Part shown: piece by piece, positions 1 through 43,971 of the stretch
Numbering within the stretch: the first letter of the stretch is position 1
Layout: the number at the start of each line of letters is the position of its first letter
Notes under the pieces: generated by a model
What the model was told of the DNA's origin: nothing
What the model saw: only the letters and a program-made list of their open reading frames with translations
Databases searched by the model: none
Assembly: GCA_016182045.1 (NCBI GenBank)
Contig: JACOYE010000014.1
Span: forward strand, 1-43,971
Length of the DNA: 43,971 nt
Source of the DNA: Candidatus Microgenomates bacterium
Lineage (GTDB): Bacteria; Patescibacteriota; Microgenomatia; Daviesbacterales; UBA10151
Reading direction: 5' to 3'
Program-made: the position numbers and the translations under genes

Positions 1-1
1 T

Positions 2-97
2 CTTGCACCTACTGTTGCAGCTACTGCCACCTACTTTAAGTTCTGTACAGTAGATGAAGCAAAAACTAGTGTAATTTGCCAGGGCAGCAGGCAATAA
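2..97 (+). CDS. C-terminal fragment of an upstream CDS running off the window edge, possibly pilin-like
   Basis: Open frame 2 from the window start to TAA at 95-97 (...LAPTVAATATYFKFCTVDEAKTSVICQGSRQ*), directly upstream of the pseudopilin cluster. Confidence 0.4.
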   Translation, partial: LAPTVAATATYFKFCTVDEAKTSVICQGSRQ

Positions 98-108
98 TCT
101 TTTTACAA

Positions 109-588
109 ATGAAAAAATCTGGTTTCACGCTGGTTGAGCTTTTGGTAGTTGTGTCTATTATTTCCCTGCTGGCTTTGGCAGGTTTGGCAGTTTATATCAC
201 CTTTATTAAAGCTGCCAGGGATTCTAAAAGACAATCTGATCTTAAATTTATTCAGTCTGCTTTAGAACAATTTCATGCCGATCAAAAATTTTATCCTGTC
301 AGAGGTACCAGTTGTTCAAACAACGGACAATTAGTAATCGGTTGTAGCCTCAAAGATCCTGCCGGCAGCAAGACTTATCTTACCCTTGTTCCCTCCGATC
401 CCTCACCTTCCAATCCTCAATATCTTTATGAGGCCAAAGTGGGTGCTAACCCAGTTTGTGATAATATTTCTGTCAACTGCAACAATTATTGCCTTTGGAC
501 CAAGTTGGAAAATCCTAAAGCTGTTCAATTAACCACCAATTGTCCCTCTTTTCCGGCAGGTTATAATTTTCTGGTCACTCCTCCCTAA
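109..588 (+). CDS. Type IV pilus pseudopilin (prepilin N-methylation motif)
   Basis: MKKSGFTLVELLVVVSIISLLALAG prepilin motif (G|FTLVE); ATG at 109 is more plausible than the ORF-track start at 76. Confidence 0.9.
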   Translation: MKKSGFTLVELLVVVSIISLLALAGLAVYITFIKAARDSKRQSDLKFIQSALEQFHADQKFYPVRGTSCSNNGQLVIGCSLKDPAGSKTYLTLVPSDPSPSNPQYLYEAKVGANPVCDNISVNCNNYCLWTKLENPKAVQLTTNCPSFPAGYNFLVTPP

Positions 589-604
589 AAACTTTTAATT
601 TTAG

Positions 605-1192
605 GTGAAAATATGTTACGGTGGAAATATGCCCAAATTAGTTCAGAATACTAGTAACTACCAACTACTAACTAATAACTCCCGTGGGTATACCATTATT
701 GAACTTTTGGTGGTAATTACCATCATCGCCATATTGTCGGCGATAGTTTTCATTAATTCCCGGACTCTTGCTCAAGATCAAATCTTAAATAAGGCCGTCG
801 GTCAAATACAATCAGCCTTAAGACTGGCCCAAAGCAATGCCACAGCCGGGCTTAAATGTGGCAGTCCTCTCCAGGGCGGAGCCTCCTGGTCTGCTCAATT
901 TGGCAGCGATAAAACTAAGGTCGAAATATATTGTGATAAAACTGCAACTGTGCAGCAGACCTTTTCTTTGGAAAATGTTCAAGTAAGTGAAATTCAGGGT
1001 TCATCCTGTCCTTCCTCTTCTCCCCCCCCTGTTAGTATCAAATATTCACCGCTCTATGGTCTTTTAACCTTTGAAGCTTCAGATTCCTGTATAGGCTTAA
1101 GTAACACCTTAACAATCACCGTCAGCAATTTAACAGGTGGCAACAGTAAGAGTTTCACTTTATCGAAAGGAGGGGCAATAGATGTGGAGTAA
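605..1192 (+). CDS. Type IV pilus pseudopilin (GspH/FimT-like)
   Basis: SRGYTIIELLVVITIIAILSAI prepilin motif; alternative ATG start at 629. Confidence 0.85.
   Translation: MKICYGGNMPKLVQNTSNYQLLTNNSRGYTIIELLVVITIIAILSAIVFINSRTLAQDQILNKAVGQIQSALRLAQSNATAGLKCGSPLQGGASWSAQFGSDKTKVEIYCDKTATVQQTFSLENVQVSEIQGSSCPSSSPPPVSIKYSPLYGLLTFEASDSCIGLSNTLTITVSNLTGGNSKSFTLSKGGAIDVE
654..681 (+). repeat. Degenerate period-7 array in the leader-peptide region of a pseudopilin
   Basis: GTAACTA-CCAACTA-CTAACTA-ATAACTC. Confidence 0.75.
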
Positions 1193-1757
1193 AGGTCAGA
1201 CTTTGGTGGAGCTGGTGGTGGTGGTAACAGTGATTGTGATGGTGATAGTGGCTTTGACATTTGCCACCATAGCCTCTTTGAGAAATTCTCAATTTGCCAA
1301 AAATCAAGCCCAAGCCACCAAGTTGGCTCAGGAAGGGATTGAAAGAGTCAGGTTGGGCAGAGATAGAAACCAACCGATTATCTCCGCGGGAGGGTTGGGA
1401 GATGTGACTTCCTGGGATGGTGATTCAATAAATCCCGAATCATCGATCTGGAACTACCAGATAGAGGGTAGATGTGGAGATACCTCTGTGACCCCCCCCA
1501 TTTTTTGTTATCTTAATATTGATGATCAGGGAGTGTTGCATTATCTGGTTGCTTCCTCAACCTTTCCCTCCTCATCTGCAGAAAGTATTCCTCCTTCCCC
1601 CGCAAAGTCACTTTTTTCCCGGGCGGTCATCTTATCGGATGATGCTGCCACTTTTAATAGTGGCAAAACCGTCACGGTCGTTGTCAGATGGACTGATTTT
1701 TCCGGAGAACATGAGTCAAGACTGAAAACTATTTTGAGGAATACCAAAAACCCATGA
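1182..1757 (+). CDS. Pseudopilin-like protein
   Basis: MWSKGQTLVELVVVVTVIVMVIVALTFA N-terminus; overlaps neighbouring genes. Confidence 0.8.
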   Translation: MWSKGQTLVELVVVVTVIVMVIVALTFATIASLRNSQFAKNQAQATKLAQEGIERVRLGRDRNQPIISAGGLGDVTSWDGDSINPESSIWNYQIEGRCGDTSVTPPIFCYLNIDDQGVLHYLVASSTFPSSSAESIPPSPAKSLFSRAVILSDDAATFNSGKTVTVVVRWTDFSGEHESRLKTILRNTKNP

Positions 1758-2350
1758 AAACTTACAACCGTCGTAAGGGTTTTACCCTAATGGAGGTACT
1801 GGTTGTTATTACCGTTTTATCCATCATCGGGGTATTGATGCTGGTTATTTTTACCCGCACTTTGCGGGGAAGCAACAAGTCTCAGGCAGTTTTAGCTATC
1901 AAGCAAAATGGACAAGCAGTTTTGGAGACCATGGATAAAACTATCAGAAATGCCGAGTCTCTGGTTTGTATAAGTTCTGATCCCGATAATACCATAGTGG
2001 TTCGTGGGGGGACCGGAAATTATACCCGTTACCGATTCGTGCCGGATATTTCAGGTATCACCAATGGATCAATCTTACAGGATAATCCTTCCCGGGGGGA
2101 GACTGAGACCGAGCAACAGTTTAGCGAGAGGGTTTGTGACCCCACCGACTCAATGATCCAGGCACAGGTTTTAACCGATACCCAAACCGCAACAGGTGTG
2201 AGTGTGGTGAGCGGTTCATTCAAACAAGATACTGGCCCCAAAGACATAGTGACTGTCACATTTGTGCTGAAGCCGGCAGTGAGGGCGCCCCCTGCCGTCG
2301 TGGGTGATATTGACCCGATCACATTTCAGACAACCATACTATTAAGGTGA
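1754..2350 (+). CDS. Pseudopilin (PilW/GspJ-like)
   Basis: RKGFTLMEVLVVITVLSIIGVLMLV prepilin motif; 4-bp overlap with previous CDS. Confidence 0.85.
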   Translation: MKTYNRRKGFTLMEVLVVITVLSIIGVLMLVIFTRTLRGSNKSQAVLAIKQNGQAVLETMDKTIRNAESLVCISSDPDNTIVVRGGTGNYTRYRFVPDISGITNGSILQDNPSRGETETEQQFSERVCDPTDSMIQAQVLTDTQTATGVSVVSGSFKQDTGPKDIVTVTFVLKPAVRAPPAVVGDIDPITFQTTILLR

Positions 2351-2351
2351 T

Positions 2352-2386
2352 AATTGACAATCAACCAATAACAGTGGACAATTAAA
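2352..2386 (+). repeat. Degenerate period-7 array in an intergenic gap
   Basis: AATTGAC-AATCAAC-CAATAAC-AGTGGAC-AATTAAA. Confidence 0.55.
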
Positions 2387-2395
2387 TTAACAAAA

Positions 2396-3304
2396 ATGTC
2401 AAAGGAATCCGGCCAAATAATACTGACCATAATTTTGGTGATGGCTGTAGTTTTAGCGGTGGGGTTATCGATTATCCAAAAAAGCCTGATTGATGTTTCC
2501 ACTTCCACTAAGGTGGAACAATCTTCCAGAGCTTTCTCCGCAGCTGAAGCCGGGATTGAAAAGGCTTTAAAGGGTACTGAGGTGTGTGGGACTGATTGCA
2601 TTCAATTTTCCGATAACAGTTCAAAAGCGGATGTTTTGGATTCGGGTTTGAAACCCGATATTCCTTCCCCGGGAATCCGCCAGGATCCTTTGGAATCAGA
2701 CCCTTTGGCAAAAGAGGAAATTACTCAGGTCTGGTTGGCAGATTATACATCGGTAAGTAACCCTCCTGCCCTTTTTTATAATCCACCTTCTCCTGATCCC
2801 GGCAGAAAACTGGAAGTCTATTGGGGAAATTCCTCAACTGACAAAGCTGCACTGGAGCTGACAATGGTTTATTACAATGGAAGTCAATTTAGCTGGAGAA
2901 AATGGTATCTTGATCAAATTTCCAGAACTCCCGCCAACGGATTTTGTCAGGTTGCAACTTGCGGTGGCGGTTATACGGTTGGTTCCAATACTTATCAGTG
3001 TAAAAAGGTATTGGGAGATTCCACCTGCCCAAATATCAATACATATGTAAACGATGATCCTCTCCCCTCAAACTTAATGGCAGTTAGAGCACGACTTCTT
3101 TATAATAGCAGCAGCCAACCATTTGCTGTTTGGGCAGTAGGAACTTGTGGCTCGGGCTGCTCTCTTCCGCGACAAAAAAAGGAAATAATTTCCATAGGCA
3201 CATCAGGTGATACTCAAAGAAAAGTTAAAGTCTCTCAAATACTTGATGTGGTGCCTTTTTACTTTGACTATGCCATCTTCTCTGCCGGTGAGATTAAAAA
3301 ATGA
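2396..3304 (+). CDS. PilX-like pilus assembly protein
   Basis: MSKESGQIILTIILVMAVVLAVGLSIIQKSLIDVSTST...SRAFSAAEAGIEKAL, PilX N-terminal pattern. Confidence 0.7.
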   Translation: MSKESGQIILTIILVMAVVLAVGLSIIQKSLIDVSTSTKVEQSSRAFSAAEAGIEKALKGTEVCGTDCIQFSDNSSKADVLDSGLKPDIPSPGIRQDPLESDPLAKEEITQVWLADYTSVSNPPALFYNPPSPDPGRKLEVYWGNSSTDKAALELTMVYYNGSQFSWRKWYLDQISRTPANGFCQVATCGGGYTVGSNTYQCKKVLGDSTCPNINTYVNDDPLPSNLMAVRARLLYNSSSQPFAVWAVGTCGSGCSLPRQKKEIISIGTSGDTQRKVKVSQILDVVPFYFDYAIFSAGEIKK

Positions 3305-3308
3305 CCCG

Positions 3309-3710
3309 ATGTCGAATGAAAAAGGTGTTTCCCTGGTTGAATCGCTGCTAGTTATATTTGCGGTCGGTTTTATCGTGCTACTTCTTGCCAATTTACCAAA
3401 TGCCATGTTTTTGATCAACAAAAGTAAACATCTTTCTTTGGCGCGGGAGATTGCCGTCAAGCAGTTGGAAGATAAAAGATCAACTAGCTACGCCAACCTG
3501 GTCAACGGTTCATCTGCTATTACCGATACCAGAATCACTTCTCTTCCTGACGGGAGCGGCACAATAGAGGTAGAAGATTGCGATGAAAATATTTGCACCA
3601 GTCAAGAAAGGATCAAACAGGTGAACGTGACTATTAATTGGCAAGAAAGCGCAAAACCACAAACTGTTTCTTTAGAAACCTTTATTGGAGAAGGAGGGTT
3701 AAATCAGTGA
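3309..3710 (+). CDS. Pseudopilin (PilV-like)
   Basis: MSNEKGVSLVESLLVIFAVGFIVLLLANL; ATG at 3309 preferred over ORF-track start at 3207. Confidence 0.8.
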   Translation: MSNEKGVSLVESLLVIFAVGFIVLLLANLPNAMFLINKSKHLSLAREIAVKQLEDKRSTSYANLVNGSSAITDTRITSLPDGSGTIEVEDCDENICTSQERIKQVNVTINWQESAKPQTVSLETFIGEGGLNQ

Positions 3711-4285
3711 AATCTCAAATGGGTTTGACCTTGATGGAGGCTATTATTGCCACAGCCATAACTGCGGTTTTGGGCATACTTTTGCTGGTAATAATCATTA
3801 ATAGTTCCAACCTATTTTACAAACAGACCTCCAAAGTGGAACAGGGTCGGGGAATAAATGATACTCTCTCAAAGGTGAGGGAAACTATTAAACAATCTCA
3901 AGGTGTGAATTCTACCTATCCCCCTTCGGGAGCACCCACATATACCTCAGGTAGTCAACAAATTGTTCTGAAAGTGCCGGCCATAGATAACTTGGGTAAT
4001 ACTATTTCCAATACTTTCGATTATTTTGTCTTTTTTTTAGATCAGGATAAGCTACGCTTTAAGGTTTTCCCCGATATATCAAGTAGCAGGAAGTCTTCGG
4101 ATCAGCTGCTTTCAATCAATGCAGACAGCTTAACTTTCCAATATTACAACTCAGCCAATCCTCCTTCGGAAGTTTTACCAACCTCTGCCACCAAAGTTAA
4201 GATTAGCCTAACCTTGAGGCAAAAAAGCGGGCCGGATTATGAACAACAAACTGCCACATCGGAGGCAAACCTAAGAAATGATTAG
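3707..4285 (+). CDS. Pseudopilin (PilW-like)
   Basis: GTG start at 3707: MKSQMGLTLMEAIIATAITAVLGILLLV prepilin motif. Confidence 0.8.
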   Translation: MKSQMGLTLMEAIIATAITAVLGILLLVIIINSSNLFYKQTSKVEQGRGINDTLSKVRETIKQSQGVNSTYPPSGAPTYTSGSQQIVLKVPAIDNLGNTISNTFDYFVFFLDQDKLRFKVFPDISSSRKSSDQLLSINADSLTFQYYNSANPPSEVLPTSATKVKISLTLRQKSGPDYEQQTATSEANLRND

Positions 4286-6134
4286 AGAAGGCGGTCAAAT
4301 TATAGTTGTGGTCATCGCCGCTTTAGGGGTGGTTCTTTTTAGCGTGCTTTTTATTATTGCCGGCTCCCAACTTTATTTTCAAAATGCTTCTTATACGCTG
4401 GATGCAGAAATGGCCACCAGTTTGGCTGAGGCGGGGGTGGATAAAGCCCTGCAGTCAATCAACAGAACCGGAGGCAGCTACAGCGGTGAGTCTGAAACAT
4501 CCTTAGGTAAAGGCAGCTATTCTGTGACAGTGACTGCTCAAGATGCTGCCAATAAACTGGTTGAATCAACCGGTTTCGTTCCCAATAAAGCCAACCCCAG
4601 AGCCAAAAGAACCATCAAAATCACCGTCTCAAGAGGTGTGGGGGCTTCATTTGTTTACGGAATACAAGTTGGAGAGGGAGGATTGGAACTGGGTAACAGC
4701 AATATTATCACCGGCTCTGTTTATTCCAACGGCTCAATCACAGGAGGTAATGGTAATAAGATCACCGGAGATGTGTGGGTGGCCGGAGGCCCCCAGGCAG
4801 ATGCTGATCGTGAGACCGATTGTGAAGGCAGCAATTGTTCTGATTTTATTTTTGGCACCACAGTTGCCGGTCAAAGTCAACTTGATGTGGCTCAGAGTTT
4901 TAAGCCTGCTGTAGCAGAAGTTCTGAACAGAATTTTTATCAAGGTGAAAAGAATTGGTAGCGTTCAAGCGCCAGACGCCACTGTCAGGATTTTAAAAGAC
5001 AAATCAGGAGAACCTGACAAGAACCAGGTATTGGCAACAGGCACACTTTATAGAAATTTAACTTCTGATGTCAATTACGGTTGGATCGAGGTGACCTTTG
5101 ACAGCTTACCCGCTTTAACAGCAGGCACCACCTACTGGCTGATGGTTGATGTCTCATATAGTGCAGCAAATTATTGGACCTGGCAGGCAGATTTGGCCAA
5201 AAGTTATGCTTGCGGAACTCCAGACACCTGCATTGCCAAATGGTCCCCGGATTGGAAGGCGGGTAATTCTGTTTGGACTTTGATTAATGCAGACCTCTCT
5301 TTTAAGACTTTTATGGGAGGTGCTCCCACTTCCGTGGATGGAGGTGTCGGTAAAGGTATCAATGTTAAGAAAGATGCTTCGGGAAATGGAGGAAGTGTTC
5401 ACGCCAATACCATCAGAAATATCACCATGGAGGCTGATGCTTATTATAAAACCATTGACAATTCAGAAGCTGCCAACTTTTACCCCAACTCGGATGATCC
5501 TCCACCAAAAAGTTTTCCTCTCTCAGATGTTAATGTGTCGGATTGGCAAAGACAGGCTGGTGCTTGTGATAGCCAAGGCAATAATTGTCAAAATGAGGTG
5601 GTTGGCGATATTACCACTTGTATCAGTGTCTTGGAATCAAAAAAATATGTGGGCAATGTCACTTTTGGCAGTAATTGTAACGTCACAGTTAAATCACCTG
5701 TTTGGATAACAGGAAATTTAACATTTAACAGTGGCAATATCTTAAGGCTTGATCCCGCATATGGGGAAACTTCCGGGGTAATTGTGGTAGGGACTGACAC
5801 AGGAGGGGGGATAGTCACCCTTGGTAGTAACAATAGATTGGAAGGCACCGGTTCCGGCTCATCTATCTTGATGGTTCTGTCTACCTATGATTCCCAAACA
5901 TCTGGTACATCCGCCATAGTCATCACCAATATTGGTAATAGTGGAGTTTTTTATGCATCCAGAGGAATTATTGAACCGGGCAATCACAACACCTTTAAAG
6001 AACTGACTGCCTGGGGAATTAAACTGGTCAATAACGGCACTATTGATTATACCACAGGTTTATCCTCAACCCTTTTTACCTCAGGCCCGACAGGATCTTA
6101 TTCTCTGGTTAAGGGAACATATCAGGTTAAATAG
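4278..6134 (+). CDS. PilX-like protein with an inserted jelly-roll-like (choice-of-anchor type) domain and bactofilin-like repeats; candidate pilus-tip adhesin
   Basis: N-terminal TM plus MATSLAEAGVDKALQ; central QSFKPAVAEVLNRIFIKV...LTAGTTYWLMVDV; GNSNIITGSVYSNGSITGGNGNKITGDVWVAGG repeats. Confidence 0.65.
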   Translation: MIREGGQIIVVVIAALGVVLFSVLFIIAGSQLYFQNASYTLDAEMATSLAEAGVDKALQSINRTGGSYSGESETSLGKGSYSVTVTAQDAANKLVESTGFVPNKANPRAKRTIKITVSRGVGASFVYGIQVGEGGLELGNSNIITGSVYSNGSITGGNGNKITGDVWVAGGPQADADRETDCEGSNCSDFIFGTTVAGQSQLDVAQSFKPAVAEVLNRIFIKVKRIGSVQAPDATVRILKDKSGEPDKNQVLATGTLYRNLTSDVNYGWIEVTFDSLPALTAGTTYWLMVDVSYSAANYWTWQADLAKSYACGTPDTCIAKWSPDWKAGNSVWTLINADLSFKTFMGGAPTSVDGGVGKGINVKKDASGNGGSVHANTIRNITMEADAYYKTIDNSEAANFYPNSDDPPPKSFPLSDVNVSDWQRQAGACDSQGNNCQNEVVGDITTCISVLESKKYVGNVTFGSNCNVTVKSPVWITGNLTFNSGNILRLDPAYGETSGVIVVGTDTGGGIVTLGSNNRLEGTGSGSSILMVLSTYDSQTSGTSAIVITNIGNSGVFYASRGIIEPGNHNTFKELTAWGIKLVNNGTIDYTTGLSSTLFTSGPTGSYSLVKGTYQVK

Positions 6135-6135
6135 C

Positions 6136-6167
6136 CAATTTACAATTTACAATTTACAATTTACAAT
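6136..6167 (+). repeat. Period-7 tandem array upstream of pilM
   Basis: (CAATTTA)x4 + CAAT. Confidence 0.95.
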
Positions 6168-6181
6168 AAAGTTACTGCCCT

Positions 6182-7219
6182 ATGGCTAAAACAATAGTTG
6201 GTTTAGATATCGGTTTTTCCTCCATTAAAGTGGTGGCGCTGTCTCACGACAGCGGAAAGTATAAACTAGTCTCTCTAGGATCCATTTCTGCTCCCCGTCC
6301 GGGGATAATCTCTGATGCGGATCTGGATTTGGAGGCAGTGGCAGTTGCTATTAAGAAACTTTTGACAGCTGCCAAAATAGATCAAAGGGAAATAATCACT
6401 GCCTTGCCGGAGTCTAAGGTATTTACCAGAGTGATTGATGATCTGCCATATCTGACAGATAAAGAGTTAGCCTCAGCCATCAGATATGCTGCGGAAGAAT
6501 TTATCCCCATGTCTATGGCCGATGTCAATTTAAATTGGCAGGTTTTACTTCGGTCTGACAATAAGGATAAGAACACCAAAACTGTGGTTTTGGTGATTGC
6601 TTCACCCAAAAACGTGGTCAATAAATATATTAAGGTTTTGACTATGGCAAACTTGAGGCCGAAAGCTTTGGAAACGGAGATTATTGCCGTGACAAGATCT
6701 TTGGTGGGAAACAATCCTTTTTCCCCTTCCACCTTGATTATTCAACTGGGTGGGACAACCACGGATTATGCTGCAGTTTCCCGGGGGCTAATTTGGTTGA
6801 CCAGATCAATTTCCACAGGAGGTATGGCTTTGACCAGAGCTTTAGCCCAGCACTTTAACTTTGAACTATCTCAAGCAGAAGAATACAAAAGAGTTTATGG
6901 TCTGGTTGAGGATCAGCTGGAGGGGAAGGTTTTTGATGCGCTTCACCCGATAGTTGATATTATCGCTCAAGAGTCAAAAAGAATTATCCAGGCTTTTCAA
7001 ACTAAGTATCCCCAGAATTCCATCAAGAGAGTAGTCCTGTCAGGCGGAGGCGCCAAAATGCCGGGTCTGGTGATTTATCTTGCCAATGCATTGGGATTGG
7101 AGGTTCAGGAGGCTGATCCCTGGTATCAAATTATCAAGGAAAAGAGTTTGGCATCAAGACTTGCTCAGGATGCCTCATCGTATTCAGCAGCAGTAGGTTT
7201 AGCTTTAAGAGAGGATTAA
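6182..7219 (+). CDS. pilM: Type IV pilus assembly protein PilM (actin-like ATPase)
   Basis: MAKTIVGLDIGFSSIKVVALS...VVLSGGGAKMPGLVIYLANALG; followed by PilN/PilO-like genes. Confidence 0.93.
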   Translation: MAKTIVGLDIGFSSIKVVALSHDSGKYKLVSLGSISAPRPGIISDADLDLEAVAVAIKKLLTAAKIDQREIITALPESKVFTRVIDDLPYLTDKELASAIRYAAEEFIPMSMADVNLNWQVLLRSDNKDKNTKTVVLVIASPKNVVNKYIKVLTMANLRPKALETEIIAVTRSLVGNNPFSPSTLIIQLGGTTTDYAAVSRGLIWLTRSISTGGMALTRALAQHFNFELSQAEEYKRVYGLVEDQLEGKVFDALHPIVDIIAQESKRIIQAFQTKYPQNSIKRVVLSGGGAKMPGLVIYLANALGLEVQEADPWYQIIKEKSLASRLAQDASSYSAAVGLALRED

Positions 7220-7222
7220 AAG

Positions 7223-7771
7223 GTGGCAAAATTATCAATTAATTTATTACCGCCGGAATTTAATGCTGAGCAGGTAAAAAAGACCAAATTTTATAAAATT
7301 CAGGCAGCCGGAGTGGCAGCTATTCTGGTGATGAGCTTTTTGGCATCCATAAGCGTGGCTCTTAGAATTTTACAAAGCCAAAACATTAGACAAGTTCAAG
7401 CACAAGTCAGTCAGGAGGAGCAAAGGATAGATGGTTTGAAAAATAGACAAGCTTCTCTTCTGATTCTTAAAAACAGATTAACCGCAATTAATCGCTACCT
7501 GGGGGTATCCTCCCAACAGTCTGTCATATTTAATCTGATTGATCAATTGCTACCTTCATCAGTGTCCGTTACATCCTTGACAGTTGACCGCTCAGGAGGA
7601 GTATTGATTTCAGCTGTAATTCCCGATTCTCTCACCTTGGATGAGACAATAGCTGCTCTCATTTCCGAAGATGCCAATCAGGGGAAAATCAGTAGGGTGG
7701 AGATTGAAAGCCTTAATCGAGGCAGGGATGGAATTTTCAGGTTGAGTATCAAAGTTAAACCCAAAACATAG
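7223..7771 (+). CDS. pilN: PilN-like type IV pilus assembly protein
   Basis: SINLLPPEF motif, TM, coiled coil; position after pilM. Confidence 0.85.
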   Translation: MAKLSINLLPPEFNAEQVKKTKFYKIQAAGVAAILVMSFLASISVALRILQSQNIRQVQAQVSQEEQRIDGLKNRQASLLILKNRLTAINRYLGVSSQQSVIFNLIDQLLPSSVSVTSLTVDRSGGVLISAVIPDSLTLDETIAALISEDANQGKISRVEIESLNRGRDGIFRLSIKVKPKT

Positions 7772-8470
7772 ATGAAAAAGGGAATTTTATCTAATTTTTA
7801 TTTAAAATATCGTCTGTATGTTTTTCCCATAATTATTATTCTCTCCTCTTTCGTGCTAATCTTTTTTATAATTTTCCCCCAAACAAAGGAATTGATTGGT
7901 AATGTCAGACTGGAAAAAGAGCTCAAAAGCAGACAGGGTCTTTTGGAAGCCAAGGCTCAGGTTTTGGAAAAGTTGGATGAGCAGGATCTGTCAGTCAAGG
8001 TTGGATCGGTTTTGGCATCTTACCCTGCTGAGAAGGACTTTGCATCCGTCATCGGATTAATTCAACAGCTGGCTGCCCAATCAGGTTTTAGCTTAACAAC
8101 CCTTTCTCTAGGGTCAGCTGCTGGCAAGTATAGTGATTCACAAAGTTACAGTGTCAAAATGGACACTGTAGGCCCCAAAAGCCTACTTAAGAATTTTATT
8201 AGTAGCATTGAAGATACCCCAAGGATTATGAGAGTTAGTAATTTGGAAGTGGCAACAACCAGGGATGCCAATATTGTTAATACCTCTTTGGAAATACAGG
8301 TTCTGTTTGCATCATTACCACAAACATTTGGAACCGTAGATTCTCCTCTGCCACAACTGACCCAAAAAGATGAGGAATTGATTGTCAGACTTACTCAAAC
8401 TCCTGTAGTAGCTGCCCCCACAGAACCGGTTACCTTATCCCCCAGAGGAAAAGCTAATCCGTTTGAGTAA
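7772..8470 (+). CDS. pilO: PilO-like type IV pilus assembly protein
   Basis: N-terminal TM followed by coiled coil; order pilM-N-O. Confidence 0.65.
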   Translation: MKKGILSNFYLKYRLYVFPIIIILSSFVLIFFIIFPQTKELIGNVRLEKELKSRQGLLEAKAQVLEKLDEQDLSVKVGSVLASYPAEKDFASVIGLIQQLAAQSGFSLTTLSLGSAAGKYSDSQSYSVKMDTVGPKSLLKNFISSIEDTPRIMRVSNLEVATTRDANIVNTSLEIQVLFASLPQTFGTVDSPLPQLTQKDEELIVRLTQTPVVAAPTEPVTLSPRGKANPFE

Positions 8471-8479
8471 GGACAATAT

Positions 8480-9157
8480 CTACTGCTTTAACAAATCAGG
8501 ACGAATTCTCTTTGTCTTCTTTAAAGCCTGCTCTTTTCTCCATTGGGCAATTTTTTTGTGATCCCCAGAAAGTAAAACTTTAGGTACTTTTTGTCTCTCG
8601 AACACCTTTGGTCTGGTATATTGTGGGTGCTCCAGTAAGTTTACAGAGAAAGATTCGTATTGAGTGGCTTCAGGTTTTTCTAAAACTCCTGGAATAAGTC
8701 TTGTGACTGAATCAACAATTACCATGGCTGGGATTTCTCCACCAGTTAAGATATAATCTCCTATGGAAATCTCTTCCGAAACATATTTGTCAATAAATCT
8801 TTGGTCAACTCCCTCATAATGACCGCAAATTATGATGAGATGTTCTATTTTAGAAAGCTCTTGGGCTGTTAATTGTTTATAGGGAATACCGGAAGCAGAT
8901 GTTAGCACTATTTTTGACAATTTTCCGCTTAAGCGGCATTTTGTCAACGCCTTGGCTAAAATGTCAGGTCTCAGTATCATGCCAGGACCACCTCCATAAG
9001 GCCTATCATCTACCACTTTATGCTTCCCCTCCCCAAAGTCTCGCAAATTAATTAGCTCAAAGGAAACCTTGCCTTTTTTTTGGGCCCGCTTTAGGATGGA
9101 AGAGTTTAAGATGGGATCAAAGACTTCTGGGAATAAGGTGATGATGGAAATTTTCAT
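8480..9157 (-). CDS. trmD: tRNA (guanine-N1)-methyltransferase TrmD
   Basis: MKISIITLFPEVFDPI...DDRPYGGGPGMILRPD...CGHYEGVDQRFI...SIGDYILTGGE. Confidence 0.97.
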   Translation of the reverse strand: MKISIITLFPEVFDPILNSSILKRAQKKGKVSFELINLRDFGEGKHKVVDDRPYGGGPGMILRPDILAKALTKCRLSGKLSKIVLTSASGIPYKQLTAQELSKIEHLIIICGHYEGVDQRFIDKYVSEEISIGDYILTGGEIPAMVIVDSVTRLIPGVLEKPEATQYESFSVNLLEHPQYTRPKVFERQKVPKVLLSGDHKKIAQWRKEQALKKTKRIRPDLLKQ

Positions 9158-9162
9158 GGATT

Positions 9163-9263
9163 AGATTGCTTCGCCACTTCGTGGTCTCGCAATGACGCCC
9201 GCACTGAGTCCACCGAAGTGTCATTGCGAGGAGTCCGATTTATCGGACGACGTGGCAATCTCT
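9163..9263. repeat. ATTGCGAGG-type composite palindromic repeat (two inverted half-units with variable hairpin centres)
   Basis: AGATTGCTTCGCCACTTCGTGGTCTCGCAATGAC...GTCATTGCGAGGAGTCCGATTTATCGGACGACGTGGCAATCTC. Confidence 0.85.
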
Positions 9264-9499
9264 TGAGAAGGTTCTGTTAATTGTAAATTCACTCTGACAT
9301 TTTCGGCAATTGCCCTAACTGTCAAAAGTTTCCTAATTGATCTTATGGTCTGGCCTCCTTTGCCAATAATAAGTCCCATATCAGCGGGGTCCACTGTTAA
9401 GGTAAGATTGATATTGCCATTGTCCTTTTGCTCGTCAATGGTAATTGCCTCAGGTTTAGTAACAAGATTAGTAACAATATAAGATAGCAAGTCTTTCAT
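9221..9499 (-). CDS. khpA: KhpA-like KH-domain RNA-binding protein
   Basis: [29 protein letters not shown] GxxG motif; rpsP-khpA-trmD gene order. Confidence 0.9.
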
Positions 9500-9972
9500 T
9501 TATTGGACTCCTCATTTTCAGAAGACTCAGAGGGACTCGGAGTTTCAGATGAATCAGATGGAGTCGGAGTATCAGTGGATTCAGAAACTTGTTCCTTCTG
9601 ATTTTCTGACCCACTGACCTGCTGATTCTCTGGTTTTTCTGAGTCTTTCTGAACTGTTTTTTCTGTTTCCTCTGTAGTCTGAGGATTGACAGCTGGAGAC
9701 TCTTCCCTCTTTTCCTTCTTAGGCTTTCTGGGTGCCCTTTGGGGGGCTTTGCCTATAATTCTTAAAAAACCTACACTCATTTGGGCTCCTTGTTTGACCC
9801 AGTGATCAATTCTGTCTTGTTTTAGTTTTATATCCTTGGGTTCTGTTAAGGGATTGTAAGTGCCTAAAAGTTCAATATAACCTCCAGTCCTTTTGGCTCG
9901 CTCATCCACCGCAACCACCCTATAAAATGGCCTTTTTTTAGCCCCAATTCTCATAAGACGGATTTTTAGCAT
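9496..9972 (-). CDS. rpsP: 30S ribosomal protein S16 with long acidic Ser/Pro/Glu-rich C-terminal tail
   Basis: [41 protein letters not shown]; tail ...[20 protein letters not shown]. Confidence 0.95.
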
Positions 9973-10039
9973 AGAGGTTAGTATATAGGATTACTTAATG
10001 TCTTGCAATAGTTTGGCGAAGCTAAATCAGAAAATAAGC

Positions 10040-10729
10040 TCAGGACAAGTTTTTTAAAGCCTGATGGGCTGCTTGTTCTTCTGCTTCTTGTTTACTACTT
10101 CCTGTTCCCTTACCATATTCTTTCCCTCTAATATAAACTCCCACCTCAAATCTTTTAGCATGATCCGGGCCATATGTTTTTAGAATTTTATAAAAGGGAG
10201 AGATTTTTATTTTGTCCTGAACAATCTCTTGCAACCTTGATTTAGCATCTTGCGGAGGTCCCTTTTGTAGCTCACTTGAGAAAAATGAAATTAAAGTTTT
10301 TTCAATCACTTCCTTTACTTTATCAAAACCTAAATCTAAATAAATAGCACCTAATAAGGCCTCATAAGTATTAGCCAAAAGCTGAGGATTTTCCCTTCCT
10401 CCGGATCGGGCCTCCCCTTTGGATAATTGTAAATAATGACCCAAGTTTAAATTTCTGGCAGCTTCGGCCAGGGATTTAGTTTTAACTATATAGGCCCTTA
10501 GGTTAGTTAAATCCCCCTCAGTATCTTTTTCTCTGGCATCAAACAGGTATCTTGAGACCACCAAAGAAAGCACTGCATCTCCCAAAAACTCCAATCTTTC
10601 ATTTGAGGGAAGATCAATCTTAAACTCATTTAAATAAGATCTGTGGATGAAGGCCTGTTTTAAAAGCTTAGGATCTTTAAATTTTATATTTAACTTTTCA
10701 AGAAGCTGACTAAAGTTACTGCTTGGCAT
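10040..10729 (-). CDS. rnc: Ribonuclease III
   Basis: NERLEFLGDAVLSLVVSRYLF and C-terminal dsRBD. Confidence 0.96.
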   Translation of the reverse strand: MPSSNFSQLLEKLNIKFKDPKLLKQAFIHRSYLNEFKIDLPSNERLEFLGDAVLSLVVSRYLFDAREKDTEGDLTNLRAYIVKTKSLAEAARNLNLGHYLQLSKGEARSGGRENPQLLANTYEALLGAIYLDLGFDKVKEVIEKTLISFFSSELQKGPPQDAKSRLQEIVQDKIKISPFYKILKTYGPDHAKRFEVGVYIRGKEYGKGTGSSKQEAEEQAAHQALKNLS

Positions 10730-10736
10730 TAGTAAG

Positions 10737-10973
10737 TTATTCGATTAAGTTATCTTCCACCAAAACTACCAGGTCTTCCACTTTCCTGACAGATTCAATC
10801 TCATCCGGTTCAAAAGAGATATTAAATTTTTTCGACAAAGCATTTAGCAGGTCATTTAGCTCAATCGGTCCCAATCCCAGGTCCTCTCTTAAAAGAGCCT
10901 GGGGATCTACATCTTCCGCGGAAAGACCCAGATGTTCTGCTATTGTTTTAATAATCTCAGCGGAGGTATTCAT
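10737..10973 (-). CDS. acpP: Acyl carrier protein-like protein
   Basis: LREDLGLGPIELNDLLNALSKKFNISFEPDEIESVRKVEDLV. The canonical phosphopantetheine motif DSL is replaced by PIEL. Confidence 0.75.
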   Translation of the reverse strand: MNTSAEIIKTIAEHLGLSAEDVDPQALLREDLGLGPIELNDLLNALSKKFNISFEPDEIESVRKVEDLVVLVEDNLIE

Positions 10974-11329
10974 ATATTTTGTAACTCCATCAATTTACCC
11001 AATGCACCATTTATAAACGCAGCAGAAGAATCAGACCCAAATTCCTTACCCAACTCTATTGCTTCGTCAATAATTACCTTAGGCGGCTCCTTTTTCTCTA
11101 CCACTAATTCATATACTGCCAGACGCAAGATTGATAAGTCAACCCTGTTTATTTGGTTTACGGGTCTGTCCGGCGCGCATTTTTGGATCAGGGTATCTAT
11201 CTTGGGCATCTTGGAGATAATTTTTCTAAGTTGCGATGAGTACTTTGTATCTTTTCGAAAAGTCCAGGAAAAAAGTTCTTGGATCAAACTGATACGCCTA
11301 AGGTGTCTGGGGTCGGTTTTACGCTTCAT
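10970..11329 (-). CDS. nusB: Transcription antitermination factor NusB
   Basis: MKRKTDPRHLRRISLIQELFSWTF...VDLSILRLAVYELV...KVIIDEAIELGKEFGSDSSAAFINGAL. Confidence 0.9.
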   Translation of the reverse strand: MKRKTDPRHLRRISLIQELFSWTFRKDTKYSSQLRKIISKMPKIDTLIQKCAPDRPVNQINRVDLSILRLAVYELVVEKKEPPKVIIDEAIELGKEFGSDSSAAFINGALGKLMELQNI

Positions 11330-11523
11330 GCCTTCGTTATCTGAACAAGCTCTTTCTTGATTGATTGCCCGCCATAAAAACCACAATGCGCACAAACTAT
11401 ATGAGGCAAAGTTAATTTGCCACAATTTTTGCAGGATATAAGAGGGGGAAGAGCTTGTTTGATGCTTGCTCTTCTGACTCTTTTTCTGCTCTTTGAATGT
11501 CTTCTTTTAGGTTCACTTGCCAT
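11326..11523 (-). CDS. rpmF: 50S ribosomal protein L32
   Basis: EPKRRHSKSRKRVRRASIK...CKNCGKLTLPHIVCAHCGFYGG (Cys4 zinc ribbon). Confidence 0.93.
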   Translation of the reverse strand: MASEPKRRHSKSRKRVRRASIKQALPPLISCKNCGKLTLPHIVCAHCGFYGGQSIKKELVQITKA

Positions 11524-13538
11524 TAATCCGGCATAACCTCCTTTGCCAATTCATCCAATCTTGCCTTAAGAAGTGGATATTTGTCAAGTGATGGATCAAT
11601 TCTTAAAATTTGGGTAGCTGACTGCTTAGCTTTTTCGATAGCTTCAATATCAGACAATCTGGCAATCCTAAGATCAAATCTGCCATGTTGAGCCGTGGAA
11701 AAAATAGTGCCTGATCCTCTGATTTTTAAATCCAGTTCAGCTAATTTAAGTCCATCAAAAGTGGTTTCTAAATATTTCAACCTGCGACTCTCTTCATTTG
11801 ATGCCTCAGATGTGTAGAGCAGACAGTATGATTGTTTCTTGCCTCTGCCCACTCTGCCTCTGAGTTGGTGTAGTTGGGCCAGACCGAACTTTTCAGCCCC
11901 CTCAATTACCATGATGGTGGCGTTAGGTATATCCATCCCCACTTCCACCACTGAAGTCGCCACCAGTATCTGAATCGCATTATTCCTGAATTCTTCTAGA
12001 ACTTTTTCTTTCTCTTTGGCTTTCATTCTACCATGCAGGAGTCCCAGGTTAAGCTTGGGAAAGATTTTTTGCAGTCTTTCAAACTCCACCTTGGCAGCCT
12101 TAACAGAAGCCTGAGTTTCTGATAGCTCAATTAAGGGGGTGATAATGTACACTTGATCCCCCTCCATAACCTTTGTTGAGATGAATTTATAACTATCTCT
12201 CCGTTTTAGCTCAGGTACCAGAAAGGTTTTAACTTTAATTCTTTCGCTCGGTAGCTCATCAATAATCGATAAGTCCAGATCACCATAAAGTGTCAGAGCC
12301 ACGGTCCTGGGGATGGGGGTGGCTGTCATAGTTAAAAAATGAGGTGCTGCCCCTTTTGACCTAAGTAAAGTTCTTTGTTCCACCCCAAAGCGATGCTGTT
12401 CATCAATAATGACTAGTCCTACATCAGGGATGGCTAATTTATCTGAAAGTAAGGCATGAGTGCCGATGATGACATTGTCCACTGTACCCTGTACCCTTTT
12501 CTTGCTTCCAGTATATATCCCCACCTTTATTCCGAGCGGTTCTAACAGTTTCTTGACAGTGTCATAGTGCTGCCAGGCCAGGATTTCTGTGGGGGCCATA
12601 AAGAGTGATTGAAAACCGTTTAAATAAGAAAGATACATGGTAATGGTGGCCATCACTGTTTTTCCAGAGCCTACTTCCCCTTGCAATAGTCTATTCATGG
12701 GAGAAGTATTTTTTAGATCGGCCATAATCTCTTTGATAACTTTTTGCTGAGAGTTAGTTAGTTTAAAAGGAAGAGAGTGTATAAAACTATTTAATTTACC
12801 TTCATCAATTTTCCATGGTTTTATCAATGTTTTTTTGCTCCATAAAAATCTGGCTCTTTGAGTGGCAAGCTGAATTAAAAACAGCTCATCAAATCCTAAT
12901 CTAATTTTGGCTTTCTTAATGTCATCCCAGTTTTGAGGAAAATGGATTTTGTTGAGGGCTTCTGACTCTGAAATCATGGAATTTTTAATCTGATCCGGCA
13001 GAAATTCTTCAACCTTTTCTAAAGCTTGAGGTAAAAATTTGCTGATTTGATTCCTCAACCATTTGGAGGACAGACCGGCAGTTTCAGGATAAACTGGAAC
13101 CAATCTTCCGGTATGTAAAGATCTGTCCCACTTTTCCCAATCAGGAGCAACTAAAGATAGTTTGGAGCCGAATTTGCCGACTTTTCCCGCCACATGTAAG
13201 GTGTCTCCTGAGGAAATGGATTTGGTAAGGTACGGTTGGTTAAACCAGATTAGTTCTAAAACGGCTGAACCATCATTTAAAATAGCCCGGGTTAAAACTT
13301 TGCCGAATCTGGTGTAGACATTTTTAATCTGCCAAACCTCACCAGAAAGGGTAACTTTTTCCCCTAAGCTTGTCTGGGCAATCTTTGAGACTTTAGAATA
13401 ATCATCGTAGCGGAAGGGAAAATGATAGATTAAATCTTCAATTGTAAAAATTTCTAATCTTTCCAGTCTTTTGGCGTATATGGAGCCAATACCAAAAATC
13501 TTATAAAGCGGAGTCTTTACATCCATAAACGGATCCAA
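11523..13538 (-). CDS. recG: ATP-dependent DNA helicase RecG
   Basis: LLQGEVGSGKTVMA, IDEQHRFGV, TMTATPIPRT, QLRGRVGRG; TTG start at 13538 or ATG at 13526. Confidence 0.96.
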   Translation of the reverse strand: MDPFMDVKTPLYKIFGIGSIYAKRLERLEIFTIEDLIYHFPFRYDDYSKVSKIAQTSLGEKVTLSGEVWQIKNVYTRFGKVLTRAILNDGSAVLELIWFNQPYLTKSISSGDTLHVAGKVGKFGSKLSLVAPDWEKWDRSLHTGRLVPVYPETAGLSSKWLRNQISKFLPQALEKVEEFLPDQIKNSMISESEALNKIHFPQNWDDIKKAKIRLGFDELFLIQLATQRARFLWSKKTLIKPWKIDEGKLNSFIHSLPFKLTNSQQKVIKEIMADLKNTSPMNRLLQGEVGSGKTVMATITMYLSYLNGFQSLFMAPTEILAWQHYDTVKKLLEPLGIKVGIYTGSKKRVQGTVDNVIIGTHALLSDKLAIPDVGLVIIDEQHRFGVEQRTLLRSKGAAPHFLTMTATPIPRTVALTLYGDLDLSIIDELPSERIKVKTFLVPELKRRDSYKFISTKVMEGDQVYIITPLIELSETQASVKAAKVEFERLQKIFPKLNLGLLHGRMKAKEKEKVLEEFRNNAIQILVATSVVEVGMDIPNATIMVIEGAEKFGLAQLHQLRGRVGRGKKQSYCLLYTSEASNEESRRLKYLETTFDGLKLAELDLKIRGSGTIFSTAQHGRFDLRIARLSDIEAIEKAKQSATQILRIDPSLDKYPLLKARLDELAKEVMPD

Positions 13539-13553
13539 TTATATAACTTTTTC

Positions 13554-13661
13554 TTATTGAATAGCGGTGAGAAGTGGCAGAAGAGAAAAAATAAGTATTG
13601 CTATGCCTGCAATAACAGACAAAATAATCCAAAAAATTCTAAACTTTTTCGAGTACATCAT
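13554..13661 (-). CDS. Unlisted 35-aa single-TM small membrane protein
   Basis: ATG at 13661 to TAA at 13554: MMYSKKFRIFWIILSVIAGIAILIFSLLPLLTAIQ*; same strand and just upstream of recG. Confidence 0.5.
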   Translation of the reverse strand: MMYSKKFRIFWIILSVIAGIAILIFSLLPLLTAIQ

Positions 13662-13737
13662 AAAAATATTGTAACACTTGCAATAAAGTGGTAAAATAGT
13701 CCTATTATTATAGGATAAATAGATTTACTGGAAAGGT

Positions 13738-14130
13738 TTGAACTTAAGTATGAGGGAAAAAGAACCATTAAACGGAGTGTTAACTGAAGCTCAACTCACG
13801 GCTCTTGAGGTAGTGAAGGAACAGCATAGAAAAGATGCCGACCAAGGGAAATCAGAATATTTTCCTTTACCAGATCCTCTCCCGGAAACTAATGTTCATC
13901 CGCTAACAAAAAGCTTGGGCAGATGGAAAAATTTGGTGCTAACTACCACTACAATTTTAGGCGCAGTATCAGTTGGTTTTCTAACATATTCAATTATGCG
14001 TGACAGTTATACTTCTGATGTTATATGGAGAAATGCTCTTCCAATGGCTGGCTTCGGTTTCGCCTTGGGAATGGGTGCTGGCCATCTTTTAATAAGTTGT
14101 ATATCTATGTTTGAGAAAGCCAAAAATTAG
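13738..14130 (+). CDS. Hypothetical protein with two predicted TM helices
   Basis: Two hydrophobic segments (NLVLTTTTILGAVSVGFLTYSIM; ALPMAGFGFALGMGAGHLLI); TTG 13738 or ATG 13750 start. Confidence 0.6.
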   Translation: MNLSMREKEPLNGVLTEAQLTALEVVKEQHRKDADQGKSEYFPLPDPLPETNVHPLTKSLGRWKNLVLTTTTILGAVSVGFLTYSIMRDSYTSDVIWRNALPMAGFGFALGMGAGHLLISCISMFEKAKN

Positions 14131-14152
14131 GATTACTCTGAACAGTATAATA

Positions 14153-15346
14153 TCACGAACTGCGGGAAGTTAAGGTTGTTATTTCTTCCAAAGCTCGCTT
14201 CCTTTTTGGATCTTCAAAATAAATTCTGGCTGGTTCTAGTTTTCTAATTAACCACTCCGAAACGGCATTTTTTAAATCTTGAGGATGTAATTTTTTTTCA
14301 GCATAATCTTTCTCTAGTGTGGTGTAATCTGTATATTCAAGATTCTCTCCCCACTTTTGATCCCGCTGAATTTGCAAGGAGACTCCTTGTGTGCCTGAAT
14401 AGAAAATTAAGTATTTTGTCCAGTTTAAAATGGGATTTCCTTCAATTTGGCCTTCAGGTGCATAAGCTTGGTTAATACTTTGTCTTATTTGATCTGGTGA
14501 GTCATGAATGATGATTCCACTTCCTGGTTTTGATTTGCTCATTTTCATTCTCATAGCTATTTCATCAATATTTAATTCTTCTCCGACAACTTTTCCTTCC
14601 TCATACCCATTTTTAGAGCGAATAACTTGAGTAGTTGCTGGTCCAGTTAAACTTAAAAGAATAGGATGATGGATTGCAATTGGTTTAATCTGGTTGCCTT
14701 TTATATCTTTTAAAGGATTTGTTTTAACTTGCATGGCAGCATCTCTGGCCACCACATGCACTTTTCTTTGATCAATTCCAGCATGAGCAATATTTGCTCC
14801 AAGTAAAAAGATATCCGCTGCCTGCATGATGGGATAAAATAATTTGTCTGTGGGCACAGAATCATCTGGCTCTTCCCTACCCATGATGGTGATGGATCTT
14901 TTAGTTCTGGCCAAAGTGGTGGTTTTGCCAATTTCTAAAAGTGTTAACCAAAAGTTGGGATTTTGGGCATAAGTTTCTGAAGTCAGTTTAAAAATTAGTT
15001 TTTCTGGATCTCCACCTATACAAATAAATAAGGCTTTCATAGCTTCCTTAAAATACTCATTTGCCATTCTTTTAATAGTTTCAATATTTCCATCTAATTT
15101 ATCATTGATAGCTGAATGTAAATCCGCCAGCCAAATTACGGTTTCTGCTCCAGCATCTTGCAAATCCTTAACTTTTAAAAGGGTAAACAAATAACCCAAG
15201 TGTAGCTTTCCTGATATTTCAAAGCCGATGTAGTGTTTTAAAGGAGTTTTCGAATCAATTAGAGCTTTTAACTCTTCTTCTGTTAATACCTCCTCCAAAT
15301 TTCTGGTAATTAAATTATATTTTTCATCCGAGCTCATAATTCCCAT
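14153..15346 (-). CDS. tyrS: Tyrosyl-tRNA synthetase, archaeal/eukaryal type
   Basis: IGFEISGKLHLGYLFTLLKVKDLQDAG, YPIMQAADIFLLGANIAHAGIDQRKVHVVARD, KMSKSKP, LHPQDLKNAVSEWLIRKLEPAR. Alternative ATG at 15337. Confidence 0.88.
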   Translation of the reverse strand: MGIMSSDEKYNLITRNLEEVLTEEELKALIDSKTPLKHYIGFEISGKLHLGYLFTLLKVKDLQDAGAETVIWLADLHSAINDKLDGNIETIKRMANEYFKEAMKALFICIGGDPEKLIFKLTSETYAQNPNFWLTLLEIGKTTTLARTKRSITIMGREEPDDSVPTDKLFYPIMQAADIFLLGANIAHAGIDQRKVHVVARDAAMQVKTNPLKDIKGNQIKPIAIHHPILLSLTGPATTQVIRSKNGYEEGKVVGEELNIDEIAMRMKMSKSKPGSGIIIHDSPDQIRQSINQAYAPEGQIEGNPILNWTKYLIFYSGTQGVSLQIQRDQKWGENLEYTDYTTLEKDYAEKKLHPQDLKNAVSEWLIRKLEPARIYFEDPKRKRALEEITTLTSRSS

Positions 15347-15364
15347 TATACATTATCCATATGT

Positions 15365-16957
15365 GTGGTAATATTAGTCAAAGAAAACATGCGGACTTTA
15401 AGCAAATTATCTCAGATACTGATTTCAAGTTACTCAAGGCAACATCTGCCAAATCTCGAGAACAAGATTTCTGTTAATCCGGTGGTGGCGGAGTTGGCTT
15501 CCTGGTATGAGAAATTCAGAACAGCCATGGATTATCGTGAGGACGAGGTAATCTTGCGCTCAGCCATAGAAAGAATCCTCAAAAGAAGGCTGCTTTTCTC
15601 AAATGATGGTCTGACCGTGGCAGCTCCCCTGATTCGAGAGCTTGTTTGGGCCCGCTATTTTCCCGACTTAACAGTTCCTGAGACTCAAGTTCAAAAAGTG
15701 GCTCATACTATCGATCTTTTTTTAAGGCTTGAGAAGGAGATTAATAGAGAACACCGTATAGGCGCCAATATTGTTAATGAGTGGATATTGCATATTCTTT
15801 CTTCGGAAATTGAAGACATTTTAAAACCGGGTAATAGAAAAGATTTGATGGCCAATTTTATTTTTCAGCTTTTTAAAGATCGGATTGAAATTACCGATGA
15901 TACTCGGGAGGTAAAAGATATTCAACTTTATATTGCTGTCAGGCGAGCTTATGCCAACGATGACTTGGCTCTATTAAGGTACCGCCTATTTAAGCAATAT
16001 TTTGGAGCAGTTTCCGGTCATAATATTGAAAAAATATCCGATCAATTCTTGAATGCCATCAAACATTTTGAGACTCATTTTAAATATCCGCTTAAGGATA
16101 AAATTTATAATTATATTAATGATCAGAAAGTGCCTTTTCTGATTTTGGATGATGTCTTAAGAAAAAATCAAGCTCAACTGTCCCAACTTTTTTCGGATGA
16201 AGATAGCCTCAATGTGGCCATTTTGGAGGCGTGTAATAATCGTTATAAGGCCATCAAGGGCAAAGTCGGAAGGGCTATCGTAAGAAGCGTGGTGTTTATT
16301 TTTGTCACGAAGGCCTTATTTGCCCTATTTGTGGAGGGGGTTTTTGAAAGGGCGTTTTATGGAGGGATCATTTGGTCCTCAATTGCTTTAAACACCTTAA
16401 CTCCTCCAATTTTAATGATTTTGGTGGGGTTATCAATTCAAACGCCCGGTAAGGAAAATTCATACAGAATCATGGGCAAAATTAATTCCATACTTTTTGA
16501 GGAAGATGCCCAACTTAACGGTCCTCTAACTTTAAGAAAAAAACCTGCCAAAACCGATCCAATTTTAGATGCCTTATTTTTGATCTTGTGGTTTGCCACC
16601 TTCGCTTTAAGCTTTGGGGCAATTATATTTATCTTATCCAAATTTCAAGTAAATCCTCTCTCTCAAGCTATTTTTATATTTTTCCTGGCCATAGTTTCCT
16701 TCATTTCTTATAGAGTCAATAAAACAGCTCATATGTATATTCTGAGAGATAAAAAAGAGTCTCTTTATACTATTGCTTTTGATTTTTTCTTTATGCCTTT
16801 TATACAAGTGGGAAGAAAATTAACTTCCGCTGTTTCCCAATTGAACATTTTCCTCTTTATTTTTGATTTTATAATTGAAACTCCCTTCAAAGGCATTGTG
16901 GCCTTCTTTGAACAATGGCTGCTGTTTCTTCGGACCCAAAGAGAAAAACTGGATTGA
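15365..16957 (+). CDS. Hypothetical membrane protein, several C-terminal TM segments
   Basis: 530-aa ORF, GTG 15365 or ATG 15389; hydrophobic segments after residue ~300. Confidence 0.75.
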   Translation: MVILVKENMRTLSKLSQILISSYSRQHLPNLENKISVNPVVAELASWYEKFRTAMDYREDEVILRSAIERILKRRLLFSNDGLTVAAPLIRELVWARYFPDLTVPETQVQKVAHTIDLFLRLEKEINREHRIGANIVNEWILHILSSEIEDILKPGNRKDLMANFIFQLFKDRIEITDDTREVKDIQLYIAVRRAYANDDLALLRYRLFKQYFGAVSGHNIEKISDQFLNAIKHFETHFKYPLKDKIYNYINDQKVPFLILDDVLRKNQAQLSQLFSDEDSLNVAILEACNNRYKAIKGKVGRAIVRSVVFIFVTKALFALFVEGVFERAFYGGIIWSSIALNTLTPPILMILVGLSIQTPGKENSYRIMGKINSILFEEDAQLNGPLTLRKKPAKTDPILDALFLILWFATFALSFGAIIFILSKFQVNPLSQAIFIFFLAIVSFISYRVNKTAHMYILRDKKESLYTIAFDFFFMPFIQVGRKLTSAVSQLNIFLFIFDFIIETPFKGIVAFFEQWLLFLRTQREKLD

Positions 16958-17009
16958 CGCCTATTAAAAGCTTCTTGTAAAATCTTTTACTTTCTAGCAC
17001 AATATTAAT

Positions 17010-17738
17010 ATGGAACATGGGATTGTTTTAAAGCCCGAAGTTTTGGGATATTTTAAAAATTTACCAATTACCAATACTCTTTTGGTCTCTTGGGTGGCGA
17101 TGATCATTTTGACAATTACCTCAATTTTGGCAACTTTGAAACTAAAAGCTGTTCCCTCAAAATTGCAAAATTTTTGGGAAATGATTATTGAATTTGCCTA
17201 TCAAACAGTAGAAGATCTGGCAGGATCTAAAAGAGCCAAAGTTTTTTTTCCAATTGTGATGACCTTTTTCTTATTTATTATTACTGCCAATTGGATGGGA
17301 CTTTTACCCGGCTTTGGTACCATTACTTTTAATCACAAACCCCTGCTCCGCTCCATCAACTCAGATCTAAATATGACTTTATCTTTAGCCTTAATTTCTG
17401 CCACCCTAACTCATATTTTTGCCATAAAGTATTTGGGATTTGCCAATTATCTAAAGAGGTGGTTTTCTTTAACTCTTTTTCCGGTGTTCATTTTTGTGGG
17501 ATTTTTGGAAATTATTTCAGAGATCACCAAGATAGTATCTCTTTCCTTCCGTCTTTTTGGCAATATTTTTGCAGGTGAGGTGGTTTTGAGTACGGTTTCA
17601 TCTATTTTTGCCTTTGTAATTCCCCTCCCTTTTTATTTTCTGGAAATTATTGTAGGATTTGTACAGGCAGCTGTTTTTATGATGCTGACCTTGGTTTTTA
17701 TGGTGATACTGTCGGAGAAACACAGTAGTGAGCATTAG
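17010..17738 (+). CDS. atpB: F0F1 ATP synthase subunit a
   Basis: GLLPGFGTITF, LSFRLFGNIFAGEVVL, PFYFLEIIVGFVQAAVFMMLTLVF. Confidence 0.96.
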   Translation: MEHGIVLKPEVLGYFKNLPITNTLLVSWVAMIILTITSILATLKLKAVPSKLQNFWEMIIEFAYQTVEDLAGSKRAKVFFPIVMTFFLFIITANWMGLLPGFGTITFNHKPLLRSINSDLNMTLSLALISATLTHIFAIKYLGFANYLKRWFSLTLFPVFIFVGFLEIISEITKIVSLSFRLFGNIFAGEVVLSTVSSIFAFVIPLPFYFLEIIVGFVQAAVFMMLTLVFMVILSEKHSSEH

Positions 17739-17743
17739 CGAGA

Positions 17744-17812
17744 TCCTTCGACTCGTCTTCGACCCTGAGGCTCAGACCCGAAGGGCTTCGCTCGCTCAGG
17801 ATGACAGAAAAA
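17744..17812. repeat. TGTCATCCTGAG-type palindromic repeat, partial, between atpB and atpE
   Basis: GAGATCCTTCGACTCGTCTTCGACCCTGAGGCTCAGACCCGAAGGGCTTCGCTCGCTCAGGATGACA. Confidence 0.8.
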
Positions 17813-17817
17813 TTTAA

Positions 17818-18063
<246 letters not shown>

Positions 18064-18064
18064 A

Positions 18065-18131
18065 GGTTACAGGTGACAGGTTTTAGGTTACAGTTTCCAT
18101 TTCTGTAACCTGTCTACTGTACCCTGTAACC
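18065..18131. repeat. Two inverted period-7 arrays forming a potential long hairpin between atpE and atpF
   Basis: GGTTACA-GGTGACA-GGTTTTA-GGTTACA ... TGTAACC-TGTCTAC-TGTACCC-TGTAACC. Confidence 0.85.
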
Positions 18132-18141
18132 TATTTTTCAT

Positions 18142-18636
18142 ATGGATATTCTTAACCAATTTGGTATTAATCCCATCCTTTTGGCCGCGCAAGTGGTCAA
18201 TTTTTTAATACTCCTTTTTATTTTAAAGAAGTTCTTATATGGACCAATTTTAAAGCTATTAAATGAAAGAAAAAAAAGAATTGAGGACAGTTTAAAAAAT
18301 GCTGAGGAGATAGAGAGAAAGCTACTTTTAACTGAAGAGGAGAAAGAAAAGATTTTGGCAAAAACCGCTCTTGAGGCACAAAAGTTGATGGACGAAACTA
18401 AAAAAGAGATTGAGATTATGAAGGAAGAGGGCAAAGCTCAAGCAGAACAACTAGCTTCTCAAATAATTAAAAAAGGTGAAGAGACTGCAAGAGCTGAGAT
18501 GGAAAGGAGCAGACAGGAATTAATGAGCCATATGGCGGAAATTGTGGGACTGGGAATAGAGAGGGTAACAGGAAAAGCGTTTAGAGGAAAAGGTCAAAAA
18601 GAGGTTATTGAAAAGGAGGTTAAAAACTTATCGTGA
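18142..18636 (+). CDS. atpF: F0F1 ATP synthase subunit b
   Basis: N-terminal TM plus long charged helix; operon position. Confidence 0.92.
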   Translation: MDILNQFGINPILLAAQVVNFLILLFILKKFLYGPILKLLNERKKRIEDSLKNAEEIERKLLLTEEEKEKILAKTALEAQKLMDETKKEIEIMKEEGKAQAEQLASQIIKKGEETARAEMERSRQELMSHMAEIVGLGIERVTGKAFRGKGQKEVIEKEVKNLS

Positions 18637-19034
18637 AAAAAAATAGAGACTTAAAAAAACTGGCTGAACAATGCTGCAGATTTTGCTGCTCGGATGGCAA
18701 AATAGATGAGAAGAAAGTCACTGGAGTTATCAAAAACCTCAAATCCCTACCCCGCTCCCAGGCCATATTTGCCATTTCAGAGTTTTTAAAGGCTTTGAAA
18801 AAACAAAAAGGTGCTACAACCTTGATTGTCGAATCTTCCATTCCTTTATCCAAAGTGCAACTCGACAGTATTGTCAGGAAGTTAAAAAGCGATTTCATTA
18901 TTAGTGAGGTAAAAAATATCGTTAATCCTGATCTTTTAGCAGGATTTAAAGTTAGAATCGGCGATACAGTTTCTGATTATTCTTTGCAAGACAAGATTTC
19001 ACAGCTTAAGGGAGTTATTGCAGGGACACTATGA
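18633..19034 (+). CDS. atpH: F0F1 ATP synthase subunit delta
   Basis: [22 protein letters not shown]...[33 protein letters not shown] start overlapping atpF. Confidence 0.9.
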
Positions 19035-20575
19035 AAGCAGACATAATCACTAAGATTGAGCAGGATATTAAAGGATTGAAGTTTAAACTTCAAAAGCAAA
19101 ATGTGGGAGTGGTCAGTGAGGTTGGTGATGGAGTTGCCAAAATAGAAGGCTTATCAGATGTTCAATATTCTGAGGTTTTAGATTTTGGACAAAATGTTTA
19201 TGGGCTGGCTTTAAATTTGGAACAGTATAGCGTCGGTGCTGTTATTTTTGGGGATTTTACCAAAGTTAAAGAAGGCACCCAGGTAAAAGTAACAGGCAGA
19301 ATTTTAGAAGTGCCTGTTGGTGAGGCTTTGGTGGGAAGAGTGGTTGATGCTTTGGGAAATCCTCTAGATGGTAAAGGTTCAATAAAAGCAAAGACAAAAT
19401 ATCCTGTTGAGAAAATTGCCCCAGGAGTGATAACTCGCCAATCTGTAAATACTCCTTTACAAACTGGCATTAAAGCAATTGATTCCATGATCCCAATTGG
19501 TAGAGGTCAGAGGGAGCTAATTATCGGTGATAGAAATACCGGAAAAACCACCATTGCAGTGGACACCATCATAAATCAAAAAGACTCGCCTCGCTCCGCG
19601 GGCGGAGCGGGTGTCGTTTGTATTTATGTGGCCATTGGTCAAAAGACCTCAAAAATTGCCCAACTGGTTGCCAAACTGGAGGAGAAAGATGCCATGGATC
19701 ACACCATTGTGGTGGCAGCCTCTGCTTCAGACCCTGCCACCATGCAATATCTGGCTCCCTACGCGGGCTGTGCCATGGGAGAATATTTTATGGATCAGGG
19801 AAAAGATGCCTTAATTGTATATGATGATCTATCAAAACATGCCTGGGCATACAGACAAGTGTCCCTACTTTTAAGAAGGCCTTCCGGAAGAGAAGCATAT
19901 CCAGGAGATGTTTTTTATCTTCATTCAAGATTACTTGAGCGGGCAGCCAGAATGAGTAAAGAATATGGTAATGGTTCTTTGACTGCCCTACCTATTATAG
20001 AGACTCAGGCAGGTGATGTTTCTGCTTATATTCCCACCAATGTTATTTCCATCACCGACGGTCAAATTTATTTAGAATCAGATTTATTTTTTGCAGGTAT
20101 AAGACCAGCACTTAATGTAGGATTATCAGTCTCTCGAGTTGGTGGTGCTGCACAAACTAAGGCTATGAAATCTGTGGCAGGTAAACTTCGTTTGGATTTG
20201 GCTCAATTTAGGGAACTTGCAGCTTTTGCACAATTTGCCTCTGATTTGGATCCTCAAACTCGGGCTCAAATAGACAGAGGAAAAAGAATTACCGAGATTT
20301 TGAAGCAACCCCCTTACTCCCCTGTTCCTTTGGAGGAACAGGTGGTAGTTTTTTGGGCAGCAATAAATGGATATCTGGATGAGGTAGAGGTGGATAGGGT
20401 TAAGGAGTTTGAGCAAAAATATATTGCTCATTTGAAATTGCGAGAGAAAAAATTACTTTCAGAAATAGCTTCTAAAAAGGAGTTGGATGAGAGGATGATT
20501 AAGGAGTTGGAGCAAGTGACTAAAGAATTTGCGGGAAGTTTTATGAGAGGAGCTAAAAAAGATGGCAAACACTAG
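19031..20575 (+). CDS. atpA: F0F1 ATP synthase subunit alpha, with in-frame SPRSAGGAG insertion
   Basis: [60 protein letters not shown]. Confidence 0.97.
19585..19613 (+). repeat. 29-nt palindromic element inside atpA (encodes SPRSAGGAG)
   Basis: CTCGCCTCGCTCCGCGGGCGGAGCGGGTG; one mismatch to the copy inside pheT. Confidence 0.9.
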
Positions 20576-21428
20576 GGAATTAAGGCGTAGAATCAAGTCT
20601 ATAAAAAATACCAGCCAGATTACTCGGGCCATGCAGATGGTGGCGGCGACCAAAATGAGAAGGGCTCAGAGTCAGGCTACTTCCGGCAGGCCATATAGTG
20701 AGAATTTATATGATGCTTTATCAAAACTTTTGCCAAGTATCAATCCGGAAGCTCATCCCCTTTTAACCGGTAATGATTCCAAAATAACCGGAGTAGTTCT
20801 ACTTTCCACAGATAGAGGTTTGGTGGGAGCATTAAATACTAATTTGATGAGGATAGTTTTAGGTTTGCACACCGGGGGTGGGAACGTAAATTATTACACT
20901 GTGGGCAGAAAAGGGAGAGGCTTTGTGGTTAGGACCGGTAAAGACTTAAAGGCTGATTTTGAGAATTTGGATGCTGTCACTTTTAGGCAGGCCAGGCAGT
21001 TAGCAAGACTAGTAATGGAGGCATTTGAAAATGGAGAAATTGGTGAAGCCTATCTTGTGTACCCACATTTTGTGTCAACACTAAGACAGGAACCAAGAAG
21101 GGTGAAGCTGTTACCAATAGAATTGGCAGAACTAGGAATTCCTAGTTCCACTAACCTAGCTCCTAGTTCCAAAGAGTTTCTTTTCGAACCCAACCCTGAT
21201 GTCCTACTGGATTTTATTCTGACCCATCATATTGAGGAACAAATTTATCAGGCTCTTTTGGAAACAAAAGCCTCTGAACATTCAGCCAGAATGGTGGCCA
21301 TGAAAAATGCCACAGATAATGCTTTGGAACTGGTGGAAGATTTGACGCTAACATATAATGAAACACGTCAGGCAAGTATAACAACTGAGCTTTTGGAAAT
21401 AACAACAGCACAAGTGGCTATGGAGTGA
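20562..21428 (+). CDS. atpG: F0F1 ATP synthase subunit gamma
   Basis: [36 protein letters not shown] ... [16 protein letters not shown]. Confidence 0.96.
21129..21170 (+). repeat. 20-bp perfect palindrome running into a period-7 array inside atpG
   Basis: GAACTAGGAATTCCTAGTTC, then CTAGTTC-CACTAAC-CTAGCTC-CTAGTTC. Confidence 0.9.
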
Positions 21429-21431
21429 CAC

Positions 21432-22906
<1,475 letters not shown>

Positions 22907-22910
22907 GTTT

Positions 22911-23186
22911 TTATACTTGTTCAGCAACATAGTATATATTTTTATAAAGATCAACAGCTAAATCTGCTCCTGCCGCTAAGAATTCTGGCACTCTATAAGG
23001 CGGAATTAAAAGTCCTGTGGAGAATCTGCTAGGTAGTCCTTTTATCCTCTTCGCAGTCTCTCCTTCGATTTTACTCAGGATAAAGAGGATTTTAAGCTGC
23101 TTTTTAATTTCAGCAGGAGCTTTTAAGAAGGGATTATTTTCCAATTGTGAATCTGAATTTGTTAAATTTTGAGACTCTTTTATCAC
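22911..23186 (-). CDS. Hypothetical 91-aa protein, opposite strand, between atpD and atpC
   Basis: Open ORF filling the atpD-atpC gap on the minus strand. Confidence 0.55.
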   Translation of the reverse strand: MIKESQNLTNSDSQLENNPFLKAPAEIKKQLKILFILSKIEGETAKRIKGLPSRFSTGLLIPPYRVPEFLAAGADLAVDLYKNIYYVAEQV

Positions 23187-23262
23187 AGCAATTCCTTAGT
23201 ATGGTTATCCATTTAATATATTGGTTATAATTGTTATAAAGATTATACTATACCTTATCACT

Positions 23263-23673
23263 ATGGCTCAGCTACATCTTAAGATTGTTACTCCGGAAAA
23301 ACTACTAATTGATGAACAGGTGGATCAGGTTAACATTCCAACTGAAGAAGGACAAATTGGCATACTTCCCCATCACACAAATCTGATGGCAAAGCTTCAG
23401 CCCGGAGAGTTGGTAATTAAAAAAAGTGGAAAGGTGGATACTTTAGCTTTAGGTGATGGATTCTTGCAAATGGCAGATAATACATTAACCATCATGACTG
23501 ATCTTGCCACATATGCTCAGGATATTGATGAAAAAGCGGTGGAGGAGGCCAAAAAAAGGGCAGAACAAGCTTTGGAACAAAAGTTATCTAATGAAGAATA
23601 TGCAGAGACCTTGGCTATTTTAGAAAAAACTTTGGCCCAACTAAGAGTAAAAAGAAGACATAAAGTAAGATAA
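23263..23673 (+). CDS. atpC: F0F1 ATP synthase subunit epsilon
   Basis: MAQLHLKIVTPEKLLIDEQVDQVNIPTEEGQIGILPHHTNLMAKLQPG. Confidence 0.93.
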   Translation: MAQLHLKIVTPEKLLIDEQVDQVNIPTEEGQIGILPHHTNLMAKLQPGELVIKKSGKVDTLALGDGFLQMADNTLTIMTDLATYAQDIDEKAVEEAKKRAEQALEQKLSNEEYAETLAILEKTLAQLRVKRRHKVR

Positions 23674-23722
23674 ATCCTGATGTGTCTAACTAGCACACAC
23701 CGGTGTGGGTAATTGTTTTACC

Positions 23723-24388
23723 TTATTTATTTTTTGGAGATATTGTAACTATTGATTGCCATTCTGGTTGCTTGTTAAGTCTGTAAGCAAATCTTTGGGC
23801 ACTTAATTCCATTGGATTTAGATGATAAAACGAAACAAATGTAGGATAAAAAATAGCACCAAAAGTTGCAAGTTGATAAGTCATTAGTTGAATCTTTTGA
23901 TCATTTCTTGCCCAAAATACATCAGGTAAACTTAAACTTAACGCTATTAATACGGAAATCATACCAGCATAAAAAGTCGCGGTTTGGACTCTACTAAAGA
24001 GTCTGCCAGTACCCTTTTCATAATTTGGTCTTGTTACTAAATTTATCAAATGTTTTGCTTCATGGAGAAAAACATGATTAGGACGATTTCCAGGTTTTCT
24101 CTGCATACGATTAAATATTACATCTGTATATAAAGCCATAGTTAAGTCTTCACCGTAAAAATATCCTTCTCTAGGAACTAGAGTTTGTTCTAGAGGCCTC
24201 TCACGGATTAACAATTTAGCTTGAGCCACTTTCTCTGGCAGTATGCCATGATTTAATAAAAGTTGAGAAGCTCGTGGTTGATCAACTGATACCTTGTAAG
24301 GTACGCCATTTCTTAAGACAGTATCATCAAATTCTACTTTGATACCTGTTGGATCATATGTTCTCCCTGTTTCGACCACTAATGTCAT
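23723..24388 (-). CDS. Hypothetical membrane protein with HExxH-like motif (HEAKH)
   Basis: RPNHVFLHEAKHLINL, two TM segments, downstream NPMELSAQRFAYRLNKQPEW. Confidence 0.6.
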   Translation of the reverse strand: MTLVVETGRTYDPTGIKVEFDDTVLRNGVPYKVSVDQPRASQLLLNHGILPEKVAQAKLLIRERPLEQTLVPREGYFYGEDLTMALYTDVIFNRMQRKPGNRPNHVFLHEAKHLINLVTRPNYEKGTGRLFSRVQTATFYAGMISVLIALSLSLPDVFWARNDQKIQLMTYQLATFGAIFYPTFVSFYHLNPMELSAQRFAYRLNKQPEWQSIVTISPKNK

Positions 24389-24466
24389 AGTTGTAATTAT
24401 ATAGTTTTATTCTTAATTATCAAGGCTAATTGGTATTATCCATTTCCCTGTTATACAATTTAGTAC

Positions 24467-25441
24467 ATGGCTGATTCAAATAATCCGAATTTGTCAATTA
24501 TAATCCTGAACTACAATGTTCGGGATCTCTTAATAAATTGTTTAGACTCCATTTTTAAAAACAAAACTTCTAAAGATAACTGGCAAGTGATTGTGGTGGA
24601 TAATGCATCAACTGATGGATCTGTAGAGGCTGTAAAAGAGAAGTATAAGATTTCATCTTCTGCTAATCGCAGTAAGATTGCCACGTCGCCTTCGGCTCCT
24701 CGCAATGACAACATGGTGGAGCTTGTGGAAAATAAAGAAAATTTAGGTTTTGCTGCTGGGAATAATGTGGGGGCGAAAAAAGCTAAAGCGCCTGTTGTAC
24801 TTTTTTTAAATCCGGACACGGTCGTTGTGGATGATGCTATCCAGAAAACTTATAAATATTTAATGGGAAACCCGGATATTGGTGCGGTAACCTCGAAGGT
24901 TGAACTTCCAAATGGTAAGCTGGACTACTCTTCTCATCGGGGTTTTCCCACTCCCTGGAATTCTTTTTGTTATTTTAGTGGTTTAGCAAAACTTTTTCCC
25001 CACTCCCCTCTTTTTTCTGGATACACTGCATCCTACCTGGATACCGCAACAACCCATGAGATAGATTGTTTAACAGGCGCATTTTTAATGCTCAGAAAAA
25101 TTGCCGGAGAACAAATAGGTTGGTGGGATACTGATTATTTTTTCAATGGTGAGGATATTGAATTTTGTTACTCACTTAAAGAAAAAGGTTGGAAAATTTA
25201 TTTTTATCCTGAGGTGAAAATAATTCACTATAAAGGTTCTTCCTCCGGACTTTGGAAAACAGCGGCCACAGAAGTGGAAAGAGAAAAAAAGATGGAGGCT
25301 GTGACACACGGTGTTTTTGCCATGAGGATTTTTTATAAAAAACACTTTTACAAAAAATATCCACCAATATTTAGGGACTTGATTTTAGTTGGAATAAAAA
25401 TGTTGGAACATTACAGAAAGGCTAAACTATGGATCAGTTAG
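24467..25441 (+). CDS. Family 2 glycosyltransferase with repeat-derived insertion
   Basis: LSIIILNYNVRDLLINCLDSI...VVDNASTDGSVEAV...ENLGFAAGNN...NPDTVV...GEDIEFCYSLKEKGW. Confidence 0.92.
   Translation: MADSNNPNLSIIILNYNVRDLLINCLDSIFKNKTSKDNWQVIVVDNASTDGSVEAVKEKYKISSSANRSKIATSPSAPRNDNMVELVENKENLGFAAGNNVGAKKAKAPVVLFLNPDTVVVDDAIQKTYKYLMGNPDIGAVTSKVELPNGKLDYSSHRGFPTPWNSFCYFSGLAKLFPHSPLFSGYTASYLDTATTHEIDCLTGAFLMLRKIAGEQIGWWDTDYFFNGEDIEFCYSLKEKGWKIYFYPEVKIIHYKGSSSGLWKTAATEVEREKKMEAVTHGVFAMRIFYKKHFYKKYPPIFRDLILVGIKMLEHYRKAKLWIS
24674..24710 (+). repeat. ATTGCGAGG-type element inside a GT2 gene
   Basis: AAGATTGCCACGTCGCCTTCGGCTCCTCGCAATGACA, encoding KIATSPSAPRND. Confidence 0.85.
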
Positions 25442-26346
25442 ATTTATCTGTCATCATACTAAGCTACAATACTAAAGAAATTACTCACAGATGTTTACAA
25501 AAACTTGAGGAAGCCAAAATTTATTGCGAAAAAAAACTTAATAACAAAATAGAAGTTATCGCTTTAGATAATGGCTCATCAGATGGATCTGCTCAAATGA
25601 TTAAAACAGATCATCCCCAAGTAAAACTTATTGAATCAAAAGAAAATTTAGGTTTTTCCAAGGGTAACAATTTAGCAATGAAACAATGTAACAATCCATT
25701 TATTTTACTTTTAAACTCAGATGTTTATGTGGAAGAAGATAGTTTATATAAAACACTTGCCTATTTTAAGGTTAATAAAAATTGTGACGTAATGGGTGCA
25801 AAATTAAAATATGCCTCGGGCAAATTGCAGCCTTCTGCCGGTAATTTGCCCAACCCACTAAATATAATAACCTGGATTTTAGGTTTAGGTTTTTTGCCAC
25901 TGATTAACAATTTTATCCCCCCCCTTCATGCTAGAAATATGCCTTTTTTCTCAAAAGCCCATCAGGTTGGCTGGATTATGGGAGCTTTTTTTATGATAAA
26001 AAAAGCAATTTTTGAGAAAACCTTAGGTTTTGATGAAAATTTATTTATGCATATGGAAGAGGTTGAGTGGTGTAAAAGGATTAATATGGCTCACTTTAAA
26101 ATATGGTATGTGCCACAAGTTGAGGTAGTTCACCTCCATGGGGCCTCATCAAAGTTTGATCTAGGTGCAAGTTTTTTAAATGAGCTTAAAGGAATTAAAT
26201 ATTATCTTAAAAAACATTATCCCCCTTTTTATTTGCCAGTTAAATTATTTTTAATTTTGGGGTTAATTTTAAGAATAATAGCTTTTTCTTTACTGGGAAA
26301 AACAAAAAGAGCAAGAATTTATGTGGAAGGATTGGGAGTGATATAG
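25429..26346 (+). CDS. Family 2 glycosyltransferase
   Basis: LSVIILSYNTKEITHRCLQKL...ALDNGSSDGSAQMI...ENLGFSKGNN; 13-bp overlap with upstream GT2. Confidence 0.92.
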   Translation: MDQLDLSVIILSYNTKEITHRCLQKLEEAKIYCEKKLNNKIEVIALDNGSSDGSAQMIKTDHPQVKLIESKENLGFSKGNNLAMKQCNNPFILLLNSDVYVEEDSLYKTLAYFKVNKNCDVMGAKLKYASGKLQPSAGNLPNPLNIITWILGLGFLPLINNFIPPLHARNMPFFSKAHQVGWIMGAFFMIKKAIFEKTLGFDENLFMHMEEVEWCKRINMAHFKIWYVPQVEVVHLHGASSKFDLGASFLNELKGIKYYLKKHYPPFYLPVKLFLILGLILRIIAFSLLGKTKRARIYVEGLGVI

Positions 26347-26373
26347 AATTAAGAATTATGAATTAAGAATTAA
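26346..26373 (+). repeat. Period-7 tandem array upstream of the two-domain GT gene
   Basis: GAATTAA-GAATTAT-GAATTAA-GAATTAA. Confidence 0.85.
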
Positions 26374-26378
26374 GGGTT

Positions 26379-28172
26379 ATGAAAAAAGTCTCAATAATCA
26401 CAGTAAATTATAGTGGTAAAGAGGATACTTTGGAGTTTTTGAAATCCTTAAGAAGGTTACAGCGGGCCCCCGCAGGGGAGGGTTACAGGTTACAGGTAAT
26501 TGTGGTTGATAATGGATCATCTGATGGAAGTGTTTCTGCTATCAACAAAGCCTTTCCCCAAATAGATATTTTACAAACAGGATCAAACTTAGGTTTTAGT
26601 GGTGGGTATAATAAAGGTTTAGATTATGCCCAAATTTGGGGGGCAGATTATTTTTTGCTTATCAATAATGATTGTTTAATAAATAGCCCAAATTTGGTGG
26701 AAGAATTAATTAAAACAGCTGAGTCTAATCCTAAAATTGGATTAGTTTCCCCTAAAATCTATTTTGCTCCTGGGTTTGAATTTCATAAAGATAGGTATAA
26801 AAAAGAGGATGTGGGTAAAGTGATCTGGTTTGCCGGGGGTAAGTTTGATTGGAATAATATCGGGTCAATTCATCGTGGTTTGGATGAGGTAGATAAATGG
26901 CAATACGATCTAGTTGAGCAGTCGGAAATATTTAGCGGGGCTTGTGTCCTTATAAAAAGAGAAGTACTGGAGAAAATAGGCTATCTGGATGAAAAATACT
27001 TTTTATATTTTGAAGATAGTGATTTTGCCCAGAGAGCAAAAATAGAAGGATTTAAAATTTTTTATAATGGTCATACCTCTTTGTATCATAAGGTTTCCCA
27101 ATCAACAGGAATAGGATCCATAGTCACGGACTATTATCATACCAGAAACCGACTTGTATTTGGTATGAAATATGCCAAAACTAGAACTAAACTCGCCTTG
27201 TTAAAAGAAGCAATAAAATTATTTTTGTTTGGCAGGCCCGCCCAAAGACAAGGGGTTTTGGATTTTTATTTAGGCATACCTGGAGCAGGAAATTTAGCTT
27301 TACACCCCAAGGGTGTAAACGTAAATTTAGAGTATCCCTTAAAGTTATCCATTGGTATTGTTAACTATAATACTGCTGATTTAACCAAAAAACTTTTGGA
27401 GAGTATTTTCCAAAAAGAGAATGGATATGATCTAAAAAGCATGGAGGTGATTGTTTTGGACAATAGTTCAGATGATAACTGTAAAGAGATTATCAGGGGT
27501 TTCTTACCAAGAATTAAATATTTGGCAAATAAAGAAAATGAAGGTTTTTCAAAAGGTTACAACAAAACAATTAAATACTCTTTGGGTGAATATTATTTAA
27601 TGCTTAATTCTGATATTGAAGTGATGGAAGGTGGATTACCTGAGTTAGTCAGGGTGGAAGATGAATTTAAGGGAGAGGCTGTTTTAGGTGGAAAGTTGAT
27701 ATTTCCTGATGGATCAGACCAGGATTCTGCCTTTCACTTGCCCACTGTTTCGGGAGCTTTTAAAGAATACTTTTTAAGGATCAAGGGATCTTATTTTATG
27801 TTCATGCCAAAATCCGATCAACCTGCTAAAGTGGAAGGTTTAGCTATGGCATGCTTGATGATTCCTAAAATGGTTTTACAAAAGGCGGGGCTTTTGGATG
27901 AAGGCACATTCATCTTTTTTGAAGATATTGAGTATGCCAGAAGACTAAAAAAACTCAAGATTCCTCTCTACTTTGTCCCGACTGCCCGATTTATCCACCA
28001 TCACGGCGCTTCCACCAAAAGAATCGGGCAAGAAAAAGCCATCCAACATCTTGAAAAAGGAGCAGTTCACTATCATGGAATAGTATACTACACACTTCTT
28101 TCACTCATTTTAAGGTTAGGTCAAATCTTCGGCAGAGTTAAAACCCCAATATCCAGGTGGGTTAAAGATTAG
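26379..28172 (+). CDS. Two-domain (tandem GT2) glycosyltransferase
   Basis: Two GT2 cores: VSIITVNYSGKEDTLEFLKSL...DNGSSDGSV and LSIGIVNYNTADLTKKLLESI...DNSSDDNC. Confidence 0.9.
   Translation: MKKVSIITVNYSGKEDTLEFLKSLRRLQRAPAGEGYRLQVIVVDNGSSDGSVSAINKAFPQIDILQTGSNLGFSGGYNKGLDYAQIWGADYFLLINNDCLINSPNLVEELIKTAESNPKIGLVSPKIYFAPGFEFHKDRYKKEDVGKVIWFAGGKFDWNNIGSIHRGLDEVDKWQYDLVEQSEIFSGACVLIKREVLEKIGYLDEKYFLYFEDSDFAQRAKIEGFKIFYNGHTSLYHKVSQSTGIGSIVTDYYHTRNRLVFGMKYAKTRTKLALLKEAIKLFLFGRPAQRQGVLDFYLGIPGAGNLALHPKGVNVNLEYPLKLSIGIVNYNTADLTKKLLESIFQKENGYDLKSMEVIVLDNSSDDNCKEIIRGFLPRIKYLANKENEGFSKGYNKTIKYSLGEYYLMLNSDIEVMEGGLPELVRVEDEFKGEAVLGGKLIFPDGSDQDSAFHLPTVSGAFKEYFLRIKGSYFMFMPKSDQPAKVEGLAMACLMIPKMVLQKAGLLDEGTFIFFEDIEYARRLKKLKIPLYFVPTARFIHHHGASTKRIGQEKAIQHLEKGAVHYHGIVYYTLLSLILRLGQIFGRVKTPISRWVKD
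26455..26497 (+). repeat. In-frame GGTTACA period-7 array interrupted by a GC-rich insert
   Basis: GGTTACAG-CGGGCCCCCGCAGGGGAG-GGTTACA-GGTTACA-GGTA, encoding RLQRAPAGEGYRLQV. Confidence 0.85.
27299..27319 (+). repeat. Perfect 9-bp inverted repeat in the inter-domain linker of the two-domain GT
   Basis: TTTACACCC-CAA-GGGTGTAAA. Confidence 0.8.
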
Positions 28173-28192
28173 GTATATAAAATGTTGTGGAC

Positions 28193-28223
28193 TTGACAAG
28201 CATGACCCACCTATCCATATAAT
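28193..28223 (+). promoter_or_regulatory. Sigma70-like promoter close to ATG (candidate leaderless transcript)
   Basis: TTGACA, ~19 nt, TATAAT (28218-28223), ATG at 28230 only 6 nt beyond. Confidence 0.55.
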
Positions 28224-28229
28224 AAATAG

Positions 28230-28481
28230 ATGAACCAAAAAGGAGTCATTCATCTGGCCCTTCCTTTAATTCTACTGCTATTTGTGGCAGTTTTGACTTT
28301 TGTAGTCTTAATTTATTTTGGCATTATTAAAAACCCTCTTAAAACCTTAACAGTACCAGGTGTCAAAAAAGAACCAACTGTCTCTTTACAAAATCAATAT
28401 CAGAACCCTTTTGATAAGAGCACCCAATATGTTAACCCGTTTGCATCATATAAGAATCCTTTTGATGCTTTAAAAAAATAA
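28230..28481 (+). CDS. Small membrane protein with NPF-containing C-terminal repeats
   Basis: N-terminal TM; QNPFDKSTQYVNPFASYKNPFDALKK. Confidence 0.65.
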   Translation: MNQKGVIHLALPLILLLFVAVLTFVVLIYFGIIKNPLKTLTVPGVKKEPTVSLQNQYQNPFDKSTQYVNPFASYKNPFDALKK

Positions 28482-29945
28482 ATGATAAAAAATTTAACAA
28501 TTTCTAAATTTATAACCGTTTTTCTATTGTCAATATTTGTCCTGTTGATCTTGGTCACCAGGGTGCAGGCGCAAGAATCTCCCGAAGAAATTGCCCAAAA
28601 ATATGGAGTTACCTTTCCGGTTGCCGAGCTTGGTAACTGTGGTAGTATTGCTGAATGTAGAACCTATTGTGAAGATCCTGTTAATGCCACAACTTGCATA
28701 GATTACGCCAAAGCCAAGGGTTTTTATCAGGAAGATCCTACTGTAACTGATAAGGACAGAATTTTACAGCAAGCAAAAAGCATATTAGGTTGTGATTCAT
28801 ATGATGCTTGCCAAAACTATTGTGAGGTTCCCGCAAACTATGATAGATGTGACTCATTTGCCAAATCACAAGGCATTGCTGGTGGTGTGGTAAATGATCC
28901 ATCTCAAAGTGGAATTTTGGATCAGGCCAGATCAGTTTTGGGTTGTACTTCAGCTGATTTATGTAAATCATTCTGTGAGCAAGAAGCCAATCGGACCAGA
29001 TGTGCTGAATTTGCCAACACAGTTGGTCTTCATGGAGGCGAACAACGGGTAGGGCCAGGCGGTTGTAACTCGGAGGCAACTTGTAGGACCTTTTGTTCTG
29101 ATCCGGCAAACTATCAAATTTGTTCAGGATTTGCTACCTCCAGTGGGGGTACTTTTTCAGGCCCTGGCGGTTGTAACTCTGAAGCATCATGTCGTGCTTA
29201 TTGTAGTGAGCATGAGGATGAATGCCGAAGCTTAGGAGGTGCAGGGGGATCTCCGCCTCCTGGATACGATCCTCAGCAAATGTGTAATAGAACACCCAAT
29301 TGTGCCTGGCAAGGGAATACCTGTCAGTGTGGCTTTTATGGTGAGACAGAGGAGTCTCGACAAAAGGCAGGAGAATATGCTACATATTGTCAGGCCAATC
29401 CTGATAAATGTCAGAGTGGACAGGCAGGTGGTTTTGGCAGTCCAGTGCAACGTCAGGAATTTGAGTCTTTCTGTAGACAAAATCCAGAAAGATGCCAGCC
29501 CCCTACCGGAGGTTATCAAGGCGGCTACCAAGGGGATCCAGCCACAGAATGTGCCAAACAATCAGGTTGTTCCTGGACAGGTACCACTTGTCAGTGTTCG
29601 GGATCAGGTACCCAACCAAATTATAGTCCTTACCCCCAGCCTACATCCGGGAGTAGTTATGATCCAGCCACAGAATGTGCTAAAACTTCTGGTTGCTCTT
29701 GGACTGGTAGCAGTTGTCAGTGTTCAACTAGTACCCAGACAACAACTACAGAGTCAAACCCGACTTCCGCTCCAACTCAAGAATCGCAGCCAACTTCAGA
29801 ATCCACCAGTACTGATCCAGCCACAGCATGCAATCAAACATCAGGTTGTTCCTGGATAGGCTCAACCTGCCAGTGTGGCAGCACTCAGGGGATAAGCACT
29901 AATCGGGATTTTCTTCAAATCATCTTGGAATGGCTGGGATTTTAG
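28482..29945 (+). CDS. Secreted Cys-rich repeat protein
   Basis: Signal peptide-like N-terminus; repeated LGC-C-YC-C units and DPATECAK(Q/T)SGCSWTG(T/S)(T/S)CQCS units; starts immediately after the previous stop. Confidence 0.75.
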   Translation: MIKNLTISKFITVFLLSIFVLLILVTRVQAQESPEEIAQKYGVTFPVAELGNCGSIAECRTYCEDPVNATTCIDYAKAKGFYQEDPTVTDKDRILQQAKSILGCDSYDACQNYCEVPANYDRCDSFAKSQGIAGGVVNDPSQSGILDQARSVLGCTSADLCKSFCEQEANRTRCAEFANTVGLHGGEQRVGPGGCNSEATCRTFCSDPANYQICSGFATSSGGTFSGPGGCNSEASCRAYCSEHEDECRSLGGAGGSPPPGYDPQQMCNRTPNCAWQGNTCQCGFYGETEESRQKAGEYATYCQANPDKCQSGQAGGFGSPVQRQEFESFCRQNPERCQPPTGGYQGGYQGDPATECAKQSGCSWTGTTCQCSGSGTQPNYSPYPQPTSGSSYDPATECAKTSGCSWTGSSCQCSTSTQTTTTESNPTSAPTQESQPTSESTSTDPATACNQTSGCSWIGSTCQCGSTQGISTNRDFLQIILEWLGF

Positions 29946-29947
29946 TG

Positions 29948-30030
29948 TCCAGAGGGAAGGATTCGAACCTTCGCAGGGAAAACCCGGTTGATTTACAGTC
30001 AACTGCAATTGGCCACTCTGCCACCTCTGG
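29948..30030 (-). tRNA. tRNA-Tyr(GTA), long variable arm, C1:G72
   Basis: CCAGAGG/CCTCTGG acceptor stem, GTTGA-CTGTAAA-TCAAC anticodon arm, GAAGG-TTCGAAT-CCTTC T-arm, CGGGTTTTCCCTGC variable arm; no encoded CCA. Confidence 0.93.
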
Positions 30031-30114
30031 CTAAAGTTAATTATACCTAATTCTGCTATAATTTTCCTGAAAGGAAAATTAACAGGTTCTGCAAGCACGA
30101 GCTATAATATCTCA

Positions 30115-30143
30115 TTGCGAAGTGCGAAGCAGGTCCTTATAAT
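30115..30143 (+). promoter_or_regulatory. Sigma70-like promoter for the PBP gene (candidate leaderless transcript)
   Basis: TTGCGA-17 nt-TATAAT (30138-30143), ATG at 30152. Confidence 0.55.
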
Positions 30144-30151
30144 CTTTCTAT

Positions 30152-32707
30152 ATGACCTCAGGTTCCTGGAAGGCTAGAAGAGAGTATTCTAGGGTTTGGA
30201 AATTCAAATTTTTATCCAATTTATCCACCGGAATGCTCATTATTGTGATCGGTTTTTTGCTGCTTCTTTTTGGATCTGTGATTTTTTTTGCCACCCAAAT
30301 TCCCAATCCCCAGGATTTAACCAACCGCAATCTGGCCCAGTCCACCAAAATTTTTGATAAAGACGGGGAACTACTCTACGATATCTATCAGGACCAAAAT
30401 AGAACACCTATAAAACTTTCCGAAATACCCCAATATGTAAAAGAGGCTACTATTGCCATAGAAGATAAGGATTTCTACAAACATAAGGGCTTTTCCCTTG
30501 TGGGAATAACAAGATCGGTTTTTGATCTGGCTGTCTACAGGCGCGTTTCTGGTGGTTCCACCCTGACACAACAACTTGTTAAAAATGCTCTCCTGTCAGG
30601 GGAGAGGACTCTGACTAGAAAACTTAAGGAATTTATTCTGGCTGTTCAGGTGGAAAGAGCCTATTCCAAAGATCAAATTTTGGAAATGTATCTTAATGAA
30701 ATACCCTATGGTGGAACCGCTTACGGCATTGAGGCTGCGGCCAATTTATATTTTGGAAAGAGTACCAAGGATTTGAATTTGGCTGAGGCAGCACTCCTGG
30801 CAGGTCTTCCCCAAAGGCCGTCTGTTTACTCTCCGTACGGAACAAACCCGGAACTTTCCAAGCAAAGACAAAAACAGGTGTTAAGAAGAATGGTGGAAGA
30901 TGAGTATATCACCAAAGATGAAGCAGAGGTAGCTGAGAGACAGCAGTTAACCTACAGGACAAGCCAAAATGAAGTTGGATTTAAAGCTCCCCATTTTGTC
31001 CTGTATGTTAAGGCCAAACTGATTGAACAGTTTGGAGATAAGATGGTTGAGCAAGGAGGCTTACGAGTGACCACCTCCTTGGATTATAAACTGCAAAAAC
31101 AGGTGGAAGAAATAGTCAAAAAGGAGATTGATAACTTATCTTCTGCCAAAGTTGGCAATGGAGCAAGTGTAGTTTTGGATGCCAAAGGAGGGCAGATTTT
31201 GGCCATGGTGGGAAGTAAAGATTATTTTGCTGATTCTGCGCCGGAAGGTTGTGATGAAGGACAAAGTTGCGTCTTTGAGCCAAATGTTAATGTGGTGATA
31301 AGAGCCAGACAACCAGGATCTGCCACCAAACCAATTGCCTATTCAGCGGCTTTGGAAAAAGGTTACACAGCCTCTCAGGTCTATATAGATGTTAAAACCG
31401 AATTCCCCGGGGGAGACAGACCAACTTATATTCCTGTCAATTATGATGGTCAATACCATGGTGTGGTTCAGATGAGATATGCTTTAGGTAACTCCTACAA
31501 TATTCCGGCCGTTAAAAATTTGGCTCTGGTGGGAGTAAGGGATGTACTGGAATTAGGCTACAGAATGGGTTTAACCACCTGGGAGCCGTCTGAGGAAAAT
31601 GTCAATTCTGTAGGTTTGAGTTTGGTTTTAGGAGGTAGAGAAGTAAGACTTTTAGATTTGGCATCGGCCTTTTCAGTGTTAGCCAACAAAGGCAGACAAC
31701 AAGACCCCATCTCAATTCTTAAAGTGACGGATTCTAAGGGTAAAACTTTATTTGAACATCATCCGAGTGAGGGAAGAAAAGTTTTAGACGAAGGCATTAC
31801 TTTTATAATCTCCGATATTTTATCTGATAATGGTGCCAGAACCGCCGCTTTCGGTTCCAACTCGGTTTTAAATATTGCTGGTAAAACTGCTGCCGTTAAA
31901 ACCGGTACTACTGATGAAAAAAGAGACAATTGGGCTATTGGTTTCACCCCCTCTTTTGTGGTGGGAGTTTGGGTTGGTAATAACGACAACTCTATAATGA
32001 GTCCGACTGTCTCATCAGGTGTAACAGGAGCCTCACCTATTTGGAACAAAATTATGACATTAGTTATAAAAGATAAGCAGAATGAACCATTTGAAAGACC
32101 GCCGAATGTTTTACAGGAAGAAGTGGATGGTTTGATGAGCGGTAAGCCTCATCCCGGTTCCCCTACCAGAAGAGAATACTTTATTGCCGGAACCGAACCC
32201 AAGGGGGAATCTCCTGCATATCAGCGAGCCAAAGTTTGCAGACAAAATCCGCACAGATTGGCAAATGATGGTGAAGAGTCTGATGAGAAAGACGTGATTA
32301 TCTTGAAAGAAGATGATCCAACAGGAGCCGATAAGTGGCAAAAAGGGATTGATGAGTGGGTTTTGACCTCTGTCGATCCCAGGTTTGTGGGAGCAACTAA
32401 AGGCTGTAGCGGAATTCCGGGATTTTCTGCTGGGGGAGGTGGCGCTATAGAGATTGTTAATGTTTCCAATGGAGCCAATGTACCCAGGGTGTTTGATGTT
32501 TTAGCAAAAACTAACTCCCCTGCCGGAGTTAAAAAGGTGACATGGCTGATTGATGGAGGCGTAAAATCCACTCAAACTTCCGAACCATTTGCTTTGCATG
32601 TGGAGTTTCCGGTTGGTGATAAGGGCTCACACACAATTACCGCCACTTTGGAAGATAACAACGGCGGCACATTTTCCACCTCAATTGGAGTAACCGTGGC
32701 CCTTTAG
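30152..32707 (+). CDS. Class A penicillin-binding protein (PBP1A-like)
   Basis: Transglycosylase motifs EDKDFYKHKGFS, GGSTLTQQLVKN; transpeptidase motifs around RQPGSATKPI, GNSYNIPAV, KTGTTDEKRDNWAIGF. Confidence 0.95.
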   Translation: MTSGSWKARREYSRVWKFKFLSNLSTGMLIIVIGFLLLLFGSVIFFATQIPNPQDLTNRNLAQSTKIFDKDGELLYDIYQDQNRTPIKLSEIPQYVKEATIAIEDKDFYKHKGFSLVGITRSVFDLAVYRRVSGGSTLTQQLVKNALLSGERTLTRKLKEFILAVQVERAYSKDQILEMYLNEIPYGGTAYGIEAAANLYFGKSTKDLNLAEAALLAGLPQRPSVYSPYGTNPELSKQRQKQVLRRMVEDEYITKDEAEVAERQQLTYRTSQNEVGFKAPHFVLYVKAKLIEQFGDKMVEQGGLRVTTSLDYKLQKQVEEIVKKEIDNLSSAKVGNGASVVLDAKGGQILAMVGSKDYFADSAPEGCDEGQSCVFEPNVNVVIRARQPGSATKPIAYSAALEKGYTASQVYIDVKTEFPGGDRPTYIPVNYDGQYHGVVQMRYALGNSYNIPAVKNLALVGVRDVLELGYRMGLTTWEPSEENVNSVGLSLVLGGREVRLLDLASAFSVLANKGRQQDPISILKVTDSKGKTLFEHHPSEGRKVLDEGITFIISDILSDNGARTAAFGSNSVLNIAGKTAAVKTGTTDEKRDNWAIGFTPSFVVGVWVGNNDNSIMSPTVSSGVTGASPIWNKIMTLVIKDKQNEPFERPPNVLQEEVDGLMSGKPHPGSPTRREYFIAGTEPKGESPAYQRAKVCRQNPHRLANDGEESDEKDVIILKEDDPTGADKWQKGIDEWVLTSVDPRFVGATKGCSGIPGFSAGGGGAIEIVNVSNGANVPRVFDVLAKTNSPAGVKKVTWLIDGGVKSTQTSEPFALHVEFPVGDKGSHTITATLEDNNGGTFSTSIGVTVAL

Positions 32708-32708
32708 A

Positions 32709-32737
32709 TTTGAATCTTATCTCATAGTGTGTTATAC
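32709..32737 (+). promoter_or_regulatory. Sigma70-like promoter upstream of the VanW-like gene
   Basis: TTGAAT-17 nt-TATACT. Confidence 0.5.
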
Positions 32738-32746
32738 TATTGTTTC

Positions 32747-32774
32747 ATCAGGCTTAAAATGGGCCTGATTTTTT
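32747..32774 (+). terminator. Terminator-like hairpin with T-run directly abutting ATG of the VanW-like gene
   Basis: ATCAGGC-loop-GCCTGAT then TTTTT, ATG at 32775. Confidence 0.6.
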
Positions 32775-33425
32775 ATGTCACCAAATCTTATAGCAGCTCT
32801 GACAACTATTTCTCTTTTCGTTTTGGGAGACCAGTCTTCACTAGTTGTACCTTCTGATCATCTATTGGCTCAGCATGAAATATCTTTAAATAATCGCCAG
32901 AGCGATAAATGGGTAAATGACATTTTTAAAGACAATATCTTGCTTAATTTGGCTTACATGAGTGGTAAGGTGTCAGGAAAAGATACAATTTCCTGGGATG
33001 AAGTTAGAAAGCCTTTTTCTTATCAATTTAAATTAGATCCAGGTAGAACCTTTGCCTATCATGAGGATGTATTCCTTGAGTATCAGGACAAAGTAGTCAA
33101 AACCACCAATGCTCACTTTAACGCTTCAGAAGGATTTAAATCTGATGGATATTTGATGGGCGATGGTGTTTGTCATTTGGCCTCTTTAATATATTGGGTT
33201 GCCAAAGATGCTGGGCTTGAGACTGAAGCTCGCACCAACCATAATTTTGCCGTCATTCCAGATATCTCAAGGGAATATGGGGTATCCATTTATAATTATC
33301 CGGCAAGATTTGAGGCTAATGCCAAACAAAATTTATATATAACCAATAACGGGGAAAAAACCATCACTTTTAAATTTGAATACCAGAATGAAAATCTAAA
33401 GGTATCTGTTGTTGAATCTAATTAG
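32775..33425 (+). CDS. VanW-like protein
   Basis: GDGVCHLASLIYWVAKDAGLETEARTNHNFAVIPDISREYGVSIYNYP resembles the VanW family core. Confidence 0.6.
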   Translation: MSPNLIAALTTISLFVLGDQSSLVVPSDHLLAQHEISLNNRQSDKWVNDIFKDNILLNLAYMSGKVSGKDTISWDEVRKPFSYQFKLDPGRTFAYHEDVFLEYQDKVVKTTNAHFNASEGFKSDGYLMGDGVCHLASLIYWVAKDAGLETEARTNHNFAVIPDISREYGVSIYNYPARFEANAKQNLYITNNGEKTITFKFEYQNENLKVSVVESN

Positions 33426-35101
33426 TCAATTTCTATTTCCAAAACAGCCACTCTTTTTTCTATCCCCAGTTTATTTAAAACTCTTAAGTGAACTTCAGCC
33501 AGATTACCAATTTGCCTTTTAGGGTGGAAAAGTTCGGTTTGAACAACATTCCCACTTGTCGAGTGGGAAGCCAAAGCTTGTGAGATTTGATAAAGCTCAG
33601 CTAATGGGTTATCTGTACCATTCATTAGAGATATGGCTAATCTGTAGTTTTCCGAAGGATTTCTATCAGGCCCGATCTTAAATGCCTTCCCAATCTCAAA
33701 TATCCCAATATCTTTGTATCCCTTCCTTAAATTTCTTCCTACAACTTCCACCAAATTTGGCCACAAATTTTCCCTTAAGTATGCTGTTTCAGCAGAGATA
33801 GGGTTGGCCACTTTAACCAATTTTTCCTTATTAGCATCCAGGGCATTCAGAACATCTGTGGAATAAAAAGAATAGGTTTGGACTTCTGTCAAGCCCAGAT
33901 TCACTAATTTTTGTCTTAAATCCTCAATGGTTTTAAAAATTGGATCCTCTTTCTGCAAGGGTTCAGATTCAGAAACTTCCACAGCCGGAATTTTTTCATA
34001 CCCGTACATCCTGGCTACTTCCTCAATTATATCCTCCTCGATGTCAACATCCAGCCTGTAATATGGTGGTTCTACTTCCCAAACTGTGTTTCCACCCGCT
34101 CCGCCTGCGGAGCGAGGCGAGCTTAAGATATGGGGAGCTAGTTTAAATCCTAGTTTGGTTAGATAAGTTTCCACCTCTTCAGATTTGATTCCTACTCCTA
34201 TTAATGAATCTAATTTTTTCTTAGTGAGGGTGATCTTTTTGAGCTTATCTTCAAAATTCCCAACCATGGTAATGGAAACAATTTGTCCTCCCAACTCCTG
34301 GTACATTTTTATAGTTTGATTTAATGCCTGAAGAAGCCTAATTTTGGTTAGACCATGCTGGAATCTTTTGGAGGCCTCGGAAGGAAGTCCTAGCCTGGTG
34401 ACAGTTTTTCTAATATTTACAGGATCAAATATAGCTGCCTCCAAAAGAATGGTGGTTGTTGTTTCACTGACCTCAGAGTCTTTTCCTCCCATCACACCTG
34501 CCACTCCTATTGTATTTAGTGGATCAGCAATCAGTAAATCTAAACCTTGAAGATCTCTTGTTTTTCCATCCAAGGTAGTAATTCTTTCTCCCTTCTTGGC
34601 AGTTCTGACCAAAATGTGTTCATCTTTAACCGCTCTTGCATCAAAAGAATGTAAAGGCTGGCCATACTCAAGCATCACTAAATTGGTAATATCAGTGATA
34701 TTGTTTACAGATCTCATGCCAGAATTTTCCAATCTGGTGACCCAATCCTGGGGAGATTTTTCCACCTTTAGTCCTGTTATTTTGGTAACAGTATAAAAAG
34801 GAGCAAGTTGGGGATTTTCAACCTCAACCTGAGTCGTTGGTAAATCTTTTTGTTTCCAGGCGAATTCAGCCTCTTGAGGCTCCTCAAAAAGCAACTTAGA
34901 GCCGGTGATGGCAGCTACCTCGTAAGCTATACCCCGCATGGAAAGTAAATCAGCCCGGTTATAGCCTTTCATATCCAGCTCAAAGTAAGAATCAGTTACC
35001 TCTTTGACCCCCACTGTCCGAAGCGGTAATAGAGCTATTAACTCCTCAATAGAGCAATTAAGAGCAACTAATTCTTTAAGCCAAGCAATGGGTATCCGCA
35101 T
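33422..35101 (-). CDS. pheT: Phenylalanyl-tRNA synthetase beta subunit, short form
   Basis: MRIPIAWLKELV, YNRADLLSMRGIAYEVAAI, DITNLVMLEYGQPLHSFDA, EEDIIEEVARMYGYEKIP; ends without an evident FDX-ACB domain. Confidence 0.93.
   Translation of the reverse strand: MRIPIAWLKELVALNCSIEELIALLPLRTVGVKEVTDSYFELDMKGYNRADLLSMRGIAYEVAAITGSKLLFEEPQEAEFAWKQKDLPTTQVEVENPQLAPFYTVTKITGLKVEKSPQDWVTRLENSGMRSVNNITDITNLVMLEYGQPLHSFDARAVKDEHILVRTAKKGERITTLDGKTRDLQGLDLLIADPLNTIGVAGVMGGKDSEVSETTTTILLEAAIFDPVNIRKTVTRLGLPSEASKRFQHGLTKIRLLQALNQTIKMYQELGGQIVSITMVGNFEDKLKKITLTKKKLDSLIGVGIKSEEVETYLTKLGFKLAPHILSSPRSAGGAGGNTVWEVEPPYYRLDVDIEEDIIEEVARMYGYEKIPAVEVSESEPLQKEDPIFKTIEDLRQKLVNLGLTEVQTYSFYSTDVLNALDANKEKLVKVANPISAETAYLRENLWPNLVEVVGRNLRKGYKDIGIFEIGKAFKIGPDRNPSENYRLAISLMNGTDNPLAELYQISQALASHSTSGNVVQTELFHPKRQIGNLAEVHLRVLNKLGIEKRVAVLEIEID
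33549..33569 (-). repeat. Palindrome inside pheT (SHSTSG)
   Basis: TTCCCACTTGTCGAGTGGGAA. Confidence 0.8.
34093..34121 (-). repeat. 29-nt palindromic element inside pheT (encodes SPRSAGGAG)
   Basis: Minus strand CTCGCCTCGCTCCGCAGGCGGAGCGGGTG; one mismatch to the atpA copy. Confidence 0.9.
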
Positions 35102-36139
35102 TTAATATTTCTCCAAAAAGCTTAAATCACCGCTATTAAAAAGTCGGATATCTTCAATGCCTTCCCTAAGCATGACCATCCGGCCCGGTCCCACTCCCCA
35201 GGCTATCCCGGAATAAATATTTGGATCAATCCCCCCTGCTTTTAAAACATCAGGATGAATCATGCCTGCACCAGCAAGTTCCAAAAAACCAGTCTGTCCA
35301 CAAACTTTGCAACCCTTTCCTTTACAAAACACACAGGATGCATCCACCCCCACTCCCGGTTCCACAAAGGGATAGTATTTTGGCCTAAGTCTTGCTTTGA
35401 TATCCTGTCCTAATGTGCCCTTAAAAAAGTATTCTGATAAATATTGAAGATGAGCCATACTGACACCCTTGTCTACATATACTATTTCAAATTGTTCAAA
35501 AGTATGCTCGTGTCTGGCATCAACATTTTCGAATCTGAAGCATCTGCCCAGATTCATCATCCTGATGGGCGGTGTATTGTCTTTGAGGATTCGGATTTGA
35601 GAATTAGATGTATGTGTTCTTAATAATAATTTGGAACTTGGAACTTGGAACTTGGAACTTATATAAAAGGTATCCCAAAGATCCCTGGCAGGATGATTCT
35701 CGGGAATATTTAGAACTTCAAAATTGTTGTAATCAGTATCAATATGGGGGGCATCAGCTTCCACAAATCCTAAATTTTTAAATAGTTTAACAATTTCCTG
35801 CTCAAATTGTGTCACAGGGTGCAGATGTCCTTTTCTAGCCTTCAACCTCGAAGGTTGCAGCGTTAAGTTTTCTTCTGATAACCTTTTATAACTTTCCTCA
35901 CGAATATTTGTTCTTTTTTCATTTATCCCCTCTTCTAATTGCTGTTTAACCTGATTAAAAGTGGGGCCAATAATTTTTAACTGATCCTGGGAAAGAGTGG
36001 AAAATTGTTTGGAAAGTTGATCTACTGCCCCATTTTTGCCAAAAAGCTCCAAAAAAATCTCATCCAATTCTTTTAAAGTTTTAGCCTTTTGGATTTTTTC
36101 TAGATAATCTTTTTGTATCTGGGAAATCTTTTCTTCCAT
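35102..36139 (-). CDS. pheS: Phenylalanyl-tRNA synthetase alpha subunit
   Basis: GHLHPVTQFEQEIVKLFKNLGF, LLRTHTSNSQIR, FEQFEIVYVDKG, GVGPGRMVMLREGIEDIRLF. Confidence 0.96.
   Translation of the reverse strand: MEEKISQIQKDYLEKIQKAKTLKELDEIFLELFGKNGAVDQLSKQFSTLSQDQLKIIGPTFNQVKQQLEEGINEKRTNIREESYKRLSEENLTLQPSRLKARKGHLHPVTQFEQEIVKLFKNLGFVEADAPHIDTDYNNFEVLNIPENHPARDLWDTFYISSKFQVPSSKLLLRTHTSNSQIRILKDNTPPIRMMNLGRCFRFENVDARHEHTFEQFEIVYVDKGVSMAHLQYLSEYFFKGTLGQDIKARLRPKYYPFVEPGVGVDASCVFCKGKGCKVCGQTGFLELAGAGMIHPDVLKAGGIDPNIYSGIAWGVGPGRMVMLREGIEDIRLFNSGDLSFLEKY
35631..35658 (-). repeat. Period-7 tandem array inside pheS, four exact units
   Basis: (TTGGAAC)x4 on +, encoding SSKFQVPSSK region. Confidence 0.95.
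35841..35860 (-). repeat. Palindrome inside pheS (LQPSRL)
   Basis: TTCAACCTCGAAGGTTGCAG on +; 18/20 identity to the MurT copy. Confidence 0.85.
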
Positions 36140-36157
36140 GCTAGATTGATTCTAGCA

Positions 36158-36502
36158 TTACTTGACCTCTGCCACAATCTTTTTAAAATCCTCCGGATGA
36201 TTTACTGCCAAATCGGCCATCATTTTTCTATCAAGTAAGATATTTTTTTCTTTTAAAGAATGCATGAATTTGGAATAACTTAAGCCTTCGGCTCTGACAG
36301 CATTTCCAAGTTGGATAATCCAAAGTTTCCTCATGTCGCGCTTTCTCTGCTTTCTTCCGGCAAAAGCATACTCTCCTGCATGCAAAAGTGAGGACTTGGC
36401 CTCTCTGATCAGTTTGGACCTTCCACCACGGTGGCCTTTGGTCAGCTTTAATACTTTTTTATGCCTTTTGTGGGATGTTACCCCTCTTTTTACTCGTGCC
36501 AT
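36158..36502 (-). CDS. rplT: 50S ribosomal protein L20
   Basis: MARVKRGVTSHKRHKKVLKLTKGHRGGRSKLIREAK. Confidence 0.97.
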   Translation of the reverse strand: MARVKRGVTSHKRHKKVLKLTKGHRGGRSKLIREAKSSLLHAGEYAFAGRKQRKRDMRKLWIIQLGNAVRAEGLSYSKFMHSLKEKNILLDRKMMADLAVNHPEDFKKIVAEVK

Positions 36503-36518
36503 AGTATTTCCATAAATG

Positions 36519-36662
36519 TTATTTCCTTCCCGTTTTCATTTTAAAGTATTCTATTATTTTTGTATGCCATCTGCCACTATTTTGTCCAGAATAATTCCTG
36601 TTTCCTTCAGAACCAGATCTTGATTTGGCTGTTTGTCTAAAATTTCTTGTTTCTCTCCCCAT
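36519..36662 (-). CDS. Unlisted 47-aa basic small ORF coupled between rpmI and rplT
   Basis: ATG at 36662, 1 nt after the rpmI TAA; AGGA with 7-nt spacing; MGRETRNFRQTAKSRSGSEGNRNYSGQNSGRWHTKIIEYFKMKTGRK*. Confidence 0.6.
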   Translation of the reverse strand: MGRETRNFRQTAKSRSGSEGNRNYSGQNSGRWHTKIIEYFKMKTGRK

Positions 36663-36663
36663 T

Positions 36664-36861
36664 TTAAAGTCCTATCACCTTTCTTAATTTTCGCGATTCA
36701 CCTTTAAAATAAATACTAGTTTTCGTTTGTCTTTCTAAAGCACTCTTACTCTTTTTTCTTTTTAGATGCCCTGCACCTAGCTGATGTCTTCTCAGTATCT
36801 TACCCCTGGATGTTATTTTGACTCTCTTTAGTATGGATTTTTTCACTTTCATTTTGCTCAT
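36664..36861 (-). CDS. rpmI: 50S ribosomal protein L35
   Basis: KVKKSILKRVKITSRGKILRRHQLGAGHLKRKKS; overlaps infC 3' end. Confidence 0.93.
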   Translation of the reverse strand: MSKMKVKKSILKRVKITSRGKILRRHQLGAGHLKRKKSKSALERQTKTSIYFKGESRKLRKVIGL

Positions 36862-37381
36862 CTTTTTTATGACCTCCTTTGATTTTGGTAATTATCATGG
36901 CTAATCTTCTTCCCTCAAATTTGGGCTCTCTCTCAATAGCAGCATTATCACCCAATACGCTTAAAGCCTCCTTTAGAACTTGATGACCCAACTCAGGGTG
37001 AGTCATCTCTCTTCCCTTAAATTTAACTGTCAGCTTGACCTTGTATCCGTCTTTCAAAAACTCCTCGGCCCTATTTAATCTGACTCTTAAGTCATGATCG
37101 GCAATTCTGGGAGAAAGCCAAAGTTCTTTTAACCCTCCCTCTCCGCCTTTCTTGCTACCCCTTTCTCTTTTACTTTCTTCATATCTGAATTTCTGAAAAT
37201 CAAAGATTCTGGCGACAGGTGGATCAGCCTGAGGAGCCACTTCTATTAGATCTTGCCCCCACTCCCCGGCTTTGTCCAAAGCTTCCTGTTTGGTTAAGAT
37301 CCCCAGTTGTTTGCCCTCTGGATCAATAACTCTAAGCTTAGGTGCCTGGATGTGTTGGTTAAGTCTATAAAACTTAGCCAG
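36800..37381 (-). CDS. infC: Translation initiation factor IF-3, CTG start inferred
   Basis: CTG at 37381 gives (M)AKFYRLNQHIQAPKLRVIDPEGKQLGILTKQEALDKAGEWGQDLIEVAPQADPPVARIFDFQKFRYEESK; in-frame TAG immediately upstream, so no ATG/GTG/TTG precedes the conserved N-terminus. Confidence 0.88.
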   Translation of the reverse strand: MAKFYRLNQHIQAPKLRVIDPEGKQLGILTKQEALDKAGEWGQDLIEVAPQADPPVARIFDFQKFRYEESKRERGSKKGGEGGLKELWLSPRIADHDLRVRLNRAEEFLKDGYKVKLTVKFKGREMTHPELGHQVLKEALSVLGDNAAIEREPKFEGRRLAMIITKIKGGHKKDEQNESEKIHTKESQNNIQG

Positions 37382-37419
37382 CTAACAAATTCCTCTCATT
37401 GTTTTTGATCGTAACATAT

Positions 37420-39141
37420 TTATTGTTTGGATTCAATGTCCGAGGTGATTTTATCTTGGAACTGCTCAAGTGTCATGGTCCCCAAGTCTTGTCCAGCTCT
37501 TGTCCTCACAGCTACTTTCTCTTCCTTTTCTTCCCTATCTCCCACAATTAACATGTAGGGAATTTTCTGAGTCTGCCCGTCTCTGATTTTTGATTGCATA
37601 GTTTCAGATCTGTCATCAACTTCCACTCTGGTATTTTCATGGTCAAGAGACTCGGCCACCATCTTAGCATATTGATTATTTCTTTCCGTGATGGGAATGA
37701 TCACCACCTGCACTGGCGAAAGCCAGATGGGGAAAGCCCCACCGTAGTGTTCAATCAGGATGCCGATAAATCTTTCCAGCGAGCCATAGGCCACCCTATG
37801 GATGGCTATGGGTGTCTTAATTTGGCCGTCCGCATCAGTATATTTTAAATTAAATCTTGCCGGTTGCTGAAAATCCAGTTGAAGCGTTCCCATCTGCCAC
37901 TGTCTGCCCAAAGAATCCTTCATTAAGATATCTATTTTGGGGCCATAAAAAGCCCCCTCTCCTTCTTTTGAAACATAAAGTTTACCGGAATTTTTTAGGA
38001 TTTTTTCCAAAATCTCTTCCGCCCGGTCCCAAATTTTGGGATCTCCCATAAACTTTTCAGGACGTTTCCCCAATCTAAATGAATAATCCAAATTAAAGAT
38101 AGAATAAAATCTTTCAACTATCTCAAATAAATTTTGATATTCTTCTTCAATTTGATCCTCAGAAACAAAAATATGAGCATCATCTTGCCTGAAGCTTCTC
38201 AATCTGAATAAGCCATTTAATACGCCGTGAAGCTCATAACGATGAAGTGGATCTGTGTCTGAAAGCCTCAAAGGTAAATCTCTATAGGAGCGGGTCTTAA
38301 ATCCAAAAATGATCATGGCATTGGGGCAATTCATGGCCTTGACCCCGTATACTTCGTTTTCACCCATATCAGCCACGAACATATCCTGCCAATAATGCTC
38401 GAAATGGCCCGAAGTAACATACAGATCTTTTTTATTTAAAATAGGAGAAAATGTTTCCTGGTAACCCCTTTTTTGATGTTCTTTTCTCCAAAACTCTATC
38501 AGCTCATTGTAGACAGTTACCCCCTTGGGCAGCCAATAAGCCATGCCGGGGGCAGTTTCATCAAAGAAGAAAAGCTCAAGTTGTGGACCCAGCTTTTTGT
38601 GATCTCTTCTCTTGGCCTCTTCCAGATTATTAAGATAATCATCAAGCTGGCTTTGAGTGGGAAAACAGGTTCCATAGATCCTGGTTAACATTTTGTTTTT
38701 TTCAGATCCTCTCCAGTATGCCCCGGCAATATTTAGAATCTTAAACACCCCGATTTCTTTGGATGGATTCTGCGAGTGTCCACCACGACACAAATCTTCA
38801 AAATTTCCTGCTTTATATAAAGTTATCGGTTCACCCTTTTTGACTATCTCATCAATTAATTCCAATTTATAGGGATTATCTTGATAAATCTCTTTTGCTT
38901 CCTCCTCGCTTACCTCCCGGTGAGAGAAGGCACTCCAGGAAGGAAGAATTTCTGCCATCTTAGCCTCAATTTTAGGAAGATTATCTTCGTTGATAGGTTT
39001 TTTAAATTCAAAATCATAGTAAAAACCGTTTTCTATAGAAGGTCCAATAGTTAGTTTGGTATCCGGCCAAAGCTCTAAAACAGCAGCAGCCAAAAGATGG
39101 GCACAGGAGTGTCGGATATGGTCAAGATTTTGATTACTCAT
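37420..39141 (-). CDS. thrS: Threonyl-tRNA synthetase lacking an N-terminal TGS domain
   Basis: Starts in the editing domain (DHIRHSCAHLLAAAVLELWPDTKLTIGPSIENGFYYDF); MNCPNAM, RDLPLRLSDTDPLHRYE, RQDDAHIF motifs. Confidence 0.96.
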   Translation of the reverse strand: MSNQNLDHIRHSCAHLLAAAVLELWPDTKLTIGPSIENGFYYDFEFKKPINEDNLPKIEAKMAEILPSWSAFSHREVSEEEAKEIYQDNPYKLELIDEIVKKGEPITLYKAGNFEDLCRGGHSQNPSKEIGVFKILNIAGAYWRGSEKNKMLTRIYGTCFPTQSQLDDYLNNLEEAKRRDHKKLGPQLELFFFDETAPGMAYWLPKGVTVYNELIEFWRKEHQKRGYQETFSPILNKKDLYVTSGHFEHYWQDMFVADMGENEVYGVKAMNCPNAMIIFGFKTRSYRDLPLRLSDTDPLHRYELHGVLNGLFRLRSFRQDDAHIFVSEDQIEEEYQNLFEIVERFYSIFNLDYSFRLGKRPEKFMGDPKIWDRAEEILEKILKNSGKLYVSKEGEGAFYGPKIDILMKDSLGRQWQMGTLQLDFQQPARFNLKYTDADGQIKTPIAIHRVAYGSLERFIGILIEHYGGAFPIWLSPVQVVIIPITERNNQYAKMVAESLDHENTRVEVDDRSETMQSKIRDGQTQKIPYMLIVGDREEKEEKVAVRTRAGQDLGTMTLEQFQDKITSDIESKQ

Positions 39142-39168
39142 CTAAATTTTATAGTACCACACAAGATT

Positions 39169-39246
39169 TGGTGGGCGGTACAGGACTTGAACCTGTGAAA
39201 CCTTCCGCACGTCAAGCGGACGCTCTACCAACTGAGCTAACCGCCC
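39169..39246 (-). tRNA. tRNA-Val(GAC), CCA encoded
   Basis: GGGCGGT/ACCGCCC acceptor stem, TCCGC-TTGACGT-GCGGA anticodon arm, ACCA 3' end. Confidence 0.95.
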
Positions 39247-39247
39247 A

Positions 39248-39928
39248 TTATTGGGCTATTTTTTCACAAAAGAGTCTACTAAGATAAACCAACCTTCTTT
39301 GTATAGCAATATTACCACATTGGAGCACGCAAACACCATTATAACTGGGGTAAGTAGTCGAGCCTATGGTTCTTTTATCAATACTAATAGATGTGAAAGA
39401 TGATACTGGAAGATTTAGTTCTTCAGACCAGTATCTTCTTAATTTTTCTGGGTTTTGATCTGCTCTTAGATGAAGTTCGCACTTAATCTTTTTGATGTCG
39501 AATCCGTATAGTTTAATTAACGCCTTTATAAAAAACTTGAGAATCAATGGGTTAGAGTTTCCCATAGCAGTGCCATTAACTTTAAGGCCTTCCCCAAGAT
39601 ACAGCATAGCTAATGCTAGTTCTAAAATTGATTTGTCCTTTAAATTTATTACAGATAGCAGCTTTTTTGCCTGATCCTCTGCTTCTTTTAATCTGATCTG
39701 CTTTTGCTCGTTATGCCACAGAACTGCCCGTGTCCTAGCCTTACTTAGAGCTTTTAACCAATCTTCTTTTAATTTATTTTTTTGCTTTTCAGTTAACTTG
39801 ACATTTCTAAACCAACCACTCAATGTGGACCGAGGAATCTTTAGCAGTTTCTCAACTTCTCTTATAGAAGCTCCTTGGCGTCTAAGTTTAATTGCTTCCG
39901 GTTTTAATTCGAACCACTTAGACCTCAT
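39248..39928 (-). CDS. HTH protein with LAGLIDADG-like C-terminal region (possible homing endonuclease relative)
   Basis: N-terminal HTH (LRRQGASIREVEKLLKIPRSTLSGWFRN); LALAMLYLGEGLKVNGTAMGNSNPLILKFFIKALIKLYGF. Confidence 0.55.
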   Translation of the reverse strand: MRSKWFELKPEAIKLRRQGASIREVEKLLKIPRSTLSGWFRNVKLTEKQKNKLKEDWLKALSKARTRAVLWHNEQKQIRLKEAEDQAKKLLSVINLKDKSILELALAMLYLGEGLKVNGTAMGNSNPLILKFFIKALIKLYGFDIKKIKCELHLRADQNPEKLRRYWSEELNLPVSSFTSISIDKRTIGSTTYPSYNGVCVLQCGNIAIQRRLVYLSRLFCEKIAQ

Positions 39929-39956
39929 AACAGAAGGATATATTCTATGGTTCTAA

Positions 39957-39995
39957 TAGTCAAGGGGTCGCTCTACCAAACTGAGCTACGAGTCC
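39957..39995 (-). pseudogene. 5' half of a tRNA (acceptor strand, D-arm, anticodon GAC) truncated at the anticodon loop
   Basis: GGACTCGTAGCTCAGTTTGGTAGAGCGACCCCTTGACTA; no matching 3' half found within the window. Confidence 0.7.
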
Positions 39996-40095
39996 ATCGG
40001 ACCGACGCAAAAAACAATTATAATCTTTACCAATTGTAAATTAGAGAGAAAATTTATTCAAGGTACGTTCATGAAACTGAACGTACCAAGAAGAA

Positions 40096-40941
40096 TTAGC
40101 CGGTAGCAGTAATTGAACTCAGTACACTTCCGGCTTCAAAAACCTTTTTACCATCCAAATCGACTACTCCTGTTTGTCCTATAGCCAGACCAAATGTCGT
40201 TTCTCTCCGGGCTTTCACAACTTCGGGACCTGTTTCTAGCTCAAAAGTGACTGCTAAGTCTATTCTCGCTCCTCCTTTTGCATCAATAACATTTTGAGTA
40301 CCTAAACTGGGTGAAAGACCGACAGTTTCAAGAAACTGTTCAGTTGTTACTACCTGATCTCCTACTTTAACCAGGTTAGATTCAGATGGTCGTTTTTCCT
40401 TTAATCCTTCAAAAAAATTTCTTAGATTAATGATTTGCGTTTCTTTTTGCGCTGGCATAGGGTCTTGAGGATTATTCTCTGCGCTGGCAGGTTGTCCAGC
40501 CATAGGCTGCTCGATTCCGGGATTAGTATAAGACTCGACATCTCTACCAGCTGTAATGTATCCAAGCATATCGCCCATAAATCCAAGTCCTTCTCCGATT
40601 GCTTGTGGTGCCGATTTGACAGTATCACCTACCCACCCTAAAGCTTCCGAAGCAACATGAATTACCGGTTCTGGAAGGGGATTTTCAATCACGGATATGG
40701 ATGGAGAGCTATGAAATGGAATAGAGCCGGAAGAAGACATACTTGGTTTATGTTCAGGCAGTTTCAGCAAATCTTCCATTGGGATCTCTACCGGGCCTTC
40801 ATTAACCTCATAACTTCGTTCAGAGGGGGTAAAAAAACCCTCCCAACCAACTGCCCCCGCAGGTGGTTGAAAAGGCCTCTTATTTATTATCTCGGTTGGT
40901 CCAGTTGAGACTGGTTTAGTTAATGTAGACGTATCTGCCAT
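40096..40941 (-). CDS. Hypothetical protein
   Basis: 281-aa ORF, Pro/Ser-rich N-terminal half, no motif recognised. Confidence 0.65.
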   Translation of the reverse strand: MADTSTLTKPVSTGPTEIINKRPFQPPAGAVGWEGFFTPSERSYEVNEGPVEIPMEDLLKLPEHKPSMSSSGSIPFHSSPSISVIENPLPEPVIHVASEALGWVGDTVKSAPQAIGEGLGFMGDMLGYITAGRDVESYTNPGIEQPMAGQPASAENNPQDPMPAQKETQIINLRNFFEGLKEKRPSESNLVKVGDQVVTTEQFLETVGLSPSLGTQNVIDAKGGARIDLAVTFELETGPEVVKARRETTFGLAIGQTGVVDLDGKKVFEAGSVLSSITATG

Positions 40942-41016
40942 ATTTTTATGGACTAATTTTACACCCTTTGGTCAAAAAGTTCAAATTGCCTCCCAGGTCT
41001 GATAAAATATAACCAG

Positions 41017-41097
41017 GGCCAAGTGGTGGAATGGCAGACACGCGGCGTTTAGGACGCCGTGCCGCAAGGCATGGAGGTTCGACTCCTCTCTTGGCCA
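41017..41097 (+). tRNA. tRNA-Leu(TAG)
   Basis: GGCCAAG/CTTGGCC acceptor stem, GGCG-TTTAGGA-CGCC anticodon arm, GAGG-TTCGACT-CCTC T-arm. Confidence 0.93.
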
Positions 41098-41820
41098 CTA
41101 TCCGAACCTGGAGATAGCTTGTTGGTGTGCCAATAGTTCAAAATCATCATCGAGTGGTTCAAGATTAATTTCCTTACCATATTTAACTTCCAAAGCTTTT
41201 TTAATTAACCAGTCAGCCAAGATGGGATTTTTGGGAAGCAAGGATCCATGCATGTAGCAGCCAATGGCATTTTTATAAATGCACCCTTCTGTTGTATCAG
41301 CCCCATTATTACCAAAGCCTTTAATGACAATTCCCAAGGAGTATTCTCCATCTTTGAGATAAGTTTTTCCTGAATGATTTTCAAAACCAACTAGTTTGCC
41401 AAATTGTGTCTCCACTACAATATTGCCAATCATCCGATCGTCACTGGCCACAGTGTAAGCCGGGAATAAACTGATTCCAGGCAGTTTTGGTCCCCTGTGA
41501 GGTTTATAATACTCTCCTAATAGCTGATATCCTCCACAAACAGAAAGTAGTGGAACTCCCCTTTCTACCTCTTGCTTAATTATCTTCCCCTTGCCACTTG
41601 ACGCAAGATCAGAAGCCACTAGACTTTGTTGCTGATCCTGTCCACCGCCAAAAAAGAAGATGTCTACATCATTTTTTTTCATTATATTTGCGGTCGAGAA
41701 GTTTTTGACAACTACATTAATTCCTCTCCATTCAGCTCTTTTTTTCAAAGTGATAATATTTCCTGTATCACCATAGATGTTCATAAGATCACCGTAAAGA
41801 TAGCCAATCGTTACTTTCAT
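41098..41820 (-). CDS. gatD: Lipid II isoglutaminyl synthase glutaminase subunit GatD
   Basis: YLYGDLMNIYGDTGNIITLKKRAEWRG, VCGGYQLLGEYY, GFENHSGKTYL; overlaps murT. Confidence 0.93.
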   Translation of the reverse strand: MKVTIGYLYGDLMNIYGDTGNIITLKKRAEWRGINVVVKNFSTANIMKKNDVDIFFFGGGQDQQQSLVASDLASSGKGKIIKQEVERGVPLLSVCGGYQLLGEYYKPHRGPKLPGISLFPAYTVASDDRMIGNIVVETQFGKLVGFENHSGKTYLKDGEYSLGIVIKGFGNNGADTTEGCIYKNAIGCYMHGSLLPKNPILADWLIKKALEVKYGKEINLEPLDDDFELLAHQQAISRFG

Positions 41821-43139
41821 TCTTCCTCCCAGTAGTGACGCTTGATACCAATCTTTGCTAAGATCCTTTGTAATTCTAACATGGCTGTATAGGTGGGTAA
41901 GATAAAAAGTCGTGCTTTTAGGCCATCCTTAGCCTGTCTAAAGGCTTTTTTTAGATCTTGCTCAATATTAATTAGTTTAGGATCAAACCCTGCATATTTT
42001 AACCTATTTGCCAAATCATAAGCTCTGGTCCCTGATGCTACTACCTGTAACCTGTAACCTGTCTCCTGTAACCTTTCCCACTGCGCATCCCAGATCCAGG
42101 AGACATCGCGTCCGTCTGCTATATTATCATTTAAGGCAAAAAGCAGTCTATCGTTTGGTTTTAAATTTGGAGTAATTGTCTCAAAAACCTGTGTTGCTCC
42201 CGCAGGATTCTTTATAAGAAAAATAAATCCATCTTTGCGATGCAACCTGGAAGGTTGCAGGCTAAACTTCTCCATTCTGCCAAAAGCCGGAGAATAGTGT
42301 TTAAGGGATTTAATCATAGTAGTTGGTGAGAAACCTAGTCTTGTTCCTGCTGCAAAAGCTGCTAAGAAATCATAGATATGGTAAATGCCCGGAAGAGGCA
42401 AGGTAACTGGAAGATGGAAGGTGTTCGCTTCGCGAAGCGAGGAATATTGAAGATGGAAATAAGATCCTTTTAAACCATGTAATTTGACATTTTTAGCTTC
42501 AAATTCATAATTTTCTTGCTCTTTTTGCTGTTCAATTGCCTCTCCTACGATTTTATAATCCTTAACCCCAAACAGCTGTACTTTTCCTTTGAAACATTTT
42601 TTTAACGATCTGGTATTAGCATCATCCCCGTTGAGCAAAATTTGTGTTGGGGATTTCAGAGTTGTTAGGGTTTTACACCAGCGTTTAACTACACTATCTA
42701 CCTCCCCATATCTATCCAGCTGATCTCTGAAAACGTTTAGGAAAAGTACCACACCTGGTTTGATCTTGGGTGCAACAATATTAAAAGCAGCTTCATCTAA
42801 TTCCCAAATCCCTAGATCTACTTTCCCACTTGAAATGTGGGAATACGAATTAACCAAAGTAGAGGTAACCCCCCTCTCTAAATTCGATCCTGTGTGATTT
42901 TTGATAACTTTTAGGCCTTCAATTTTGGCAAAATGGGCAAGCATTCTGGCTGTGGTGGTTTTGCCGTTGGTACCGGTGATGACCACATTTTGAGGAATTT
43001 TTCTGGAAAGCTTGCCGACTAAATCTGGATCAATTTTGAGGGCATATAAACCAGGGGCTGCCGAGCCACCACCAATCTTAAATGTCTTTGAGATAGTGGC
43101 AATCAGCTTGCCCAAAATTACAGCCGCCAGAGTTTTCAT
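41817..43139 (-). CDS. murT: Lipid II isoglutaminyl synthase Mur ligase subunit MurT, carrying several repeat-derived insertions
   Basis: NVVITGTNGKTTTARMLAHFAK, FLNVFRDQLDRYGEVD, NPAGATQVFETI, LFALNDNIADGRDVSWIWD. Confidence 0.94.
   Translation of the reverse strand: MKTLAAVILGKLIATISKTFKIGGGSAAPGLYALKIDPDLVGKLSRKIPQNVVITGTNGKTTTARMLAHFAKIEGLKVIKNHTGSNLERGVTSTLVNSYSHISSGKVDLGIWELDEAAFNIVAPKIKPGVVLFLNVFRDQLDRYGEVDSVVKRWCKTLTTLKSPTQILLNGDDANTRSLKKCFKGKVQLFGVKDYKIVGEAIEQQKEQENYEFEAKNVKLHGLKGSYFHLQYSSLREANTFHLPVTLPLPGIYHIYDFLAAFAAGTRLGFSPTTMIKSLKHYSPAFGRMEKFSLQPSRLHRKDGFIFLIKNPAGATQVFETITPNLKPNDRLLFALNDNIADGRDVSWIWDAQWERLQETGYRLQVVASGTRAYDLANRLKYAGFDPKLINIEQDLKKAFRQAKDGLKARLFILPTYTAMLELQRILAKIGIKRHYWEEE
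42045..42074 (-). repeat. Period-7 array inside murT (RLQETGYRLQV)
   Basis: CTGTAAC-CTGTAAC-CTGTCTC-CTGTAAC on +. Confidence 0.9.
42241..42260 (-). repeat. Palindrome inside murT (LQPSRL)
   Basis: TGCAACCTGGAAGGTTGCAG. Confidence 0.85.
42410..42458 (-). repeat. Insertion with palindromic core flanked by 10-bp direct repeats inside murT
   Basis: GAAGATGGAA (42410-42419) ... TTCGCTTCGCGAAGCGA ... GAAGATGGAA (42449-42458). Confidence 0.85.
42823..42843 (-). repeat. Palindrome inside murT (SHISSG)
   Basis: TTCCCACTTGAAATGTGGGAA. Confidence 0.8.
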
Positions 43140-43174
43140 GGTGGTATTATACCAATGACAAATGATATAAGCAG

Positions 43175-43798
43175 TTAATAAGAATTTAAGGCCAGCAGGC
43201 CCGATGAAACAGCTATCCTATCTGAGATACCAACAGAAACCTTATTTTGCTCTAATGTCTGATACTCATTGTAGAATTTTTCCAAATCACTCATAAAGTA
43301 GGTAACTTTTCCACCCCAGTAAGGTGAGGCAGCATATATTCTATTCATAGCAAACGGTTCCAAAAGCCCTCTGTTAATATACTTTTCTTTTAGGCCTCTG
43401 GTCACAGTAAAAATTCCATCTCTCCATGACCTAAAACCTAAGGCCTGATTACCATAGACTCCCCAGCCCCAGGCATTATACCCACCTGGAATGAACTTTC
43501 CAAATGTCGACTCAACTCCGGAGATGGCAGGCACTAGCTTCCAGTCAACGTTATAAGTTTGGGCAGCATCAATAAAGTCTTGAGCATGATATTGAAGCGG
43601 TGAGTTAAATCTTGATAAGTATTTAGATAAAATTTCAGCCCTTTTGTCTATTTTTTTAGCCTCAATTTGAACCTGAGCACGCTTTGGATTATAGGAGGCT
43701 TTTACCTCTCCACTTTGAGAATCTGCCTTGATTAAAAGCAGATATATCGGGATTATCAATAAAAGAAGCAAATTACGCTTTAACATATTAAACCTCAA
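43175..43798 (-). CDS. Exported lysozyme/lytic transglycosylase-like protein
   Basis: Hydrophobic N-terminus; WKLVPAISGVESTFGKFIPGGYNAWGWG...GFRSWRDGIFTVTRGLKEKYINRG. Confidence 0.7.
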   Translation of the reverse strand: MRFNMLKRNLLLLLIIPIYLLLIKADSQSGEVKASYNPKRAQVQIEAKKIDKRAEILSKYLSRFNSPLQYHAQDFIDAAQTYNVDWKLVPAISGVESTFGKFIPGGYNAWGWGVYGNQALGFRSWRDGIFTVTRGLKEKYINRGLLEPFAMNRIYAASPYWGGKVTYFMSDLEKFYNEYQTLEQNKVSVGISDRIAVSSGLLALNSY

Positions 43799-43803
43799 AG
43801 AAA

Positions 43804-43829
43804 AATCCTGTACCAGATGGTACAGGATT
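43804..43829 (-). terminator. Perfect 11-bp stem hairpin followed by a T-run (minus strand), in the leader of the lysozyme-like gene
   Basis: AATCCTGTACC-ATCT-GGTACAGGATT followed by TTT on the minus strand. Confidence 0.65.
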
Positions 43830-43971
43830 AAAGGTGCTAGTATAACAAATTTTGTTTAAAAAAGCAAGTTAACGATTTAAATCATCTAATTTCCTCCTGA
43901 AACCCATTCGTTGAATCAAATTAAAATCCTCCTGAAATATCATTAACTTTTCTGTCTGTTAGGAGGTGATG

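Follow-up and report, generated by a model that had tools for sequence, protein, structure and literature searches.

How does a palindrome come to lie, in frame, within a glycosyltransferase gene, between two conserved motifs that typically sit only a few residues apart? The question is raised by a GT2 gene in the window, i.e., the whole 43,971-nucleotide stretch analyzed here (contig JACOYE010000014.1 of a Candidatus Microgenomates bacterium), where a preliminary description had recognized such a palindrome and assigned it to the same repeat family as a sequence between genes at 9163-9263. The features at the locus are as follows.

24467-25441, + strand: insert-bearing GT2 glycosyltransferase ORF, 324 aa (Pfam PF00535, E = 1.2e-24)
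24647-24715, + strand: extra loop, i.e., the whole inserted stretch, codons 61-83 (KISSSANRSKIATSPSAPRNDNM), of which 19-21 residues are missing in orthologs
24647-24673, + strand: decayed second unit (TCTTCtGCTAATCGC), kin of the sister palindrome GATTCTTCGCTAATCGCTCAGAATGAC by local alignment
24676-24709, + strand: intact palindromic unit, GATTGC...GCAATGAC, a strict pattern match
25429-26346, + strand: neighboring GT2 gene, an insert-free built-in comparison with DGSAQMIKTDHPQVKLIESKENLGF between the motifs

The intact unit, GATTGCCACGTCGCCTTCGGCTCCTCGCAATGAC, is a 34-base palindrome on the plus strand (24676-24709) that is read in phase within the GT2 gene as (K)IATSPSAPRND; on the minus strand, it reads TGTC-ATTGC...GCAAT-CT and spans 24675-24710. 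The extent first proposed for the insert holds for the 12 codons of the palindrome, while the full extra stretch proved larger, covering codons 61-83 and running 19-21 codons beyond orthologs with an empty site. Since its upstream part (24647-24673) also matches the sister unit (local alignment TCTTC(T)GCTAATCGC, with a score that 0 of 5000 shuffles reached), we read the insert as compound, consisting of a decayed and an intact unit. For the protein, AlphaFold2 predicts a GT-A fold (pTM 0.83) that matches GT-A enzymes, and the insert occupies a loop flanked by two confidently structured elements, namely helix 52-59, which comes after the DNASTDGS motif, and strand 84-87. Within the loop, pLDDT falls below 50 at residues 65-81, a drop to be expected in part, since the alignment is thinly populated at these positions.

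Copies of the unit were sought with a strict pattern (GATTGC-N8..38-GCAATGAC), using the reversed pattern as control. The window holds three matches, against none in 100 dinucleotide shuffles, namely the GT2 copy and an intergenic pair:

9164-9196, + strand: intergenic unit of the main family, strict match
9220-9260, - strand: intergenic unit of the main family, strict match, pairing with 9164-9196 with GTC ends inward (TT dimer)

These two units make up the intergenic repeat at 9163-9263, so that its proposed membership in the same family was borne out, with no particular copy nameable as donor. Across the genome (905 kb, 24 contigs), 32 strict copies were found, against 0 for the reversed control, which upholds the initial reading of the GT2 stretch as a palindromic repeat set in frame between the motifs. 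The base before GTC at the head is C in 19 copies and T in 13 (19 CGTC and 13 TGTC), and T invariably follows the final C of the tail (32 of 32), so that the tail reads CT and then a variable base. The pattern itself fixes GTC, the tail C, the A-T stem start, and the ATGAC ends; the head pyrimidine and the tail T lie outside it and are nevertheless kept in all 32 copies, and the element is therefore best written as YGTC-ATTGC...GCAAT-CT. Single units measure 26-41 bp and comprise an outer stem of 5 bp followed by mismatches and an interrupted, length-variable inner hairpin, the outer stem of many units being just those 5 bp. Dimers measure ~75-78 bp, and among eight close pairs, classified from strands and positions, seven are head-to-head, their GTC ends pointing outward, and the pair 9164/9220 is tail-to-tail, with GTC ends inward.

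A genome-wide count, with coding or intergenic status assigned from 3-kb loci around each copy, placed 15 of the 32 copies (12 of the 24 events, when dimers are merged) in frame in genes. Measured against the coding density of the window (0.91), the genic half of the events represents a marked depletion (p = 2e-7), which fits expectation if most intragenic insertions are removed. None of the intergenic copies whose neighbors were checked by Pfam splits a gene. A gatA-like gene (L030:1575-2900, + strand) is frameshifted and lacks ~25 codons at a place other than the palindrome, reflecting either a deletion or an assembly error.

Relatives of the GT2 ORF are present in 50 of 57 related genomes, the named ones belonging to Candidatus Daviesbacteria and, more distantly, Levybacteria. 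As the preliminary description had stated, the motifs flanking the insert are only a few residues apart in the neighboring GT2 gene, and this is also true of nearly all orthologs. The closest ortholog (G030, 81% identity) has KYNDNVVELVENKENLGF, with KYNDNVVELV at the site, and is 19 residues shorter; the majority of the others have KYP-xVEL there and are 21 residues shorter. Two orthologs (L034 and L036) carry unrelated loops of intermediate length (10-13 residues), indicating that this loop tolerates length change in general. No ortholog in the alignment has unrelated sequence of the same length at this position, and the one of similar loop length (L062, Daviesbacteria RIFCSPLOWO2_01_FULL_39_23) carries at the same site the sister palindrome GATTCTTCGCTTCGCTCAGAATGAC followed by GCTCGGAATGACAAC. 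The GT2 gene tree does not resolve whether the inserts in the window and in L062 were shared or separate. In the G030 gene, AATGACAA looks like a possible deletion scar. No target-site duplication, a trait of MITEs, could be defined, the flanks in empty-site orthologs being too diverged, and no pair of strains differing in presence or absence of a copy was found.

The GT2 gene is one of 11 genes with in-frame copies of the main family, 10 of which have a recognizable family. The others are those for UvrD (two dimers), DinB, ATP-dependent DNA ligase, ValRS, the CCA-adding enzyme, MurE, a Ca-type P-ATPase, a GT4, an AAA/kinase-like protein, and a 305-residue protein without Pfam match. Alignments with the best solved homologs pass over the repeat-coded stretch or show a gap there for UvrD/PcrA (clearest at site 1), Pol IV, the CCA-adding enzyme, P-ATPase, ValRS, and DNA ligase, and the alignment of MurE with its solved homolog is less clear; wherever the comparison is clear, orthologs and solved homologs are, by their aligned sequences, without the repeat stretches. 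A sister family, GATTC...GAATGAC, has 18 matches in the genome (two overlapping) and none for its control. It is represented between genes in the window, and its in-frame inserts extend the set of affected genes by two of PolA type and those for Fpg, PurL, trigger factor, and a citrate-type ATP-grasp protein; further units lie in the GT4, ValRS, and DinB genes.

21502-21528, + strand: intergenic sister-family unit GATTCTTCGCTAATCGCTCAGAATGAC
17741-17806: intergenic palindrome GATCCTTC...AGGATGAC of a further sister family, upstream of ORFs from 18142

The in-frame palindromes in the two PolA-type genes, Fpg, and DinB lie at L148, L149, L151, and L080 (contigs C10, C11, and C23 of this genome, G000), and one glycosyltransferase gene (L014:844-2082, + strand) holds an in-frame palindrome from each of two families (VIARSPKATVAIS and VIPAKAGIH). 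By raw count, genes for repair seem over-represented among those hit. The copy on contig C23, which appeared conserved between genomes, was also considered as a known structured RNA; Rfam returned nothing for it, and it lies in dinB.

Recurrence in relatives was followed most closely in uvrD.

L001:586-2613, - strand: uvrD with two insert sites (G000, contig C4; orthologs L083-L111)

Across many genera of the family, two loops of UvrD hold palindromic inserts of several unrelated families. Most orthologs with an empty site 2 share a length of 16 residues there (exactly 16 in 12 of 29 orthologs), versus 37 in the window's genome. In 9 of the 29 relatives, site 2 contains all or one end of a YGTCAT...ATGAC palindrome, with at least two families represented (GTCATTGC... 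and GTCATCCTGAG...). To explain this distribution, the tree requires a minimum of six gains or losses, of which well-supported branches force three; site labels were assigned by a mechanical rule under which L089 and L099 may be weak calls. At site 1, GTCAT-type palindromes or their remnants are seen in several orthologs, and three related genera (L084, L089, and L090) have a different palindrome, CACCTCCGAGGTG, in two copies and in frame. Copy number is patchy within the family, ranging from 0 to 194, and in the phylum at large 157 of the 380 genomes sampled contain one or more copies. The 30 loci read in the genome with 194 copies include in-frame copies in a heavy-metal P-ATPase and in UvrA; the UvrA of G023 carries an insert.

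We consider it very probable that the GT2 stretch is a copy of a dispersed, non-autonomous, hairpin-forming repeat, whose copies are gained by copying or transposition, are purged or tolerated, and then decay. Building on the observed copy number, in-frame placement, absence from orthologs, and recurrence at the same loops in relatives, the repeat would be mobile, with copies of the main and sister families arising at new sites via copying or transposition. Genic insertions that cause a frameshift, a stop, or a broken core would be lost by selection, and in-frame insertions falling in loops would persist, to be translated as roughly 9-30 extra residues with a presumably neutral effect on the protein. 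Point mutations and deletions would in time turn the persisting inserts into linkers of ordinary appearance, and under this order of events the GT2 loop would have become a compound insert of two units.

That the stretch is instead an ordinary variable loop with a chance likeness to the repeat seems extremely improbable to us: the GT2 loop does vary in length among close relatives, including the unrelated versions in L034 and L036, but the strict match extends over 34 bases to a family of 32 copies without control matches, all of which share the extra head and tail bases, and the same type of match recurs in ten other genes. Copy statistics and orthologs together rule out a chance match or plain loop variation. 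We likewise give next to no credence to an assembly or binning artefact that joined repeat copies. The assembly is fragmented and the frameshift in gatA, with its missing codons, lies near one intergenic copy, but the units are far below ordinary read length, the frame is kept in 11 genes, and independently assembled genomes of other species have inserts at the same loops. A role of the palindromes as RNA or DNA elements (an mRNA hairpin, or a gyrase or protein binding site), to which the peptide would be incidental, is suggested by the ability of the units to fold and by such roles of REPs elsewhere (PMC3733652); it is nonetheless very unlikely here, given that the GT2 copy folds weakly (-9.9 kcal/mol), the outer stem of many units has just 5 bp, the second GT2 unit is decayed, and orthologs keep an intact gene without the insert.

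Targeted or selected insertion deserves separate weighing. Fixed loops of replication and repair genes might be favored, either by a mobilizing step acting at stalled forks or at transcription bubbles, or through an adaptive benefit of altered repair proteins, the latter being the mutator hypothesis put forward by Di Nocera 2013 (PMC3733652). The inserts in UvrD, DinB, DNA ligase, two PolA-type genes, and Fpg here and in UvrA in G023 speak for it, as do the uvrD loops struck repeatedly in separate lineages and the same gene class noted in other phyla (PMC3733652). However, glycosyltransferases, a tRNA synthetase, MurE, P-ATPase, PurL, and trigger factor were also struck, long multi-loop genes are larger targets, and permissive loops alone account for the recurrence, so that we hold targeting to be unlikely. 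A broader proposal, possible but rather doubtful in our view, is that palindromes keep supplying Patescibacteria with new protein loops, with repeated insertion into the same loops of genes for replication and repair through a dedicated, putative hairpin-copying machinery; if so, repeat DNA would remodel repair proteins across Patescibacteria.

Returning to the dispersed, non-autonomous repeat, what might mobilize it? The genome encodes three Y1_Tnp/RAYT-like ORFs of 217-228 residues (L076, L077, and L078, on contigs C18 and C2), and no repeat unit was found at any of the three loci (~3.2 kb each). Copy number correlates weakly with the number of Y1_Tnp genes across 57 genomes (rho 0.37, p 0.004; within the family, rho 0.30, p 0.09), and a genome with 96 copies lacks Y1_Tnp altogether. 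A RAYT as proven mobilizer was thus rejected, given Y1_Tnp ORFs without flanking units and the weak correlation with copy number.

The in-frame repeats in numerous housekeeping genes of this candidate-phylum bacterium, whose genome is reduced, and the independent recurrence at the same loops of uvrD in different genera provide a large comparative data set. It can be used to ask if the inserts are carried as neutral passengers, which protein sites accept them, by what course they decay, and if the reported bias to repair genes holds up. The repeats also carry a warning for annotation, in that peptides such as VIASEAKQS, IATSPSAPRND, and VIPAKAGI within real proteins are repeat DNA.

Protein-coding palindromes were at first described as a peculiarity of Rickettsia, and a few other bacteria were later found to have them. 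The Rickettsia palindromic elements RPE-4, RPE-6, and RPE-7 were reportedly described by Ogata in 2000 and 2002. Like the units studied here, these are ATGAC-ended palindromes inserted in frame in housekeeping and repair genes at solvent-exposed places, and in-frame insertion in protein genes is what the 15 copies in 11 genes display. In R. japonica, ATGAC-rich RPE-4/6/7 of different families occupy the same loci of orthologs (PMC3767692), the very pattern seen here at the uvrD sites and in the GT2 loop. However, rickettsial units are about 95-136 bp long (PMC2267715), as against 26-41 bp here in a Daviesbacteria-type host of another phylum; the two are set apart by length and host.

A second likeness is to the CGTC-tagged REPs, with which the R. 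conorii elements RPE-6 and RPE-4 are equated as families CGTC-1 and CGTC-4 in Di Nocera 2013 (PMC3733652). As described there, these have a terminal unpaired CGTC (or TGTC/CCTC), a stem of 8-9 bp from A-T pairs, a loop of 4-5 bases, and a CCA-like tail, occur mostly as head-to-head dimers without transposase, and, as do those of the GTAG kind, lie within genes for UvrD, DNA ligase, DNA polymerase I, and tRNA synthetases of various species. The units here share the head motif (CGTC or TGTC in all 32), the preference for head-to-head dimers (7 versus 1), the absence of an adjacent dedicated transposase, and, by construction of the search pattern, the A-T stem start. They differ in that the outer stem has 5 bp and is followed by an interrupted inner hairpin of variable length, and in that CT plus a variable base stands in place of an unpaired CCA-like tail, and no Patescibacteria or other candidate-phylum member was seen among the CGTC-tagged REPs in the accessible part of that paper. 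GTAG REPs and their RAYTs resemble our system in their short palindromes, paired units, and some intragenic copies, and in the RAYT-like Y1_Tnp ORFs of this genome, but the head is C/TGTC rather than GTAG and the RAYT-like loci lack the unit. We found no report of such palindromes in Patescibacteria/CPR, and, as far as our literature search reached (subscription papers and preprints lay beyond it), the present case is the first example there, with strong recurrence across genera. Because the head, dimer, transposase, and intragenic traits agree while stem/loop and tail do not, we place the repeat as an element that works like RPEs and CGTC-tagged REPs and stands outside any published family.

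Follow-up and report, generated by a model that had tools for sequence, protein, structure and literature searches.

The small dispersed repeats (SDRs) of cyanobacteria, described by Elhai et al. in 2008, are reportedly hairpins of about 20 nt (21–27 nt), often set in tandem heptameric repeats, and are said to be mobile without encoded machinery. One of them, SDR5, targets the octamer HIP1 and enters it precisely between two of its bases (PMC4390886). The REPs/RAYTs (REPINs) comprise GTAG- and CGTC-tagged repeats (PMC3733652, PMC3116915, PMC2817692); REPs are mostly intergenic, and intragenic copies are known, DNA polymerase I included (PMC3733652). Rickettsia palindromic elements (RPEs) are about 150 bp long, lie in frame in unrelated genes and carry an ORF for a conserved peptide (PMC10969869), and heptamers, as tandem repeats also called STRRs, are over-represented in some bacteria, cyanobacteria and Xanthomonas among them (PMC4692102). 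A search of the open literature, which leaves most subscription journals outside, returned no report of heptamer arrays in Patescibacteria or of palindromic insertions in CPR bacteria.

The locus described here lies in a window of 43,971 nt (the whole stretch of DNA that was analysed), from a Candidatus Microgenomates genome of 905 kb in 24 contigs. The first features to consider are the host gene, its neighbor, and the insert:

41098 to 41820, minus strand: gatD, the partner glutaminase of MurT (NF045636, 2.5e-63), context only
41817 to 43139, minus strand: murT, encoding the lipid II isoglutaminyl synthase subunit MurT (440 aa), host of the insertions
42424 to 42441, minus strand: 18-bp palindromic element CTCGCTTCGCGAAGCGAA, with family consensus CTCGCTTCGCGAAGCGAG

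The two genes overlap by 4 nt. MurT was identified by profile matches to NF045635 (8e-60), PF08353 (MurT_C, 1.3e-32), and PF08245, its relatives in the PDB are 7q8e, 6gs2, and 6fqb, and its closest relatives belong for the most part to genomes labelled Candidatus Daviesbacteria. In an AlphaFold2 model (pLDDT 86.6), the protein has strands at residues 226–233 and 240–247, with the 18-mer coding for the turn between them, residues 234–239 (SLREAN); the palindrome thereby adds six residues to a surface loop of MurT. Our preferred reading, which we consider probable, is that this 18-bp palindrome inserted without duplication into a murT heptamer array that was already there.

Set beside the known systems, the 18-mer resembles an SDR in being a dispersed hairpin of roughly 20 nt that inserts cleanly and often in heptamer arrays, and it differs in its host group and in being a perfect palindrome found mostly in frame in the protein genes of a Patescibacteria family. 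With REPs it shares a short palindromic form, dispersal in the genome, and intragenic copies, but it has no tag or tail, few copies that are mostly intragenic, and no RAYT gene beside it; the flanks of its 20 copies, searched for a GTAG or CGTC tag at the foot of the hairpin, vary and have no common tetranucleotide. Like an RPE, it is a palindromic insert in frame in unrelated protein genes, but it measures 18 bp, encodes three different peptides, and has an exactly defined clean junction, matching an RPE neither in length nor in peptide. Because the REP tag, the RAYT neighborhood, and the RPE length are all absent, we class the 18-mer as working like an SDR, and SDRs, judged by their description, appear to be the closest to it in behavior. 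The 7-nt arrays resemble STRRs in being over-represented in the genome here as well, and they differ in lying inside conserved protein genes, with a unit that varies by species at one site, and in being landing sites for palindromes.

Dispersal, junctions and targets of the 18-mer

The core of the element, CGCTTCGCGAAGCG, has 20 occurrences spread over 7 of 43 family genomes, against none for the reversed control. The perfect 18-mer CTCGCTTCGCGAAGCGAG makes up 18 of these 20 copies, and the other two are one base off. Copy number is low (1–6 per genome); the window's own genome has six copies at no more than one mismatch, and scanning it at two or three mismatches yielded no extra copies (control 0 at three mismatches). 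In a sample of the phylum, the 18-mer was found in 2 of 380 genomes, both of them from this family. About 14 of the 20 copies lie within ORFs, all three frames being used (peptides SLREA, LASRSE, and RFAKR), and the 18-mer is free of stop codons in every frame. The genes for MurT, YebC, and a glycosyltransferase-like membrane protein carry it in two genera each, and further copies lie in the genes for SucD, a MurE-like ligase, DprA, DNA polymerase I, MltG, trigger factor, a FemX-like protein, and an O-antigen-ligase-like protein, the names beyond MurT being putative ones read from the sequences. One copy in the own genome lies inside the RNase P RNA gene (RF00010, 107 bits), near its 3' end (L094 1511–1528, G000:C1:35910–35927).

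A side observation concerns a membrane protein that carries the 18-mer at the same place in the own genome, G000 (L095), and in G028 (L108), which are not sisters in the tree; in both, the 18-mer is set within 9-nt repeats that are CCCTAATAC-like.

Occupied and empty sites can be compared base by base in orthologous genes. In mltG, the occupied site (L169) reads GTTCAGAATT, the 18 nt, and then CAGAATTCAGAATTTTT, the empty site in another genus (L185) reads GAATTCAGAATT followed directly by CAGAATTCAGAATTTTT, and most orthologues are without exactly those six residues. In yebC, the element is present in L116 and L117, the first reading AAAGGGGAAAGGG, the 18 nt, and GGAAGT, and in the empty L123 the flanks of L116 are joined, AAAGGGGAAAGGG running straight into GGAAGT. 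The sucD gene is longer in L146 than in L147 by 39 nt, equal to the 18-mer plus 21 nt (three GGGGAAA units). When deletion lengths of 14–24 nt were compared for heptamer register, 18 was best in L004, L093, L097, L100, and L107, with junction heptamer matches of 6/7, 5/7, 6/7, 7/7, and 7/7, respectively; in the window, an 18-nt deletion gives 4/7, and 25 nt (18 + 7) scores higher, 5/7. The sequence-only reading had looked to flanking direct repeats of 8–12 bp at other copies, and what adjoins them instead is a duplication of 0–2 bp in 18 of 20 cases and of 7 bp in the remaining two, where it is the heptamer itself abutting both sides. Because the orthologue pairs, the heptamer register, and the 0–2 bp adjoining most copies all agree, we take these comparisons to show a clean 18-bp insertion with no duplication of target bases. 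The claim of the sequence-only reading that the palindromes move holds up on better evidence than it had offered: the 20 dispersed copies, the zero control matches, and the mltG and yebC pairs support seeing the palindrome as a dispersed, inserting element.

As a class assignment, a transposon or MITE with a target-site duplication was tried for the 18-mer and rejected, since adjacent repeats are 0–2 bp (18/20) and empty sites differ by 18 bp net.

The preferred targets of the 18-mer are heptamer arrays and the tips of other hairpins. Of the 20 healed sites, 6 have a lag-7 identity above the 99% control level (0.2 expected). Three loci (L096, L099, and L105) have the 18-mer at one and the same position in a CGTC-like hairpin tip, and at L106 it sits in another palindrome. 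Hairpin formation at the healed junction shows a mild enrichment, with 4/20 exceeding the 95% level of the controls, by a count of perfect-arm hairpins that misses REP tips with mismatched stems.

Separately, where two genera have the 18-mer in a loop of yebC, different heptamer arrays or other palindromes occupy that loop in further genera (L118, L119, L121, L124, L125, L127, L128, and L129).

How the element might move can be framed around murT. The starting state would have been a 7-nt repeat array encoding both strands of the MurT beta-hairpin, which the 18-bp perfect palindrome CTCGCTTCGCGAAGCGAG would then have entered without target duplication, possibly as a hairpin-forming single strand moving into DNA exposed at replication forks or in slipping arrays. 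Since 18 nt with no stop in any frame lengthens the turn by six residues and causes no frameshift, selection could then have tolerated the palindrome at the hairpin turn. The array itself would turn over by slippage, remaining in frame if three units (21 nt) change together or where +7 and −7 compensate. The putative mobilizer is an HUH (Y1, RAYT-type) transposase encoded elsewhere in the genome, and RAYT-like Y1 transposases are candidates for this role. Y1 transposase genes (PF01797, over the cut-off) are present in 39 of 43 family genomes, including three in the own genome, which resemble RAYTs but stay below the cut-off of the RAYT model NF047646 (39–61 bits, cut-off 80). Y1 genes are thus far more widely spread than the 18-mer, and their presence alone makes no link. 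The RAYT neighborhoods of the own genome and three relatives hold few palindromes and no 18-mer.

The main alternative is that template switching at stalled forks copies the 18-mer from locus to locus with no dedicated transposase. Taken as an explanation of its own, we judge it possible but on the unlikely side. It would account for the missing duplication, the short length, and the preference for arrays and hairpins, and it fits the result that no Y1_Tnp match, nor any transposase gene adjoining a copy, was found within 2 kb of the 20 18-mers; on the other hand, at least six loci have exact ends and a constant length of 18 bp, whereas switching driven by microhomology would be expected to vary more. 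As routes for the movement, RAYT action and fork-associated template switching carry similar weight.

We regard it as very unlikely that the palindrome was born in place by mutation or quasi-palindrome correction (strand switching) with no movement between loci. It occupies repeats and the tips of hairpins, places of polymerase stalling and strand switching, but an identical 18-mer recurs in unrelated genes and genera, local templates would yield locus-specific palindromes, and the reversed control, which has the same composition and is a palindrome too, does not occur. Equally improbable in our estimation is a palindrome kept by selection for a function (an RNA hairpin, a protein loop, or a DNA-binding site) and not by selfish spread. 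The shared site in two genera for yebC and the glycosyltransferase-like gene, and the murT sites one unit apart, would suit such a function, but the element is read in all three frames in unrelated genes at non-homologous places, and most relatives have copies of the same genes without it.

The 10-bp repeats and the heptamer array in murT

The palindrome in murT interrupts an array whose two parts each contain one copy of the 10-bp repeat:

42442 to 42458, minus strand: 5' part of the interrupted heptamer array, TTCCATC TTCAATA TTC, with the first 10-bp repeat
42405 to 42423, minus strand: 3' part of the interrupted heptamer array, CACC TTCCATC TTCCAGT T, with the second 10-bp repeat

On the minus strand the locus reads TTCCATCTTC-AATATTCCTCGCTTCGCGAAGCGAACACC-TTCCATCTTC, with the repeats at 42458–42449 and 42419–42410 and the palindrome between them, just as the sequence-only reading had described, and taking out one repeat along with the insert (39 nt) does leave GSYFHLPVTLPLPG in frame. 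Chance does not account for the repeat, since 10 or more nt common to the 25-nt flanks occurs at only 0.25% of random sites in these loci. It is also not peculiar to murT, as TTCCATCTTC has 14 occurrences in the 905-kb genome against 5 for its reversed control, and its other loci include four visibly degenerate 7-nt arrays (L033, L035, L036, and L040).

What the repeats are becomes apparent when exactly 18 nt (CTCGCTTCGCGAAGCGAA) are removed. The window then reads TTCCATC-TTCAATA-TTCCACC-TTCCATC-TTCCAGT, five heptamers in register, and its protein becomes GSYFHLQYSTFHLPVTLPLPG, with the hairpin length usual for the family. L004 without its 18-nt palindrome likewise reads TTCCATC-TTCAATC-TCCCAGC-TTCCATC-TTCCAGT. 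Because deleting 18 nt restores the heptamer register, the 10-bp repeats are units 1 and 4 of the array. In an alignment of 35 distinct family MurT proteins, the hairpin region before the LPLPG motif is most commonly 13 residues long (21 proteins), and it is 19 residues long in two, as expected for the window and L004. A 39-nt deletion would leave a hairpin of about 6 residues, a length in no relative, and GSYFHLPVTLPLPG, the empty site that the sequence-only reading had proposed to find in a relative, occurs in 0 of the 35. The idea that a transposon-like element of 29 bp (39 bp if one repeat is counted) inserted and duplicated 10 bp of target is therefore hardly credible, for although a perfect repeat stands on both sides of the insert and the deletion keeps the frame, its predicted empty site is in no relative, its healed hairpin falls about 7 residues under the family norm, its repeat units are array units that occur elsewhere in the genome without the palindrome, the other palindrome copies have no such repeats, the orthologue pairs show a clean 18 bp, and the register is restored by 18 nt and not by 39.

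A clear heptamer array is present in the hairpin DNA of 17 of the 35 murT genes, with a unit that differs by species (e.g., CCAACTA, TCAATTC, TTAACTA, AAAATTG, and TTTCAAA), so that many relatives have a different array in the same MurT hairpin without the palindrome. A scan of periods 5–10 in murT hairpin DNA found none but 7 that passed the threshold. Tandem arrays in the window number four at lag 7 and zero at every other lag, and in 214 kb around the relatives' murT genes there are 32 at lag 7, 3 at lag 8, and 1 at lag 9. What the analysis as a whole demonstrates is the array, the exact 18-bp length of the insert, the lack of a target-site duplication, the insert's spread through unrelated genes of a few genera within a single family, and its preference for heptamer arrays and hairpin tips.

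The nearest MurT relative carries the 18-mer one heptamer away, in another genus and in a different reading frame, and the clade of G000, G027, and G013 is weakly supported in the tree (0.54). The murT 18-mers of the two genera may go back to a single insertion, with compensating heptamer changes afterwards, or to two separate ones, and the palindrome and its neighbors within MurT could have been copied together.

Further heptamer arrays in the window lie at 6130–6171, 26344–26375, and 35626–35664; CAATTTA and AATTAAG arrays are at or just past gene ends, and a GGAACTT array is inside a minus-strand ORF.

Exact, base-resolved empty and occupied sites for an 18-bp mobile palindrome in alignable conserved genes make it testable how such tiny elements move. 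They also suggest caution, as apparent target-site duplications beside short palindromes may be pre-existing tandem arrays.

Repeats at the other turns of MurT

Two further sites in murT also bear repeats, which we have designated B and C:

42234 to 42266, minus strand: second murT palindromic element, 33 nt (11 codons), TTTAGCCTGCAACCTTCCAGGTTGCATCGCAAA, at a hairpin turn (site B)
42042 to 42075, minus strand: heptamer array at lag 7, (CTGTAAC)n on the plus strand, encoding LQETGYRLQV (site C)

In the AlphaFold2 model, sites B (295–301) and C (361–364) are turns too, and site C lies between a MurT helix and a strand. The 33-nt element ends in TTTAGCYT..., and its stem core, GCAACCT-NNN-AGGTTGC, has 15 copies in 8 of 43 genomes (control 0), and the own genome has an intact 33-nt copy at L037; a regular expression for the 33-nt element, which was too narrow, gave 7 matches (control 0). 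In G015 a related copy stands 16 bp upstream of a RAYT-like gene, and in G037 another lies about 150 bp downstream of such a gene, so that the second element resembles REPs in having copies beside RAYT-like genes in two genomes, and the RAYT link is better for this element than for the 18-mer.

These turns show how repeat DNA can supply surface loops of an essential enzyme. A broader and more tentative proposition, to which we give somewhat less than even chances, is that in these reduced genomes selfish, frame-compatible DNA, in the form of heptamer arrays and 18- and 33-nt palindromes, keeps rebuilding the loops of essential proteins. Three heptamers amount to seven codons, palindromes of 18 or 33 nt amount to 6 or 11 codons, and the palindromes would land on arrays and on each other's hairpin tips. 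If this were true, the reading frame would have set the length of the 18-bp palindrome, which would rank with the smallest known mobile DNA elements.

Several minor observations concern the same sites. Copies related to the site B element adjoin RAYT-like genes at loci L222 and L223, related copies with other stems occupy the same murT site B in L019, L020, and L026, and both the own genome (L227) and G027 (L229) have one in a glmS-looking ORF. Site C is an insertion hot spot, with heptamer arrays in 11 of 35 murT genes, and in other species it holds at least four unrelated REP-like palindromes (CGTCATTGCGAG..., CGTCATCCTGAA..., GTCATCCCGC..., and TCCCGAGCGAAGTCGAGGGA).
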